Source: Bacteroidota bacterium
Lineage (GTDB): Bacteria; Bacteroidota; Ignavibacteria; Ignavibacteriales; Ignavibacteriaceae
DNA: 64,000 bases
Reading direction: 5' to 3'
NCBI GenBank assembly: GCA_020161395.1
Contig: JAIUOE010000011.1
Span: 1-64,000 of the forward strand
Part shown: positions 1 to 64,000 of the stretch, piece after piece
How positions within the stretch are numbered: the stretch's first letter is position 1
Layout of the letters: each line of letters begins with the position of its first letter
Notes under the pieces: generated by a model
What the model saw: only the letters and a program-made list of their open reading frames with translations
Told to the model about the DNA's origin: nothing
Database searches by the model: none
Position numbers and translations under genes: made by a program

Positions 1-40
1 AATTTAACGTAAGGCGAGGAATAAATAAAACGGAGATCAT

Positions 41-56
41 AAGTTGGAACCAACTT
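41..56. repeat. Short inverted repeat near window edge
   Basis: AAGTTGG and CCAACTT form two perfect 7-base arms around AA. It lies 3' of queC and close to the window edge, so its parent gene is unseen. It may be an operator or a weak hairpin. Nothing else is recognisable in positions 1-99. Confidence 0.3.
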
Positions 57-94
57 GAGGCGAAGACTCTTTTTGCTAAATCTGAGAATATAAT

Positions 95-123
95 AAAAAA
101 GGCTGCCCCTTTTGAGACAGCCT
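95..123 (-). terminator. Rho-independent terminator of queC
   Basis: AGGCTG (100-105) pairs with CAGCCT (118-123). On the minus strand the stem is followed by a run of T (complement of the A-run 95-100). It lies about 20 bases past the queC stop. The same stem family recurs after transketolase and at 52336. Confidence 0.75.
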
Positions 124-143
124 CTTTGTTATTTTAAAGAAAA

Positions 144-833
144 CTACACAACATAATGGACAGGATCTTTTACACCCGCCTGCTCAAAACCATGTTTCCT
201 TAGAATGCAACTGTCGCATTCGCCGCATGAAGTTCCGTCAGGAAGAGGATCGTAGCAGGAATGAGTGATTGAATAATCCACACCGAGTCTGATACCCAGT
301 TCAATGATTTCCTTCTTGCTTAATTTCTGAAGCGGGGCGTGGATTTTAAGATGTGTCGTCCCCTCCACTCCCACTTTTGTTGCAAGATTAGCCATCTTTT
401 CGAATGATTCAATATATTCAGGTCTGCAATCAGGGTATCCGCTGTAGTCAATTGCATTCACTCCGATAAAGATGTCACTCGCCTGAAGCACTTCAGCAAA
501 TGCAAGCGCATAGGATAAAAATATTGTGTTTCTTGCGGGAACATATGTGACAGGAATATTTTTTGACATCTCCTCTTCTTCCCTGTGCTTTGGAACTTCG
601 AGTCCAGATGTCAAAGCCGATCCCCCAATCACTTTCATATCAATATCGATTACAAGGTGCTTCTTTGCCCCGAAATATTCAGCAACCATTGCGGCAGATT
701 TTAATTCCTGAAGATGTCGCTGACCATAATTAAAACTGAGGCAGTAAATTTCATATCCTTGTTCTTTGGCAACCGCTGCCACGGTGGTTGAATCAAGCCC
801 TCCGCTCGTAAGAACAACTGCTTTTTTTGGCAT
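144..833 (-). CDS. queC: 7-cyano-7-deazaguanine synthase QueC
   Basis: This enzyme converts 7-carboxy-7-deazaguanine to preQ0 using ATP and ammonia, a cytosolic step in making queuosine for tRNA. The 229-residue protein has the normal family length. The PP-loop ATP-binding motif SGGLDST is at residues 10-16. A C-terminal zinc site is visible as SCY, then CGEC and C, in the segment ending ILRKHGF. The start is ATG at 833. No other queuosine gene is visible in the window, so the rest of the pathway must be elsewhere. It is transcribed alone, with a good TTG-N20-TAGATTTG promoter upstream and a hairpin terminator downstream. Confidence 0.96.
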
Positions 834-876
834 TTTTTATTCTTTGACTTTTTGATAAAATTAAAAATTTGAAGCC

Positions 877-907
877 CAAATCTAACCAAACAGTGACTTT
901 TGACCAA
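877..907 (-). promoter_or_regulatory. Bacteroidota-type promoter for queC
   Basis: On the minus strand TTG (907-905) is followed by 20 bases and then TAGATTTG (884-877). This matches the -33 TTG / -7 TAnnTTTG consensus known for the Bacteroidota primary sigma factor. It places a start site near 870, leaving a leader of about 35 bases. No preQ1 riboswitch-like sequence was seen in that leader. Confidence 0.55.
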
Positions 908-1123
908 TTTTAAGATTTTACTTCTCTCTCGTTTGACTTGTATGGTAAATTGAATAACACTAAATTAAGGGTTCACTTTAAATATTTAATGCCGGTGTCT
1001 GCATGCTGTTAATTTCTTTTGCGGTGCCTCAAATATGAACTTTTAACTTCTCTGACAGGTTTTCATCTGACAGCAACAATCTTATTCCAAAACAATAAAG
1101 CCCTTTTTCTCAAAGGAGAAACA

Positions 1124-2902
1124 ATGTACAAGTATTTTCTCATGTTAGCCGTCTTTTCTTTCGTGACCTTTGGCCAAAGCAAAGGGAATCCTGAAATTAC
1201 GCCGAAAGAAATCATTGAACACATTAAATTTTTGGCTTCAGATGAACTGGAAGGCCGGTCACCGGGAAGTGGCAAAGATATCATCGCCGCTAATTATATC
1301 AGGGAGATTTTGAAAAGATCCGGTATTACTCTGCTCGGTAATGATGGATTTCAGCACTTTGAAGTTGGCGGTGCATCGAAAATCAGCGAGAAAAGTTCGT
1401 TGACCATAAACAAGACGGAACTTAAATTTGACAAAGATTTTACACCTCTGGTAATATCCTCCTCAGGTGAGGTGAATGCAGAAGTCTTCTTTTGTGGCTA
1501 CGGTTATGTAATTAACGACCAAAAATTGAAAGTCAACAATTACACATCAGAAGTAAAAGGTAAATGGGTTTTGGTTATGAGAGGGGCTCCGGATGTTCCC
1601 GGGATGAAGGAAATCTTCGAAAGTCACTCTTCGCTTCGGAAAAAAATTATCACCGCAAAAGACAACGGAGCCGCTGGGATAATTTTCGTTAACGGCTACG
1701 AATTCGATAAAAATGACAATCTTGTCAACAGCTCACAAGGTGCCGGGGAGCCCGATGCAGGAATTCCGGCAGTTCATATTACCAGGGAAATGGCTGAGAT
1801 CCTGCTCAAGGGTTCCGGTAAGTCTCTGGCTCAGTTGGAAACCTCACTTAAAAATGATATCTCCCAAAGTGTCTCTTTCAACACCTCCGTGGTTGTAAAA
1901 GGAACAACGGTGGTTACAAGAACAAAGAAACCGACTGTAAATGTTGTGGGCATGATTGAAGGCAGCGATCCGGTTTTGAAGAATGAATATATAGTTATCG
2001 GTGCCCATTTTGATCACTTGGGTTGGGGTGGTCCCGGTACGGGCAGCAGAAGACCCGATACAATCGCCATTCATAATGGTGCCGATGATAATGCTTCCGG
2101 AACTGCAACTGCTTTGGAGATAGTCGAAAAACTCGCGGCAAATAAATCGCAGTTGAAAAGAAGTGTAATCTTTCTCGCATTTGGTGCCGAAGAAATGGGT
2201 TTGCTGGGATCGAAGTACTTTACCGATAATCCGATTAAGGAATTGAGAAACATCAAATTGATGATAAATCTTGATATGGTTGGAAGGCTGAATCCTGATA
2301 CCAAAGTTTTGAGTGTCGGAGGGACAGGAACCGCCGTCGAATTTGAAAAATACATCGACAAGTATATTGCAAAATCAGGATTGCAGGTCAAGAAATCACC
2401 CGAGGGTTACGGACCTTCGGATCATGCCTCATTCTATTCAAAGGACATCCCCGTTCTCTTCTTCTTTACCGGCGTGCATGATGATTACCACACACCTTTC
2501 GATGACTGGGAAAAAATCAATTCAGACGGAGCTGGTGTTATCGGCAATCTGGCTTATGACATCACCATGGAAATTGCAAATACTGATATACCTCCTGTGT
2601 TCCAGCTCGCCGGTCCCAAAGAAAGACCAAAAGACTCACCGGGCTACAAAGTCTCCCTTGGAATTATGCCTGATATGTCAGCATCGGATATTGTCGGAGT
2701 CAGAGCTGAAACAGTTATCCCCGACCGTCCCGCTCATAAAGCCGGCATGTTGAAGGGTGATATTATCACGGCTATCAATGGGAAACCTGTTAAGGATTTG
2801 TATGAATATATGGAGAGACTGGCAGAATTAAAGAAGGGTGATCTTGTCAATGTAACTGTTACCAGAGGCAATGAAAGCCTGATTTTAAAGGTTCAACTCT
2901 AA
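1124..2902 (+). CDS. Exported M28 family metallopeptidase with PA and PDZ domains
   Basis: This is a secreted zinc aminopeptidase of family M28. The ATG at 1124 is preferred over an upstream in-frame start because AAAGGAGAA sits just before it and the protein then begins with a signal peptide (MYKYFLMLAVFSFVTFG), giving 592 residues. A PA insert lies in the first half, around VLVMRGAP. Metal-site motifs follow in the expected order: GAHFDHLG, NGADDNASG, GAEEMGLLGS, NLDMVG and SDHASF. The last roughly 90 residues form a PDZ domain (KAGMLKGDIITAINGKPV), which would bind peptide ends or target the enzyme. The combination is common in the FCB group. It is transcribed alone. Confidence 0.9.
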   Translation: MYKYFLMLAVFSFVTFGQSKGNPEITPKEIIEHIKFLASDELEGRSPGSGKDIIAANYIREILKRSGITLLGNDGFQHFEVGGASKISEKSSLTINKTELKFDKDFTPLVISSSGEVNAEVFFCGYGYVINDQKLKVNNYTSEVKGKWVLVMRGAPDVPGMKEIFESHSSLRKKIITAKDNGAAGIIFVNGYEFDKNDNLVNSSQGAGEPDAGIPAVHITREMAEILLKGSGKSLAQLETSLKNDISQSVSFNTSVVVKGTTVVTRTKKPTVNVVGMIEGSDPVLKNEYIVIGAHFDHLGWGGPGTGSRRPDTIAIHNGADDNASGTATALEIVEKLAANKSQLKRSVIFLAFGAEEMGLLGSKYFTDNPIKELRNIKLMINLDMVGRLNPDTKVLSVGGTGTAVEFEKYIDKYIAKSGLQVKKSPEGYGPSDHASFYSKDIPVLFFFTGVHDDYHTPFDDWEKINSDGAGVIGNLAYDITMEIANTDIPPVFQLAGPKERPKDSPGYKVSLGIMPDMSASDIVGVRAETVIPDRPAHKAGMLKGDIITAINGKPVKDLYEYMERLAELKKGDLVNVTVTRGNESLILKVQL

Positions 2903-2914
2903 AAACTTTTCGGA

Positions 2915-2944
2915 GCGGAGATTCTTGGTTCTAAGGGTCTCCGC
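2915..2944 (+). terminator. Hairpin after M28 peptidase gene
   Basis: GCGGAGA (2915-2921) and TCTCCGC (2938-2944) form a 7-base GC-rich stem 13 bases past the stop codon. No clear T-run follows, so it may be a stability hairpin instead of an intrinsic terminator. Confidence 0.4.
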
Positions 2945-3017
2945 ACTACTGCATCTCTATTCATCTCTTGAATGCGTTTTCAGCCCGAATTGACAATTTC
3001 TTTCCTTTTTTGGTATT

Positions 3018-3237
3018 TTATACACAAGTTATCAACATTTCTGTTGATAACTTTATATGGAATTAATTTCAGATATTCAAATTAAATCTCTCTTTTTAGG
3101 CAATATTTTTTTCTTGATGCAACTTTTTTTCCGTTTCGAAGGATAATTACGCAATAATTGTCAATTTTTTAGTAAATTTCGATAGTTTTAATAAGCAGAA
3201 TCGTAGCAGGCTTTTGGACACAAAAAAGTTATCAACA
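3018..3237. other. Cluster of DnaA-box-like 9-mers in the 426-base intergenic region 2903-3328
   Basis: One perfect DnaA-box match to TTATNCACA, TTATACACA, lies at 3018-3026. TTATCAACA at 3029-3037 and its inverted copy at 3042-3050 form a perfect 11-base inverted repeat, AGTTATCAACA/TGTTGATAACT, with a 4-base loop. A third AGTTATCAACA lies at 3227-3237, exactly 200 bases from the first. The sequence between is AT-rich. TTATCAACA differs from TTATCCACA at one base. This may be a DnaA-binding region or replication origin, or an operator for another protein. No dnaA, dnaN or gyrase gene is nearby. Confidence 0.4.
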
Positions 3238-3328
3238 ATTTTGAGTCAACGGCGGTCATAATTATGATCTCAATTATAATATTCCAAAACTCCCTGTTTT
3301 AACCTTTATCCATTCAAATGAGTGAAAA

Positions 3329-6300
3329 ATGCCGCAGGATCAATTAGCCAGGTTTTTAGATGAACAGTATGTAATCTCAGACTTGCCATATCTCGAGATT
3401 GGAGACTCAATCGTACTATCGGGTATTACATACAAAATCATCGAGTCATTTTATGACATAGATTTTTTGCCTGATGGATTTTACTACAAAGCTTCAAACA
3501 GCGATAATGAATATTTCCTTATAAAGCTGCTTTTCAAATTTAGAAATGTAGCCAATGAGCCCAAAGCTGTGGTACATTCCGGACTGACCGGTTTGTCTCA
3601 CGAATCCCTTGCGGTTCCCGTCGAATTTGGTACTGGAATTAAGAAGTACAACTTCAAATACTGTTTCGAGATATATGAGCTTCCGGGTGATGTGGTGCCT
3701 TTGGTTAATGTGGATATCGCGGCAGGTGCAGTCAGAAACGGTCTCCTTCCACAAGTGAAGAACCTCCTTGAATATTTGCATGAAAATGATTTCTATCTTC
3801 CCCACCTGCATTTATGCAATTTATTTGTTTCTCCGGGAAAGTCCCCCAGGATAGTGTTGTTTGGTTACGGTCATGCTTTGATGAAGAGTAAATTTCCATT
3901 TATAGCAAAGACATCCTTCTCTGAAGGGAACCTCTGCAGATATTATTATTCCCCTGAAATCATCGAAGGTCTTTACTCTGAAACCAGCGACTATTATTCC
4001 GTGGGTATGATATTGCTGCGACTGTTTTATCCGGAGACTTTTGACTCTGCAGCATATCGTTCGATCGTTCGTAATGGCGAAGAACTAAAACCGGTTATAG
4101 ATTATAAAACCGATCTTTACGAGGTCAATACGATTATTGAAGGATTGACTCTGCATGAGGAACTGAACCGGTTTTCTTCAAAGGAAATTGAAGACTTGAT
4201 AGCAGGAAAAAGGGTCGTTCCTCTCTATTACGGAAGCTTCTTCCTTTTTAAAGACGATTTTGGTGAAGGTAAACTTCACAACCTTGGCGATTTTGTCGAG
4301 CTTGTTAAATCGGAACCAGAAAGATTTCTTGCGTTCAGCAAGGCTCCTCAAAATCTTAAAGCTCTGTCTGACTGGTTTAATGGTCTCGAGGGGGTTAAAG
4401 ATATAGCCGGACTGAAAAAGCGGATCATCAGATATCAAAATATCACTCCGAAATATTTCATCGAGGTAATTCTTCGTCACCTCCTTCCTACAAAAAATCT
4501 GATCTTGAATGAGATCGAATTCGATTTTTCTGATAAAACAGAGATTGAAAAGAATCTTCAGATATATTTCAGAAATCTTGAACATATTCATTATTACTTC
4601 CCCACTCACGATATACGCGCTGAACTCTTTTACTTTCTCCTTGCTGCGAGCGAAATCAGTGAATCCGATCCAACCGGCTATAAACTTCTAAGGGACGCAA
4701 GGGATACAGTTTGCAGTATTCTCGAGATTAATCCTGTCGGATTGATAGATTCATTCAGTACCCCCTCAATGACAGTTTTTCCGGCCCAATGGGCACGAAT
4801 ATTTCATGCTTTTATACCAAAAAAATATTTCAGGTCTTTCGAGGGAACGAAAATTCAAAACCTCGAGGATTTTGCTTTCTACCTCGCTCAGCACCCTGAA
4901 GTACTTACCGATGAGTTTCACTACTACGATATGATCAGATTTCTTGAAAATTTCGGTATAACTGACCTGAAAGGCAGAACCTACAAGGAAATTGTATTCG
5001 AGATTATGGACAAAAAAGTTGAATGCGACATCAACATTTCGAGAATCGATGAAATCGAAGCCGGTAAATATAAAATGTACTTTTCGTACCGGTATTCTCT
5101 GACTAATTTTTTCAAATCTCATGGTCTCGAACTTCCCTTCACCACGGAAATTAAACAGCAGTACAATTATGAGTTCAAGAAAAAGGGACTAAAATCTGCC
5201 TCCCAGACTGTAAAGCATTTCTTTTCGCATCTTGAAAAAGAGTTTTCCGTAAAAATCGAGAAAATTACAGAGGAGAAGAAAAGTGAAATCGCAAACCGGT
5301 TCAATGAAATTCTGGCAACTAAAATAAGATGGCAGACAGTCCTTGTAAACATCCTGATTATTGCGGGTACCGGTTTTCTGATTTCGGAGTTCGGATCAGG
5401 TCTTGTCTTGAATGAAAAGATGAAGTGGTACCTTAATTTGATGCCCGATTTTGAATTCTTTGCCATTAAACTGTTGCCGTATATCGTTATGACTGGCTTT
5501 GTGGGCATGCTCTATGTCCTGTCCCAAAACCTGAAACTGATCGGATTTATTGTCTTTACTCTTCTTCTTGCAACGGGCGGAGCAACCTGGTTTGTGTATG
5601 AAAAAGGAAGTAAAGCAATTGAAGAGGATGTCAGTTTGAAAAAATCGATTCTGACTGAACTTTATACAGGGCGCTCTGCAGAAACCAAACCTGAGGTTAT
5701 CTCCCCGAAGGAAATGGCGGCACTTTTTGATATCACATTTGGTATTGTAAATCCCGGATACAAGCCTCTTGTTCAATATTTGGCCGATCAGGAGAGATTT
5801 CGGGTTAAATCAAACAGCAGGGTGGTTTCCCGTACTCTCCGCAAATTACAGGATGATTCCTGGGCAGCCAAATTTGATCTCATCGACAATTTCTCCCTCC
5901 CGATTGAAAGAACCGTTGGAACCGTTCCAATACCCGATAACAACGGATTCTTTAACAGTCTCGGCTACTTTGGATTTAAGTTAAAGATGGATAAAATAAA
6001 AATTGAAGGCGGTGATAACTCTGTTTTTGGTATCGCTTTCAACAGATACTACCTGCTAATCACAAAATCTGAAGTAAAACTGTACAAAAAAGAGGAAGAA
6101 AACAAAGGGGACAAAAATGAATTTTTACTTCTTAGTCAGATGACAGGTTATGATTATTCGATTGAAGCTTCAGGTCCCGACAGAGAGGTTATGCCGGCAG
6201 GAGTGCTCGAAAAATTGTTCACTGAAAAAGAGCTTGTGAAAGGGAATCCGGAGATCAACAATTCTGAATTTGATCTGGAAATTACAGTTTTGTTTTCGTC

Positions 6301-6688
6301 AATTTCAGTCAGGATCAATGGGAAAGAAGTGATTAAAACGAACGAAAAGAATGGCTACACTGACCTCGATTATGAACATTTTAAACCCAATATATCTCTT
6401 GTTTTTGGAGTGGAAAGCGACTATTCATTCACTTCTGTCACCATTTCCCCATTACCTGATCCGACAGGTGACAGGAACTATCTGGCAAGGCACAATCTTA
6501 AAGGAAAAATCAAACCCGGTTCATCACTTTTTACGGATAAGGGTTTGTCTTCAGCATCTGCTGAAAAACCAACCGACAAGGAGATTCTTTTTGTTAAAAA
6601 TCTGGAAGGAAATGTTGTCACTCTTGAGAGTTCTGCCGGAAAAGTCTTTTACTTAAGTAAAAAGGATGTGGACGATATTTATTTCTGA
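3329..6688 (+). CDS. Large membrane-anchored pseudokinase with C-terminal extracytoplasmic domain
   Basis: This 1119-residue protein has a divergent protein-kinase fold at residues about 25-240. K66 (FLIK) fits the VAIK lysine. HRDLKPEN has become LPHLHLCN (157-164), with His in place of the catalytic Asp but Asn164 kept. DFG has become LFG (177-179). SPE at 208-210 and SDYYSVG around 220 fit the APE and SDxWSxG motifs. A long unassigned helical region follows (about 260-660), then three membrane segments (about 669-686, 711-731, 737-757). The last 340 residues look like a beta-rich, lectin/LamG-like domain. The catalytic losses suggest a signalling scaffold without phosphotransfer. It is transcribed alone. 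The fold call is by motif order only. Confidence 0.72.
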   Translation: MPQDQLARFLDEQYVISDLPYLEIGDSIVLSGITYKIIESFYDIDFLPDGFYYKASNSDNEYFLIKLLFKFRNVANEPKAVVHSGLTGLSHESLAVPVEFGTGIKKYNFKYCFEIYELPGDVVPLVNVDIAAGAVRNGLLPQVKNLLEYLHENDFYLPHLHLCNLFVSPGKSPRIVLFGYGHALMKSKFPFIAKTSFSEGNLCRYYYSPEIIEGLYSETSDYYSVGMILLRLFYPETFDSAAYRSIVRNGEELKPVIDYKTDLYEVNTIIEGLTLHEELNRFSSKEIEDLIAGKRVVPLYYGSFFLFKDDFGEGKLHNLGDFVELVKSEPERFLAFSKAPQNLKALSDWFNGLEGVKDIAGLKKRIIRYQNITPKYFIEVILRHLLPTKNLILNEIEFDFSDKTEIEKNLQIYFRNLEHIHYYFPTHDIRAELFYFLLAASEISESDPTGYKLLRDARDTVCSILEINPVGLIDSFSTPSMTVFPAQWARIFHAFIPKKYFRSFEGTKIQNLEDFAFYLAQHPEVLTDEFHYYDMIRFLENFGITDLKGRTYKEIVFEIMDKKVECDINISRIDEIEAGKYKMYFSYRYSLTNFFKSHGLELPFTTEIKQQYNYEFKKKGLKSASQTVKHFFSHLEKEFSVKIEKITEEKKSEIANRFNEILATKIRWQTVLVNILIIAGTGFLISEFGSGLVLNEKMKWYLNLMPDFEFFAIKLLPYIVMTGFVGMLYVLSQNLKLIGFIVFTLLLATGGATWFVYEKGSKAIEEDVSLKKSILTELYTGRSAETKPEVISPKEMAALFDITFGIVNPGYKPLVQYLADQERFRVKSNSRVVSRTLRKLQDDSWAAKFDLIDNFSLPIERTVGTVPIPDNNGFFNSLGYFGFKLKMDKIKIEGGDNSVFGIAFNRYYLLITKSEVKLYKKEEENKGDKNEFLLLSQMTGYDYSIEASGPDREVMPAGVLEKLFTEKELVKGNPEINNSEFDLEITVLFSSISVRINGKEVIKTNEKNGYTDLDYEHFKPNISLVFGVESDYSFTSVTISPLPDPTGDRNYLARHNLKGKIKPGSSLFTDKGLSSASAEKPTDKEILFVKNLEGNVVTLESSAGKVFYLSKKDVDDIYF

Positions 6689-6713
6689 TCACCCGGATAA
6701 AAAGATTCACTGA

Positions 6714-7850
6714 TCAGTCACCATACCCTGTAAGTTCGACATAACCCGAACCTTTGATGGTCGTCCCCTTGATTTTTTCAATATCAACTGCTCCTTCGTA
6801 GTATGTGATACGGAATTTATGCAGTTGATTTTTCATCGAAGTGGATATCTTGTAAATCGTTTTTTCGGAGTCCACTTCAATTTCCCACGCAGAGGGATAC
6901 ACATTTTTCTCAATTGTTACGGTATTCGTTACTCTGAATTTTAACTCCTCATTCCTCAGGGTTTTGCTGGTGCCATCCGCTTTTACCAGACTCCCCTTCT
7001 GAAAGTTTGTATTCCCGTCTTTATCTCTCAATCTGAAGTACATAAGTTCTGAGTTGTCATCCAACTGCAATGCGAACCAGTCCCAGCCTTTTTGATCCGG
7101 CTCGAGGGCACTTGTTGACCATTCGTGATCCATCCAGCTCCACCCTTCAAGAGCGTGTGATTCACCTCCGGTCTTTAGTTGCCCACTCGTGGCGATTCTG
7201 GTAAAGGAATAATAATATGAAGCATTTCCGGGATTGTTGGACTTTCTGCTCAGCCCTTTTTCACCCTGCAAAACCATTTCCTTTTGTGGCTCAAGGGAAA
7301 AGGAAAATTCAAATTCCCGGCTCCTGGCAAAAATGGAAATCTTCGGTTTGGAACTGCCCGTTTTGAAGTCAAAATTGAGTTCGAAACCCTCAATATGTAT
7401 TCTGCCCTTTTCAGGGTCGCTTCCAGCCAGCGCTCCGGTTCCTCTTGCGAACTTTTCGGCAGAATAGAATTTTCCTGTTGTGATATCACTAAGTCCCAAA
7501 TGTGCAGAATAAACCGATCCTGTTTGAAACCCCAGAGAATCATCTTCTTTTCCCGGTACAATACCGTTTCTGAAAATTGTGAATTGATAACCGAACCGTC
7601 TGCCCGTTGCGGTTTTGAGATTACCGGTGAAGTACCACCACTCCGTTTTATAATCGTAGTGGGCAAAGTGATCTTCCGGGAAATTAAAACTGATTATTGA
7701 ATCTGCCTTTTTGAATCCTTTGGATTCTGCAGACATCACACTCGAAACCGTCAATTCTGCCTCACCCCTCTCACCTTCAAGATTCAACACAAACCACAAC
7801 ACTCCAGAGAGTATAATAACGGTGACTAAAGAAAGAAGCAACAATCTCAT
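6714..7850 (-). CDS. Lipocalin-like AttH/CrtC family protein
   Basis: This is a 378-residue exported or membrane-anchored protein with an N-terminal hydrophobic segment (LLLLSLVTVIILSGVLWFVL). The motifs KTEWWYFTGNL and RFGYQFTIFRNG near the start, and GWSWMDHEWST in the middle, are typical of the AttH/CrtC lipocalin-like family. That family includes carotenoid 1,2-hydratases and the AttH protein of att ABC operons. Its ATG directly follows the TAG stop of the FtsX-like permease (TAGATG), so the two are translationally coupled. This gene order argues for a role in lipid or hydrophobic-molecule handling with the transporter, not in carotenoid synthesis. The substrate is unknown. Confidence 0.85.
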   Translation of the reverse strand: MRLLLLSLVTVIILSGVLWFVLNLEGERGEAELTVSSVMSAESKGFKKADSIISFNFPEDHFAHYDYKTEWWYFTGNLKTATGRRFGYQFTIFRNGIVPGKEDDSLGFQTGSVYSAHLGLSDITTGKFYSAEKFARGTGALAGSDPEKGRIHIEGFELNFDFKTGSSKPKISIFARSREFEFSFSLEPQKEMVLQGEKGLSRKSNNPGNASYYYSFTRIATSGQLKTGGESHALEGWSWMDHEWSTSALEPDQKGWDWFALQLDDNSELMYFRLRDKDGNTNFQKGSLVKADGTSKTLRNEELKFRVTNTVTIEKNVYPSAWEIEVDSEKTIYKISTSMKNQLHKFRITYYEGAVDIEKIKGTTIKGSGYVELTGYGD

Positions 7851-10394
7851 CTATTCGTCCCTCAACGATTTTGCCGGGTTGGTTATTGCCATCTTGTAGG
7901 CAGGGTATAAACCGGCGAACACAGAGGCAACTATGGATATAAGAAACGCCTGAATCAACAGGAAAGGAGATACCTGCATGTCCATCGTCCAACCGAATGA
8001 ACGGAGATTAATAACATAAATTAAGGCGTAAGCCAGAACCATCCCGAGCGGAACTGCAATAACAGATGCGAGTGTACCCATGGAAAATGTCTGAATGGAT
8101 ATCAATTTGAACATCTGCCCGGGTGTCAATCCCGTAGCCCTCAGAATTCCCATTTCCTTCTCCTTTTCAAGTTGAATCGACATCAACGCGCTAAATATTC
8201 CGATGAACGCAACAATAACGGATAAAAGATGCAACAGACTCGCCACTACAAAAGTACGGTCGAAAATTTCCACCGAGTAATTCCGCAATTCACTGTTCAA
8301 TCTTATTACTATATTTTGCTGTGAGCTAAAAAGGGATTCGGCAGTCTTTCTTACCTGAGCTGAGTTGGAACCCGGCTTAAGGTAAATACCTATCCCGGAA
8401 ATTTTATAATTTTCCCACAAACCGGAAAATAATTTGTAATCAAGTGAGATATGCCCCATTTCTGAACTGTAGTCATAGTAAACAGCGGATATTTTCACAC
8501 TTTTTAACCCTTCAGGTGTAGTAAATGTGACTGTATCACCAATGCTCAGTTTCCATTTATAGGCAAAAGTTTCGGTAACCAGTGCACCCCTGCCCTCTCT
8601 TATCTCTTTCCACGCAATTCCGGGAACACCTGCTTTTAATTTGAAACGGTATTCATTTTCAGGATCTATTCCGGCACCGAAAACTTCAATCTCTCTCCCC
8701 CGGAAAGTACTTTTTGCCTCGGAATAGTAATCAATTGATTTTACTCCTTCAATTTTGAGCAGATTATTTAGAATTGAAGGCTCAATCACAGGTTCATTCT
8801 TTCTCGATACAGGACCGGGTGCCGAAATGAAAAGATCGGCTACAAGTGTCTGCTCCAGCCAGGTTATTACTGTTCCACGAAAGGAGGTGATCATGGTTGA
8901 TACACCGATAGTTGCTGATACAGCGATTGCCAATGCGGCAATAGCCACAGTTGTTCTGCTCAGGTTCGCAACTATGCCTCTTAAACCTGTTTTTCCCGTG
9001 TTTCCGAACAGTTTTTGAACGAGCGGCTGCATCAATGCCACACCCTGTACAACAACAAATGGTGTAAGCAGAGCAAACGAGATTATGAGCAGGAGAATTC
9101 CGAAATAGCTGAGCAAAATTCCCGCATCCGCAATAACCAGTATTAAAGTGCCTGAAATGAATAATATCATTGACAGAAGAGTGAAATATTTTGATTTCTT
9201 TCTCAGCCCTGCCTCAATCGACGATCGTTTCAGTACAACCCCCGGCGAAGTTGTGGCAGCCTCATATGCCGGATAGAGGGATGCAAGCAGGGTACCAGTT
9301 ATTCCGGCAAATCCTGCTTTAAAGATACTTTCCGCAGGAATCGCTACAGATTTGACATTTGTAACAAAATAAAGGTCATTTATACTCTGTGTAACGAGAC
9401 CCAGAAGTTCCTTCCCAAGGAAAATACCCGCAACTATTCCGGTAAATGTTCCAATGGCTCCAATGAATACAGTCTCAGCCAGAATTTGAATGTAAATTTC
9501 CCTTCTGGTCACTCCGATTGCTCTGAACAGTCCAAGAAGTTTTCTACGCTGGATTACAGAAAATGTCATTGAATTGTAGATCAGAAACAGCCCGACAATC
9601 AAACCCAGCATGCTCATGGCATTCAAATTGAGCCTGAATGCCTCGGTCAGAGACCTCGCTGTGTCGTTTGATTTGCTCGACTCTTTTAACTGAAGATCGC
9701 TGTTGTTTTCCATTATTTTAACCACCCGGTCATAATCCTGCCGGTCGAGTATCAGGTCGATATAACCAATCGTGCCATTTTTATCGAAAAGTGAATCTGC
9801 CGTTCCAATATCTGCGATGACAAACTGATCAATCGAGTTTTTACCGGTATTTGAAGAGGAAGGAATTAAAGACTGACAATATACTTTGAACTTTTTCGTT
9901 TGCCAGATGACAGTAAGGGAATCACCCGGTTTCACCCCTGAAGCCAAAGCGAATGCCTCGGGTAGCACCACCCGATCCTTGTGAGAGAGCAGGTCTTTTA
10001 GCAATTGATCACTCCCCTGACCCGAAACATCGAAAAAATTCCGGAATTTCTCTTCTGAGAAAGGATCGAGCCCAAGAAATGTGGCATTTTCACTCTTCTT
10101 GCCAACAATCCTTATGTTTTCTTCAATAACAGGTGCAGAAGCTTCAATTCCCTCATTTCGAATCCGGACGAATTGACTGAAACTCAACGAACCGCTCTTG
10201 GATGTGAGCCGGTGGGTAGCTTTTCCCGATACTGTTTCCATCGAAATATCGAATGCCCTCAGAGAGCTCTCATTAGCCATATCTATGGCAAGAATTACCG
10301 ACACACCGAGAGCAATGCCGGTTGCAGACAGTATTGTCTGCCATGGATGAGTGAAAAGATATCTGAGTCCGGCTTTCTGAAATAATGAGATCAC
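7851..10394 (-). CDS. FtsX-family ABC transporter permease (AttFG/LolE-like)
   Basis: This is a large inner-membrane permease with two FtsX-type units, each with a big extracytoplasmic MacB_PCD-like domain. The first part begins LRYLFTHPWQTILSATGIALGVS. A second block beginning GLRGIVANLSRTTVAIAALAIAVS repeats the pattern after residue about 450. Membrane segments cluster near the N-terminus, the middle and the C-terminus (GLYPAYKMAITNPAKSLRDE). I prefer the GTG at 10394, one base after the ATPase stop (847 residues), to the longer TTG start at 10442, which would overlap the ATPase by 47 bases. The operon order ATPase-permease-AttH matches att-type exporters that extract or transfer lipids. 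Confidence 0.88.
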   Translation of the reverse strand: MISLFQKAGLRYLFTHPWQTILSATGIALGVSVILAIDMANESSLRAFDISMETVSGKATHRLTSKSGSLSFSQFVRIRNEGIEASAPVIEENIRIVGKKSENATFLGLDPFSEEKFRNFFDVSGQGSDQLLKDLLSHKDRVVLPEAFALASGVKPGDSLTVIWQTKKFKVYCQSLIPSSSNTGKNSIDQFVIADIGTADSLFDKNGTIGYIDLILDRQDYDRVVKIMENNSDLQLKESSKSNDTARSLTEAFRLNLNAMSMLGLIVGLFLIYNSMTFSVIQRRKLLGLFRAIGVTRREIYIQILAETVFIGAIGTFTGIVAGIFLGKELLGLVTQSINDLYFVTNVKSVAIPAESIFKAGFAGITGTLLASLYPAYEAATTSPGVVLKRSSIEAGLRKKSKYFTLLSMILFISGTLILVIADAGILLSYFGILLLIISFALLTPFVVVQGVALMQPLVQKLFGNTGKTGLRGIVANLSRTTVAIAALAIAVSATIGVSTMITSFRGTVITWLEQTLVADLFISAPGPVSRKNEPVIEPSILNNLLKIEGVKSIDYYSEAKSTFRGREIEVFGAGIDPENEYRFKLKAGVPGIAWKEIREGRGALVTETFAYKWKLSIGDTVTFTTPEGLKSVKISAVYYDYSSEMGHISLDYKLFSGLWENYKISGIGIYLKPGSNSAQVRKTAESLFSSQQNIVIRLNSELRNYSVEIFDRTFVVASLLHLLSVIVAFIGIFSALMSIQLEKEKEMGILRATGLTPGQMFKLISIQTFSMGTLASVIAVPLGMVLAYALIYVINLRSFGWTMDMQVSPFLLIQAFLISIVASVFAGLYPAYKMAITNPAKSLRDE

Positions 10395-10395
10395 T

Positions 10396-11082
10396 TTAAA
10401 TACCGGAAGTCGAGATGAGTGTATTGTTCCCCTTAAATTCAATTATCTTGTCAGCCAGTCCGGAGAGATCCCGGCTGTGGGTCGCCATTATCATGGTCTT
10501 CCCTGTTTTCTTTACCAGATTATCGAGGAGTTCGACAATTTTGTCGGCGGTCTGGTAGTCAAGGTTTCCGGTAGGTTCATCGGCAAGGATTATCTTTGGA
10601 TCGTGAACAAGTGCCCGGGCTATAGCGACTCTTTGTTGCTCTCCGCCTGAGAGAACATCAGGATAGCTGTTGGACCTGTCTGAAAGTCCCACTTCATCCA
10701 GCAGGTATTTCGCTCTTTCCAGCCATTCCTTTCCCTGTTTATTGGTCAGTTCAAGGACAAGATTCAGGTTTTCCAATACTGTCAATGTGGGTATCAGATT
10801 GAAAAACTGAAATACGAATCCCACATTTTCACGACGGAAAATTGTGCGATATGGTTCTTTAAGGGATGTTAATTCGGTGGAATCGAGAATTATTTTGCCA
10901 CGGTCAGGCACATCGATTCCACTTAGCAGATTAAGAAGTGTTGATTTTCCCGAACCGCTTCTGCCGAGCAGAATTACAAGTTCACCCTCATCAATTCCAA
11001 GATCAAGATCACGGAGTACATGGCGACTTGTAATTCCCTCGGTAAACGACTTGTTTAATTTTTCTATTTCAATAAAGGGCAA
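10396..11082 (-). CDS. ABC transporter ATP-binding protein (LolD/MacB-type)
   Basis: This 228-residue ATPase drives the adjacent FtsX permease. Walker A GRSGSGKST is at residues 40-48, the signature LSGGEQQRVAIARAL near 143, and Walker B IILADEPTGNLD near 165. The sequence belongs to the LolD/FtsE/MacB subfamily. The start is TTG at 11082. An in-frame TAA lies two codons upstream and no ATG is near, so TTG is the only sensible start. It is the first gene of the three-gene att-like operon. Confidence 0.93.
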   Translation of the reverse strand: MPFIEIEKLNKSFTEGITSRHVLRDLDLGIDEGELVILLGRSGSGKSTLLNLLSGIDVPDRGKIILDSTELTSLKEPYRTIFRRENVGFVFQFFNLIPTLTVLENLNLVLELTNKQGKEWLERAKYLLDEVGLSDRSNSYPDVLSGGEQQRVAIARALVHDPKIILADEPTGNLDYQTADKIVELLDNLVKKTGKTMIMATHSRDLSGLADKIIEFKGNNTLISTSGI

Positions 11083-11140
11083 TAGTTATCCGTTTTTATA
11101 CAGATAACATTTACCCGAAACAATAAATTCCAATGTATTG

Positions 11141-13168
11141 CTATATTTTACTCAATTCAGCCATCATTTCATCAAACTGACTGAAGCTCATCGATTGCTG
11201 AGCATCGCTGAGAGCTTTATCAGGATCGGGATGAAACTCGACCATCACACCATGGGCACCGACAACTTTTGCAGCTTTCGCCAGAGGAATCACTTTGTCT
11301 CTGTGACCGACTGCATGTGAGGGATCGACTATTACGGGCAGATGAGTCAGCTCCTTCAAAACAGGAATGGCACTAAGATCCAGAGTATTCCTCGTGGCTG
11401 TCTCGAATGTCCTTATACCTCTTTCGCAAAGAATTACCTGACGGTTCCCTTGAGCGAGTATATACTCTGCTGCGCTCAACAACTCTTCGATTGAGGACAT
11501 TAAACCCCTCTTCAGTAAAACTGGTCTGTGTGTCTTCCCCACTTCGATAAGAAGTGAGAAATTCTGCATGTTTCTTGCTCCGATCTGAAGAATATCGGAA
11601 TATTTCGCCACTTCCTCCACCTGATTTATCGACAACACTTCAGTAATCACAGGAAGATCGTAGAACTTGCCTGCATCGGTCAGGAATTTTAGACCATCAT
11701 AACCCAGTCCCATAAATGCATACGGATTTGTTCTTGGTTTGAAGCAACCTCCACGGAGGATGTGAGCGTTGGTCTGCTTCAATTCCCTGGCACACTCAAA
11801 AATTTGTGATTCTGACTCCACAGAACAGGGACCACCGATCACAACAAAGTTGTCACCGCCAATTAAAACATCTTTTACTTTGATGACGGTGTCTTCTGAT
11901 TTATAGTCTCTGCCGGCGAGCCGGTAAGGTGATGATTTTTTCTTCACTTTCGCCGGCGGTTTAATCTCCGGGATTATCTCTCCCGCAGGTTCATCATTTT
12001 CAATGAGCCGGGGTAAGTCAGTCTTCACTGAAGTCTTTTCAATGTCATTGGCAGGATAGCTACCGAATACCTTGAAATAGCGGGTGTTTTTCCCAAGTTC
12101 ATCAATCATCAAGTTGACTTTGTCATCCTCGATATTGCCCTCGAAATCGATGTAGAACATCTCCTCCCAGGGATTTCCGGCTACAGGCCGCGATTGAATT
12201 TTGGTCATGTTAACACCAAATTTATTAAAGACCATCAACGCTTCGACCAGTGCACCCGGTTTCTGAGCAGTTGACAGAACAACAGATGTTTTTGCCGGAA
12301 TCCTCAGATCCACAGACACAGGTTTTTTGGAAGCTATTACGAAACGGGTAAAATTCTCTTTATTATTAGCGATATCCTCTCTGATCACAGTCATACCAAA
12401 GGTTGAAGCCGCCTGTTCGCTGGCAATGGCAGCATACTCAAGATTTCCCGAGTCTCTCACTTTTTGAACCGACAGAGCTGTATCGCTGACTTCCTCAATT
12501 TTGGCATTAGGCATGGTCTCAAGGAATTTACTGCATTGTGCCGCTGCCTGTGGATGAGAGAATATTTTCTTAATGGTCAGAGGGTCAACATTGGCAATAC
12601 CGATTAGATTCTGCTTGACCCGCAATTTTTCCTCACCAATAATGGCGACAGAAGATTTAACGAGTGCATCGTAAACATCATTAATATTCCCCGAAGTGGT
12701 ATTCTCAACGGGTAACATTGCGTAATCGGCTTCCTGATCTTCAACAGCCTTAACCACTTCCTCAAATGTCATCTTGCTTATAAAACCAATATCCACACCC
12801 CTGTTGGCAAAGAATCTTGCTGCAGCCAGTGAACTGAAGGAGCCCTCTATCCCCTGAATGGCTACACGAATGCTTCCTCCGGATTCACCACCTTTTTCGC
12901 CGAGTCTGTGCAAATATGACTGTTGCAACCTGACGGAATCATCAATTATTTCATGAAAGATCCGGGTTACAAAAGTCGGCTCCAAACCCGCCTTCTTGCC
13001 GGACTTGATAAGCTTTTGAAGCAATTCCTTTTCCCGCGTAGTATCCCTTAAAGGATAACCTTCACGGTCTTTTCGTTTTACAACTTCCATACTCAAACCC
13101 CTCCTCTTTACGAGGAGCGCTATGAGTTCTTCATCCAAAGCATTAATTAAATCTCTTAGGTCGTTCAT
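11141..13168 (-). CDS. Trifunctional chorismate mutase / prephenate dehydratase / DAHP synthase
   Basis: This 675-residue protein joins the first step of the shikimate pathway to two steps toward phenylalanine. Residues 1-88 are an AroQ-type chorismate mutase (LRDLINALDEELIALLVKR). Residues 100-280 are prephenate dehydratase, with NFTRF at 272-276. Residues 293-370 are an ACT domain with IQSRP near 324, the usual phenylalanine-sensing region. A 40-residue linker rich in K, P and E follows. Residues 413-672 are a class I-beta DAHP synthase, with GGPCSVE (445-451), KPRT (477-480), IGARNMQN (529-536), LLKRG (551-555) and DPSH (615-618). All key motifs look intact. The ATG at 13168 is a clear start. 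The fusion would place DAHP synthesis next to an ACT sensor. It is probably transcribed alone. Confidence 0.93.
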   Translation of the reverse strand: MNDLRDLINALDEELIALLVKRRGLSMEVVKRKDREGYPLRDTTREKELLQKLIKSGKKAGLEPTFVTRIFHEIIDDSVRLQQSYLHRLGEKGGESGGSIRVAIQGIEGSFSSLAAARFFANRGVDIGFISKMTFEEVVKAVEDQEADYAMLPVENTTSGNINDVYDALVKSSVAIIGEEKLRVKQNLIGIANVDPLTIKKIFSHPQAAAQCSKFLETMPNAKIEEVSDTALSVQKVRDSGNLEYAAIASEQAASTFGMTVIREDIANNKENFTRFVIASKKPVSVDLRIPAKTSVVLSTAQKPGALVEALMVFNKFGVNMTKIQSRPVAGNPWEEMFYIDFEGNIEDDKVNLMIDELGKNTRYFKVFGSYPANDIEKTSVKTDLPRLIENDEPAGEIIPEIKPPAKVKKKSSPYRLAGRDYKSEDTVIKVKDVLIGGDNFVVIGGPCSVESESQIFECARELKQTNAHILRGGCFKPRTNPYAFMGLGYDGLKFLTDAGKFYDLPVITEVLSINQVEEVAKYSDILQIGARNMQNFSLLIEVGKTHRPVLLKRGLMSSIEELLSAAEYILAQGNRQVILCERGIRTFETATRNTLDLSAIPVLKELTHLPVIVDPSHAVGHRDKVIPLAKAAKVVGAHGVMVEFHPDPDKALSDAQQSMSFSQFDEMMAELSKI

Positions 13169-13207
13169 TTTTTCCGGATTCTGTTCTTAAATGTTAAATT
13201 TAAATTT

Positions 13208-15118
13208 TTACTTGATTAAAAGCGTCTTGATCACTCCATCAGACTTCCCTGTCTCAACTCTTATGTAGTATGCCCCGCTTGCATAACCTGATGCATCCCA
13301 CTTCCATTCATGTATACCGGGTGGTACTTCACCGGCATCATGAGTTGAAATCAGTTCACCCAACTGATTGTAAATAAATATCTTAACGAGTGCCGTCTCA
13401 TTGGTTTTATAACTGATAACCGTCACCGGGTTAAAAGGATTTGGATAGTTTTTAAGTATGAGAATGTTTTCCGGGTTTGAGGCAACCTTCTCATCCTTGA
13501 TTGATGTAACAACCACATTGGGTGATTTTTTTCTGTCGATCAAAGCCATACCGGCATCTGACATCACATATTTACCGGATAGAACCCCTTCATTGCTCAA
13601 TTCAATCACTTTGTGATATCCCTGTTGCAGTTGAAAACTGCCGAGATGGAACCAGCCCTGCTTTCCCGGGCTTTGTTGATTAACGATAATGATGGAGTCA
13701 CCATTCTTTGATGAGATTGTGTATTTCACCTGATTGGAAAAGGAAAATGACGGAATCAGGTAAACATAAAGATTATACCATGCTTCCGCCGGGATATCGT
13801 AGTGATACTCAAGTTTTGACGGTTGCGAAGTCCCTGTTCGAGTTATACCACCCCGAAAACCGGGAACAGGCAGGTTATCCCACTGGCCGGTTTTGACCAC
13901 ATTTAATGAATCTTCATTGATTACCAAACCCTTGGGTCTCCGGTTAAACTGTCTCCCCGGCATCCCTGCAGGATTTTTGTAATATGTCGCTCTAAGTGTG
14001 TCAGCAAGGCGGTTATTGTTTCTCCTCAATCCTTCATAAAAGAAGAATCCCTCACCCATGACACCATTCTGCCGGTTCAACTGCAGCGATTGAAGTAGAA
14101 ACTGCGGATCGATGGTATAACTCCCTATATTCATTAGGATGCCGGCAAATGTAATTCCTTTTTTTGAGGGATCAATATGAAACAGGGAATTGTTAAGTTC
14201 GTACAGGTATTCCATGAAACTATAGCGATAGAGCTGCGGCAAAAACTGATCGACAATTCCGCTGTTTACCCAGGTCTTTGAATCCTGAAGATATTCTTCA
14301 TATGCCCAGGGATAAAGGCTTGGTGAAGAAGCAACAAAAATATGGCTGTCGCTGTTCTTTATACTGTCTCTTACCCTTCGATAAAAATCGTTCAACCTGT
14401 CAGCGCGCCATCTCTTCCATGTCAGGTCATTGTAATCTGATGGCGGAGCAGCACCGTTATGATCAAGTTTGTAGAGAGCAACGGTTACAGAATCATAGCC
14501 ACACTCCACAGGAAGTGCCGGCATCCTGTCAGAGTACTCGATGCCGTCAATATCATATTTATTCATCACCTCCCTGGTCAGAGCAATAATCATGTTCTGA
14601 ACCTCGGGATTAATGCCGGACATCCAGTCAAATCCGTTTTTTACGCAAATGTCGCCGTTAACAAGCCTGGCAGCCCATTGAGGATAGCGTTGAAGAATAT
14701 GCCCTCCGTAAGGTGGAGTTCCCCCGGAATAATAGGATGAAAAACCGTACTCAAACCAGGGATACACTTCAATTCCTACTCTGTGCGCTTCAATAACCAC
14801 CGTTTCCAATGGATCCCTGCCTCCGAATACCGGATCAATTAAAAATCCGAACAAAGAGTCTGTTATACGGCTTGGATACTGGGTGTACCCACCATTCCAA
14901 ACGACCGGGATGACAGAATTGATGTTAAAGGAGGCTAAAAAATCCATCGCTTCAGAAATGGACTTTTCTGAAAAGAGTACCTGACTGTCGATATCTGTCA
15001 ATTTCACCCCGCGAAATTCATTGGTCTGGGCAAGACACTTCGAAGATGATAACAGCATCACAGAAAGAATTAGTAATATTTTAGTAAATTTTGGTAGCTG
15101 ATTCAAATATTGTGACAT
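13208..15118 (-). CDS. T9SS-exported GHL10-type glycoside hydrolase-like protein
   Basis: This 636-residue exported protein has an N-terminal signal peptide (ILLILSVMLLSSSKCLAQ). The main domain begins EFRGVKLTDIDSQVL and contains VVWNGGYTQYPS and GIEVYPWFEYGF. These are typical of the GHL10/DUF187 (YddW-like) TIM-barrel family related to glycoside hydrolases. Residues about 549-636 are a T9SS type A sorting domain (NYPNPFNP, then WKWDASGYASGAYYIRV). That domain targets it to the type IX system and the cell surface or medium. The substrate is unknown; a polysaccharide or peptidoglycan-related glycan is likely for the family. A TATTTTTG element at 15156-15149 may be its -7 box. Confidence 0.85.
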   Translation of the reverse strand: MSQYLNQLPKFTKILLILSVMLLSSSKCLAQTNEFRGVKLTDIDSQVLFSEKSISEAMDFLASFNINSVIPVVWNGGYTQYPSRITDSLFGFLIDPVFGGRDPLETVVIEAHRVGIEVYPWFEYGFSSYYSGGTPPYGGHILQRYPQWAARLVNGDICVKNGFDWMSGINPEVQNMIIALTREVMNKYDIDGIEYSDRMPALPVECGYDSVTVALYKLDHNGAAPPSDYNDLTWKRWRADRLNDFYRRVRDSIKNSDSHIFVASSPSLYPWAYEEYLQDSKTWVNSGIVDQFLPQLYRYSFMEYLYELNNSLFHIDPSKKGITFAGILMNIGSYTIDPQFLLQSLQLNRQNGVMGEGFFFYEGLRRNNNRLADTLRATYYKNPAGMPGRQFNRRPKGLVINEDSLNVVKTGQWDNLPVPGFRGGITRTGTSQPSKLEYHYDIPAEAWYNLYVYLIPSFSFSNQVKYTISSKNGDSIIIVNQQSPGKQGWFHLGSFQLQQGYHKVIELSNEGVLSGKYVMSDAGMALIDRKKSPNVVVTSIKDEKVASNPENILILKNYPNPFNPVTVISYKTNETALVKIFIYNQLGELISTHDAGEVPPGIHEWKWDASGYASGAYYIRVETGKSDGVIKTLLIK

Positions 15119-15186
15119 TAAAAGGTAATCTATTTATATATTAATTTACAAAAATACAGAAATTTTCATTAGCAGACGAAACGCAA

Positions 15187-16560
15187 ATGCCCCCAAAATT
15201 CGACTTTGATTGTATTGTAATTGGCAGTGGTCCCGGAGGAGAAGGTGCCGCTATGAAACTCGTGAAAGCGGGAAAAAGGGTCGCCATGGTCGATTCTTTT
15301 CCAAGAGTCGGCGGCAGTTGTACTCATACAGGTACAATTCCCAGCAAAAGTTTGAGACAGGAAATTCAAAGAATTGCTGAAATCGGAAGAACCGCCGGAA
15401 TCACCTATCAGGAGGTCTTGAGGAATACTCAACGGGTTGTCGATCAGCAGGTTGATCTCCGATACGGTTTCTACAGACGGAATTATGTCGATGTAATAAA
15501 CGGCTGGGCTAAATTTGCAGACGAACACACACTTGATATCGAACTTGGCAATGGCGGATTCGAACGCTACACCGCAGAATATTTTATTGTTGCAACCGGT
15601 TCCAGACCTTATCACCCGGATGATGTGGATTTTTCTCATCCAAGAGTCCTTGACAGCGACACAATACTCACTACGCCTCTGAATTTTCGCTCAATTGCGA
15701 TTTACGGAGCCGGGGTCATTGGGTGTGAATATGCTTCCATTTTTAGGGGGCTTTCCATTAAAGTAAATCTTATCAATACAAGAGACCGGTTACTTACATT
15801 TTTGGATGATGAAATAAGTGACGCTCTATCCTATCACCTGAGGGAAAATGGTGTACTCATCAGGAACAAGGAAGAGTATGTAAAAGTTGTACCTGAAGAC
15901 GATTCCGTTTCCATACATCTTGAATCCAACAAAGTAATAAATTCTGATGTATTGCTTTGGGCACAGGGCAGGACAGGTAACTCACACGCACTCGAGGTCA
16001 ACAAACTGGGCATAGAAACTGATTCGAGAGGATCTATTGTTATCAATGATAAACACCAGACCGTCCACCCCCATATTTATGCTGTTGGTGATATTTGTGG
16101 CTACCCTTCCCTTGCAAGTGCCGCATACGATCAGGGGCGGTTCGCAGCAACTCATATTATTGAAGGAAAATGCGAAAACCAGTTACTGAATTTTATACCT
16201 ACGGGAATCTACACAATACCTGAAATCAGTTCGATCGGAAAAACTGAAAGAGAACTCACCCGGGACAAGGTACCCTATGAAGTGGGACATTCATTTTTCA
16301 GACACCTTGCCCGTGCTCAGATAACCGGACACAAAACAGGAATGCTTAAGATCCTGTTTCACCGCGAAACTCTTGAAATCCTTGGAATTCACTGTTTTGG
16401 CACAAACGCAAGCGAGATTATTCATATCGGACAGGCAATCATGGTCCAAAAAGGAGAAGCTAACTCACTTATGTACTTTATTAACACGACCTTTAATTAT
16501 CCAACTATGGCAGAAGCTTACAGAGTTGCCGCCCTTAACGGTCTTAACCGGGTAAGATAA
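15187..16560 (+). CDS. sthA: Si-specific NAD(P)+ transhydrogenase SthA
   Basis: This soluble flavoprotein moves hydride between NADPH and NAD+. The 457-residue protein has an N-terminal FAD Rossmann motif ([11 protein letters not shown]) and the diagnostic [16 protein letters not shown]. That segment has one Cys in place of the CxxxxC redox pair of lipoamide dehydrogenases, which separates SthA from its relatives. A second nucleotide-binding motif ([13 protein letters not shown]) and a C-terminal dimerisation domain ([14 protein letters not shown]) follow. Its stop is one base from the TTG start of the next gene, a sensor kinase, so the two are probably co-transcribed. Confidence 0.93.
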
Positions 16561-16561
16561 T

Positions 16562-19500
16562 TTGATCCATCTGCGTACTCTCCTCTTTCTTGTTCTGACT
16601 TCCACAATCCTGGTTCCCCAGCAATTTGAGATGCATAAATATGGTATCCGAGATGGATTGAGCATTGAATTAACAAAATCAGTTACTCAGGATACTTTCG
16701 GGTTTATCTGGGCTGCAACTGATGAAGGATTAAGCAGATTCGATGGATACACTTTTAAATCGTTTAATTCAATCCCGGAAATGGCATTTTCGAAACAAAT
16801 TTTAAGAAGAAAAAACGGAAATCTGCTGGCGGTCTCAGATCTTGGTATCTTTGAAATTACGCCAAGACTCGATTCTGCAATTATTAAAATGATATCCAAA
16901 GGCTCAAGAGAATTTAGCCGCTCCACTATATGGTATCCTAAAAGCATATTTGAGGCAAAGGATGGTACCATTTTTGCCGGTGAACAAGGATCGATCATAC
17001 GAATTAAAGACGGCAGGCTGAAAAAATATCCTCTCGACAAGGCAGATTTCTCGTACAACTTCCTGCGGGCTCACCACTTCTTTGAAACCGAAACTGGTGA
17101 ATTGTTCATTGTTACATATAATGGTGGAATTTTCCACTTTGACTTCACCAATGACAGACTCATCCCCGCCGGCAGACTGAATAACACAAGTAACATAGCC
17201 GCCGTAAAATATCTTGACAATCTAAAGTTTTTAGCTGGTAATAATCTGGGTGTAACCGAAGTAAAACTCGTTCACGGAAAAAATAATGAATTCAAAATTG
17301 CCTCTTCAAAAAAATATTTCCCCGAACTGAATATCTCAAGTTTTCTCTTTAAGGACGGCTTTGTTTTAGCCGGAACATGGGACAGGGGTGTTTATTCATT
17401 TAAAGCTGATAAAGAGATCTCCGATCTGCAGCACCTTGAGGAAGTCGGCGAAATTAAAATAAACAGCGTCTTTCTGGCGAAGGATAATGATATCTGGTTG
17501 TGCTCGGAGAGTGGTCTCATCCTGCTTAATTACAGGCTTTTCAATCCTGTGCTACCGTCCGTGATAAAGCAATATATTCAGGATATAATTACAATAAAGG
17601 ACAACAAAACTTTCGTTTCAGACGGAAACACACTTTACAGAATAGATTTAAATGGTTCTTCCATCTCTTACAAGACTGTTTTAACCGTTCCTGATAATGT
17701 TATCATAAGCATCTGCAGATTTAAAGAGGGAGTACTTGCTTCTCTTTCAAACGGTGAACTCGTTTATCTGAATGACAACGGCACCCGAACCCCGGTGAGG
17801 ATTGAGAGAAAAGGTAAATTCTTTAAATATCTCTCCTATGGATCTTCTGATGATTTGTGGATGATTGAAGAAGGCGCAAGAGAGATAATAAATTTGAAAT
17901 CCGATCTTTCGGTAAAACGATACGATGTTTCCCATTGCCCGATCGAAGCTTACAGCATAATTTATTCCAACGCAAAAAATGAAATTTTTGCTGCCGGAAC
18001 TGCAGCAAAGATCGAGCTGATAAAACTTGATCCGAAGAAAGAAATGTTTGAACCGGTGAAAATTTCATCGGATTTGTCAGTGAATGGTGAAATTACAGTA
18101 AATGACATGGATTTTGATCGTGCGAACAATCCCGTTCTTGCTACCACAAAAGGTGTCTTCGTTATTGCGGGTGGAAAGGCCACTCTTCTTGATCCTTCTT
18201 TTAAAGGTGTGAATGTGCGATCGCTCTCGATTGATAATGTCAATTTAAACTATTGGATCGGTACTTCAGACGGACTCTACCGTTTTGACGGACAGAGTAT
18301 TTCGCATTTTGATGTTATCTCAGGCTTGCCAAGTAAAACCATCGGAAGCAGAACTCTCACAATAGACCCTTCAGGAAATATTTGGGTTGGAACCGCAGAG
18401 GGTGTAGCACTCATGCGTGGTGTCTTCAAAATTGATATCTCTGACCCTGCCAAACTAATCCTTGCCAACAAGAAAAGCGGGTTGAGTTATTCTCTCTACG
18501 ACAACTCAATCGAAATTCCTGAAGGAGAAAACTGGTTTATTAAGGTTCTGAATTTCACTTATCCAACAAGATCAATACTGTATCAATACAGATTTTCAGA
18601 AAAAGAAGAGTGGACAAACCTTTCAGATGGAAATATAATCCCTTTGGAGGGAATTGGCTCCGGAAGCTTCAAAATTGAGGTCAGAACCCGTCAGCACGGC
18701 AACCATTCCTGGAGTGATATCAGTTCACTGGAATTTACAATTGTGCCACACTGGTATAAAAGATGGTGGGCAATTCTCTTATGGGTTATTCTTGTGACCG
18801 TTGCTGTCTATACAATAGCCAGAATCTATGCAAGAAACCTGCAAAGGGAAAACCTGCTGCTTGAAAAAACCGTTAGTGAGAGAACCGCAGAACTCTCGAG
18901 TAAAAATTCCGAGCTTGAGAAAAGCCAGAATGAAGTCGTTACAAAAAACAAAGCGCTTGAAGTTTTGTTAACTGACTTACGGAATATAAATGCAACAAAA
19001 GATAAAATGTTCTCCATCATCTCACACGATTTGAAGAATCCTTTTACTACAATCATGGGATTCTCTGAAATTTTAAAAGATGACCTTGATGACATGACAA
19101 ATGTGGAAGTTAAGGATTTTGTCACAAGAATATACAGTACCTCGAAGCGAACATATGAACTTCTTGAAAACCTGCTTGGCTGGAGCAGAGCACAATCCGG
19201 CAGCCTTTCGATCACTAAATCAAATATTTTGCTCCTGCCGATTGTCAAAAAGGTCGTTGATTTGGCGACAGATACAGCTTTCGACAAGCAGCTTTCGATC
19301 CGGACTGAACTTCAACCCGATCTGATGGTTAATGCAGACCCGAACGCACTTGAGACAATTTTGAGAAATTTACTTGTAAATGCCATTAAATTCTCAATTC
19401 CCGGGAAGGAAATAGTGATTTCTGCTCTTACCGGGGGTCCAAGTGTGAAAATTAGCGTGATTGATCAGGGAGTGGGCATGAATGAGGACACATTAAATAA

Positions 19501-19669
19501 ACTTTTCAGAAACGATCTTCATTACACCACGAGCGGAACTCAACAGGAACGGGGAACAGGTTTGGGTCTTATTCTCTGTAAGGAATTAGTGGAAAAACAC
19601 GGTGGGAACATCTCCGTAAAAAGCAAACCGGCAGAAGGAAGCACATTCTCTTTCACTCTGCCGGTTTAG
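16562..19669 (+). CDS. Reg_prop/Y_Y_Y sensor histidine kinase
   Basis: This 1035-residue membrane histidine kinase starts with TTG at 16562, one base after sthA, giving a signal peptide (LRTLLFLVLTSTILVP). The periplasmic part carries reg_prop propeller repeats (DTFGFIWAATDEGLSRFDG; PSGNIWVGTAEGVALM) and a Y_Y_Y domain ending near 725. One membrane helix is at about 729-757, followed by a coiled coil. The HisKA H-box is SHDLKNP with His822. HATPase boxes are NLLVNAIKFS, VIDQGVGM and GTGLGLILCKELVEKHGG. No receiver or DNA-binding domain is fused, unlike the hybrid versions that control polysaccharide loci in Bacteroides. No response regulator is adjacent, so its partner is elsewhere. Confidence 0.9.
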   Translation: MIHLRTLLFLVLTSTILVPQQFEMHKYGIRDGLSIELTKSVTQDTFGFIWAATDEGLSRFDGYTFKSFNSIPEMAFSKQILRRKNGNLLAVSDLGIFEITPRLDSAIIKMISKGSREFSRSTIWYPKSIFEAKDGTIFAGEQGSIIRIKDGRLKKYPLDKADFSYNFLRAHHFFETETGELFIVTYNGGIFHFDFTNDRLIPAGRLNNTSNIAAVKYLDNLKFLAGNNLGVTEVKLVHGKNNEFKIASSKKYFPELNISSFLFKDGFVLAGTWDRGVYSFKADKEISDLQHLEEVGEIKINSVFLAKDNDIWLCSESGLILLNYRLFNPVLPSVIKQYIQDIITIKDNKTFVSDGNTLYRIDLNGSSISYKTVLTVPDNVIISICRFKEGVLASLSNGELVYLNDNGTRTPVRIERKGKFFKYLSYGSSDDLWMIEEGAREIINLKSDLSVKRYDVSHCPIEAYSIIYSNAKNEIFAAGTAAKIELIKLDPKKEMFEPVKISSDLSVNGEITVNDMDFDRANNPVLATTKGVFVIAGGKATLLDPSFKGVNVRSLSIDNVNLNYWIGTSDGLYRFDGQSISHFDVISGLPSKTIGSRTLTIDPSGNIWVGTAEGVALMRGVFKIDISDPAKLILANKKSGLSYSLYDNSIEIPEGENWFIKVLNFTYPTRSILYQYRFSEKEEWTNLSDGNIIPLEGIGSGSFKIEVRTRQHGNHSWSDISSLEFTIVPHWYKRWWAILLWVILVTVAVYTIARIYARNLQRENLLLEKTVSERTAELSSKNSELEKSQNEVVTKNKALEVLLTDLRNINATKDKMFSIISHDLKNPFTTIMGFSEILKDDLDDMTNVEVKDFVTRIYSTSKRTYELLENLLGWSRAQSGSLSITKSNILLLPIVKKVVDLATDTAFDKQLSIRTELQPDLMVNADPNALETILRNLLVNAIKFSIPGKEIVISALTGGPSVKISVIDQGVGMNEDTLNKLFRNDLHYTTSGTQQERGTGLGLILCKELVEKHGGNISVKSKPAEGSTFSFTLPV

Positions 19670-19693
19670 CCTTGGGATCAGGTTATCTGTGTA

Positions 19694-21910
19694 TTAGTTT
19701 ATAACTTCTATTATTTCACCTTTATAAGCAAATCTTACATTCCTGCCGAGCGACAGCACCTGAGCTGCTTCTTTGTCTGAGAATGCAAGTTCAAAATATT
19801 CACTCGACTCAAATTTGATTTTCTTCAATTTCATGTTCCCCTGTTTTTCGAGCTTCGAGTCAATCCAGATACCATTATTTTCATAGAAAGCTCTGCCTGC
19901 TGCATCTGTGAGATTTATGGTTTGGTATTGTCCCGATTTGTTATCCTTGTCGACATTCCGCTTTTCCCAATCACGGTGGTTCACCTGGTCAGCACCAGAG
20001 TAATCCCGTATGGTCTCACTGGCTGTCGTACTCCCCTTCCCTTCCTTGTTTTTCATCCCGTCGAATTCTTCTTTGAAGACCTGCGGATTTGCCTCGGGGA
20101 ATCCTCCTGCATCTTTCAAATTGGGTGCAAGCGGGGGTCGCGGAGTACCTGTAAGTTGTTCATCTTCGAGAATTAAATATGCTGTGTAGGGTGTTATCAG
20201 ACCATATTTCTTCGCGAGATAAACAACCTCATCGATCATTTCTTTCGATTCACCGTTCAGCCTGATCAAGTCCAGCAAATGACCCACCCGCCTCATTGAC
20301 CAGATAACCGGAATAAATGTATAGGAATCATCATCGGAAATGGTTACATCCCTTTCAAACTTAACCTCTTTACCGTTCCGTTTTCCTTTGATAATTATTT
20401 TGCCGGAACCTCCTTCTTCGATCAGTCCCGCCAGTGTCAGCACACCACCTTTGAAAATATCTATCTTTGTATTTGGATACGCTTTGCTGAATTTAATGTT
20501 ACCCGAAGTGCTTACGGTTACATCTGTTAGAATTGGGAATTCAATTTTTTCAAAGAAACTGCTGATATTTACTTCAATTTCACTGTTTGGCGGTGAATAA
20601 TTTCTTACTCCGCCTGTTTTAAGCGCAATTTTATCGAGCAAATGAATGTTTATATCGTATCCGATACCGAAAGTGAATATTCTTTTACCTGAGATCAGGG
20701 AAGAATCGAGACCGGCAACCAGTTTAAGATCGTCCCTTTCACCGATTGTTGGTTTACCATCTGTAATGAAAACCACATAGAACGGACGGTCTTTCTCCCC
20801 TTTCTCTCTTAATGCAAGTTTGAGAGCCTCATCGATATTGGTGCCACCCATTGCTTCCATTTTCTTTATTTTTTGCTCGGCAGACTCTTTATTTTTCTTG
20901 TCAGCTTTCATAAAGGAGGAAAAGACTTTCTCGGCTTCGGTTCCAAATTTAATGATCTGGAAATTGTCTTTATCTCTTAATCTGTTGATGCAATAAACAA
21001 GAGCGGACTGGGCAGCCGTCATTTTTTCACCTGCCATGCTGCCTGAAATGTCCAATACGAAAACGATATCCTTGGGAACATACTCAGCGGGAAATTCAGA
21101 TTCATCGACTGAAAAATTTAAGAGGAAGAATTTCTCCTTGTCGGAGGAATTGTAAGTCATCAAATCGATGACACTTCCTTTCGGTACTGTATGTATCACA
21201 AGGAGATAATCTTTGTCAGGTCTTACATTGATTTCACTGTAGACCGACTTAAAATGGTTATCGTCCAACCGCTCACTTTTGGTTTCGTGCGTAGGTGAAT
21301 AAATACCGTTGATTTTGTTTTTGTTTTTTATATCAATGGCAACAGACACTTTTTCGAGAGCTTTTGAAGAAAATTTCTCGGTATTCAGAGGATAAAGATA
21401 TTTGTATGTTCCCCCGTCGTATTCGAGAGTCTGAAAATATTCAATCTCAATTTTTCTCTCCGACCTCGGCTCGATTGGGAAAATTTTCAGCGTATAAATA
21501 TTCTTGCCCGAATATTCCAGAAGTGCCGGATCCTTACTCTTGGAAACTATTTCCTGATAAAGTTTTTTTGCTTTTTCTGCATCAAGAAGTTCTGCTTTGT
21601 ACTCTTTCCCGTTTATAAACATTTTGAATCCGGTAATAACCGCACCTTCGGGAATTGGAAAAATATACTGACCTTCAAGCCGCTGATTTAACGGATTGAA
21701 AAAGACCTGATCGATCTTTGTTTTGGCTGTAAAACCGTCAATCGTCACTTTTACATCGTGATATTTCACCTCGAGTGGAAACGGGTCTCTCCAGCCCGGA
21801 TGGGGTCTCGGACTCGGGTATGGCGGATCCGGAATGATAATGAAGCCGTCCGCAAAAATCTGCGGAACGGCTAACATTAAAATAATGAGGAACTTGACTG
21901 AGGATTTCAT
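19694..21910 (-). CDS. Exported VIT and VWA domain protein
   Basis: This 738-residue protein has a signal peptide (FLIILMLAVPQIFADG). A VIT domain follows (KTKIDQVFFNPLNQRLEGQY; LLDAEKAKKLYQEIVSKSKD). A von Willebrand A domain with an intact MIDAS motif DISGSM starts near residue 285. The C-terminal third is unassigned. The architecture is that of inter-alpha-trypsin inhibitor-like proteins, whose bacterial role is unclear but probably adhesive or scaffolding. Its ATG overlaps the upstream VWA gene's stop by 4 bases (ATGA), so the pair is translationally coupled. Confidence 0.85.
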   Translation of the reverse strand: MKSSVKFLIILMLAVPQIFADGFIIIPDPPYPSPRPHPGWRDPFPLEVKYHDVKVTIDGFTAKTKIDQVFFNPLNQRLEGQYIFPIPEGAVITGFKMFINGKEYKAELLDAEKAKKLYQEIVSKSKDPALLEYSGKNIYTLKIFPIEPRSERKIEIEYFQTLEYDGGTYKYLYPLNTEKFSSKALEKVSVAIDIKNKNKINGIYSPTHETKSERLDDNHFKSVYSEINVRPDKDYLLVIHTVPKGSVIDLMTYNSSDKEKFFLLNFSVDESEFPAEYVPKDIVFVLDISGSMAGEKMTAAQSALVYCINRLRDKDNFQIIKFGTEAEKVFSSFMKADKKNKESAEQKIKKMEAMGGTNIDEALKLALREKGEKDRPFYVVFITDGKPTIGERDDLKLVAGLDSSLISGKRIFTFGIGYDINIHLLDKIALKTGGVRNYSPPNSEIEVNISSFFEKIEFPILTDVTVSTSGNIKFSKAYPNTKIDIFKGGVLTLAGLIEEGGSGKIIIKGKRNGKEVKFERDVTISDDDSYTFIPVIWSMRRVGHLLDLIRLNGESKEMIDEVVYLAKKYGLITPYTAYLILEDEQLTGTPRPPLAPNLKDAGGFPEANPQVFKEEFDGMKNKEGKGSTTASETIRDYSGADQVNHRDWEKRNVDKDNKSGQYQTINLTDAAGRAFYENNGIWIDSKLEKQGNMKLKKIKFESSEYFELAFSDKEAAQVLSLGRNVRFAYKGEIIEVIN

Positions 21911-23016
21911 TTTAGTTTCAACTCTGTTTTAATTGACTGGATCAGGGCACTTCCAAAAGTGTTTTTCGAAGCAGGGTCGTCATTTTTTGCAAGGAAATCG
22001 TTTCTCATTTTCTCATATTTTTTGATTTCACTTTTTATCTTGTCCCGCTCCTTGTCATACTGGTCAATTTTAGCCTGAATTTCCTTTTCTGATAAATTCT
22101 TAAACTCTTCGGGTAAATCAGCTTTGTCAATTTTCTTTAGATCAAATCCTTCGTCTTTGGAAGCATCAACAAGGTCCCATTTCGAGTTGTTGTAAAACTC
22201 GGTTGCTTTGGCACCTGCTCTTTGAACGGCAGCACTTGGAGCCGACATCATGGCATTGTTGTCTTCCTGCTCCTGACGCAGTTTTGCTTCCTTGCCTGAC
22301 TTCGAGAAATAAAGGTAGGTACCGTTTAATTGATTGTTCAGATCAAGAATTGTCTTGTCGTAGGGGGTCGGTTTCTGCTCTGCAGCAAGATTCTGATCGA
22401 TAAACATAAATGTGCCGTTACCAAGGGTTGAACCGTCACGCCATGATTTGGCTTCGTCGTTATCAGGATTTCCACAATAAATTGTATTTACCTTTATTCC
22501 TTTTTCAGCAGCTTTTTTGCAGACATTTTTATAGTCAATTATGCCTTGATTGAAAGGCTCATTACCAGCAATCAGTATTACATTTACGGCATCCTTGTCT
22601 CTGTCCCAGTTGATCTTAAGTAATGCCTGCTCTATAACTGCTCCGCAGTATTCAGCACCGCCATTGGTTACAAGCCCAAAAAGGTGCTCGGAGACCTTGT
22701 CAAGATCCTGACTGAGTGAATCCACCATTCTTATATAATGCTCTGCGGGCTTCAATCCATCATTACCATATTCGAAGAGTGATATACTTAGATCGAGTTT
22801 CGTATCGGGCATATCCTTGCTCAAAGAAGCCATTTCGTTCACTATCCGCCACAATTCCTGTCTCGCCTGGTTTATCAAACCATCCATACTGTTGCTTGTA
22901 TCCAACAGAATAGCGATGTTTATCTTTTTTGTGTTTTTCTTTTTATCAACAACATTGGGAAGTATCGCTGTTGTTAAAAGGAGAAACATCAAAAATCCAC
23001 TCATTAACTTTTTCAT
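21907..23016 (-). CDS. Exported VWA domain protein
   Basis: This 369-residue protein has a signal peptide (FLMFLLLTTAILPNV) and a single VWA domain starting INIAILLDTSNSMDG, with the MIDAS Asp-x-Ser-x-Ser intact. The C-terminal 100 residues are charged and probably helical (AKIDQYDKERDKIKSEIKKY), a likely coiled coil. It is first in a two-gene unit with the VIT/VWA protein. The two may form a surface complex; no transport or enzymatic function can be read from the sequence. Confidence 0.8.
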   Translation of the reverse strand: MKKLMSGFLMFLLLTTAILPNVVDKKKNTKKINIAILLDTSNSMDGLINQARQELWRIVNEMASLSKDMPDTKLDLSISLFEYGNDGLKPAEHYIRMVDSLSQDLDKVSEHLFGLVTNGGAEYCGAVIEQALLKINWDRDKDAVNVILIAGNEPFNQGIIDYKNVCKKAAEKGIKVNTIYCGNPDNDEAKSWRDGSTLGNGTFMFIDQNLAAEQKPTPYDKTILDLNNQLNGTYLYFSKSGKEAKLRQEQEDNNAMMSAPSAAVQRAGAKATEFYNNSKWDLVDASKDEGFDLKKIDKADLPEEFKNLSEKEIQAKIDQYDKERDKIKSEIKKYEKMRNDFLAKNDDPASKNTFGSALIQSIKTELKLK

Positions 23017-23131
23017 CTCTTAATCCTTTTTTTGAATCTACTTTCTTATACTATTAATGTGATTTTATGTTCCGGGAAAATCTTAACACTCACTTAAAAT
23101 CATCCCGCCTCTTTATTTAAGTTTATTTCTT

Positions 23132-23139
23132 TAAATTTG
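23132..23139 (+). promoter_or_regulatory. Possible -7 element upstream of transketolase
   Basis: TAAATTTG fits TAnnTTTG and lies 67 bases before the ATG. No TTG is found at the usual 19-20 base spacing, so support is weak. Confidence 0.3.
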
Positions 23140-23205
23140 TTGCTGTCAATTATTTTTTTAATTAATTGGCGCAAACTCAGAATCAAGTAATTTAATGGAG
23201 AATAA

Positions 23206-25185
23206 ATGTTCAGCTTAATTCCGAAACAGGAATTTGACCGGGTAAGAGAACTTAACCGGAGTGATTTTAAGGATCTTCAACTGTTTGCAGATATGTGCAG
23301 ATTAAACACATTCATTATGGTTAAAAAAGCCGGAAGCGGGCACCTGGGGAGCAGTTTTTCGGCAGCTGATATCATTACTTATCTCTACCTTAAAAAACTG
23401 AATGTACTTGAGACCGGGTTTGACTCACCCGACAGAGATATTTATTTTTCCTCAAAAGGACACGATGTTCCAGGGTTCTACTCGCTTCTTTACGCTTTGG
23501 GTGTTATCCCTGAAGAAAAAGCATTAATGCTTCGTCGCCTCAACGGTCTCGACGGGCACCCCGAAGTGAGGATTACGGGTGTGGAAGCTTCCACCGGTTC
23601 CCTGGGCATGGGAATATCCAAGGCAAAGGGGATGGCATGGGCGAAAGCTTACAACGGTTCTGGTGGAAAAGTTTTTGTGCTGACAGGTGATGGTGAATTT
23701 CAGGAAGGTCAAATCTATGAATCTCTCCAGTCGACTGCCCACCAAAAAGTGAACAATGTTACTGCGATTATTGATCACAACAAATATCAAACCGATATGC
23801 TTGTGAAAGATGTGAACAATATCGAAGATTTGACTGAAAAAATTTCAGCATTCGGCTGGCATGTTGAAAAAATCGACGGTCACGATTTTGCGCAATTAGA
23901 CCGTACACTGAGGAAACTCGATACAATAAATGATAAGCCCAAACTCATTATTGCTGATACGATCAAAGGGAAGGGTATCTCATTTATGGAATCTCCGGTG
24001 CTCGATCCGGCAACAGGCAACTCATTTTATAAATGGCACTCGGGTGCTCCGGACGACGATACCTTCAAGGCAGGTTATAACGAACTCAAAAGCAGAATTG
24101 AATTTCAGGCAGCGGAGCTTGGACTCGATCCGATCGATTTGCCGGTAATAAATGTCGACTCCGCCCCTCCTTCCAAAGCAACTAAAGAATTTGTTACCGA
24201 AGCCTATGGCGATGCTTTGGTTGAACTCGCAAAAACCAACAAGAAATTTGTGGTGTTGGATGGTGATCTTTCAGCGGATTGTAAACTCAGAAAATTCGAA
24301 AATACTTATCCTGACAGGTTTATTGAAAACGGAATTGCTGAGCAGGACATGGTTTCAATGGCAGGTGGGTTAGCCCGTATGGGACTTATTCCTGTTGTAA
24401 ATACATTCGCAAGTTTCCTCTCTGCGCGAGCTAATGAACAGATTTACAACAACTCCACGGAACACAAAAAGATTATATATACCTGTCACTTTGCAGGAAT
24501 GATTCCTGCCGGACCGGGAAAATCACATCAGAGTGTTCGTGATATTTCCCTCTTTGGCGCACTTCCCAACGCAACCATTCTACAGCCATGCAACGCACTC
24601 GAGACTAAACTCGTTACAGAATATTGCATTAATTCAGAAGATGAAGTAAATGTTATCAGATTGAACATAGGTCCTTCCCCAGAGGTAATAAAGCTCCCTG
24701 AAAATTATAAACTGACGATTGGAAGAGGGGTTTCTCTAACCCATGGATCTGATGCCATTATTTTCGCTTATGGTCCTGTTCTGCTGCACGAGGCTTTAGT
24801 AGCCGCAGATTATCTTCGTAAAATCGAATTCGGACTGCAGGTTGTTAATATGCCATGGTTGAACAAAGTGGATGTGGAGTGGATTGGAAGTCTGGTTGAA
24901 GATCACAACAAAATTTTCGTCCTCGAAGATCACTCCAATTTTGGAGGATTGGGTGACAGATTATTGAACGCTCTCGTTTCGGGACACGACCTCGGCTCGA
25001 GAACCTTTATAAAACTCGGACTGGATGATTACCCTGAATGCGGAACACCGCTTGAAGTACTCGAATACCACAAGATGGACGGGAAATCTCTTGCAGAGAG
25101 AATCGCAGGAATCAGCAATATTGATGATCTCATCGAACAGAATCCCGAGCTTCAATCAAAATATACTGCTGACGCTCCTCAATAG
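23206..25185 (+). CDS. tkt: Transketolase
   Basis: This thiamine-diphosphate enzyme transfers two-carbon units in the pentose phosphate pathway. The single 659-residue chain has the usual transketolase order. The N-terminal domain has AGSGHLGSSFSAADI and the ThDP motif GDGEFQEGQIYES with NKYQTD. The pyrimidine domain has NGIAEQDMVSMAGGLARMG, and a C-terminal domain follows. The ATG at 23206 is preceded by GGAG. It is closest in style to the single-chain transketolases that resemble joined TktA/TktB halves of the FCB group. It is transcribed alone and ends at a strong terminator. Confidence 0.93.
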   Translation: MFSLIPKQEFDRVRELNRSDFKDLQLFADMCRLNTFIMVKKAGSGHLGSSFSAADIITYLYLKKLNVLETGFDSPDRDIYFSSKGHDVPGFYSLLYALGVIPEEKALMLRRLNGLDGHPEVRITGVEASTGSLGMGISKAKGMAWAKAYNGSGGKVFVLTGDGEFQEGQIYESLQSTAHQKVNNVTAIIDHNKYQTDMLVKDVNNIEDLTEKISAFGWHVEKIDGHDFAQLDRTLRKLDTINDKPKLIIADTIKGKGISFMESPVLDPATGNSFYKWHSGAPDDDTFKAGYNELKSRIEFQAAELGLDPIDLPVINVDSAPPSKATKEFVTEAYGDALVELAKTNKKFVVLDGDLSADCKLRKFENTYPDRFIENGIAEQDMVSMAGGLARMGLIPVVNTFASFLSARANEQIYNNSTEHKKIIYTCHFAGMIPAGPGKSHQSVRDISLFGALPNATILQPCNALETKLVTEYCINSEDEVNVIRLNIGPSPEVIKLPENYKLTIGRGVSLTHGSDAIIFAYGPVLLHEALVAADYLRKIEFGLQVVNMPWLNKVDVEWIGSLVEDHNKIFVLEDHSNFGGLGDRLLNALVSGHDLGSRTFIKLGLDDYPECGTPLEVLEYHKMDGKSLAERIAGISNIDDLIEQNPELQSKYTADAPQ

Positions 25186-25208
25186 AGGATAAACACTAAA
25201 TAATTTCA

Positions 25209-25240
25209 GAGGCTGCTCTCATTTAAGGGCAGCCTCTTTT
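25209..25240 (+). terminator. Rho-independent terminator of transketolase
   Basis: GAGGCTGC (25209-25216) pairs with GCAGCCTC (25229-25236), followed by TTTT. It lies 24 bases past the transketolase stop and 8 bases before the stop of the convergent cNMP-binding gene. Confidence 0.85.
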
Positions 25241-25247
25241 AATTTCA

Positions 25248-25622
25248 CTACTCTTGTGAATCTGTATCCAGTTGGTCAGGAGTGATTCCCTTGGCAAGAC
25301 AATAATACTCTTTTGTAAGCACCTGAAGTCTTTCAGCCAGATTGATCAGCATCTTTTTCACCAGGTCAGGATATTTTTCTATAAGTTTGTCAATAGGCAG
25401 ATTTAGATTCAGCACGACAGATTCTTCTTCTGCTATGAGCGTAGCAGTTCTTAATCCATTCAGAATAATGCTCATTTCTCCGATAACCATCCCTTTTTCT
25501 GAGAATTCAGCAACTTTCACATCTGCTTTAAAAACTCCAATCTTACCATTGATAAGAATAAAAAGTTCTTTGTCGTTTGCACCTTCCCGGGTAATTACTT
25601 CTCCGGCTTTGAAGATTTTCAT
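25248..25622 (-). CDS. Small cyclic-nucleotide-binding domain protein
   Basis: This 124-residue cytosolic protein is essentially one cNMP-binding beta-roll. GEVITREGANDKELFILING and GEMSIILNGLRTATLIAEEE fit the core and the phosphate-binding cassette. The cassette reads GEMSIILNGLRTAT where the usual form is GExxLxxxxxRxAT, so the Arg is kept. There is no DNA-binding or kinase partner domain. The stop of prfB is 10 bases upstream, so it is probably co-transcribed with RF2. Its target is unknown. Confidence 0.88.
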   Translation of the reverse strand: MKIFKAGEVITREGANDKELFILINGKIGVFKADVKVAEFSEKGMVIGEMSIILNGLRTATLIAEEESVVLNLNLPIDKLIEKYPDLVKKMLINLAERLQVLTKEYYCLAKGITPDQLDTDSQE

Positions 25623-25632
25623 GTTTGTTCCT

Positions 25633-26734
25633 TTAATTTGCGGAAAATTTTAACAGATACGCTTTAATAAATTTATAAATATCTCCGTCCATCACCCCCT
25701 GTGTATCGGAGGTTTCCACATCAGTCCGGTGATCCTTGACCATGTTGTATGGATGAAAAACATATGACCGGATCTGACTTCCCCACTCAATTTTCATTTT
25801 ACTTTTTTCCAGTTCGTTTTTTGCGGCACTGAGTTTTTCTTTTTCAATCTGATAGAGCTTCGATTTCAAAAGTTTCATCGCTCTCGTCTTGTTCTGGATC
25901 TGAGAGCGTTCGCTCTGACAGGCAGCCACAACACCTGTAGGCATATGAGTAATTCTCACAGCCGTCTCAACTTTATTCACATTTTGTCCGCCTTTACCGC
26001 CTGATCTGAAGGTGTCGATACGCAAATCAGCGGTATTAATGTCAATCTGGATACTGTCGTCCACTTCAGGAATAACAGAAAGAGCAGCGAACGAAGTGTG
26101 TCTCCTCTGGTTTGAATCGAAAGGTGAAATTCTGACCAGCCGGTGAACACCCGCTTCGGCTTTCAGGTAGCCGTATGCGAATTCACCCTCAACCTCAATT
26201 TCAGCACTTTTAATTCCTGCTCCGTCACCATCAAGGATATCAACAATTGTTGCTTTCAATCCGCTCAGATCACAGTATCTTAAATACATTCTGAGGAGCA
26301 TTTCTGCCCAGTCCTGTGCCTCTGTGCCGCCTGCACCCGAATGGACTGTAATGATACAGTTGTTTCCATCTTCTTCACCCGAAAGCATATTTTTGAATTC
26401 GAGTTCTTCTATTTTTGCGGAAATTTTTTCGAGTTCCTTACCTATGTCTTCCGAGAGCGATTCATCTTCTGCTTCTGCAGCCATTTCGATAAGTTCACCC
26501 ACCGAGATCACGCCGGAATTCAATTCGTCCCACAACTCGATCCAGACCGATAGTCTTTTAGCTTCCTGTAGAAGGGCTTGTGCCCTTCTTTGATCATTCC
26601 AAAAATCACTTTGTTCGCTGATGAGTTTTATCTCGTCAACACGAGACTGTTTCTCATCTAACTTAAAGATAACTCCGCATGTTATTCACCCGAACAGTCA
26701 AATCTTTATGCGTTCTTATCTCATCATCAAACAT
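25633..26734 (-). CDS. prfB: Peptide chain release factor 2, with programmed +1 frameshift
   Basis: RF2 ends translation at UGA and UAA. The main frame has SPF ([15 protein letters not shown]) and GGQ ([15 protein letters not shown]). It reads open upstream of any plausible start, back to AAG at 26664. A separate 23-codon zero-frame ORF begins with ATG at 26734, after GGAG (26744-26741). It encodes [19 protein letters not shown] and then RSYL, and stops at TAA (26665-26663) right after CTT. A +1 slip on CTT-T joins the frames and gives 366 residues, close to the E. coli length of 365. An SD-like GGAG lies 4 bases before CTT. The coordinates include both frames. It is followed by the cNMP-binding gene. 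Confidence 0.95.
26662..26676 (-). promoter_or_regulatory. prfB +1 frameshift site, CTT TAA G with SD-like GGAG
   Basis: On the minus strand GGAG TTAT CTT TAA G reads from 26676 to 26662. It matches the classical RF2 autoregulatory site (SD-like sequence, TAT CTT, stop), but the stop is TAA instead of the usual TGA. RF2 shortage would favour slippage to the +1 frame. Confidence 0.88.
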
Positions 26735-26794
26735 CAAATACTCCATTCATTTTTATCGACAACTGTCAACCGTAAATTACTTAAAATCTTAAAT

Positions 26795-26866
26795 ATTACT
26801 GCATTACTGCATTATTGCATTACTGCATTATTGCATTACTGCATTATTGCATTACTGCATTACTGC
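26795..26866. repeat. Octanucleotide tandem repeat, nine copies of ATTA(C/T)TGC
   Basis: Nine uninterrupted 8-base units, six ATTACTGC and three ATTATTGC, lie between prfB and the AtuA-like small gene. They run into the last codons of the latter: its TAA stop at 26860 lies inside the array. Since the stop is met at once, copy number changes would not alter the protein. Confidence 0.9.
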
Positions 26867-27177
26867 ATTATCTCTATTTCCATTCTCAGAAGTGCTGCCG
26901 CAAGGGTTTTTCCCTGCGCATCCAGCTTAAGAGAGATGGTGCCACCTCCACCAAGTGTATTGTGAAGGATAAAATTCAAGGCTCTCAGGTTGGGAAGTTC
27001 GTATCTCTCGACCTCTCCAAGACAAACGCCTTCGAAATAGTTCTTTACCCGCTCAACTGTGAGATGATTTTTGATTATTTCGTAACCTTCATCATCGTAG
27101 GCAATTATACCAACATTCGCGGCATCACCTTTGTCACCACTTCTGCCATGAGCTATATCTTTTAATCTTATTTTCAT
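26860..27177 (-). CDS. AtuA-like small ferredoxin-fold domain protein
   Basis: This 105-residue protein starts at ATG 27177 (MKIRLKDIAHGRSGDKGDAA), one base after the stop of the upstream AtuA-like gene. The motif HGRSGDKGDAANVGI and the LGGGGTISLKLD segment are typical of the small domain that is fused to AtuA or encoded beside it. Together the pair would act in breakdown of branched or acyclic terpenoid acids, or in a related acyl-CoA pathway. No other atu genes are visible here. The gene ends inside the octamer repeat array. Confidence 0.8.
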   Translation of the reverse strand: MKIRLKDIAHGRSGDKGDAANVGIIAYDDEGYEIIKNHLTVERVKNYFEGVCLGEVERYELPNLRALNFILHNTLGGGGTISLKLDAQGKTLAAALLRMEIEIMQ

Positions 27178-27178
27178 T

Positions 27179-28546
27179 TCATAACTCCAGGATTGAGACA
27201 ACAGGAACCACAAGTTCCTTTTTAATAAGTGCGGGCCAGTATGCTACAACAGAGCTGGGTTTGGGTCTTCCTCCTGCAAATCCCGTAACAGCGGGTGGAC
27301 CGGTTAAAATCAGGGGAGCAATTTCCTGTCCAAATCTTTCGATTGACTTGTAGTCTGTTCCTCTGACTGCAAATCTCACCATGATCTCGTTGATATTCTC
27401 TTCATCAACCTCTTTGGCAGCATTGCCATGACAGGCATTGTACCCGACAAATTCAGTTCTGAATTCTTCATACACGCATCCGAGCGCCTCGAGTCTTTTC
27501 TTAAGAATTTTTTCTGCTGCCCTGGCTTTTGTAAGAGCCTGGGGCCAACTGTAAGTCAGCGATGCAAATGAAGAATAACCATATTCATAAGAGCAGGAAA
27601 CCTTGTAGAACGGAGTAAACGGTTTTCCCTTCACTCCTGTCATCCTGACTCTGTTTTTACCGTCATCACTCAAATGTATTGAGGTAAAATCAGCAACACA
27701 ATCGGGTGTTATATACTCTGTCGGGTCACCGATTTCATAAAGAAGTTGCTCCGAAACGGTGTCTATGGTAACTGCACCTCCAAGTGACTCGTGCTTGGTG
27801 ATCACGACTTCACCGTTTGGATAAGCTTCTGCTATCGGAAATCCGGGTTTTTCCATATTTTCAATCGATTCCCAGTCGCCGAGAAAGTTTCCACCCGAAG
27901 CCTGAGCACCACATTCAAGTATGTGCCCCGCAACGGTACCGGCAGAAAGACGGTCAAAATCATCGCTCGACCAGCCAAACTCATAAATCATTGGAGCAAG
28001 AGTAAGCCCCGTATCTGTGGTTCTCCCCGTTATCACAATATCTGCACCCTTTTGGAGAGCTTCAACAATTGGGAAAGCTCCAAAATAAACATTGGCGCTG
28101 AGGAGCCGGTCTTTAACAATTGTAATCGGTTCCCCGGTCTCCATATTTGATAATCTGCAATCATCACTCAAAAGTTCATCAAGCCGGTCTTTTATATTAT
28201 CGCCTTCGATAATGGCTACTTTTAACCCCTCAATTCCCAGTTCCCTGGCAATATTCAGAATCGCTGCAGCACAGGAGGATGGATTGACTCCCCCGCCATT
28301 CGTGATTACCTTTATTCCCTTTTCTTTACAGACAGGGAGAATTCTTCTCATCAAGGGCGGGATGTCTTTTGCATATCCGAGATTGGAGTCTTTGTTTTTT
28401 TGTTTCTGAAGAATTGACATCGTCACTTCTGCAAGGTAATCCATAACCAGGTAATCAATGTCACCCGATGTGACCTGCCAGTATGGTGCCTCAATCAGGT
28501 CTCCCCAAAATCCTTGCCCGGAAGCGATTTTTATTTTTTCTTTCAT
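27179..28546 (-). CDS. AtuA family protein (DUF1446)
   Basis: This 455-residue cytosolic protein of the acyclic terpene utilisation AtuA family has the conserved KIASGQGFWGD start, VITNGGGVNPSSCA, ITGRTTDTGLTLAP and GHILECGAQASGGNF. AtuA is needed for citronellol/geraniol catabolism in Pseudomonas, but its exact reaction is not settled, and DUF1446 proteins occur widely outside that pathway. It is coupled to the following small gene (one-base gap) and lies 18 bases downstream of miaA. Confidence 0.87.
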   Translation of the reverse strand: MKEKIKIASGQGFWGDLIEAPYWQVTSGDIDYLVMDYLAEVTMSILQKQKNKDSNLGYAKDIPPLMRRILPVCKEKGIKVITNGGGVNPSSCAAAILNIARELGIEGLKVAIIEGDNIKDRLDELLSDDCRLSNMETGEPITIVKDRLLSANVYFGAFPIVEALQKGADIVITGRTTDTGLTLAPMIYEFGWSSDDFDRLSAGTVAGHILECGAQASGGNFLGDWESIENMEKPGFPIAEAYPNGEVVITKHESLGGAVTIDTVSEQLLYEIGDPTEYITPDCVADFTSIHLSDDGKNRVRMTGVKGKPFTPFYKVSCSYEYGYSSFASLTYSWPQALTKARAAEKILKKRLEALGCVYEEFRTEFVGYNACHGNAAKEVDEENINEIMVRFAVRGTDYKSIERFGQEIAPLILTGPPAVTGFAGGRPKPSSVVAYWPALIKKELVVPVVSILEL

Positions 28547-28564
28547 TTCAGTTTCAACTTCATT

Positions 28565-29476
28565 TTAATGATGAATCAGTTCTAACAGTTGGGTTGGAGA
28601 TGGTAAAGACTCCGCAGAAATCCATTTTATTTTGGGATCAGCTCTAAACCAGGTGACCTGCCTTTTGGCATACCTCCGGGTGTTTCGCTTAATCAGCTCG
28701 ATACATCTATCGCAGGAGATTTCATTGCAAATATAGCTAATCATCTCTTTATAACCTACAGTATTCAACGAATTAAGATTCCGCGAGTAACCAAGATCGA
28801 GGACTTTCCTGGTTTCGGTTTCCAAACCTGATGAAATCATTTGATCAACCCGCTCCTCAATCCTTTTATAGAGACTTTCTCTCGGAAAGTCGATCGCAAA
28901 TTGAAAAAACTGAATATCTGTTCTCCCGGTCTGTTTTTTGTGGTGTGCCCAGATTGGTTCTCCGGTAAGCTCCAGTACTTCCAGGGCTCGTACGATTCTT
29001 TTCCAGTTGCCTGTATTCATCTTCGCTGCACTGACGGGGTCTTTTTCCTTCAATAAATCAAGCAGCTTCCCGGTGCCGTCGCGCTCCATTATCCTGTGCA
29101 TTTCCTCACGAAAAGAGATATCTTTTGACGGACCTTCAAAAATACCCTCAACAAGCGCCTTCAGGTATAATCCGGTACCTCCCGCAACAACGGGTATTCT
29201 CCCATTGTTTATCAGTGATTCAATAATTTCGATTGCCTGTATTTCAAACATTGAAGCGTTGTATTCTTCGTCAGGTTCAAGAATATCAATTAAATAATGT
29301 CTGACGGAAGATAACTGGGCATGGGACGGTTTGGCAGTTCCGATGTTAAGGTGTCTGAAAATCTGCCTGCTGTCAGCGGAAATTACAGCAGAACCGAGAT
29401 ATTTCGCAAGATTAATTGCATAATCAGTCTTACCGGAAGCTGTCGGACCGGTTATGATGATTACTTTTTTTTCCAT
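28565..29476 (-). CDS. miaA: tRNA dimethylallyltransferase
   Basis: MiaA adds a dimethylallyl group to A37 of tRNAs that read codons starting with U. The 303-residue protein has the P-loop GPTASGKTDYA at its N-terminus, then SADSRQIFRHLNIGTAKPS and VVAGGTGLYLKAL, all family hallmarks. The C-terminal RRYAKRQVTWFR motif is present. Its start overlaps the end of pcm by 16 bases, and the AtuA-like gene follows after 18 bases, consistent with one operon. Confidence 0.95.
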   Translation of the reverse strand: MEKKVIIITGPTASGKTDYAINLAKYLGSAVISADSRQIFRHLNIGTAKPSHAQLSSVRHYLIDILEPDEEYNASMFEIQAIEIIESLINNGRIPVVAGGTGLYLKALVEGIFEGPSKDISFREEMHRIMERDGTGKLLDLLKEKDPVSAAKMNTGNWKRIVRALEVLELTGEPIWAHHKKQTGRTDIQFFQFAIDFPRESLYKRIEERVDQMISSGLETETRKVLDLGYSRNLNSLNTVGYKEMISYICNEISCDRCIELIKRNTRRYAKRQVTWFRADPKIKWISAESLPSPTQLLELIHH

Positions 29477-30102
29477 CCTTCTTTACCGAGAAGCGGCACA
29501 AAAGCAAATTCGGGAATCTCTTCAATCCTGAACTCACTTTCTGAAACCTTTTGAATAATCATCATTTTCTGCGATTCCTTCTCACCAACCGGAATTATCA
29601 GCCTGCCGCCGGGAACAAGTTGTTTTTTAAGCGGTTCGGGCACGGAAGGTGAACCTGCTGTCACCAGAATTGCATCATAAGGTGCAAACTCATTCCAGCC
29701 GATCGATCCATCGCCCCACTTCGAATAAACGGGGTATCCAAGTTTCTCGAAACGCTCTCTCGACTTCATGTAAAGATCATATTCTCTTTCGATGCTGTAG
29801 ACTTTCGCTCCCAGAGTACATAAAATCGCAGCCTGAAACCCGGAACCGGTGCCAATTTCCAAAACCTTGTCGCCCTTCCGAAGTTTTGCAGCCTGAGTCA
29901 TAATTCCAACAGTCGTGGGTTGAGAAATGGTTTGACCGTAACCGATGTGGAGGGCGGAATCTTCATATGCAAGGTGAGAAATGGCTTCTGGAACAAATCT
30001 GTGGCGGTCGCAGATCATAAAGGCATCAAGTACCTGTGGATCATTAACTCCATTGGCTGTCAGTTTTTTTATGAGTGTTTTTTTTGCAGAAGTGAACATC
30101 AT
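29461..30102 (-). CDS. pcm: Protein-L-isoaspartate O-methyltransferase
   Basis: This repair enzyme methylates L-isoaspartyl residues in damaged proteins using SAM. The 213-residue protein has the usual length. Visible motifs are GYGQTISQPTTVGIMTQ, the SAM-binding VLEIGTGSGFQAAIL, and DAILVTAGSPSVPEPL. The first codons are ATG ATG, and either could be the start. It is first in a unit with miaA and the AtuA-like pair. Confidence 0.94.
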   Translation of the reverse strand: MMFTSAKKTLIKKLTANGVNDPQVLDAFMICDRHRFVPEAISHLAYEDSALHIGYGQTISQPTTVGIMTQAAKLRKGDKVLEIGTGSGFQAAILCTLGAKVYSIEREYDLYMKSRERFEKLGYPVYSKWGDGSIGWNEFAPYDAILVTAGSPSVPEPLKKQLVPGGRLIIPVGEKESQKMMIIQKVSESEFRIEEIPEFAFVPLLGKEGWKKK

Positions 30103-30141
30103 TGTCGATCGAAAAGAAAGAATTTATACACCAAAATAAAA

Positions 30142-30218
30142 AAAGCTGTCAAAAAAGTTGTTTACCGGTCGTTTGCCGAATTTCAGCTAAAAAGATGAAC
30201 AACTATTAAGACAGCTTT
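30142..30218 (-). terminator. Long hairpin downstream of tRNA-Cys
   Basis: AAAGCTGTC (30142-30150) pairs with GACAGCTTT (30210-30218). Inside it, AGTTGTT (30156-30162) pairs with AACAACT (30198-30204) across 5-base internal loops. On the minus strand the stem is followed by a T-rich run. It probably ends the tRNA transcript. Confidence 0.6.
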
Positions 30219-30219
30219 G

Positions 30220-30296
30220 TGGAGGCGCCGGTCGGATTCGAACCGACGGATAAAGGTTTTGCAGACCTTCCCCTTAAGCCACTTGGGTACAGCGCC
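30220..30296 (-). tRNA. tRNA-Cys (GCA), CCA encoded
   Basis: The minus-strand acceptor GGCGCTG pairs with CGGCGCC. The anticodon arm AAGGT-CTGCAAA-ACCTT gives anticodon GCA. The T-arm contains GGTTCGAATCC. The discriminator is T at 30223, and CCA is encoded at 30222-30220. It is second in a unit after tRNA-Gly. Confidence 0.97.
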
Positions 30297-30315
30297 ATTT
30301 TTATTCTCCAAAATG

Positions 30316-30341
30316 AAAAAATCCACTGGCGTGGATTTTTT
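30316..30341. terminator. Perfect hairpin between tRNA-Gly and tRNA-Cys
   Basis: AAAAAATCCAC (30316-30326) and GTGGATTTTTT (30331-30341) are perfect 11-base arms around TGGC. The T-run makes it look like a weak bidirectional terminator. Its place inside a tRNA pair also allows a role in processing the precursor. Confidence 0.55.
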
Positions 30342-30343
30342 AC

Positions 30344-30419
<76 letters not shown>

Positions 30420-30441
30420 AAATCTTCAATAAATTGGTCTA

Positions 30442-30472
30442 CAAATATAGCTAAATTCAATATTTCATGCAA
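30442..30472 (-). promoter_or_regulatory. Promoter of the tRNA-Gly/tRNA-Cys unit
   Basis: On the minus strand TTG (30472-30470), 20 bases, then TATATTTG (30449-30442). This matches TTG-N20-TAnnTTTG exactly and lies 23 bases before the tRNA-Gly 5' end. It has the same spacing as the queC promoter. Confidence 0.65.
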
Positions 30473-30520
30473 GTGGACGAAATAATTTTTTTTAACCAAA
30501 TATCATTTTTTTTGAAGGAT

Positions 30521-32851
30521 TTACCTTCTTTTCCTCTTTACAGGCTCTTTTACAGCACTCTCCTCGATTAATTTAAGAGCCTCTTCAAATGTAATCGAAA
30601 CGGGTTCCTTCCCTTTAGGTATTTTTGCGTTTACTTTTCCGTTTGTGATATAGGGGCCGAACCTCCCGTTCAGAATTTTAATCTCAGGGTTCTCAGTAAA
30701 GCTTTTAATATTCCTCGCCGATTCAACATCCCGCTTCGAGAGTATCAACTCGATACATTCCTTTTCTTCAATTTCCAGAGGGTCAATATTTTTTGGAATC
30801 GAGTAAAACTTGCCGGCATGCTTTACATACGGACCAAATCTTCCGGTACCTATTGTAAGTTCCTCACCTTCAAATTCTCCCGCGATTCTCGGAAGCTTAA
30901 AGAGATCCAGTGCCTCCTCTTTCGTAATGGTGTCGAGTCTCTGCCCTGCTTTAAGAGAAGCCATCCTGGGTTTGATCTCAGGATTATCAGGGTTATAGAG
31001 TTGAGCCACCGGACCATATTTTGCCATTCTGACGATCAGATCGAGACCGGTCTTTGGATCCTTGCCTAATTCCCTCGACCCCGTGGCACGGTCACTTGAC
31101 TCAATTGTTTCTTTTACGATTTTATGAAAAGGCTGATAAAATTTATTCAGCATCGTTGTCCGCTCAACCTCACCCTTCGCAATATCGTCCAGCTCTTTTT
31201 CAACTTTTGCGGTAAACTTAAAATCAAGGATACTTGGGAAGTTCTTCACTAAAAAATCGTTCACAATAAATGCGATGTCTGTCGGGAACAATTTTCCCTT
31301 GTCCGCTCCCGTGATTTCGGTTTTGTCCTCGGTAATTATCCTTCCTGAGGCAACGAGCGTCAACTTCTTGTATTCTCTGGGCTTACCTTCCCTTTCCTCT
31401 TTCACTACATACCCCCTGTCCTGAACCGTGGAAATTATTGGCGCATATGTGGAAGGTCGCCCGATTCCAAGTTCTTCAAGTTTCTTCACCAGGGCAGCCT
31501 CGGTAAATCTTGCTGAGGGACGGGTGTAGCGTTGTGTGGCGGTAATTTCTTTCATGCCCAGACTTTGTCCCACCTTCAATGGAGGAAGAATCGAGAGGTC
31601 CTGTTCTTCATTGTCATCATCATCTTTTGACTCGATATACAATTTGAGGAACCCGTCAAAAAGTATCACTTCCCCGGTTGCAATAAACAGGTGCTCTGAT
31701 GTTGAGACAGCGATGGACGCAGTTGTTTTTTCAATTTTTGCGTCACTCATCTGGGAGGCAAGAGCCCTTTTCCAGATAAGATCATATAAAACCGCTTCGT
31801 CGCGGGAAAGGTTTGAAATTTTTCGCTTGTCGAAGTAAGTGGGCCTTATGGCTTCATGCGCTTCCTGAGCATTTGCTGACTTTGTTTTATATTTTCGCAA
31901 ATGATGATAACTGTGGCCAAAACTCTCGGTAATTGTCTCTTTTGCAGAACCCAAGGCGAAATCGGAAAGATTTACTGAATCTGTACGCATGTAGGTAATG
32001 TGTCCGGCTTCGTAGAGATTCTGAGCAATTCGCATCGTCTTTGAGACCGAAAACCGCAATTTTCTCGCAGCTTCCTGTTGAAGCGTCGAAGTGGTGAATG
32101 GTGGAGCCGGCGACTTTTTTAACTCCTTCTTTTCAAGGCTGGAAATGGTGAAATCTGCACCTGCACATTTCTGAAGAAATTCAAGAGCAGATGCCTGGTC
32201 ATCAAATTTTGTATCCAAATCCCCTTTCAAGGAATAATCCTTGCTGCCATCCCTGACACCAAAAAGTCCGGAAACATTGAAATAATCTTTGGTAACGAAT
32301 TCCTGGATTTCTCTTTCCCGGTCCACAATCAATCTTACAGCTACTGACTGAACTCTGCCTGCTGACAGGGATGGCCTTACCTTTTTCCAAAGAACCGGCG
32401 AAAGTTCGAAGCCAACAAGACGGTCAAGTATTCTTCGCGACTGTTGGGCATCGACCAGATCATCATCAATGGTTCTTGGATTTTTTACAGCCTCAAGAAT
32501 AGCAGGTTTTGTGATCTCATGAAAAACAATTCTTCTGATCTTCTCTTTCGGTATCTCCAAAGCCTCTTTTAAATGCCAGGAAATAGCCTCACCTTCGCGG
32601 TCCTCGTCAGTGGCAAGCCAGACAGTCTCCGCTTCCTTTGCCATCTTCTTTAATTCAGTCACCTTTTTCTTTTTGTCAGAAGGCACTTCGTATTTGGGAA
32701 TGAATCCGTTCGTGGTATCAATTCCCATATCTTTCTTTGCGAGGTCTCTTATATGTCCATAACTCGAAGTTACTGTGAAATCCTTGCCGAGAAATTTCTC
32801 AATTGTCGAAGCTTTTGCGGGTGATTCTACAATTACCAGGTTTTTTATCAT
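30521..32851 (-). CDS. topA: DNA topoisomerase I
   Basis: This type IA topoisomerase relaxes negatively supercoiled DNA. The 776-residue protein begins with the Toprim domain (NLVIVESPAKASTIEKFLG; WLATDEDREGEAISWHL). The active-site Tyr is in ITYMRTDSVNLS. The C-terminus carries repeat domains with GRFGPYVKHAGKFYSIP and GRFGPYITNGKVNAKIP, followed by a basic tail (KRKRR). The Cys4 zinc fingers of E. coli TopA are absent, as in many FCB-group enzymes. The ATG at 32851 gives the canonical MIKNLVIVESP start. It is likely transcribed alone. Confidence 0.95.
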   Translation of the reverse strand: MIKNLVIVESPAKASTIEKFLGKDFTVTSSYGHIRDLAKKDMGIDTTNGFIPKYEVPSDKKKKVTELKKMAKEAETVWLATDEDREGEAISWHLKEALEIPKEKIRRIVFHEITKPAILEAVKNPRTIDDDLVDAQQSRRILDRLVGFELSPVLWKKVRPSLSAGRVQSVAVRLIVDREREIQEFVTKDYFNVSGLFGVRDGSKDYSLKGDLDTKFDDQASALEFLQKCAGADFTISSLEKKELKKSPAPPFTTSTLQQEAARKLRFSVSKTMRIAQNLYEAGHITYMRTDSVNLSDFALGSAKETITESFGHSYHHLRKYKTKSANAQEAHEAIRPTYFDKRKISNLSRDEAVLYDLIWKRALASQMSDAKIEKTTASIAVSTSEHLFIATGEVILFDGFLKLYIESKDDDDNEEQDLSILPPLKVGQSLGMKEITATQRYTRPSARFTEAALVKKLEELGIGRPSTYAPIISTVQDRGYVVKEEREGKPREYKKLTLVASGRIITEDKTEITGADKGKLFPTDIAFIVNDFLVKNFPSILDFKFTAKVEKELDDIAKGEVERTTMLNKFYQPFHKIVKETIESSDRATGSRELGKDPKTGLDLIVRMAKYGPVAQLYNPDNPEIKPRMASLKAGQRLDTITKEEALDLFKLPRIAGEFEGEELTIGTGRFGPYVKHAGKFYSIPKNIDPLEIEEKECIELILSKRDVESARNIKSFTENPEIKILNGRFGPYITNGKVNAKIPKGKEPVSITFEEALKLIEESAVKEPVKRKRR

Positions 32852-33068
32852 AATTCGTAAATTTTCAGATTAACTGTTTTGTTCTGTTCGTCCGGTATGG
32901 CTGTCCAATTCCGGTATAAAAAAATATATTTTCAGGATGCAAAGGAAATGATTTTATTTGGATGTGCAAAAATAATGCTGTTTTCGATAAAAAATTAACG
33001 ACAGTTACCTGAATTATATCGCCAGCATAGCTCACTTCAATCCCAATTTTGTTCGTTAACTTCTTATT

Positions 33069-35216
33069 CTATATTACAAACATCCACGATACTTTTAAAA
33101 TAACAACAAGGTCCTTCGATCTTAAGCCGTCGTGTGTACTCAATATTTTATTAATGACAAGATAGATGTCGCTCCCTGGAGATGGCTTGATATTTAATTT
33201 GTAATTAAAATTGAGCTCCTCCACTTCATTATTCCACTGAAACAGCAAAAAAGATGCGACATTTACATTCATCGTATATTTTATGCGTGTAAAGAACTCA
33301 TTTGTTTGAAATCTGGAGGAGTTCACATCAAGATCATTAAACCTGTATCCGAGTGTAAACCCAAAATTCTGATTCAGAGTTGCATTTAATTCATTCTCGA
33401 ATTCAAACCTTTTCCCTCCGTAATAATCTCCGTACACCATCTCAAATCCACCAAACAACTGCCTTGCCGGATTCGATTCAAACGATAATCCGTACATGTT
33501 TCCGTAGTACTCCCCTTTTCGAATGACCGTGTTTTTGAAAATTCTGAAATCCTCTTCAGGCTTGTCAAATTGTCTTAGAAAAGTAAAATCAATCTTATCG
33601 TTGGAGGCAAAAGTGAGACTTAAAGGAGTTGCCTCATACTCAAAGGAAATCATACTGCCCTGCGGATCGTGAGTCATGCGAAACTCAACGGGAATAATTT
33701 TCAACCGTCGGAGCATGCCACTGTTAAATCTTGGTGACCATGCCGCATTAAAAACAAATTCGTTCACCCCAGCTTCCGAGATAAATCCCGATTCGGGATT
33801 GAAATTCTTCTGTGTGAATCCATACGAGGAGAAAATACTCACCAGATCATTCGGAAATTCAACACTAATACCACCTGCAAGATTATCACTGTAGTTGTTG
33901 TTATCCTGAGAAGCAGCGATTCTTGAAGTAATTATGAGATTCTGATCTCCAAGAAAATCGTTAAAATTAAAGCTTAGATCAAGACCTCCCATACGGTTAT
34001 ATCTGTCAGTTGACTGAACATTACTAAAAATAAACCCGGCATAGGAATTGGTGCCAAATCCGAATTTTGCCCTTCCGACTGAATAATTTGTCGTGTTTTT
34101 GGTGGAGGTACCTTCTGTTTGAACTGAGAGCAAACCCGCTTCCAGATTCCCGGTTGAACCGGTGACTTTCAGTCCTCCGATAATTGGAATTCCCTCACCA
34201 CCGGAAATACCTATAACCCGGGAATAATATGCAAGATTGCGACTTGCCAGATTAAAAGAGAACAATTTGTGTCCCTCAAGGAAAAAATCCCTCTTCTCGG
34301 GCAGATAGAGAGGAAATCTGGTCAGGTTTATCTCGGCTATATCTGCTTCGACCTGTGCAAAATCCGTGTTTATGGTAAGATCGAGAGTGAAAGCATCGGA
34401 AATTCCATACTTAAGATCGAGTCCCGCTTTAAATCTTGTCTCCTTTTCGGAATTGATATCCTGAAATCCTCCATTCACATAAGGAAGCAAATAAACAGGA
34501 TTCCCTCTTTTTATTCCCTGTAATCCGGTGAGTTGTCCTGCCCGGGTAAGGTCAAACAAAAATCCATTCCTTACAGCACCTGACCAGATTACATCCTGAC
34601 TCAACCTCCTTATCCCCCTTTGAAAATTAATCCTCCAGTTTTGAATATCTCTTTCTGGAAATTTCAGAGAGGAGAAAGGTAATTTGAATTCAGCGCACCA
34701 GTAGTTTTTATGAACTGCAGAACTCACATCCCAGATCATATCCCAATCCTCATTAAATTCACCGTATGATCTGCCCGCGACCAAAGCATCATTTTTTACA
34801 GACAGTGGATTTGTCGCAAACCAGTATCCGTTTCTTTGATCTCCAAATGTATCCAGTATCAATTTTACATTGTCATCGCCGGATGTAAATCCATCGTATT
34901 TCATCTCCCTGGCAATTATTTTCTCCGGCTCGGGATCAAAACAGATATACAAAACATACAATGCATCAGCAGTATATGCAACTTTGACAATTGTGGGAAA
35001 CGCAGGTGCCTCTCCCGGATTCGGATCGATTTGTAAAAATGATGAATCACCGGGAATTGAGACCCAGACACTGTCTTTCTCACTCCCGTCAAGCTTAGGT
35101 GCTGTCTGGATTCGGGTTGCTTTAATCGATTTTTCACCGTTTTGTGAAAGGACAGTAAACGAAATCAATATCAAAATAAGAAATGTATTCCGAACGGTTG
35201 CGATAGTTACTCTCAT
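33069..35216 (-). CDS. Exported CBM9-like/DUF5916 outer-membrane protein
   Basis: This 715-residue protein has a signal peptide (FLILILISFTVLSQ). A carbohydrate-binding-module-9-like domain follows (APKLDGSEKDSVW, then NVKLILDTFGDQRNGYWF and WCAEFKLPFSSLKFP). The remaining 450 residues are rich in alternating beta-strand patterns ending in a hydrophobic/aromatic strand (VVILKVSWMFVI), which suggests an outer-membrane barrel. The architecture matches the DUF5916 family. The ligand is unknown. It is divergent from the GAF/PP2C phosphatase gene. Confidence 0.82.
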   Translation of the reverse strand: MRVTIATVRNTFLILILISFTVLSQNGEKSIKATRIQTAPKLDGSEKDSVWVSIPGDSSFLQIDPNPGEAPAFPTIVKVAYTADALYVLYICFDPEPEKIIAREMKYDGFTSGDDNVKLILDTFGDQRNGYWFATNPLSVKNDALVAGRSYGEFNEDWDMIWDVSSAVHKNYWCAEFKLPFSSLKFPERDIQNWRINFQRGIRRLSQDVIWSGAVRNGFLFDLTRAGQLTGLQGIKRGNPVYLLPYVNGGFQDINSEKETRFKAGLDLKYGISDAFTLDLTINTDFAQVEADIAEINLTRFPLYLPEKRDFFLEGHKLFSFNLASRNLAYYSRVIGISGGEGIPIIGGLKVTGSTGNLEAGLLSVQTEGTSTKNTTNYSVGRAKFGFGTNSYAGFIFSNVQSTDRYNRMGGLDLSFNFNDFLGDQNLIITSRIAASQDNNNYSDNLAGGISVEFPNDLVSIFSSYGFTQKNFNPESGFISEAGVNEFVFNAAWSPRFNSGMLRRLKIIPVEFRMTHDPQGSMISFEYEATPLSLTFASNDKIDFTFLRQFDKPEEDFRIFKNTVIRKGEYYGNMYGLSFESNPARQLFGGFEMVYGDYYGGKRFEFENELNATLNQNFGFTLGYRFNDLDVNSSRFQTNEFFTRIKYTMNVNVASFLLFQWNNEVEELNFNYKLNIKPSPGSDIYLVINKILSTHDGLRSKDLVVILKVSWMFVI

Positions 35217-35268
35217 AATATTAATGAATAATGGTTGTTACTGTACCAATTAAAATTGAATTTCTGTT

Positions 35269-35297
35269 TTGCGATAAATTACTTTAAAGTATATTTA
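35269..35297 (+). promoter_or_regulatory. Possible promoter of the phosphatase/ion-transport unit
   Basis: TTG (35269-35271), an 18-base spacer, then TATATTTA (35290-35297). This is one base from TAnnTTTG and 34 bases before the ATG at 35332. It could drive the phosphatase and possibly the genes after it. Confidence 0.35.
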
Positions 35298-35331
35298 TAA
35301 TTACAAAAATAGCTTATTTTAATATTTACAC

Positions 35332-36969
35332 ATGAAAATACTTTATTCTTCAGCAGAATCGCTGGCACAACAGCTTAAAGTGTACCTCGCCCCCGGTGGA
35401 ATGATTGTTCAATCCACCCCGGATGGCATTCTTGATTCAGCAAAACTCGAAAAACCCTCTGCTATAGTACTGTTGCCTGATGAAGTGAATATTGATGTTT
35501 TGCTTGCGGTAAGGTTTGCCTCCCCTTCCTCATTTATAATAGTTGCTGGATCGGATCTGCCCTCCGACTGGCTTAAAGAACTTTTTAACCATAACTGCAT
35601 CCACTTCTTTCTTGATGAACGAAACATTGAAGTAGAATCCGACCTTCTTAAACATTCATTTTGGAGCCATTATTATGTTCGAAGAAAAATCGATCAAACG
35701 GAAAACCGTACCGAATATTTCTTTGCCAGAATAAAATTCCTGCATGAGATTACCGTAAAGATGCTGGAAAACAAACCCCTTGGAAGACTCCTCGACGAGA
35801 TAATGCTTGCAAGTCAGCATGTTCTCGATGCTGAAAAAAGCTCTTTTATGCTTTATGACCCAAGGGACGGACTTCTTCACTTCCATGTTCTTGAGGGAGC
35901 ATCTGAAAATATAATAAAGGACAGACCTCTCGAGCTCGGAAGTGGAATTGCCGGGTGGGTTGCGAAACACAGAATTGCCCAGCTAGTGGATGATTGCTAC
36001 AGCGACAAACGGTTCAACCCGAATTTTGATAAAATTTCCAATTTTAGGACCCGCAATATGGTTTGCGCCCCTATTATTAAAAATGATGTGCTGCTTGGGG
36101 TGATTTCAGTTCTGAACAAGAGGGGTGACAGTAAATTTCTGGTTGAGGATGTACAACTTCTCGAGACTCTCGCAGGACAGTGTGCTGTAGCAATCGAAAA
36201 CGCACGATTGCTCGATTCCAAGATTGAAAATGAGGCAATAAAAAAAGAACTCGAGATGGCTTTTAAGATACAGCAAAAATTACTTCCGAGCGAACTGCCT
36301 GTTTTCAGATCGCTTTCTGTGTCGGCAAAATTGATTCCGGCTCAGGAAGTCGGTGGTGATTACTATTCCGTACACAGGTTGTCTGAGAACCGTTGTCTGC
36401 TGATGGTTGCAGATGTGTCCGGCAAAGGGATACCCGCAGCCTTGCTTGTTTCAACAATTGATGCCACTCTCCATACAATAATAAAACTCAAAGGAGATGA
36501 CCTCGATCCAAAGTTTATCGCCGAAAACATTAATTCAGTACTCTGTGATGTTACAACAAGTGAAAAATTTGCCACTGCCTGGATTGGTATTCTTGATACC
36601 GATTCCGGAAGTCTAAAGAGCATAAATGCCGGGCATAATGAACCAATTCTGTTCAAATTCTCCGATTCATCAATCACCAGATTGAGAAAGGGAGGGATTT
36701 TTCTTGGAGTGGTTCCTTTTGATTACGAAGTGGAGACAGTCGATTTCTCGAAAGATGATATAATAGTATTCTTTTCGGATGGTGTTGTTGAAGCCATGGA
36801 TACCAGACTAAATCTCTACTCCGATAAAAAACTGGTTGAACTGGTGGAACAGAATTCTCATCTCTCTTCAGATAAACTCGTCGATATGATTGTTAAAGAT
36901 GTTTTGCACCATGAGGAAAACACGCAACAAAGCGATGATATAACCATTTGCATTGCAAAGGGTTTGTAA
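35332..36969 (+). CDS. GAF domain PP2C-type (SpoIIE/RsbU-like) serine phosphatase
   Basis: This 545-residue cytosolic signalling protein has three parts. Residues 1-120 look like a receiver fold without clear phospho-acceptor residues (MKILYSSAESLAQQLKVYL), so possibly a pseudo-receiver. A GAF domain spans about 130-300 (GSGIAGWVAKH; MVCAPIIKNDVLLGVISVLNKR). A SpoIIE-type PP2C domain starts after IQQKLLPSELP, with EVGGDYY, ADVSGKGIPAAL, NAGHNEPIL and SDGVVEAMD; the metal-binding Asp residues are present. RsbU-like phosphatases control anti-sigma antagonists or other switches. It lies 50 bases upstream of the ion-transport operon in the same direction, so a regulatory link is plausible but unproven. 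Confidence 0.88.
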   Translation: MKILYSSAESLAQQLKVYLAPGGMIVQSTPDGILDSAKLEKPSAIVLLPDEVNIDVLLAVRFASPSSFIIVAGSDLPSDWLKELFNHNCIHFFLDERNIEVESDLLKHSFWSHYYVRRKIDQTENRTEYFFARIKFLHEITVKMLENKPLGRLLDEIMLASQHVLDAEKSSFMLYDPRDGLLHFHVLEGASENIIKDRPLELGSGIAGWVAKHRIAQLVDDCYSDKRFNPNFDKISNFRTRNMVCAPIIKNDVLLGVISVLNKRGDSKFLVEDVQLLETLAGQCAVAIENARLLDSKIENEAIKKELEMAFKIQQKLLPSELPVFRSLSVSAKLIPAQEVGGDYYSVHRLSENRCLLMVADVSGKGIPAALLVSTIDATLHTIIKLKGDDLDPKFIAENINSVLCDVTTSEKFATAWIGILDTDSGSLKSINAGHNEPILFKFSDSSITRLRKGGIFLGVVPFDYEVETVDFSKDDIIVFFSDGVVEAMDTRLNLYSDKKLVELVEQNSHLSSDKLVDMIVKDVLHHEENTQQSDDITICIAKGL

Positions 36970-37019
36970 AAATTGGCAATTTATTTAGTATGTTTCAAAG
37001 TTTGATTTAAATATTTCCG

Positions 37020-38264
37020 ATGCAAACTTTATACCTTTTTATCCTCGTTCTCTTTTTTGGCTATCTCGGTACCGGATTGGTTCTAAGGAAGATATCCAAT
37101 AAGAATTATTTCCCCACCGGGACCGAGTATATTATTACGGGAATCATACTCAGTCCTGCACTTTTTTCCCTTATAAATCAGTTTCTTCCGGAATATTTTC
37201 AATCGCAAACGGGATCCGGGCTTATTCCTGCCTTGTCGCCTTTTATGAGCGCTGCCACAGGATTCATCGGCTTCTGGTTCGGGATGCACTTCAACATTGT
37301 GGAGCTGCTAAAGACTAATCGTGAGAGTGTCAGAATTGCATTATACGATTCATTGTTTTCCCCTCTTTTAACCGGAGCAGCCACCTTCGCAATTCTTGCT
37401 TACTTTTTCACTGATAAGCTGGATTCGGCTCAAATTCTCGCAGCATCAGCAGCAATCGCAATTATTATCTCGCTCCCGACCTCTTTCTTTATCGATAAAA
37501 TGAAGAATGAACACTCCATTTCGGGAAAACTGACAGAATCACTTCAGATCGCCACAAGGTTCTCCAAGTTCTTCTCCATTCTGCTGTTCGGAACAATCTT
37601 CCCCCTCTACCACTCAAGTCAGAATACAGCACCCGGAATGACATCGACTGAATTTTTAGTTATCAGTCTTGGTATAGCTGTTGCCGGAGGAATTCTCTTT
37701 TTTGTTTTTCTCGGCAGAGAATCGAATCAGCAAAAGATAGTCACCGGTACATTGGGCATCACTTTACTGGGAAGCGGCATTGCCTATTATCTGGGAATCT
37801 CCCCGCTCGCTCTCTGTTTTATAATCGGGGTACTTGCAGGTAATTTTTCCAAAATAAAAAAGGAAATCCTCTCTTCTATTGAAGACCTTGTATATCCCGT
37901 ATCTCTTGTAACCGTTATTTTTGCAGGAATAATGTGGACTCTGCCGGAGAGTGAAATTTCGTGGGCTATAATCCTGATTCTGCCAATAGTCAAAGTATTC
38001 TCAAAAATCCTGAGCCACAAAACTGCCATTAGTGCGGCTTTCGATAAAAAAAGTGTTAATAATCGTCAATATGAGATTTTTCTGCCCAATGATATTGTGA
38101 TTTTTTCACTTCTCATAAACTATGCCACCGTCATCAACAATTCACTGACTTCCATAGTGATCAACACAGCCATTATTTCGGCAGTCATATTTAATTTTTC
38201 AGGCAGTCATACTGCAAAACGATTCCTTGTTGAGTCAGACGAAATCCGGGGAGAAGTAAAATGA
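37020..38264 (+). CDS. CPA2-like cation/proton antiporter membrane protein
   Basis: This 414-residue protein is almost entirely hydrophobic, with about 12 membrane helices. It resembles the exchanger domain of the Kef/NhaP-type CPA superfamily (SAATGFIGFWFGMHFN; AASAAIAIIISLPTSFF; LGISPLALCFIIGVLAGNF). It has no RCK or other cytosolic domain. The stop overlaps the ATG of the next gene (ATGA, 38261-38264), which encodes a second and larger antiporter. The two may form a heteromeric exchanger. Ion specificity cannot be read from the sequence. Confidence 0.75.
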   Translation: MQTLYLFILVLFFGYLGTGLVLRKISNKNYFPTGTEYIITGIILSPALFSLINQFLPEYFQSQTGSGLIPALSPFMSAATGFIGFWFGMHFNIVELLKTNRESVRIALYDSLFSPLLTGAATFAILAYFFTDKLDSAQILAASAAIAIIISLPTSFFIDKMKNEHSISGKLTESLQIATRFSKFFSILLFGTIFPLYHSSQNTAPGMTSTEFLVISLGIAVAGGILFFVFLGRESNQQKIVTGTLGITLLGSGIAYYLGISPLALCFIIGVLAGNFSKIKKEILSSIEDLVYPVSLVTVIFAGIMWTLPESEISWAIILILPIVKVFSKILSHKTAISAAFDKKSVNNRQYEIFLPNDIVIFSLLINYATVINNSLTSIVINTAIISAVIFNFSGSHTAKRFLVESDEIRGEVK

Positions 38265-41200
38265 TTTCGTATTTCAGAAAATTTGCAGTCTTGGGGATTT
38301 TATTCGGTTTGATGATACTCACTCTGAATATTGGTTCTTCGGAGAGTCTTATATACCCTAAAATGATAGCTATTCTTGGATTTATAATTCTTGCTTCTTC
38401 CACAATTGGTGAGCTTTTTCAACGACTATCACTCCCCAGAGTGCTTGGATATCTGATCTGTGGTGCACTTTTCGGATTACCATTTTACCAGCTTTCGGAT
38501 ATCCCTGAACTAAACCTGATGACCGAAACAGTAGTTGGTAATTTGACTTTCGTCGCCAATATCGCACTCTCATTTATTGCATTTTCAGCAGGACTTGAAC
38601 TGAACCGGACAAGAGTATCGGGAATTTACAAAAACGCTCTCCTCACAGTCGGGTTCAAGGTGTTTTTTGTTTCACTGTTTGTCGGCGGTGGAGTTTTCCT
38701 CCTTTTCCCTTTCTTTTCTGAGAACCCTTTTGCAACTGATTATCTGATTTTCTCAGGGATTCTTATTTCCGTTCTGGCTATGGGATCATCTGTGGAATTT
38801 ACAACTGCCGAAGCCAGTGATGAGGCTGGTGAAAACCAGTTACTCGATTTCACCTTGGGTACCGTTGCTTTCAAAGAAGTTTTCAATCTTCTGGTGATAG
38901 CCGGATCCTTCTACTTTTTAGCAACAGTACCATCATTTAGTTCCCCTTCATTTTCACCCGACTATATTCAAAGTCTTTTGCGTGACCTGTTGCTATCTCT
39001 GATTGCCGGGATGATTTTGGGAATTCTTACAATATTATATGTCAGATTTATAAAAAGTGAAATTTCATTTTTCCTCATCATTCTTGTTTTGGCAGGAAGT
39101 TACGGATCGTCACTTTTTAACCTTCAGCCATTGATTGTTTTCCTGGTCGCTGGTATCGTTTCGGTGAACTTCATCAAAGATATCGACTTTAAATCCCATG
39201 TCGTTAACTTTAACCTCCCTGTCTTTTTGGTCTTTTTTACCCTGCTGGGGGCGTTTCTTAATTTTTCCCACATTCTCCCGGCGCTCTTCCCTGCGTTTAT
39301 ACTTTTCCTGCTTAGAATTGTCGCGATTTATGCTTCAGTAAAGATTTCTTCAGGAATTACCGGGATGTCTGCTCAAACCGGCAGATATGGATGGGCAGGA
39401 TTTATTTCACCAAACATGACTCTGACTGCTCTCATACTTTTAAGCATTTCTTCACTCTCTATCGGGTCTCCTTTTGTAACCGGAGTGATTTATGACTTTT
39501 TCCTCCTCAATTTGTTTTTTGGTCCATTACTTTTTAAACTTGCTCTCGTTCTAAGCAAAAAACCTGTCAGCCCTGCTCTTGAAGAGAAAAGTACGCCAGA
39601 ACCTGTAAAAGAAATTGTCGAAAAATTAGAGACTGTTGAAAAGGATTATCGAATCGTTTTTTCTGAACCAAATTTTATTGATCCCGATCTCAATAAAATT
39701 CTGTTCGATCTCTATTTTAAAGTTGTGGAACTTGCGAATGAGTTCAGAGACAGTTTTATTTCCAAAAGAAATTTTGAGACAGAAGAAATTTTGAATGAAA
39801 CCGTTGCGCTCTACAGGAACATGTTTTCGAGCATCGAGTCGATTCTTTTGTCAGGCAAAGAACCCAGAGCTATAAAATCAACTCTGCAAAGTCTTCGAAT
39901 CAATCAAACTGAAGTGCTGCTCCACAAGCTTGATGAGCGTAAAAATATCGAACGGGAGTTTGCCAATTCTGATACTCTCATCAAAAGACTCTTAAATGAA
40001 GTCATGCAACTTACAGATGAACTCTCCGAAGAGTACCCTCTTGATGTGGAGATTGATTATGCCTCTTATTCGAAAAAACCTCTCTCATTTAAGTTATTCA
40101 TCCTAAAACTTAAAATCAAAGCTTTTTTCCAGACCTTTTTTACGGGGCACAGCCAAACAGCAGTAAAGGTTAATCTTAAAAATATTGCCAGATACTATCT
40201 GAATTCGAAAACGACTCACGAGTTGTTGGAAACTATAAATTTAACGGGTGCCGACAGGTTAAACCTGTTTAGAAAATTAAAGGCGATACATAAAAATTAT
40301 ATCAGTTACCTCGATGAATTAATTCTGTTGATCGGCCAGGAAAGAAGCAGCCTGGGATTTGTGACAGTTTTTTTCATGCGTTACGAAGAACTGAAAGCAA
40401 TGTTTTTTAATGAACTCGATGTTTATAACTCGGAACAATCTTCCACTGTTCAGGAAATAGAAAAAAGACTAAGTTACGCCTTTGCCTCTCCCTACAATTC
40501 ACTCCTCGATGAAATTGCCGATATTATGCTGGTAAAAAAACGGGGCGATGAGTTAAACTTCCTCGAAGCTTTTGAGAAGGCACAGTTGGAGAAGGAAAAA
40601 CTCCTCGACTCTATCAGGTACTGGGTTATATATTATCAGGGCATTATCGGGTTGATTCAGAAAGAGCTGTATATCTACCGATTCGAAATTCAACTCAACA
40701 ATTTTATCGACAGAGCCTTGATAAATCTGGCAGATGAAGTCAGTGACCGAATCCGTGCCGGTTGTCCTAAAGTAGCTGATCAGTTTAGAACTTTTTCAAA
40801 AGAACTTGGGGAACTGATTCCCCTAGGTTACAGCGCTTTAAAGATCTATTCTGACAGCTTCAGGATGTCGTTCGCCATACCTGAGCTCACCTCATTAATA
40901 AGAGATCTGGAAAAAACCGCCCGCAGCCGGAAAATAAGAACTTTTTTTGATACCCTGATCAACGGAATTAAATCAGTCTCACTTGGGTTGCCGGAAGAAT
41001 CTGTTTTCCTGGATGAGAATGATTTGGTACTCCCAAACCGTACTCCTGAGTTCAAGGAACTGAAAACCTACAAAATAAGGTCACTAACCTCCCATTTCCT
41101 TCTCCTGAAATTGCCACGGGAAATTGGCGAAGTTAACGAGTTTCTCGTTAACTATATTGATGGAGCCCTGAAAGAAATTCGTAACCTTGAGTCGAGCATA

Positions 41201-42757
41201 AACTACTACTTCGATTCGATGGTAAAAAGACTGCAGGAGGATCCGGATGACCATGACAGCATAAAAGCAATACTTGAATCTCTGGATGAAAATTTCATCT
41301 CCCGGTTAAGGGAAATTGAAAATAACAACGATAAACTTGAACTTGCGATTAATAAGCAGGTGGCAAGTAAAACCGCTTTTGCAGTTACCGAAGTAAAAAG
41401 ATTGATTTCTCTCTCAGCAGTCAACTACCAGAGTTCGGCACTCGATGCGGAAGAATTCAGGTTAAAGATTTACTATTCGATGAGAAAAGTAAAGGTGCTT
41501 ACAAAGAGATTCTTTCGCTCCATATATATTTCTGTCAAAAACACCCTGTCCCGTTTTGTCTTCCCCTTGTTCAAAAGAGGTGTTGAGAACTTAAAATATC
41601 TCTCGGGCAGGTTAACAGTAAATTACCGTGAAGACCTGTTTAAAACACAGGAAATTCTTAACTCACTCCCCTTTATCTACAGACGCCTTTTTGACGGCAC
41701 ATCGTTGGAGTCCAGCGAACTGTTTCTCGGGAAAGATGAAATAAAGTCGATCGTAAACCAGGCGAAGGAACGGTTTAAAGCGAAACTTCCTGCCTCAATC
41801 CTTATTACAGGTGCACCCGGATCCGGGAAAACTTCATATATCTATTATATTAAAAAGGATTTATTACAACCCGGCGAGTATATCGAACTCTATTTCCTTG
41901 AGAGAATCAGCACCGTTGAAGAACTTAGAAGACTGATTTCGGATGCTCTGGGCTACAATGAACTTAAAACAGTTGAAGCGATTATCATCGATTTGAACGA
42001 GAGATTCAGGAATAAATTTGTTCTGCTTATTAATCTAAACAAGACTTTTGTTCGAACTGTTGATGGCTTCGAAGCATTGAAAACAATGCTTTACATTATC
42101 TCGATGACAAGTTCCAATGTTCTTTGGGTGGCAACAATTCAAAGCATCGGCTGGCAGTTCATAAAAACAAACTTCAAGGCAGCTTCACTTTTTAACTTCT
42201 CCGTTTCATTGGAAGAATTAAACAGACACAGGATAAAAGACATTATCCTGCACAGACAGCACACCACCGGTTTTGCCTTCAGATTTACCCGGGATGACCT
42301 CTACCTGTTGAGGAAAAGACTGTTTAAATCCTCCAAGCCATTGGAGGATCAATCCTACCTGGAAGAAGTCTATTTTCAGCGTCTCACTGAGTATGCAGAC
42401 GGTAATATAGTTGCAGGTATGAATTACTGGTTGAATTCAATCTCAAAGATCGAGGAAAACACACTCGTAATTCACACTTACAAGTCGTTTCCACTTATCG
42501 ATCTTTCTTTCCTCGATATCTCCATGATTACCGTTCTGTATACTGTAATGCTTCACGGCGGTTTGAAGAGGAGTCAACTGGCACAGTCATTGAATATTTC
42601 GGAAAAACAGGCAGGAGAATACCTGGAGAAACTTCTCTCTTTGAACCTCTTGAGGATTGGTGAATTGAGTAAAAGCCATGACTATTATTATATAAACAAA
42701 TTCAAGTTCAAATCGGTACAGAATGAACTTCAAAAACGGAATATACTGCCATGGTAA
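38261..42757 (+). CDS. Giant antiporter fused to helical, AAA-type ATPase and winged-helix domains
   Basis: This 1498-residue protein has a CPA-type exchanger membrane domain at residues 1-430 (LGYLICGALFGLPF; IAFSAGLELNRTRVSG; GMILGILTILYVRF). About 740 residues of mostly helical, charged cytosolic sequence follow. A P-loop ATPase domain has GAPGSGKT at 1184-1191. The Walker B position reads FVLLINLN (1253-1260), where the usual Asp/Glu is missing. A C-terminal winged-helix-like segment (RSQLAQSLNISEKQAGEYLE, about 1434-1470) completes it. I know of no named family with this order. It could be an exchanger gated by nucleotide binding. It overlaps both neighbours (4 and 7 bases) within the ion operon. 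Confidence 0.75.
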   Translation: MISYFRKFAVLGILFGLMILTLNIGSSESLIYPKMIAILGFIILASSTIGELFQRLSLPRVLGYLICGALFGLPFYQLSDIPELNLMTETVVGNLTFVANIALSFIAFSAGLELNRTRVSGIYKNALLTVGFKVFFVSLFVGGGVFLLFPFFSENPFATDYLIFSGILISVLAMGSSVEFTTAEASDEAGENQLLDFTLGTVAFKEVFNLLVIAGSFYFLATVPSFSSPSFSPDYIQSLLRDLLLSLIAGMILGILTILYVRFIKSEISFFLIILVLAGSYGSSLFNLQPLIVFLVAGIVSVNFIKDIDFKSHVVNFNLPVFLVFFTLLGAFLNFSHILPALFPAFILFLLRIVAIYASVKISSGITGMSAQTGRYGWAGFISPNMTLTALILLSISSLSIGSPFVTGVIYDFFLLNLFFGPLLFKLALVLSKKPVSPALEEKSTPEPVKEIVEKLETVEKDYRIVFSEPNFIDPDLNKILFDLYFKVVELANEFRDSFISKRNFETEEILNETVALYRNMFSSIESILLSGKEPRAIKSTLQSLRINQTEVLLHKLDERKNIEREFANSDTLIKRLLNEVMQLTDELSEEYPLDVEIDYASYSKKPLSFKLFILKLKIKAFFQTFFTGHSQTAVKVNLKNIARYYLNSKTTHELLETINLTGADRLNLFRKLKAIHKNYISYLDELILLIGQERSSLGFVTVFFMRYEELKAMFFNELDVYNSEQSSTVQEIEKRLSYAFASPYNSLLDEIADIMLVKKRGDELNFLEAFEKAQLEKEKLLDSIRYWVIYYQGIIGLIQKELYIYRFEIQLNNFIDRALINLADEVSDRIRAGCPKVADQFRTFSKELGELIPLGYSALKIYSDSFRMSFAIPELTSLIRDLEKTARSRKIRTFFDTLINGIKSVSLGLPEESVFLDENDLVLPNRTPEFKELKTYKIRSLTSHFLLLKLPREIGEVNEFLVNYIDGALKEIRNLESSINYYFDSMVKRLQEDPDDHDSIKAILESLDENFISRLREIENNNDKLELAINKQVASKTAFAVTEVKRLISLSAVNYQSSALDAEEFRLKIYYSMRKVKVLTKRFFRSIYISVKNTLSRFVFPLFKRGVENLKYLSGRLTVNYREDLFKTQEILNSLPFIYRRLFDGTSLESSELFLGKDEIKSIVNQAKERFKAKLPASILITGAPGSGKTSYIYYIKKDLLQPGEYIELYFLERISTVEELRRLISDALGYNELKTVEAIIIDLNERFRNKFVLLINLNKTFVRTVDGFEALKTMLYIISMTSSNVLWVATIQSIGWQFIKTNFKAASLFNFSVSLEELNRHRIKDIILHRQHTTGFAFRFTRDDLYLLRKRLFKSSKPLEDQSYLEEVYFQRLTEYADGNIVAGMNYWLNSISKIEENTLVIHTYKSFPLIDLSFLDISMITVLYTVMLHGGLKRSQLAQSLNISEKQAGEYLEKLLSLNLLRIGELSKSHDYYYINKFKFKSVQNELQKRNILPW

Positions 42758-43812
42758 ATTTCAGACCTCTTCTTGTTTTGTGTCTGTTCTGTTCCCTGCA
42801 ATTCGCCGGTGTTTCACAAACCGTGGAAAAAGTAAAAAAGGACTCTGCAGGACACACGATTTTACCTGTAAAAGACAGCGTATTAAGAATTGATACGATC
42901 GTTCGAATTGACAGTGTGTACATTTTTGACACGGTAAGAATTAGCGATCAGAATACTACCAGAGACAGTAATTTTTTCCCGACATCATTGATCATTGTAG
43001 ATTCATCATCCAATAAGCTCCCCTCACTCGATGATATGGTGAACTCAATTAATTTCGTAAAACAGTTGGGAATCTTCAAACTCGTCCTCATTCTGTTTAT
43101 TATTGCGATCGCTTCAGGTTTGACTTTTGCATTAAGGATTCTCTCAAAATATCTTTCGTTCAAGGGAGAAAAATTTGGCAGAGTTCTGAAAGGTATCTCT
43201 GTCGCGAGAACATTTGTTTGGCTTGTGACATTTTATTCGATTCTTAAACTGGTTTTTGTTCAGACGCAATTCCTTCTGCTTCTCTTTATTCTCATATCAC
43301 TCGTTCTTTTGGGGATTGCAGCTCTGCCACTGCTCGGTAATTTGTTAGGGAGGATTTTCATCCTCTCAGGAAATATGTTCAATCATAATGACTACATCAA
43401 AGCCGGAATCCATAGAGGATTCGTTCAGGAAATCGGGTTAAAACATGTAACCATTCTGAGTGATGAAGGATCAGCTATTTTTATTCCAAACTCATACTTC
43501 ATCAACAACCCTTTTGAAAATGTAAGCAGAGGTAAAAAAGAAGAGCAAATCTCGCTTGATTTTGACTTCCCGTCAAAGTATGACCCCGAAAGAGTGCTTG
43601 GAATCCTGAAAGAAGCAGCGATTTCAAATCCTTATTTGTACATCAATAAAGAACCGGAAGTTTTTATTAAACAGGTCGATTTCATTAATGACCGTTATAC
43701 AATAAAAGTGAACCTTTATTTGTACGACTCAAACTATATTGACGAATTATATGACTCTATTAATAAATCGGTTTTAGCTAAATTGACCACCGATCAATCT
43801 GAGAATAAATGA
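42751..43812 (+). CDS. MscS-like mechanosensitive channel
   Basis: This 353-residue protein has an N-terminal signal-like segment, then a 75-residue extracytoplasmic stretch rich in Asp and Val. Three membrane helices follow (LVLILFIIAIASGLTFAL; VARTFVWLVTFYSILKLVF; LLLLFILISLVLLGIAALPL). The MscS beta domain shows GFVQEIGLKHVTILSDEGSA and FIPNSYFINNPFENVSR. It lacks the long repeats of MscK. It overlaps the upstream fusion by 7 bases and TrkH by 4 bases, so it belongs to the K+/osmotic operon and probably releases solutes on hypo-osmotic shock. Confidence 0.85.
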   Translation: MVNFRPLLVLCLFCSLQFAGVSQTVEKVKKDSAGHTILPVKDSVLRIDTIVRIDSVYIFDTVRISDQNTTRDSNFFPTSLIIVDSSSNKLPSLDDMVNSINFVKQLGIFKLVLILFIIAIASGLTFALRILSKYLSFKGEKFGRVLKGISVARTFVWLVTFYSILKLVFVQTQFLLLLFILISLVLLGIAALPLLGNLLGRIFILSGNMFNHNDYIKAGIHRGFVQEIGLKHVTILSDEGSAIFIPNSYFINNPFENVSRGKKEEQISLDFDFPSKYDPERVLGILKEAAISNPYLYINKEPEVFIKQVDFINDRYTIKVNLYLYDSNYIDELYDSINKSVLAKLTTDQSENK

Positions 43813-45593
43813 AGAACGAACCAATCAGGCAAAGTATCCAGGCTAAAATTCTTAGAGCCCTGAGAATATTTCTTATTTTTTCTGCAACAGCCGGATTTGC
43901 AACCATAATCCTCGAGCATGGTTTTCAAATCAATTTTGTTGAGGAAGCATTAATCAATCTTCTCTCCGTGGCAGTGGTTGGTATCTTCATGATTTATCAA
44001 CTTGCCAACATTACTTTTGCTGAAAATAAAGGTCAGTTTCTCCGGGCACATCTTTTTGAGTTCCTCGTAATTTTCTTCATCATCATCGAGGGAATACTGA
44101 CTCTTTCTGGAGTCAGTATCATTCAGAATATTGGCACAACATTTAACATTAAAAATATCACTTTTCTATATGTTGTTCTGGCACAGGCATACATTGTAAT
44201 TGGCATTATTCTCGGAGCAATCAGGTACAATAAAAAGATTCTGGAATCGAAAATACACCCCGCCAGACTCTTCATGCTCAGTTTTGCGGTGACCATTCTC
44301 ATTGGAGCTCTGCTTCTAATGTTACCTGCTGCAAGCAATATTCCCGGTGGTTTACGATTCATTGATGCGTTGTTTACCTCTACGAGTGCCGTATGCGTTA
44401 CCGGGCTGGCTGTAGTGGATACGGGTCTCGATTTAACCCGGTTCGGACAGATAGTACTGATGATGCTCTTTCAGATCGGCGGACTTGGCTTGATGACCTT
44501 CACAACTTTTTTTGCTATCTTTCTCTCCGGCGGACTTGGAATCAAAGAAAAATTTATTCTCCGTGAGATGATGCATGAAGATAATATCGGGGCAATCGGC
44601 AAGGTACTTTCAAGTCTTATCATTCTTACTTTCACTCTTGAGGGAGTTGGTGCTACGGTTATTTTCTTCTCAATAAAGGATTTTTATCCCGGAAATGTTG
44701 AAGAAGCAGTATTCAGCAGCATTTTTCACGGTATTTCAGCTTTTTGTAATGCCGGTTTTTCGATTTATTCGATGAATCTGGCTGATCCGATGATAAAAAA
44801 CAACTATGTCTTTAACACGACAATATCGCTTCTGATTATCTTTGGAGGTTTGGGCTTTACCGCCATTCTTGGAATGCCAAGTTATATCAAAGTCAATACG
44901 AAACCATTGTTTGCAAAATTAAATATGCCTCTACAGGTTAAAATAGTATTTCTCACGACGGCTGTGCTGATAGTTGGGGGTACGCTCACAACCTACCTTC
45001 TGGAAATCAATTCATCGTTAAAGGGATTGTCAACGGGTGATGCATTATTCCATTCCTATTTCCAGGCTGTATCAGCAAGAACGGCAGGATTCAACACAAT
45101 CGACATATCTGCCTTTACTGACCCGACTACATTCTTTTATTGTTTCCTGATGTTCATCGGTGCCTCTCCGGGTGGTACAGGCGGTGGAATAAAGACGACT
45201 ACATTCACGGTTGTTTTTCTTTCAATTCTGATGTACAGAAACAGTACGAGGGATTTGAGGATAAACAGGAGAACCATACCGACCGATGTGATAAATCTTG
45301 CATTTATGATCTTTTGGCTTTCGGTATTATATATACTCCTCGGAGTGTTTATTATGAGCATTTCAGAACCGGGAAAGAAATTTATCGATCTGATGTTCGA
45401 AGCATTTAGTGCAGCAGGAACAGTGGGATTATCCAAATCGGTGTCACCCAACCTCTCTGATGTCGGCAAATTGGTTGACATTCTGTTGATGTACATCGGC
45501 AGGATAGGTCCACTGACAATAATTTTCAGTTTTATTGGTGAGAGGGACAGCAGCCGGTACTCTTATCCAAAAGACAACATTTCAATGTTATAA
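43809..45593 (+). CDS. TrkH/KtrB-type potassium uptake pore
   Basis: This 594-residue K+ translocating subunit has the four P-loop filter segments in order: STSAVCVTGLAVVD, ISAFCNAGFSIY, SARTAGFNTIDIS and SAAGTVGLSKS, each with its filter Gly. The first roughly 150 residues add extra membrane helices ahead of the conserved core, so it is longer than a typical KtrB (about 450). The start ATG overlaps the MscS stop (ATGA). The next gene encodes its TrkA/KtrA regulator. Confidence 0.92.
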   Translation: MKNEPIRQSIQAKILRALRIFLIFSATAGFATIILEHGFQINFVEEALINLLSVAVVGIFMIYQLANITFAENKGQFLRAHLFEFLVIFFIIIEGILTLSGVSIIQNIGTTFNIKNITFLYVVLAQAYIVIGIILGAIRYNKKILESKIHPARLFMLSFAVTILIGALLLMLPAASNIPGGLRFIDALFTSTSAVCVTGLAVVDTGLDLTRFGQIVLMMLFQIGGLGLMTFTTFFAIFLSGGLGIKEKFILREMMHEDNIGAIGKVLSSLIILTFTLEGVGATVIFFSIKDFYPGNVEEAVFSSIFHGISAFCNAGFSIYSMNLADPMIKNNYVFNTTISLLIIFGGLGFTAILGMPSYIKVNTKPLFAKLNMPLQVKIVFLTTAVLIVGGTLTTYLLEINSSLKGLSTGDALFHSYFQAVSARTAGFNTIDISAFTDPTTFFYCFLMFIGASPGGTGGGIKTTTFTVVFLSILMYRNSTRDLRINRRTIPTDVINLAFMIFWLSVLYILLGVFIMSISEPGKKFIDLMFEAFSAAGTVGLSKSVSPNLSDVGKLVDILLMYIGRIGPLTIIFSFIGERDSSRYSYPKDNISML

Positions 45594-45608
45594 TATTGAG
45601 GTTTTAAT

Positions 45609-46298
45609 TTGAAAAAGAAATATGTAATTATCGGACTGGGTGATCTCGGAAGAAGCATCGCCCAATCACTGGGTAAATCCGGTTCGGAAGTGCTTGCCAT
45701 TGATGTTGATGAGGATGCAGTAAACGACATAAAAGATCTGGTTGATACTGCTGTACGCGCTGATTCAACGGACGAAAAGGCTCTGACAATGCTCGGTATA
45801 GACGGCACAGTTGATGCAGCGATTGTCGCCATTGGTCCCGATAAATTTGAGACAACGATCCTTACATCGGTTTTGCTTCTCGAAAAGAAGGTTAAAAAAG
45901 TTGTTGCCCGCGCATCTTCAGAATTACAGGAGAATATTTTAAAGAAACTGGGCGTTCATCAGGTATTGATACCCGAAGTCCAGGTCGCAAGACAGATTAT
46001 CAGCCTTGTGACAAGTCAGGATGTGCTGGACACCATAACGCTTGGCGAAGACTATAATATTGTCCATCTGAAAAACCCCAGGGCGTTTATCGGAAAAAGT
46101 TTGCAGGAACTTGACCTCCGGATTCGATATAATGTAAACCTTATCACCATCAAACGAATGTCAAAGAGTTATAAAGGTAGCGCCCAGGAACCTCATGTGG
46201 AAATATATGGCGTACCGACCGCATCCACAATCCTCGAGGAAAACGATGTACTGATTGTCTTTGGACGCGATAAGGACATTAAAAAAATTGTGGAATAA
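45609..46298 (+). CDS. TrkA/KtrA-type RCK potassium channel regulator
   Basis: This 229-residue cytosolic gating subunit has one RCK_N Rossmann domain (YVIIGLGDLGRSIAQSLG, then ADSTDEKALTMLGI) and one RCK_C domain (DVLIVFGRDKDIKKIVE at the end). Single-RCK length fits KtrA more than the double TrkA of E. coli. The start is TTG at 45609, preceded by GAGG. It is the partner of the TrkH/KtrB pore 15 bases upstream and would respond to ATP/ADP or NAD(H) to open it. Confidence 0.93.
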   Translation: MKKKYVIIGLGDLGRSIAQSLGKSGSEVLAIDVDEDAVNDIKDLVDTAVRADSTDEKALTMLGIDGTVDAAIVAIGPDKFETTILTSVLLLEKKVKKVVARASSELQENILKKLGVHQVLIPEVQVARQIISLVTSQDVLDTITLGEDYNIVHLKNPRAFIGKSLQELDLRIRYNVNLITIKRMSKSYKGSAQEPHVEIYGVPTASTILEENDVLIVFGRDKDIKKIVE

Positions 46299-46303
46299 TT
46301 GAA

Positions 46304-47251
46304 ATGTTCCCTTCTGCGAATGAGATTTGCGATGCACACCAAAGGATATTTCCCTATGTGCATAAAACTCCTGTTTTAACTTCGAAAAGCATTGATGAAC
46401 TCGCCGGAGCCTCGCTTTTTTTCAAGTGCGAGAATATGCAAAGGGGTGGTGCATTCAAAGCAAGAGGTGCATTTAATGCCTCTCTGCAGTTAACGAATGA
46501 GGAGCTGGCAAAAGGTGTTGCCACACACTCCTCAGGTAATCATGCCACTGCACTTAGTCTCGCTGCCCGTACTTTGGGCATTCCTGCTTACATCGTCATG
46601 CCATCCAACTCAAAACGGATAAAGATTGTTTCTGTTGAGGCTTTTGGTGGTAAAATTACTTTTTGTGAACCTACTCTTCAGGCGAGAGAATCAACTCTGG
46701 AAGAGATAGTTCAAAAGACAGGTGCTGTTTTCATCCCTCCTTATGATGACTACCGGATTATTGCCGGGCAGGCAACAGCAGCAAAGGAACTGATCGAGGA
46801 GATCGAAAACCTCAATGCAATAATTGCTCCGGTTGGTGGCGGCGGTCTTCTTTCAGGAACTGCCCTATCAGTAAATTATTTCTCAAAGGGATGTGCTGCT
46901 TACGCCGCTGAACCCGCAGGGGCTGACGATGCATGGAGATCGCTCAAAGCTGGTAAAATTATTCCCTCCATCAACCCTGTTACCATCTCCGACGGGCTGC
47001 TGACATCCCTCGGGACACGCAATTTCCCCATAATACAGGAACTCGTTTCAGAGATAATCCGGGTCGAAGAGAGTGAAATCATATCCGCAATGCGTTTGCT
47101 CTGGGAACGGTTGAAAATTGTAGTCGAACCAAGCTCTGCAACAGTCCTGGCTGCTGTGTTGAAATCAAAAGATTTGTTCGAAGGCAAAAAAACAGGGTTG
47201 ATACTATCGGGAGGAAATGTCGATCTCTCCGAGATGAAGAATTATTTTTGA
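46304..47251 (+). CDS. Threonine/serine dehydratase-like PLP enzyme
   Basis: This 315-residue fold-type II PLP enzyme has the Schiff-base Lys52 in RGGAFKARGAFN, the phosphate-binding SSGNHATAL, and GGGGLLSG. It lacks the C-terminal ACT domains of biosynthetic IlvA and has the length of catabolic threonine dehydratases and serine racemases, which cannot be told apart here. It follows the KtrA-like gene by 5 bases, so it is probably co-transcribed with the ion operon. A metabolic link is not obvious. Confidence 0.87.
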   Translation: MFPSANEICDAHQRIFPYVHKTPVLTSKSIDELAGASLFFKCENMQRGGAFKARGAFNASLQLTNEELAKGVATHSSGNHATALSLAARTLGIPAYIVMPSNSKRIKIVSVEAFGGKITFCEPTLQARESTLEEIVQKTGAVFIPPYDDYRIIAGQATAAKELIEEIENLNAIIAPVGGGGLLSGTALSVNYFSKGCAAYAAEPAGADDAWRSLKAGKIIPSINPVTISDGLLTSLGTRNFPIIQELVSEIIRVEESEIISAMRLLWERLKIVVEPSSATVLAAVLKSKDLFEGKKTGLILSGGNVDLSEMKNYF

Positions 47252-47332
47252 TCTCTCGCAGAACTTTATGAATATTACAAACGCGACTTCCTGGGCTTTA
47301 GACTTGGCACTCAACAACACGCTCCAAAATTC

Positions 47333-47366
47333 ATAATTCACAACTCATAACTCATAACTAACAACT
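47333..47366. repeat. Imperfect AACTCATA-type tandem repeat
   Basis: The stretch contains ATAATTCACAACTCATAACT, then CATAACTAACAACT: repeated ACTCATA-like octamers with small changes. It lies in the 170-base gap before tRNA-Leu. It is similar in unit length, but not in sequence, to the array at 26795. Confidence 0.5.
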
Positions 47367-47399
47367 CCCCCTCTTCTTTTTTCTTTCTTTCAATTTTGT

Positions 47400-47407
47400 T
47401 ATATTTG
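47400..47407 (+). promoter_or_regulatory. Possible -7 element of tRNA-Leu
   Basis: TATATTTG fits TAnnTTTG and ends 14 bases before the tRNA 5' end. The position 20 bases upstream is TTT, not TTG, so the -33 half is only partly matched. Confidence 0.5.
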
Positions 47408-47421
47408 CAGGCTACATTATT

Positions 47422-47503
47422 GCGAAAGTGGCGAAATTGGCAGACGCGCTAGACTTAGGATCTAGTGGAGAGATCCGTGGGGGTTCGAGTCCCCCTTTTC
47501 GCA
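47422..47503 (+). tRNA. tRNA-Leu (UAG)
   Basis: The acceptor GCGAAAG pairs with TTTTCGC (one G-U). The anticodon arm CTAGA-CTTAGGA-TCTAG gives anticodon UAG. A short variable arm (TGGAGAGATCCG) and the T-arm GGGGGTTCGAGTCCCCC follow. The discriminator is A. CCA is not encoded, unlike the other two tRNAs here. Confidence 0.97.
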
Positions 47504-47530
47504 CTTCAAATCTTTAAACCAGAGGTTAGA

Positions 47531-48904
47531 TTGGAAAGGAAAATAAATCAGTTATCAACAGCTGAACATCAATTAGAAGTAACATTAAGCCCTGAAGAAG
47601 CCTCACCACTTATTCAATCAGAAGTCGCAAAAAAAATTACCACTATTCAAATCCCCGGTTTTAGAAAAGGCAAAGCCCCTCGACATGTGATTAAAAATAT
47701 GTATGGTGATTCTCTTGAATACGATGCTGCTGACAAAGTGGCGAACAAGATATTCTGGGACTCGGTGAAAGAGATGGAATTGAAGCCGCTTAATACACCG
47801 GGATTGGTTGATCTAAATTACAAACCGGGAGAATCTCTCTCGTTCAAGATTAATTATGAGATATTCCCTGAAGTTGACATTGTAAATTATCGTGCGAATG
47901 ATATCGAAATTCCCCTGTATGAAGTAACCGATTCACTTGTTGAGGAAGAGCTCAAAAATCTGCTCAATTCCAATGCTGAATTTGAGAGTGTGGATAAAGT
48001 TGAGGATCCTGCAAATACACTTATCGACATCGATTTCTACAATACCACCACTTCACAGGAAGTGGGAACACCAAAAGCAATCGAAATCGATTATCCCCTT
48101 TTAAGTGATTCTTTCAGATCGTCAGTGAGCAATCTTAAAACCGGTGATTTCATTAAGCCGGCAGATTTTTATTCTGATCAAAAAATGATTGACGCTTACG
48201 AGAAATCCTCATATATTTTTGTCGTAAAAGGATTCAGAACAAAGAAGCTCCCGGAACTGACAGATGAATTTGTGCAGACAATTTCAAAAGAGTACAAAAC
48301 TGTCGATGAGCTTAAAGAAGGGATTGCTGCCTACTATAAAGGCTACTATGAGGATATGACGAATAAAATCTATAATTCTCAGCTTGAAAAGAAAATTCTC
48401 GATGCCAACGATTTAAAAATTCCGTCAACTTTTACTGAACGAGTGCTTGAATATTTCGTGAAAGAGGAAACTGAAAAAGCAAAGAAGGAGAAAAAACCAC
48501 TCCCGAAAGCTGAAGACCTCCGTACAGCTTATTTGCCTTATGCTCAAAAAGAAGCTAAATGGCAGGTGATCCGCGAGAATATCATCCGTCAGGAAAACCT
48601 CACAGTTACAGATGAATATATCGATGAACTCGTGAAACAGGAAGTTGAAAAATACAATATTGGTGAGGACATACTCAGGGATTATTTCCGGGGTGACTCA
48701 ATAAAAAATCAATTGTTGTATGGACTTCTTGACAAATTCCTTGCCGCTGAAAACCCGAGGAAGTCTATCGATCCGGAAGAATATCGTGAAAAATATGTCA
48801 AGAAGCATGATCACGACCATGACCACAATCATGAACATCATGACCACGATCACGACCATGACCATGACCATGACCACGATCATGACCATGAACATCATCA
48901 TTAA
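47531..48904 (+). CDS. tig: Trigger factor with His/Asp-rich C-terminal tail
   Basis: Trigger factor is the ribosome-bound chaperone that meets nascent chains. I place the start at TTG 47531, preceded by AGAGG, since a start further upstream would lie within tRNA-Leu. The protein then has 457 residues. The ribosome-binding signature IPGFRKGKAPRHVI is intact. The PPIase-like middle domain is divergent and may lack isomerase activity. The C-terminal arm ends in 32 residues holding 18 His, 11 Asp, 2 Glu and 1 Asn in an alternating pattern (48806-48901). Such a tail should bind metal ions, as the His-rich tail of SlyD does. The gene precedes clpP, as usual. Confidence 0.93.
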   Translation: MERKINQLSTAEHQLEVTLSPEEASPLIQSEVAKKITTIQIPGFRKGKAPRHVIKNMYGDSLEYDAADKVANKIFWDSVKEMELKPLNTPGLVDLNYKPGESLSFKINYEIFPEVDIVNYRANDIEIPLYEVTDSLVEEELKNLLNSNAEFESVDKVEDPANTLIDIDFYNTTTSQEVGTPKAIEIDYPLLSDSFRSSVSNLKTGDFIKPADFYSDQKMIDAYEKSSYIFVVKGFRTKKLPELTDEFVQTISKEYKTVDELKEGIAAYYKGYYEDMTNKIYNSQLEKKILDANDLKIPSTFTERVLEYFVKEETEKAKKEKKPLPKAEDLRTAYLPYAQKEAKWQVIRENIIRQENLTVTDEYIDELVKQEVEKYNIGEDILRDYFRGDSIKNQLLYGLLDKFLAAENPRKSIDPEEYREKYVKKHDHDHDHNHEHHDHDHDHDHDHDHDHDHEHHH

Positions 48905-48973
48905 TTGAAACCAAAAAAGATAATTGTTTGTTTTTAATTTGGATATGTTTACAAAATTTAGTGAAAGTTAATT

Positions 48974-49585
48974 ATGAGTAATAAAATAGAAATTTTCAAC
49001 CAGTTGGTTCCCTATGTCATCGAGCAGACAGGCAGAGGCGAAAGAGGTATGGATATCTATTCCAGATTGCTTAGAGAGAGAATTATTTTTCTCGGTACAG
49101 CAATCGATGATCATGTAGCCTCTCTTACAATCGCACAACTTATCTTCCTCGAGGCTGAAGATTCCTCCAAAGATATCTATTTATACATAAACTCACCCGG
49201 TGGAAGTGTTTCAGCCGGTTTAGCAATTTATGATACCATGCGGTTCATCAAACCGGATGTATCTACAATCTGTGTCGGTCTTGCTGCAAGTATGGGTGCG
49301 GTTTTGCTCGCAGGTGGTGCTGACGGAAAACGGTCGGCACTCCCCAACTCGAAGATCATGATTCATCAACCCTGGGTTGGTGGCATCTCAGGTCAGGCTT
49401 CCGATATCGAGATCCAGGCTAAAGAGATGATGAAAACAAGAGATACTCTTTACAAGATACTCTCTGACCACACAGGAAAAACGATTGCACAGATCACAAA
49501 GGACTGCGACAGAGATTATTTCATGACTTCCGAGGAAGCCGTTGAGTATAAACTTATAGATAAAATTCTCGACAAACGAAAATAA
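48974..49585 (+). CDS. clpP: ATP-dependent Clp protease proteolytic subunit
   Basis: ClpP forms the tetradecameric serine protease chamber fed by ClpX or ClpA. The 203-residue protein has the full triad: Ser106 in [14 protein letters not shown], His131 in MIHQPWVGG, and probably Asp181 in DRDYFM. The N-terminus [20 protein letters not shown] is standard. It follows tig, as in many bacteria, but clpX does not follow. A hairpin terminator closes the unit 25 bases past the stop. Confidence 0.96.
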
Positions 49586-49610
49586 TTTCTTTTTCGCGTT
49601 CAAAATTTGA

Positions 49611-49640
49611 AGCTGCCCCGCGAAGGGCAGCTTTTTTTTT
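49611..49640 (+). terminator. Rho-independent terminator of clpP
   Basis: AGCTGCCC (49611-49618) pairs with GGGCAGCT (49625-49632) around a 6-base loop, followed by 8 T. Confidence 0.9.
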
Positions 49641-49706
49641 AATCCGGTTTTTAAGTGTTACAACACTCAATATGAACCATTCTTTTCCCTGTGGTGTTAG
49701 AATTGT

Positions 49707-50804
49707 ATGAACGGATTTAGATTTACAAAATACATTCCCCCGTCTATTGATGAGGCACGCTTCGAAAATCTTCTCAAGATTTTCCTCCAGCTTCTTACCA
49801 TGACTTCAGGCGATGTCAGCGAGGCTCTCAATTGGATGAACCAACTTGACAGACGATACAGATTAACTTCTGATTCCTACGGTATGGGTGATTTTATTTC
49901 TGATTTGAAATCGAATGGATTTCTGAATGAAAACCCTGTCTCCGGTAATCTTACTCCCTCCGCGAAATCTGAAAAGACTATAAGAAAACAATCGTTGGAA
50001 GAAATTTTCGGCAAACTAAAAAGAGGAAATGTGGGTAACCACAGGACTCCCTTCAACGGACCGGGTGATGAACTGACCTCTGACAGACGGGAATTTCAGT
50101 TTGGCGATACTCTTGACCAGGTCGATATGACCGATTCCATTAAAAATGCTCAAATAAATCACGGACTCGATGATTTCAGACTAACGGAGAATGATCTGGA
50201 AATTCAGGAAAAGGATTTCAAGGCAGCCACCTCCACAGTGCTAATGATCGACATATCTCATTCCATGATTCTCTATGGCGAAGATCGTATTACACCCGCC
50301 AAGAAGGTCGCAATGGCGCTTGCTGAACTGATTACCATCAAATATCCTAAAGACACTCTGGATATCATAGTGTTCGGAAATGATGCCAGACCGGTTTCAG
50401 TTAAAGATCTCCCCTGGCTCCAGGTGGGACCATATCACACAAACACGGTTGCCGGACTTCAACTCGCGATGGAGATTCTTAAAAGAAGAAAAACTTCCAA
50501 CAAACAAATATTTATGATCACAGATGGAAAACCGACCTGCCTCAAAGTTGGTATCAAATATTATAAAAACAGCTTTGGGCTTGACAGAAAAATTGTTAAT
50601 AAAACTTTGGATCAGGCTGCAATAGCTAAAAAACGAGGCATACCGATAACCACCTTTATGATCGCCTCTGACCCTTATCTCCAGCGGTTTGTGCGAGAGT
50701 TTACTGAAGTAAATCAGGGCAGGGCTTTTTACAGCGACTTGAATGGTCTTGGGCAGTTTGTCTTTGAAGACTTCATCAGAAACAGAAGAAAAAATTTACG
50801 GTAA
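49707..50804 (+). CDS. VWA domain protein, partner of MoxR-like ATPase
   Basis: This 365-residue protein has no clear signal peptide or membrane helix, so it is cytosolic. The N-terminal 165 residues are mixed helical and charged. The VWA domain starts TSTVLMIDISHSM, with the MIDAS Asp-x-Ser-x-Ser. The MoxR-like AAA gene follows after 8 bases. MoxR/VWA pairs (such as RavA-ViaA or CbbQ/CbbO) act as chaperone-like machines that mature or remodel metal or protein complexes. The substrate here is unknown. Confidence 0.85.
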   Translation: MNGFRFTKYIPPSIDEARFENLLKIFLQLLTMTSGDVSEALNWMNQLDRRYRLTSDSYGMGDFISDLKSNGFLNENPVSGNLTPSAKSEKTIRKQSLEEIFGKLKRGNVGNHRTPFNGPGDELTSDRREFQFGDTLDQVDMTDSIKNAQINHGLDDFRLTENDLEIQEKDFKAATSTVLMIDISHSMILYGEDRITPAKKVAMALAELITIKYPKDTLDIIVFGNDARPVSVKDLPWLQVGPYHTNTVAGLQLAMEILKRRKTSNKQIFMITDGKPTCLKVGIKYYKNSFGLDRKIVNKTLDQAAIAKKRGIPITTFMIASDPYLQRFVREFTEVNQGRAFYSDLNGLGQFVFEDFIRNRRKNLR

Positions 50805-50812
50805 AGGACTTT

Positions 50813-52321
50813 ATGAACTATAATATTGAAGAGATTAAAACTTTTCGTGACCTGAAAAATTCCGGTTACAAATCAAAAACCATCAAAGATGAAATGAGGA
50901 GTAATCTCATTGCTTCTCTCTCGAACGGGCAGGAATATTTTGGTGAAATTCACGGTTATGAAGAGACTGTAATCCCTGATCTCAAAAGGGCGATTCTTTC
51001 CAGACACAACATCTTGTTGCTTGGTCTAAGAGGTCAGGCAAAAACCAGAATAGCAAGAACATTGGTGAGGCTCCTCGATGAGTATATCCCCGTGATCAGA
51101 GGGAGTGAACTGATGGATGATCCGTTCAACCCTGTTTCAACCTACGGGAAGTCACAAATAGTCACGCATGGAGATGATACTGAAATTCAATGGATTCACC
51201 GCGATCAAAGATATACTGAGAAACTCGCCACACCTGATGTATCGGTTGCAGATCTGATCGGGGATGTCGATCCCATAAAAGCCGCTTCACTGAAACTCCC
51301 CTATTCTGATGAAAGAGTAATTCACTACGGCTTGATTCCCCGTTCGCACAGGTCAATCTTTGTAATTAACGAACTTCCCGATCTTCAGGCAAGAATCCAG
51401 GTGGCTCTCTTTAATATTCTTCAGGAAGAGGACATTCAGATAAGAGGATTTAAAATGAAACTTCCTCTCGATATTCAGTTCATTTTTACAGCAAACCCTG
51501 AAGATTATACAAACAGAGGTTCGATCGTCACCCCGCTGAAAGACAGAATTGACAGTCAGATCATAACTCACTACCCGAGAAGCATCGCTGTATCAAAAAA
51601 CATCACTAAACAGGAAGCAAGGCTTCACGAACAGCAGGCATCAGAAATCGTCTGCTCACCGCTTCTGGAGGATCTGGTTGAACAGGTGGCGTTTGAAGCC
51701 CGAAAGAGTGAATATGTTGATGAAAAGAGCGGGGTGTCAGCACGACTCACCATTTCAAGTTATGAAAATCTGTTCAGTTCTGCCGAACTGAGACGACTTG
51801 TAAACTCTGAAAAAAGTGCTGTCGTTCGAATAGGTGATCTCTTCAACACAATCCCTTCAATCACAGGTAAAGTTGAACTGGTTTATGAAGGCGAACAGGA
51901 AGGTCCCTCCACGGTTGCCCATCTGCTGATTTCTAAGGCAATAAGAACAGTTTTCGAGCAATACTTCCCTTCACCCGAAAAAAACGGGAAAAATGAAGAC
52001 GGAAAGAAAGCATATGCAAAAGTACTTGACTGGTTTTCAAAAGGAAATACTCTCGATTTGATCAGTGATTCTTCACAAAAAGAATATGAGAATTCGATTC
52101 TTAAAGTGGATGGACTGATGGAACTTGTTAGGGAATTTGTTGCCGGTATCAGCAAACAGGAACAATTTATCTTTGCTGAGTTCCTGCTTCACGGAATGTG
52201 CGAATTTTCCCTTATCAGCAGGTTTAACTTGACCGGGAAATTCGAATTCAAAGACATGTTGTCTTCCATGTTTACTTTGGACAACCTTGATGAAGATGAA
52301 TTTGACGAAGACAAATTTTAA
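50813..52321 (+). CDS. MoxR/magnesium-chelatase-like AAA+ ATPase
   Basis: This 502-residue AAA+ protein has Walker A GLRGQAKT at 71-78 and a Walker B-like FVINEL (183-188), where Asp is Asn186 but Glu187 is kept. Sensor-1 is near FIFTANPED, and an Arg is in TPLKDRI. The C-terminus is acidic (DNLDEDEFDEDKF). The sequence is closest in style to magnesium chelatase I-subunit/MoxR ATPases that work with VWA partners such as the one just upstream. The pair forms a two-gene operon. Confidence 0.87.
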   Translation: MNYNIEEIKTFRDLKNSGYKSKTIKDEMRSNLIASLSNGQEYFGEIHGYEETVIPDLKRAILSRHNILLLGLRGQAKTRIARTLVRLLDEYIPVIRGSELMDDPFNPVSTYGKSQIVTHGDDTEIQWIHRDQRYTEKLATPDVSVADLIGDVDPIKAASLKLPYSDERVIHYGLIPRSHRSIFVINELPDLQARIQVALFNILQEEDIQIRGFKMKLPLDIQFIFTANPEDYTNRGSIVTPLKDRIDSQIITHYPRSIAVSKNITKQEARLHEQQASEIVCSPLLEDLVEQVAFEARKSEYVDEKSGVSARLTISSYENLFSSAELRRLVNSEKSAVVRIGDLFNTIPSITGKVELVYEGEQEGPSTVAHLLISKAIRTVFEQYFPSPEKNGKNEDGKKAYAKVLDWFSKGNTLDLISDSSQKEYENSILKVDGLMELVREFVAGISKQEQFIFAEFLLHGMCEFSLISRFNLTGKFEFKDMLSSMFTLDNLDEDEFDEDKF

Positions 52322-52335
52322 TCTGATTTAAAACT

Positions 52336-52366
52336 AAAAAGGCTGTCTGATCATGACAGCCTTTTT
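52336..52366. terminator. Bidirectional terminator between convergent genes
   Basis: AAAAAGGCTGTC (52336-52347) pairs with GACAGCCTTTTT (52355-52366) around a 7-base loop. A- and T-runs on both sides let it serve the MoxR-like gene on plus and the orphan gene on minus. Confidence 0.9.
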
Positions 52367-52371
52367 TATTG

Positions 52372-53535
52372 TTATTTATCTTTTCGAAGCTTGAGTACCA
52401 CGAACCGTTTCTCCCTGTCAGTGGCAAATTCCTTTATGGAATCGGTAATTTCTTCGTGAGAGCCGGTTTCATCTTTTGGTTTCGAAGTGAATTCCTCCCT
52501 CTTTTTTTCCAGAAATGAGGAGAAAATTGATTTATTTTCGTCTCTCTCAACATTTCCTTGGGATCTTCCTGAAACCTGTGTGGTTTGAAACTTGCTTTTC
52601 GGTCTGCCCTGTCCAACGACCTGGAATCTTGCACTCTTTTGATCTGTCGATCCGGGAGTAATATCCGCCTGGGTTGTCGTGTTCGGTCTCTCTCCCTGCA
52701 GATGCACTCTCTTACTCGCCTGATATGGGTCGTAATTATCGTCTTCTTCGAATAAACCGGTGGTTTTCCTTCCCCACGCAAGGGTTACCATCCCTTTTCT
52801 GTCGACAGTGTTCCTCTCCCCGGTTTGTTTTTCGCCCGTTGTGAAGGCAGGAGGTCGATCGGTTGTATTTTTATCAACAGTATTTTTCTTGTTAAAACTT
52901 AGGTCCATCGAAGTAAGTGCTTGGAATTTCGATCTTGTCGTTGGCTGATCCGGTTTCGTTTGCTCCGGTTTGGGGTGCTCTGCCTTCGGTGAGTCAAATG
53001 TTTCATTGGTGGCAAGATTTATCACCCTGTCAAAATCTATTTCATCAAAAGCACACAGCAATTCTGCAAACGATCTGTCATTTTGGTACTGAACCTCGGT
53101 CGCTTCAAGATCAAAACTGTATGACTCCTCAAAATCTGATAATCCATCCACCACACCCCGGGACTGGAGTCCGACCTGTTGGATTCTGAACCGAAGATCA
53201 GGGTCATCATTCAGAAAACCATTATCTTCCATCTCTTTAATACAGTAGATAGGGTCAAAATAGATAACTTCTCTTGAATTGTTCACAATAACCTGTTGAC
53301 CGTACTTCACATAATTAATATCGAAATCATCAAGATTTGTCAACAACCTGTACGCAATAACCGTTTTCGGTTGCATATCATTAATGTAACCACAAACTTC
53401 GTTATAATGCAGTCGAATCGGGTTGTTAATACCGATATTTCTTCTGATCATTCGAAAATTGTTTTCTAAATTAAAGCGATTCTCAGAATAAATGAGAATA
53501 TCACTTCCATCGCCGCGCGTTGTCTCTAATATCAT
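52372..53535 (-). CDS. Hypothetical protein with low-complexity linker region
   Basis: I do not recognise this 387-residue cytosolic protein. The first 110 residues could be a small alpha/beta domain, perhaps a degenerate receiver (SDILIYSENRFNLENNF, then QPKTVIAYRLLTN), but acceptor Asp residues are not clear. From about 185 onward it is low-complexity and polar, rich in Thr, Lys, Pro, Gln and Asp (TKPDQPTTRSKFQ; TTQADITPGSTDQKS), probably disordered. The end is basic (LKLRKDK). It lies convergent to the MoxR/VWA pair with a shared terminator. The reading frame is long and clean, so it is a real gene. Confidence 0.65.
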   Translation of the reverse strand: MILETTRGDGSDILIYSENRFNLENNFRMIRRNIGINNPIRLHYNEVCGYINDMQPKTVIAYRLLTNLDDFDINYVKYGQQVIVNNSREVIYFDPIYCIKEMEDNGFLNDDPDLRFRIQQVGLQSRGVVDGLSDFEESYSFDLEATEVQYQNDRSFAELLCAFDEIDFDRVINLATNETFDSPKAEHPKPEQTKPDQPTTRSKFQALTSMDLSFNKKNTVDKNTTDRPPAFTTGEKQTGERNTVDRKGMVTLAWGRKTTGLFEEDDNYDPYQASKRVHLQGERPNTTTQADITPGSTDQKSARFQVVGQGRPKSKFQTTQVSGRSQGNVERDENKSIFSSFLEKKREEFTSKPKDETGSHEEITDSIKEFATDREKRFVVLKLRKDK

Positions 53536-53676
53536 TGTTAGACCGGTAGTTCAGATTCTGTTAATTGAAAGGAATAATTTATGGTTTTTCAACCGTAAAC
53601 TTAACACTTTTTCAAACCTCAATATAATATTTTTGAGTTACATTTTTTGTCGTTAAGTTGATCATATTGAAAATAA

Positions 53677-53704
53677 AAAGCCCGAATAATTAAATCCGGG
53701 CTTT
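53677..53704 (-). terminator. Rho-independent terminator of the T9SS propeller gene
   Basis: AAAGCCCG (53677-53684) pairs with CGGGCTTT (53697-53704). On the minus strand it follows the stop at 53732 and is followed by T-rich sequence. Confidence 0.85.
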
Positions 53705-53731
53705 AATCACTATCTCATTTTTTACAGATAC

Positions 53732-56644
53732 TTACTTGAGAAGTACCATTTTCTTTATTTCACCAAACGAATTACCATCAATTGTGTTGGCTTTTAACTC
53801 ATAGAAGTAAACACCGCTTGAGAGTTTCGCACCAGCCACATCGTCTGCATTCCAGTAGAGTGAATAACCACCCGCGTTGTTAAATCCTTCATAAAGAACT
53901 TTTACCACTTCACCTAACAGGTTGTAAACAGTAATCTTAACATTAGCTGCTTTAGGGAGTGTATATTCAATCTTTGTTGTCGGATTAAATGGATTTGGAT
54001 AGTTCTGTCCGAGTGAAAATGCTCCGGGCATGGTTGTGGTTGTCTTAATATCGGTCAGTGTGCCGTTGTAATTGAACGACAAGGACGCCATATTGACAAT
54101 CCCGGTCGAACCAACCAGGGTGCCTGTACCGGTTAATGGATTTATCTGAATCAGATCGGTAGCCTGATTATTAGTCCCCTTCAATCCAAAAAAACCACCT
54201 TCTTTATCGAACTCGATATCAAATATTGCACCACCAAAGCCGGTGTAACCCAGTCTCGTAGTGTCACCGGTTGACTGATTAATCTTGAAAATCATATCCT
54301 TCGGTGAACCAAGTGCACGATAGAGGGATGCGTACAGCTCATTCGTCTGAGGATGAAAAGCGATACTTAAAACAGGAGCAGTCGTGGTGAATCTTTCTGT
54401 GAAAGATGAATCCGATAAACCCACCTTATAGATTTTACCCGATCTCTGCGAAGCATACAAATTCCCGGATGTATCGAATGCAATACTTCCCAAATCTGTA
54501 ATACCGGCTTTAAATAAAGTATGGGCATCTCCACCCGTAGCGTTCAACCTGACGATTTCCTGCGGAGTGGTGTTCCTTAAACCGTAAATAACTTTACTCT
54601 TTGGGTCGACAGCGATGCTAATAAAAAGGTTTTTTGTTGTAGCGCCGATTTCAGTTGGAACGGCATTTCCTGTCCTTAGATAGAAAAGCCTGTTATTGTC
54701 TGTTCCACCGGAAACCGAGTACATTGCCTTTTCGTTGGCTGCTGCTATCTGATAACCATTCGCAGTAACAGCAACACCTTTCAATCCGGTCTCATTCGAT
54801 CTGATAAAAAGAGTATCTGCAATCGGTCCTAAATTAACAGGTTTGGCACTCAGTTCCACTTCAATCGTTCTGTTGGGATCGAGAGTAAATGGATATGAGA
54901 GATTTGTGTTCAGAATAAAATTACCTGAACCAAAGTACATCGAATCTATTACGATACTTTGTGTGCCGAAACTTGTGAGCTTAAACCTGTCAGGGAGACT
55001 GGTTTTGTTTTGCTCAACCTCACCAAAATTCAAGATAGCTTTATCAACGAATCCTTTTGGACCATCGAAGGGAGCGATTCGCAGGATACCTGTCCATGTA
55101 CTCCAGGTATTTGATGCTGATGCATATTCTGTAAACAGGACAAAATCAGTCAGATTTTCCGGATCAGCCCAGATACCCATATAATCACCCCAGCGATTTC
55201 TGGTACCGCCAAATGTTTTCACATAATTGGCTTTACCTGTCTGGAGCGGGGCACTATAAGTAAAATTGGTTTCATTTGCGAATTTTGACGAGTAGAATGC
55301 ACCCGCATACTCGGTATCACCCGAGCGTGCGAAAGTTGCGGCGGCATTATCAAATTTATCAACAGCTATTGCTCCGAAGTAATACCATAAACCACTTGCT
55401 CCGAGTACCGACTGCTCTGCTACAGTGCTTGTGGCAGTGTTAATTTTAACATAGTGGAGAGCCGAATAGCTGGATGCACTCGGATTTGTTATGGTGTGTA
55501 TTGACCAGATTTTACCATCTCTGAAAATCGGTTCATCCTGAAGCTGGGCACCGTTTGTGGAAAGCAACGGAGAACCTCCCCCGAGCTGATTTGCATTAGG
55601 TGGTGAACTGTAGCTGATTGTCGGGACCATCGAACCTCTGAGCACCGGATTAGTCAAAGGATTCTCTATCCAGTAGAGCGCAAACGCATTACCGCCATTG
55701 GGGGCATGAAGAAAATAGTATTTTGTCGGGTCGTGTGTGTAGGCAATAGTAGGTCTTATATGAAATATAAATTGCTGAGTTGGACCCGGTGAGGGATACT
55801 TGATACCATAGATATCGTTCCATGTAATTGTTGCATTGGCATCATTGGAATAAAGCGCTGATTTAGGGTAAATCCTGATCTTTGCATAGTTAAATGCACT
55901 TGCAAATGAGAACTGGTTACCCGAAACATACACTGCATCATCATCGAAGCCCACACCCTGATAATCCATCCAGTTGTTTGATGGAACATCACCGTTCACA
56001 TCCGAACGAATGGCATAGTTGTACCATGTACCGGTCGGAATGGAATCATCCGAAACCGAGATGAGATGATAGCCTCTTGCAGGATTGTCATTCTGATCGA
56101 GCCAAACCATTACCCATTTTTTGTCAAAATGGTCATAAATCACTTTTGGATCGAACGCACCGGGTGAAGAGAGGGTTGTCGCATACCAGGCATCAGCATT
56201 AATTCTCTTAAGAAGGTTGCCGTTCTTGTCGAAAATTCCAAAATCACTGTTGACAGTTGCAACAATGTATCCTGCTCCAACGGCAACATGTGGATCGGGT
56301 GGAATCGAGTTTGTCTGGGTCAATCCCTGAAAACTCTTTAACATCAGTGCTTTTGTCGTGTCGATTGCATCTTTTCCTGCATTCGAGTCTTCAACATAGT
56401 ATTTTATTGCTTCATACATGTCGTCGTATTCTTTTATGAATACAGGGCTTGCATTGTAATCAACCTTGTTTCTTATGGTTTCCGGCTTGGGGAAACTGTT
56501 CGAAGGTGTTAAGCCAAAATTGTTTGTATTGACTACGACTCCTCCGGTCTTGGAACCTGCGGCAGGTCCATTATAAGCCTGACCAAGGACAAGAGTCGAG
56601 GTTAATACCAACAACATTAGTGAAAAAAGAATGTTTCTTATCAC
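53732..56644 (-). CDS. T9SS-exported protein with propeller and ASH-like domains
   Basis: This is a large secreted protein of about 970 residues. I prefer the GTG at 56644 to TTG at 56659, because the GGAG just downstream of the TTG is then the ribosome site and the signal peptide (IRNILFSLMLLVLTSTLVLG) starts correctly. The N-terminal half is beta-rich. A choice-of-anchor/ASH-like segment follows (ILNFGEVEQNKTSLPDRF). A propeller-like region comes next (IYGLRNTTPQEIVRLNATGG; GNLYASQRSGKIYKVG). The last roughly 85 residues are a T9SS type A sorting domain (LGQNYPNPFNPTTKIEY). It is co-transcribed with the lipoprotein gene upstream. Enzymatic function is not apparent. Confidence 0.85.
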   Translation of the reverse strand: MIRNILFSLMLLVLTSTLVLGQAYNGPAAGSKTGGVVVNTNNFGLTPSNSFPKPETIRNKVDYNASPVFIKEYDDMYEAIKYYVEDSNAGKDAIDTTKALMLKSFQGLTQTNSIPPDPHVAVGAGYIVATVNSDFGIFDKNGNLLKRINADAWYATTLSSPGAFDPKVIYDHFDKKWVMVWLDQNDNPARGYHLISVSDDSIPTGTWYNYAIRSDVNGDVPSNNWMDYQGVGFDDDAVYVSGNQFSFASAFNYAKIRIYPKSALYSNDANATITWNDIYGIKYPSPGPTQQFIFHIRPTIAYTHDPTKYYFLHAPNGGNAFALYWIENPLTNPVLRGSMVPTISYSSPPNANQLGGGSPLLSTNGAQLQDEPIFRDGKIWSIHTITNPSASSYSALHYVKINTATSTVAEQSVLGASGLWYYFGAIAVDKFDNAAATFARSGDTEYAGAFYSSKFANETNFTYSAPLQTGKANYVKTFGGTRNRWGDYMGIWADPENLTDFVLFTEYASASNTWSTWTGILRIAPFDGPKGFVDKAILNFGEVEQNKTSLPDRFKLTSFGTQSIVIDSMYFGSGNFILNTNLSYPFTLDPNRTIEVELSAKPVNLGPIADTLFIRSNETGLKGVAVTANGYQIAAANEKAMYSVSGGTDNNRLFYLRTGNAVPTEIGATTKNLFISIAVDPKSKVIYGLRNTTPQEIVRLNATGGDAHTLFKAGITDLGSIAFDTSGNLYASQRSGKIYKVGLSDSSFTERFTTTAPVLSIAFHPQTNELYASLYRALGSPKDMIFKINQSTGDTTRLGYTGFGGAIFDIEFDKEGGFFGLKGTNNQATDLIQINPLTGTGTLVGSTGIVNMASLSFNYNGTLTDIKTTTTMPGAFSLGQNYPNPFNPTTKIEYTLPKAANVKITVYNLLGEVVKVLYEGFNNAGGYSLYWNADDVAGAKLSSGVYFYELKANTIDGNSFGEIKKMVLLK

Positions 56645-56672
56645 TTTTATCTTCTCCAATTATTTAAAAATT

Positions 56673-57242
56673 TTATTTCTGACCGGCTTTCCATCCCTTG
56701 TACTGATTCAACAGTTCAATTGATGTGGTGTCGCTGCTAACTGTAGTGGAAAACTGGAACTCTTTGCTTCCTGAGGGCCATTTTATTATCTGTGGTCCAC
56801 CATTTTCTCCAAGATATTTTCCATTGGATGAAAGATATGTCTCTGATAAAAATCCACCCATTGAATAATATACTGGAGCGCAATTACAATCTTTTTCGGC
56901 AAGGAAAGAGATTTCTGTAATATCGTTAAACTTGAATTTCACCAGACCGTTCAACTTGCCGTTTTCTTCGATCAATTCCTTGGATATAACCTGAAGAGAC
57001 GGATTTTCGTCTTCAAATTTTGTCCCTTTCACATATTCATCTATCAATTCAGCGAAATCCTTTAGCGAGACATCTGTTTCACCATCTTTTGCGGATTTTA
57101 TGTTGTTGAACTTGATCCAGCCCTCTCCCGAGCCATCTTTTGAAATTTTATAGTAATATTCTTTTGTATCTACCGTCAAACACCCTGTAAAGAAAACGGT
57201 TAAAAGAGCGAGTAAAACAAGTTTCAATGAAAAAGATTTCAT
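56673..57242 (-). CDS. Hypothetical lipoprotein
   Basis: This 189-residue protein has a signal peptide ending in the lipobox FTGC (Cys21), so it should be lipidated. GGAG precedes the ATG at 57242. The mature part is beta-rich and polar, with a CNC pair near residue 140. I do not recognise the family. It is 28 bases upstream of the T9SS propeller gene and probably co-transcribed with it, which suggests an envelope partner role. Confidence 0.75.
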   Translation of the reverse strand: MKSFSLKLVLLALLTVFFTGCLTVDTKEYYYKISKDGSGEGWIKFNNIKSAKDGETDVSLKDFAELIDEYVKGTKFEDENPSLQVISKELIEENGKLNGLVKFKFNDITEISFLAEKDCNCAPVYYSMGGFLSETYLSSNGKYLGENGGPQIIKWPSGSKEFQFSTTVSSDTTSIELLNQYKGWKAGQK

Positions 57243-57510
57243 TTAAATCTCCTTTGGGGACTAAAAGTTTATTGGGATTTTGAAAAAGTGGATATATAGA
57301 CCTCAAAATATGAAAATATAATTGGATTTCAAACATTAAAATTATGACCGAACCATTCCTTGAAATCAGGCGTAACAGAGAATGCTGTGAGTGAACTCAC
57401 ATAAACCACGGGTTACTCCTTCACCGTGCCTGAAAGTGATGTTCAACAAAAATACCACTCCGGTCAGGAAGTATATTGCTTTCGAATTTTTAATAAACTT
57501 TAATCGTACT

Positions 57511-58518
57511 ATGAAGAAACTCTTTTCAAAACCATTCAAAATATTTTTGTTGCTGGTTACGCTTCTGGCAACAGCCGAGATATCCTACATAAACCAATGG
57601 ATAAATCCTCATTCTGGTACTTTTGACAAACTGAATCCGGAATCAGAGATTGCACCGGGCGGTAAAAGAAAGACCATTCTCGTTCTCGGTGATGAAATCA
57701 GTGCGAACCCACAAAGTTATGTAGCGATGCTCAGAAAAAATCATCCGGACTACAGAATTATAAACGGATCTGTACCGAATACAGGAGCGATTGAAGCATC
57801 TTTTATCGGTGAAAAATTGATAAAAGAATATGACCCTGACATTCTGGTTTATCAGATGAATCCGGCAAATGACTTGTATGATCTCAGAAAAGGTCAGGAC
57901 TTGTCCGAAGCAAACCTGGTCGGAAGTGTTACAAACCTACTGACCGACAAAGTTAGAATTTTGAACTACATATTTTACACACTGTCAAGAACAGCTACTG
58001 AAATGGGCGGGAATGCCTTTGCGGCGCTCGAACCGCAGAACCTGATTCAGAACCAAAACATCTCATTCAAGCCCCTCACGGGAAAATCATTCGAAAAGCA
58101 AAACGGTCTGGTGGAAAACTCCACTCTGTTAAAATCGGGAAGAAACATCGACTTTGAGGAAGCACTGACCCGCCTTAATACACTTTTCTGCTGGTTAAAG
58201 AAGGGTGCCACTGTCCTGTTTCTCATTACGCCACATTGTTCTTGGATTGACAAATATTATGTTGACAACATGTTGAAGGCAGGAAACTTTGTCTCGAATG
58301 ATTTTGCAAATTATTCCGGAACCTATCCAATTATAAAAAAAATAAAAGAATACTCATTTTCATTGCAAAAAGTAAAAATTGTTGATCCCACTTTAATGTT
58401 GCGCTTCTACGATATCCCTGAAAAGCGTCTTTTTAATATCTCTTCAAGTGACATGAACAAATACGGTCATGAGGTTTTGGCTTCCACTTTGTCAGGGTAC
58501 ATTCGACAGACATTCTGA
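57511..58518 (+). CDS. SGNH/GDSL-hydrolase-like protein, likely inactive
   Basis: I place the start at ATG 57511, which gives 335 residues and a signal or anchor segment (IFLLLVTLLATAEI). The SGNH fold is suggested by ILVLGDEIS (57-65), PNTGAIE, YQMNPANDL and the C-terminal DMNKYGHEVLAS. However, the GDS serine is Glu62, and the aligned catalytic Asp/His positions near the end appear as Ser311 and Asp314. The protein may be a catalytically dead relative, like other cell-surface SGNH-like proteins with non-hydrolytic roles. Neighbours give no further clue. Confidence 0.6.
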   Translation: MKKLFSKPFKIFLLLVTLLATAEISYINQWINPHSGTFDKLNPESEIAPGGKRKTILVLGDEISANPQSYVAMLRKNHPDYRIINGSVPNTGAIEASFIGEKLIKEYDPDILVYQMNPANDLYDLRKGQDLSEANLVGSVTNLLTDKVRILNYIFYTLSRTATEMGGNAFAALEPQNLIQNQNISFKPLTGKSFEKQNGLVENSTLLKSGRNIDFEEALTRLNTLFCWLKKGATVLFLITPHCSWIDKYYVDNMLKAGNFVSNDFANYSGTYPIIKKIKEYSFSLQKVKIVDPTLMLRFYDIPEKRLFNISSSDMNKYGHEVLASTLSGYIRQTF

Positions 58519-58567
58519 ATTTAATTCTGATTCCTATTTTTGAATTGTAAAAATCCAGGAATTTCCG

Positions 58568-59035
58568 ATGTCAAAAACGAATGCCGTGAGAATTCTCGAA
58601 TCGAGGGCAGTCCCCTTCAGCCTGATCAATTATGAAGTTTCGGAGGATGAACTTGACGCACTCTCAGTAGCAAAAAAAACAGGCTTGGATCCCGATTCCG
58701 TTTTCAAGACCCTTGTAGCTCGAAATGAGGCAAACTCACTCCTCGTGTTTGTTATTCCCGGTTCATGCGAACTGGACCTTAAAAAAGCAGCGAAAGCCTC
58801 GAGATCCAAAAGAATTGAAATGGTGAAGGTGAAAGAACTGTTTGAACTCACCGGTTACATCAGAGGAGGCTGCTCTCCTGTCGGCATGAAAAAAAATTTC
58901 CCCGTCTTCATCGACGAGACCTCACAACTTTTTGAAAACATCTCAATAAGTGCCGGTGTAAGAGGCACACAGATTATTATAAACCCCGGTGATCTCATAA
59001 ATACAATCGCTGCCACTTCCGCAGATCTTATATAA
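58568..59035 (+). CDS. YbaK/EbsC-type aminoacyl-tRNA deacylase
   Basis: This 155-residue protein of the YbaK/ProX-like editing family removes mischarged amino acids, typically Cys from tRNA-Pro, in trans. Conserved features are VFKTLVARNE, the central DLKKAAKASRSKRIEM, and the GYIRGGCSPVGMKK segment, the family signature. The length is normal. It is preceded by a short gap after the SGNH-like gene and may share its transcript. Confidence 0.9.
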   Translation: MSKTNAVRILESRAVPFSLINYEVSEDELDALSVAKKTGLDPDSVFKTLVARNEANSLLVFVIPGSCELDLKKAAKASRSKRIEMVKVKELFELTGYIRGGCSPVGMKKNFPVFIDETSQLFENISISAGVRGTQIIINPGDLINTIAATSADLI

Positions 59036-59133
59036 TTAAAATTAATTTTCTCTTCCCTCGCTAATAACTTGGTAAAATACCTTAAATTGTGTTGTTTTTT
59101 TTCAAAAATAACTCATAATCTCACCGGTATCAT

Positions 59134-61974
59134 ATGTCAAAATACTCAGCAATTTTCTTTTTACTCCTTATTGGAGCCGGTCTTCCTGTTTTGCAGGCAC
59201 AGTCCAAAAAACAGCTCGATCATTCCGTTTATGAAATATGGAAGCGAATTGAGCAACCACAAATATCCAAAGATGGAAATCTGGTTGTTTTCGAAGTAAA
59301 TCCACTCCGAAAAGATGGCAATCTCTCCATCTACAGGAAAAAAGATGACAGAACTGTTTTTGTCCCAAAGGGAAAGGGAGCAAAAATTACTCCTGCAAGT
59401 GAGCTGGTCGTCTTCTCGATAAAACCCGGATATGACACTCTAAAATCAGCAAATCTTAAAAAGGTGAAGAAGGATGACCTGCCGAAAGATTCCCTGGGCA
59501 TTTACATAACATCCAAGGACACTCTCGTCAAATTTGCCGATATAAAATCATTCAAACTCCCCGAAGAATCAGAAGGATGGCTTGCAGTTCACTTTGACAA
59601 GCTAAAAAAGCCAAAGGAAGAGAAAAAGGCAAAAGATTCGTCGAGTGTTAAAGACACTTCATTGTTAAAGGATACTTCAAAAATCGCCAAGGAGAAAGAA
59701 CCTAAACCTTCCAAAGGTAAAAAAGACGGCACCGATCTCCTCCTTTTTAATCCTCTTAAAAATCTCGAATTCAGATTTTCTAATGTGGATGATTATAGTG
59801 CGGACAAATCCGGATCCCGTTTTGCTTTTATCTCTATGGTAAATGACTCGGTGGACACAGTATATGTTGTGAGGTTCAATACTCAAACCCTGAAGGGTGA
59901 CACAATTATACTAAACGGATCCGTCAAATCTTCCGTCCTGTCTGACGACGGGAAAAGACTCGCCTTGCTGTTTTCTCCCGATACGGCATCGGTGAAGAAT
60001 TATAATCTTTATCTTTTGAATGACAACGATAAGACATTTTCCGTCCTGATCGACTCAGTAAACGCAGCACTTCCTGCAGGATACAGAGTATCTGCAAATT
60101 ATGATCTCAATTTTTCCGATTCCGGTGAAAGACTCTTTTTCGGGATAGCAAAGGCACTCCAGGTTGAGCCTGATGAAACACTGCTTGATGAGGAAAAACC
60201 AAATGTCGAGGTTTGGGGCTGGAATGATCCGCTCATCTACACTCAACAAAACTTTGAACTCAACCGTGAAAAGAAAAAAACTTTCCTTTTTGTCTGGCAC
60301 ATTAATAAGGGAAAAGCTGTACAACTGACTGACTCTCTCATGGAAAGCGTCTCTTTCTCAAGATATTTTGATAACAGGTTCGCTTTAGGTACATCGGGCG
60401 TTCCGTATAAAAAATTGATTTCGTGGGACGACGGCTATTCCGATCTCTATTCAGTGGATATTACTTCCGGAGAACGAAAGCTGATAAAGAAAAAACAAAG
60501 TCAGCTTAACACCATTTCACCAAACGGCAAATTTATCGTTTGGTATGAAGAGTCTGATTCTTCCTACTATTCTTACGACAATGAGAGTGGATCAACCGCA
60601 AAAATTTCAAGTGGCATCACCGATGCTCTTTTTGATGTGGAGAACGATGTCCCTGATCAGCCTTCAGCATACGGAACCGGTGGCTGGACCGAAGATGATA
60701 AAAATCTTTTGATTCATTCCCGCTATGATGTCTGGATGGTCGATCCCCGCGGGAACGATAAGCCTGTCAGACTGACTTCAGGAAAAGAATCAAACACCGT
60801 TTTCCGTACCCTCGACCTTGACAGGGAACTCCCCTATTTCAGTGAAAACGGCACACTCTACTTCACTGTTTTTAACAAAACTTCCAAAGAGAGTGGATAT
60901 GCAAAATATCAACTGAAATCAGATAAAACTGCACAGATTCTTTTTATTACTCCAAATGGATATGGAACGATTGCCAAAGCCAAAAACAGCGATGATTTTC
61001 TCATAAACAGAGAATCTTCTAAGGAGTCGCCTAATCTCTACCATTCCAAAGGACTTTCTCCTGACCTCAAGAGAATTAGCGATATAAATCCACAACACCA
61101 GGAATGGCTCTGGTCTGATGTACAACTTGTAAAATACTATTCAATCGATGGAAAACCTCTCGAAGGACTCCTCTATCTCCCCGAAAATCTGGATAAATCA
61201 AAAAAATATCCGATGATGGTTTATTTCTACGAAAAGAGCTCTGATAATCTTAACAGATACTGGACGCCCTCCCCCAGCAGATCGATCATAAATCCTGCTT
61301 TTTATGCAAGCAACCAGTATGTAGTCTTTATCCCTGATATCGTTTATGAGGAAGGATATCCCGGTAAAGGAGCATATAATTGTATAGTTGGCGGCACACT
61401 ATCAATGCTTGAGCAGTTTCCTTTTATCGATCGTGAAAACATCGCTCTTCAAGGACAAAGCTGGGGTGGATATCAAACAGCATTTTTGATTACACAAACG
61501 AATCTTTACAAAGCTGCAATGGCAGGCGCACCTGTCTCAAATATGACAAGTGCTTACGGTGGAATCAGGTGGGGTTCCGGTCTTGTCCGTCAGTTTCAGT
61601 ACGAGAAAGGTCAGAGCAGAATTGGTGCTTCACTCTGGGAAAAACCTGAACTCTATATTGCAAACAGTCCGCTCTTCTTTCTTGACAGAGTGCAGACTCC
61701 CCTCCTGATAATGGCAAACGATAAAGATGATGCTGTGCCATGGTATCAGGGTATTGAACTCTATGCCGGCTTGAGAAGGCTCGAAAAACCGGTCTGGATG
61801 CTCAACTACACCGGAGATGTACATAATCTTAAGGAGTCTAACTGGGGAAACAGAGTGGATTTAAGTATCAGAATGCTTCAATTCTTCGATCACTACCTGA
61901 AAGGTGCACCAGCACCTAAATGGATGACCGAAGGGATCAGAGCAATCGATAAAGATAAAATTCGCGGTTATTAA
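59134..61974 (+). CDS. Exported S9 family prolyl oligopeptidase-like peptidase
   Basis: This 946-residue serine peptidase has a signal peptide (IFFLLLIGAGLPVLQA). A beta-propeller occupies the first 650 residues. The alpha/beta-hydrolase domain shows Ser776 in GQSWGGY, Asp865 or Asp866 in NDKDDAVPW, and His897 in GDVHNLKE. Residues about 155-205 form a Lys/Asp/Ser-rich low-complexity insert (KKPKEEKKAKDSSSVKD) in the propeller, unusual for this family. It cleaves peptides in the periplasm or outside. It is followed by a hairpin and a convergent PLP enzyme gene. Confidence 0.9.
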   Translation: MSKYSAIFFLLLIGAGLPVLQAQSKKQLDHSVYEIWKRIEQPQISKDGNLVVFEVNPLRKDGNLSIYRKKDDRTVFVPKGKGAKITPASELVVFSIKPGYDTLKSANLKKVKKDDLPKDSLGIYITSKDTLVKFADIKSFKLPEESEGWLAVHFDKLKKPKEEKKAKDSSSVKDTSLLKDTSKIAKEKEPKPSKGKKDGTDLLLFNPLKNLEFRFSNVDDYSADKSGSRFAFISMVNDSVDTVYVVRFNTQTLKGDTIILNGSVKSSVLSDDGKRLALLFSPDTASVKNYNLYLLNDNDKTFSVLIDSVNAALPAGYRVSANYDLNFSDSGERLFFGIAKALQVEPDETLLDEEKPNVEVWGWNDPLIYTQQNFELNREKKKTFLFVWHINKGKAVQLTDSLMESVSFSRYFDNRFALGTSGVPYKKLISWDDGYSDLYSVDITSGERKLIKKKQSQLNTISPNGKFIVWYEESDSSYYSYDNESGSTAKISSGITDALFDVENDVPDQPSAYGTGGWTEDDKNLLIHSRYDVWMVDPRGNDKPVRLTSGKESNTVFRTLDLDRELPYFSENGTLYFTVFNKTSKESGYAKYQLKSDKTAQILFITPNGYGTIAKAKNSDDFLINRESSKESPNLYHSKGLSPDLKRISDINPQHQEWLWSDVQLVKYYSIDGKPLEGLLYLPENLDKSKKYPMMVYFYEKSSDNLNRYWTPSPSRSIINPAFYASNQYVVFIPDIVYEEGYPGKGAYNCIVGGTLSMLEQFPFIDRENIALQGQSWGGYQTAFLITQTNLYKAAMAGAPVSNMTSAYGGIRWGSGLVRQFQYEKGQSRIGASLWEKPELYIANSPLFFLDRVQTPLLIMANDKDDAVPWYQGIELYAGLRRLEKPVWMLNYTGDVHNLKESNWGNRVDLSIRMLQFFDHYLKGAPAPKWMTEGIRAIDKDKIRGY

Positions 61975-61986
61975 TAATCAGTTGTG

Positions 61987-62027
61987 AATCAGGAGGGTAA
62001 GGTTATCATAACCTTGCTTTCCTGATT
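61987..62027. terminator. Bidirectional hairpin between convergent genes
   Basis: AATCAGGA (61987-61994) pairs with TCCTGATT (62020-62027), and inside it AAGGTTAT pairs with ATAACCTT around a 1-base loop. It overlaps the last base pairs of the PLP gene's stop codon. A T-rich run follows on plus. Confidence 0.6.
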
Positions 62028-62997
62028 AATTTTCGAAATCCCCGCGCAACAATTCATACTTCGGAAACCTCTCGATAAATCCTGTTTTCCCCTGCAGTCC
62101 TCCGGTGTGGTAAACTAAAACTCTGTCATTCTCCTTGAAAAACCCGTTTTTCGAAAGATCCGATACTGCAAAGAGGACTTTTCCGGTATAAACTGGATCG
62201 AGTTCAATCTTCTGTTCATCCTGAAAATCGACGATAAACTGCAGAAGTTGTCCGGTTGTTTTCGCATAACCCCCAAAATGAAAACCGTCGATGACGCTTA
62301 GATTATCGAAATGCCCAACACCCTCCTCAGCTATGGTTTTCTTAAGATTATCAATGACATAGTGGTGATCTCTTAATACAGGAATCGAGAAGAATTTTGT
62401 GTGATGGTTTTTGCCTTCCCATGCTGCCAAAAGGTTTCCACCGAGGGTTCCTCCCGAACCTGTCGCCATCACGATGTAATCAAATTCTGTGGCATCGGAA
62501 GGCAGCATTTCTGAAGCACCAAGATACCCCAATCTGTTGCTTCCCCCCTCAGGTACAAAATAAAAGCCTCCAAAGAGAGTGCGAAGTCTATCGATGTAAT
62601 TTTCAGAATACCTTTCCCTGTACTCACTTCGACTGACGAAGTGAAGTTTCATTCCGAATGATTCAGCTTCGCGTAGAGTGTGGTTTAGAGGATCAGTCCT
62701 TTCCCCTCTGATAACTCCAATTGTCTTCAGACCAAAGATTTTGCCTGCTCCTGCAGTAGCGTGAATGTGGTTTGAGTAGGCACCACCAAAAGTCAGAAGT
62801 GAATCCTTCCCCTGATCAAGGCACTCAATTATGTTCCTTTTAAGTTTGAACCATTTGTTACCCTGAAGGACAGGATGCGTTTTATCGAATCTCTCAATAA
62901 AAATATTGCCGGTTGGAAAGAGCTCGCTTTTTACGACCGGTGTCCGGGGAACCGAATAATTCTCAAAGAACTGCTTTATTTCTGAAGTGGTTGGCAT
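62026..62997 (-). CDS. ACC deaminase/D-cysteine desulfhydrase-like PLP enzyme
   Basis: This 323-residue fold-type II PLP enzyme has the Schiff-base Lys51 in GNKWFKLKRN and the phosphate loop in TFGGAYSNHIHATA. Others of this family deaminate 1-aminocyclopropane-1-carboxylate or desulfhydrate D-cysteine; the sequence alone does not choose. D-cysteine desulfhydrase is more common in this lineage. It lies 21 bases downstream of the histidine ammonia-lyase gene and is probably co-transcribed with it. Confidence 0.87.
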   Translation of the reverse strand: MPTTSEIKQFFENYSVPRTPVVKSELFPTGNIFIERFDKTHPVLQGNKWFKLKRNIIECLDQGKDSLLTFGGAYSNHIHATAGAGKIFGLKTIGVIRGERTDPLNHTLREAESFGMKLHFVSRSEYRERYSENYIDRLRTLFGGFYFVPEGGSNRLGYLGASEMLPSDATEFDYIVMATGSGGTLGGNLLAAWEGKNHHTKFFSIPVLRDHHYVIDNLKKTIAEEGVGHFDNLSVIDGFHFGGYAKTTGQLLQFIVDFQDEQKIELDPVYTGKVLFAVSDLSKNGFFKENDRVLVYHTGGLQGKTGFIERFPKYELLRGDFEN

Positions 62998-63018
62998 CAG
63001 AGTCCGGGCAACTTCAAT

Positions 63019-64000
63019 TTAGTCGTTATTGGTAAATGCACGATTCGAGATAAATTGTCTGAGAGACTCAATTTCGGTACCAAGATAGGTATCGCCATCC
63101 GGAAGTGGAAGAATCTCATTTAGTTGCTCGAATAATTTTGCCGTACCTTCACCCAGTCTGCACAAATCGCCCGTAAGATATCCCTCTTTGTTGTTCGTCA
63201 TCTGCAAACCTCTCAAGGCACATAAAATCTCAACCGCCAGAACGGTTTTCAGATTTTCCAAAACCTTCAGCAAATGAACGACACCAACACTTCCCATCGA
63301 AACAAAATCCTCCTGACCGGCAGAGGTCGAGATGGACATAACAGAAGCGGGATTTGAAAGCACTCTGTTCTCCCCCGCTCTTGAAGCTCCCGAATATTGT
63401 GCGAGCATGAGACCCGAATCACCTTTTTCAGGCGAAATTGCGAGATTGGAAGGGAGACCAAAACTCAGGTTTTTGCTGAGCATCGAAAACGACCGCTTGT
63501 CTGATATCAGTGAAAGTGAAGTAAAAGAAAGCTTCAGGTAATCAATTACATTTGCCAGTGGTTGACCATGAAAGTTGGAACCGGAGTGAAAAACCAGTGA
63601 ATCGCCATCAAGTTCAAACAAAGGATTGTCCGTGACCGAATTTATCTCTATTGTGAGGACTTCATCAAACCTCTGTAAGGCTTCCATAGCAGCTCCGTGC
63701 ACCGGAGGAACTGATCTGAAACAATATCTGTCCTGCACTCTCTCTGTGGCTGAGGCTAAATCCTGCCCCTTGAACTGAATTTTTTGTGCTTCCACTGTTG
63801 TTCGTTTTGATCCCTTCAATAGTCCCCTTATCTCCGCGGAAACTCCCACAAGTCCTTTATGCTCTCTTTTGGAAGCAAGGAAACCGCTGAAGGCATCTTT
63901 TTCACCTCTTATCGCTTCGAGTGAAAGAGCGGCTGCCAAGTTACTTGTTTTTAACAGGTTACGAGCTTCAATCGATGCAAATACTGAGTTTGCTGACATA
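63019..64000 (-). CDS. hutH: Histidine ammonia-lyase (partial, C-terminal part)
   Basis: About 326 codons are visible, and the gene continues past the right edge. Family motifs are QDRYCFRSVPPVHGA, INSVTDNPLF and SGSNFHGQPLAN. The catalytic MIO-forming ASG triad should lie upstream of the window. The apparent ATG at 63999 sits inside the family's conserved region, so it is not the true start. The enzyme removes ammonia from histidine to give urocanate. Related phenylalanine or tyrosine lyases share this part, so specificity is likely but not certain. Confidence 0.8.
   Translation of the reverse strand, partial: MSANSVFASIEARNLLKTSNLAAALSLEAIRGEKDAFSGFLASKREHKGLVGVSAEIRGLLKGSKRTTVEAQKIQFKGQDLASATERVQDRYCFRSVPPVHGAAMEALQRFDEVLTIEINSVTDNPLFELDGDSLVFHSGSNFHGQPLANVIDYLKLSFTSLSLISDKRSFSMLSKNLSFGLPSNLAISPEKGDSGLMLAQYSGASRAGENRVLSNPASVMSISTSAGQEDFVSMGSVGVVHLLKVLENLKTVLAVEILCALRGLQMTNNKEGYLTGDLCRLGEGTAKLFEQLNEILPLPDGDTYLGTEIESLRQFISNRAFTNND

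Follow-up and report, generated by a model that had tools for sequence, protein, structure and literature searches.

The window, meaning the whole stretch of 64,000 nucleotides that was analysed, carries on its plus strand an operon with the gene order ANT1, CPA::HAW, MscS, TrkH, TrkA. ANT1 (37020–38264) encodes a separate CPA-like membrane protein of 414 amino acids. The next open reading frame (38261–42757, ATG start) encodes a fusion protein of 1498 amino acids, CPA::HAW, and is followed by the genes for an MscS-type mechanosensitive channel of 353 amino acids (42751–43812; PF00924, E 3.6e-14), the K+ uptake subunit TrkH (43809–45593; PF02386, E 4.8e-57), and a TrkA/KtrA-type regulatory subunit with TrkA_N and TrkA_C domains (45609–46298; PF02254, E 2.9e-22; PF02080, E 5e-9). 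ANT1, the fusion, MscS, and TrkH are linked by start/stop overlaps: the ANT1 stop and the fusion start overlap by 4 bases, the fusion and MscS genes by 7 bp, and the MscS stop and the TrkH start by 4 bases. The match of TrkH to TIGR00933 (297.9 bits) was under the cut-off of 331.15. An earlier, sequence-only reading of this locus had correctly singled out the fusion gene and had left unlisted the CPA-like gene upstream, the MscS-like gene downstream, and TrkH/TrkA; the MscS-like gene directly downstream of the fusion is the key to the case. A PP2C/GAF gene at 35332–36969 was rejected as a part of the system, since among the loci looked at only the genus of the window and L065, the nearest named relative, have it. 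When the same genome was searched with the ATPase part, no further copy of it came up.

Residues 1–430 of the fusion (38261–39550) form a CPA antiporter-like membrane domain, with 13 transmembrane segments by a simple hydropathy count. For the window copy of this region, Pfam returned no family at E 0.01 or at 0.1, whereas PF00999 (Na_H_Exchanger) matched 13 of 15 homologous N-terminal domains, with a best E-value of 2.7e-25; the two unmatched ones are the window copy and L039. The membrane domain of L065 scored 71.8 bits against PF00999 (cut-off 26.2), and L076 matched the CPA2 model TIGR00932 with an E-value of 8.4e-7, under the cut-off. The CPA-type assignment made earlier for these residues is supported. 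In the alignment of fusions, TM5 carries the pair K205–E206 (38873–38878), which we take to stand where CPA proteins usually have their ion-binding pair; it reads K-D in 13 of the 14 other aligned fusions and is absent in L039.

Comparison of ANT1 with the CPA domain of the fusion by hhalign gave a probability of 99.4% and an E-value of 3.1e-21, and PF00999 was matched by one of 13 ANT1 homologues (L076). Where the fusion has its TM5 carboxylate, the aligned residues in the ANT1 of the window are S-K, neither of them acidic. An acid at this place is absent in 12 of 13 ANT1 sequences, the exception being L039, which has D there; the ANT1 proteins of L034 and L069 carry D one residue past it. 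No KTN/TrkA_N Rossmann domain was found in the fusion among Pfam matches at E 0.1, which were weak AAA-type matches instead.

The C-terminal two thirds of the fusion constitute HAW, in which a duplicated helical rod (HEL) is followed by an AAA+/STAND-like ATPase and by a winged helix. Three forms of HAW are found, namely a free protein of about 1000 amino acids, the CPA-fused form of the window, and a form fused to a K-Cl-cotransporter-like SLC12 protein, and 75 non-redundant HAW genes comprise 48 free, 20 CPA-fused, and seven SLC12-fused ones. HEL (residues 431–1130; 39551–41650) is predicted to be a two-lobed bundle of very long helices, almost entirely helical (pLDDT 84.2, pTM 0.73), in line with the long helical cytosolic part described earlier. 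Alignment of its halves (470–760 versus 761–1120) over 159 columns, with a probability of 94.4% and an E-value of 9e-08, revealed a duplication, in which residues 570–754 (39968–40522) align with residues 892–1051 (40934–41413). According to hhalign, the HEL parts of the free, SLC12-fused, and high-GC groups are homologous to one another; 18 of the 19 CPA and 27 of the 36 free HEL segments went into the SLC12 and CPA profile comparisons. Foldseek found no matches to HEL at E 0.001, while the best VIA-align row was a designed bundle (Z 14.4, rmsd 3.5, 185 aligned), and the likeness to dynamin 5oxf_C (Z 10.7, rmsd 5.0, 250 aligned) lies within helical-bundle noise. The assignment of a known fold to HEL was therefore dropped, the VIA-align rows being bundle-type.

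The ATPase core (residues 1134–1412; 41660–42496) opens with the signature LPFIYRRLF at residue 1136. In VIA-align comparisons its predicted structure aligned with TnsC 7mcs_B (Z 14.9, rmsd 4.9, 262 aligned) and Cdc6 7jgr_G (Z 14.3, rmsd 3.7, 243 aligned), and, judged by the models, the ATPase together with the winged helix has an AAA+/Cdc6/TnsC/Apaf-1-like fold. The Walker A P-loop GAPGSGKT lies at residues 1184–1191 (41810–41833), exactly where it had been placed before. Its lysine is present in all 20 CPA-fused, all seven SLC12-fused, and 34 of 48 free proteins, and is replaced in the other 14 free ones. In the Walker B strand (FVLLINLNK, residue 1253 onward; 42017–42043) the acid is missing: the window copy and its congener read LLINLNK, versus LLIDLHK in L065, and an acid in one of two aligned columns is found in the other 19 CPA-fused, all seven SLC12-fused, and all 48 free proteins. 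Given the replaced lysines and the loss of the Walker B acid in the window, ATP turnover cannot be essential everywhere. The nucleotide sensing suggested earlier is a plausible hypothesis, the window copy having an intact P-loop and no Walker B acid. None of the Pfam cut-offs was reached by the window copy for AAA_16 (23.2 bits versus 32.6) and nSTAND3 (17.6 versus 27.2), while the free member L036 passes two generic models, AAA_22 (28.9 versus 27) and AAA (25.2 versus 21.2).

The C-terminal domain (about residues 1420–1478; 42518–42694) is modelled as helix-helix-helix-strand-strand, the layout of a winged helix, and the family profile weakly matches here chains of ScaR, YusO, and TFIIE-alpha (E 5.5e-4 to 7e-3), both of which favour the winged helix proposed earlier. 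With a pTM of only 0.53 for the whole-HAW model, the arrangement of the parts is unsure. Free HAW has none or at most one predicted transmembrane segment, which fits a cytosolic protein.

The expectation that the same architecture exists elsewhere was borne out, since CPA fusions were found at 20 non-redundant loci from different genomes. The same full-length domain order is present in a congener (94% identity), in three genomes of a sister family (31–32% identity), and in further genomes of the class. CPA fusions span several genera, families, and phyla, with open frames and no internal stops, and two of the 20 (L067 and L077) are cut by a contig end. All 20 rows fall on one side of one branch of the tree (support 92/90), so that the join is not unique to the window, nor is the ATPase part elsewhere always a separate gene. 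The fusion is real and inherited, and is the product of neither chance nor misassembly.

The seven SLC12 fusions form a clade with support of 100/100. Residues 2–670 of L054 matched the K-Cl cotransporter model TIGR00930 with an E-value of 6e-118, under the cut-off; the SLC12-fused N-terminal half also matches AA_permease, and the SLC12 model is just under its cut-off. With 48 of the 75 HAW genes free and seven fused to SLC12, the exchanger was rejected as the defining partner, and the exchanger-centred system proposed earlier gives way to one in which the constant partner is an MscS-type channel. The set of 75 was obtained from 86 rows by dropping nine same-genome repeats, the 94%-identical congener (L062), and a contig-end fragment (L102); of the near-identical L096 and L098 neither was removed, and L104, which matches over only 25 residues at the end of its contig, is not in the table.

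The distribution of HAW is patchy, the ATPase part being present in 55 of 296 genomes of the phylum, 22 of 294 of the class, and 47 of 92 Balneolaceae-type genomes; the phylum search matched 59 genomes, of which four were matched by the CPA part only. HAW lies beside MscS in Bacteroidota-type, KSB1, and Acidobacteriota records, and free HAW occurs in Gracilimonas mengyeensis DSM 21985 and Fodinibius salsisoli 1BSP15-2V2. Short forms without HEL (frames of 440–506 residues; L010/L038, L026–L029, L031) still adjoin MscS. The 1583-residue frame of L189 had the appearance of a third carrier fusion, but its first 560 or so residues look like a spurious high-GC frame; the genuine portion may be a membrane segment plus an ATPase, without HEL. 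A gene lying upstream in L147 is a thiolase.

A same-strand MscS-type neighbour, defined as an MscS frame less than 600 bases away (the largest listed gap being 28), was found at 74 of the 75 HAW genes, and the remaining locus stops at a contig edge. Of seven loci that seemed at first to lack MscS, five have an MscS frame that ORF picking had hidden, and two end at contig edges. At L048, MscS is upstream of HAW, and an over-long frame makes the table read "down". MscS also adjoins HAW at 14 of 14 newly fetched loci (15 were fetched, with L198 repeating L095) and at all 25 short loci of the phylum search outside that table, many of which share the same genomes. MscS genes number 2–8 per genome (109 in 20 genomes), so that, with about 3,500 genes assumed per genome, the chance of lying next to one amounts to a few tenths of a percent for each gene.

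In a quick MscS tree, 21 unpaired MscS proteins sampled from HAW genomes fall on one side of one branch. The CPA-paired MscS proteins do not form a single group (three changes), and L039 and the SLC12-paired MscS lie on long branches, so that their placement is unsure. A profile of the paired MscS gave 19 matches at E below 1e-69 in 294 genomes of the class, all adjoining HAW, and one weak match (1.9e-36) in a genome without HAW; many of the 19 were in the profile, and the informative part is the absence of strong matches in the 272 HAW-less genomes. The MscS of the window (53.1 bits against MS_channel_2nd, PF00924; cut-off 20.2) belongs to this subfamily, whose strong members were found, in the class searched, beside HAW only. 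HAW and this MscS subfamily co-occur, adjacent to each other, in the lineages read. The Trk genes have a narrower association: TrkH and TrkA also finish the operon in Melioribacter-type genomes, none was found within four genes in family f54, and near free forms they are absent in nearly all loci read, the exception being L055 with TrkH about 5 kb off.

HAW seemingly represents an undescribed bacterial protein family. It has no NCBIfam or PADLOC family and only generic AAA matches in Pfam, in agreement with the earlier statement that no named family has this domain order, and no description of it was found in searches of the CC-licensed PubMed Central literature; the undescribed system suggested then is supported as well. 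The partner gene shares the MscS beta domain (PF00924) with MscS, MscK, and MscM, and among solved chains it comes nearest to MscM (E 5.8e-27) and MscK (5.9e-26), but it belongs to the separate HAW-paired subfamily; to our knowledge, no MscS protein has a dedicated AAA+ partner. STAND, Cdc6-Orc1, and TnsC proteins resemble HAW in the ATPase core with a C-terminal winged helix. HAW differs from them in its own signatures, LPxxYRRLF and ILxRHxxSG, in the N-terminal duplicated rod without a significant fold match, and in having an ion channel as a neighbour. SLC12/K-Cl cotransporters correspond to the N-terminal half of the second fusion clade, in which, unlike in these carriers, HEL and ATPase follow and then the MscS gene. 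Likeness to Trk/Ktr lies in the TrkH and TrkA genes that round off the operon in the window and in Melioribacter-type genomes, not in HAW itself. KefC/KefB are glutathione-gated K+ efflux antiporters consisting of a CPA2 and a KTN domain. They share with the fusion a CPA-type membrane domain and a C-terminal cytosolic nucleotide-binding regulatory part (PMC10224563), but in the fusion this part is HEL, AAA+, and winged helix instead of a Rossmann-type KTN/RCK domain, and HAW is paired with an MscS gene and exists also in free form.

The genes around HAW handle K+ and turgor, as indicated by the CPA and SLC12 fusions and by TrkH/TrkA in the lineage of the window, and the TrkH/TrkA neighbours suggest K+ as a likely ion of the fusion. 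We propose, with a probability of roughly 0.6, that HAW is a cytosolic regulatory subunit which acts as a nucleotide switch on its own MscS-type channel, is connected with ion carriers in some lineages, and serves to control turgor and K+. By analogy with other STAND/AAA+ switches, the ATPase would shift between ADP-like and ATP-bound, probably oligomeric, states, and the HEL rod would pass this change to the channel and the fused carrier; alternatively, the rod may relay a sensed signal, such as crowding, ionic strength, or membrane tension. One switch could then set fast release through MscS, slow exchange by the CPA pair, and Trk uptake. The window copy, with an intact P-loop and no Walker B acid, would be expected to bind nucleotide, with slow hydrolysis or none.

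Foremost among the alternatives, and in our opinion unlikely, is a scaffold: HAW would assemble, localise, or tether the channel and carriers, its ATPase being chaperone-like and not gating transport. The great length of the rod, its generic likeness to a bacterial dynamin stalk (within bundle noise, as noted), and the constancy of the MscS pairing are compatible with such a role, which does not readily explain the joining of HAW to two unrelated carriers; moreover, we know of no other MscS protein that needs an assembly or localisation factor of this kind. Anti-phage or stress-suicide activity, in which the STAND-like ATPase would respond to an invader by assembling and by opening MscS as a membrane-depolarising effector, appears improbable. 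It is suggested by the STAND/AAA+ resemblance, the patchy distribution, the decay of Walker A in some members, and a weak PADLOC mad8 match in the P-loop region (18 bits, E 3.9e-4). However, the five proteins scanned gave no strong PADLOC match (CasR was also weak, E 0.062), no relative was confirmed in viral contigs with the one pattern searched, neighbours compared by size and orientation are similar among several Balneolaceae-type loci, the gene shares an operon with K+ uptake genes in the lineage of the window, and the ion-carrier fusions would be hard to explain. A membrane-tethered transcription regulator, whose winged helix would bind DNA and control osmotic genes, is suggested by the weak matches to DNA-binding regulators and seems very improbable, since the ATPase of STAND and Cdc6-type proteins commonly includes a winged helix at its C-terminus, and the association with a single channel gene suggests that the partner is a protein. 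An artificial join of two genes through faulty sequencing or assembly, or else an isolated fusion, with which the wide occurrence of free HAW would agree, can be dismissed in view of the 20 non-redundant homologous CPA fusions.

Beyond a nucleotide switch acting on MscS, one could hypothesise, with the odds rather against it, a new class of osmotic control, in which a nucleotide-switched AAA+ ring would be docked on the cytosolic face of the dedicated MscS and, via covalent fusion, also on K+/H+ antiporters or K-Cl cotransporters. The volume of the cell and its ATP state would jointly set emergency release, slow efflux, and K+ content; MscS would be gated by ATP and tension; and the antiporter would be an obligate heterodimer with the ion-binding carboxylate in one half only, mostly the fused half and, in L039, perhaps the separate one. 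In the usual view, an MscS-type channel is a tension valve that works on its own. The presence of free HAW in named strains may make the idea directly testable. Animal SLC12 proteins regulate cell volume (PMC7889885), and the SLC12-fused HAW offers a bacterial parallel. The carriers joined to HAW in two clades should move K+ or K+ with Cl-, and, if the proposal is true, some bacteria would link the release of turgor to ion exchange and to their energy state via one switch.

The pairing of HAW with an MscS-type channel gene and its K+ setting are both shown by the loci compared. The CPA::HAW fusion ORF (38261-42757, + strand; 1498 residues) joins a CPA domain (residues 1-430) to HAW, a module composed of a helical rod (HEL, residues 431-1130), an AAA+/STAND-like ATPase, and a winged helix, which also occurs free or fused to an SLC12 carrier. 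Its operon has the order CPA-like ANT1 (37020-38264), fusion, MscS-like gene (42751-43812), TrkH (starting at 43809), and TrkA; the fusion overlaps ANT1 by four bases at its start and the MscS-like gene by seven at its end, the MscS-like gene and TrkH share four bases, and TrkA starts 15 bases past TrkH. Pfam matches in the operon were PF00924 (MscS-like), TrkH, and TrkA_N/TrkA_C. Immediately ahead of the operon lies a gene for a GAF and SpoIIE-type phosphatase protein (35332-36969), which, among the loci compared, is kept only in the genus of the window and at L065. Downstream of TrkA, a PLP-dependent enzyme is encoded (46304-47251); its top NCBIfam model was the beta-hydroxyaspartate dehydratase BhcB (424.5 bits, below the cut-off of 550).

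A same-strand MscS-type gene adjoins 74 of 75 non-redundant HAW genes, and the remaining one ends at a contig edge. The channel gene is located downstream of HAW in both fused types (CPA and SLC12) and in 39 free forms; eight free forms of high GC content, including the one at L048, have it upstream. All 15 loci fetched after profile building also had this neighbour; one of them was an already known locus, leaving 14 of 14 new ones. The same was true for 25 of 25 short loci of the phylum search outside the 75-gene table, many of which come from genomes already in the table. Three genomes (G070, G482, and G330) carry two HAW types, each adjoined by its own kind of MscS, and G517 likewise has two HAW genes with an MscS gene beside each.

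Between 2 and 8 MscS genes are present per genome, with a total of 109 in the 20 genomes counted. In a quick MscS tree with several long branches, a supported branch had all 21 sampled unpaired channels from HAW genomes on the same side, and the CPA-paired channels did not form a single group. In the reverse test, 294 genomes of the class were searched with a paired-MscS profile (cut-off 1e-35). Of the 20 matches, 19 (E < 1e-69) adjoin HAW, many of these having themselves been in the profile; one weak match (1.9e-36) was found in a genome without HAW. Three class genomes with the SLC12 form only, in which MscS is shorter and divergent, were missed by this profile.

The ATPase part resembles Orc/Cdc6, TnsC, and Apaf-1 type structures, and its C-terminal end is a winged helix. 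Every one of the 27 fused forms retains the P-loop lysine, as do 34 of the 48 free ones; the Walker B acid is missing in the window copy and its congener. Short forms devoid of HEL, with frames of 440-506 residues, also adjoin MscS (L010/L038, L026-L029, and L031), which makes the ATPase part the apparent core of the MscS partnership. The short form at L038 (8933-10273) is common to several genomes of genus g72. At L189 (6427-11175), from the Acidobacteriota phylum, the ATPase seemingly comes straight after a membrane segment, without HEL, and an MscS gene (5564-6415) lies beside it; this may be a further architecture.

By profile comparison, HEL is homologous between the CPA and free groups (99.8%), the CPA and SLC12 groups (98.0%), and the free and high-GC free groups (99.6%). 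Comparison of the first half of HEL with the second gave an alignment of 159 columns (94.4%, E 9e-08), so that the rod looks like an internal duplication; helical composition can inflate scores of this kind. In the predicted structure (pLDDT 84.2, pTM 0.73), very long helices form two lobes separated by small strands, and structure searches returned no significant fold match for HEL.

It was the homologues (13 of 15), not the window copy itself, that confirmed the CPA domain of the fusion, and ANT1 shares the CPA fold with it (99.4% in profile comparison). The TM5 pair in the aligned fusions is K-D in 13 of 15, K-E in the window, and absent in L039. In ANT1, no acid occupies the TM5 carboxylate place in 12 of 13 sequences; at L034 and L069 an Asp occurs one residue later. 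L039 (11050-12459 and 15279-16460) is reversed relative to the other loci, with the Asp in the separate gene and none in the fused one, so that the acid may have switched halves, as judged from CPA rows that align poorly (19% identity) and have no Pfam match. These sequences suggest an antiporter of two unlike halves, one bearing the carboxylate.

The carrier part of the SLC12 fusions matched AA_permease in Pfam, with Pfam SLC12 slightly under its cut-off, and an NCBIfam K-Cl cotransporter model with an E-value of 6e-118, under the cut-off of that model. L185 has an unfused CPA antiporter (3395-4720; PF00999, E 5e-26) about 1.5 kb ahead of a free HAW, with more MscS-type genes nearby, and is possibly an unfused version of the CPA/HAW/MscS set. 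L072 (an Acidobacteriota record) and L076 (KSB1) have the order ANT1, a gene of 446-453 aa (TrkA-like in L072), a membrane protein of 481 aa, CPA::HAW, and MscS; at L039, a similar locus, a 481-aa gene is TrkH. Here the parts present in the window recur in a second order.

The fusion is inherited. One branch of the ATPase tree (support 92/90) has all CPA fusions on the same side, and another (100/100) does so for the SLC12 fusions. Counted without redundancy, the context tables of fetched loci comprised 20 CPA-fused, 7 SLC12-fused, and 48 free proteins; the CPA fusions came from class families f1, f2, and f54, one more family of the phylum (L039), and the named KSB1 and Acidobacteriota records. 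The closest relative in named records was L065, an Ignavibacteriaceae metagenome bin, with 64% identity over the ATPase part. Part of the protein was matched in 59 of 296 genomes of the phylum, four of them by the CPA part only and 55 having the ATPase part, and the full-length protein was found in five, including that of the window. The ATPase module was present in 22 of 294 genomes of the class, and prevalence in the Balneolaceae-type family was 47 of 92 genomes. Outside Bacteroidota-type genomes, 7 of 82 genomes of the phylum of the KSB1 record and 7 of 199 of that of the Acidobacteriota record were positive; a single scan of viral contigs yielded no confirmed relative. L133 and L134 (G299:C2:85895-86919) are a second, apparently degraded ATPase module that spans two frames and contains one in-frame TGA.

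Pfam gave only generic AAA or STAND matches on the ATPase part of the scanned members, one free member passing AAA_22 and AAA; NCBIfam and PADLOC revealed nothing on HAW beyond weak P-loop matches in the scanned members, and full-text searches of CC-licensed PubMed Central literature found no description of HAW. The nearest known arrangement to CPA::HAW is KefC, whose CPA domain is regulated by an added subunit together with a nucleotide-binding KTN domain (PMC10224563); in CPA::HAW, by contrast, another module occupies the regulatory place and the fixed neighbour is a channel. From the STAND/AAA+ likeness of HAW and its fusion to two unrelated carriers, it is inferred that HAW would contact the MscS channel, that its nucleotide state would gate the channel, and that the HEL rod would relay the signal.
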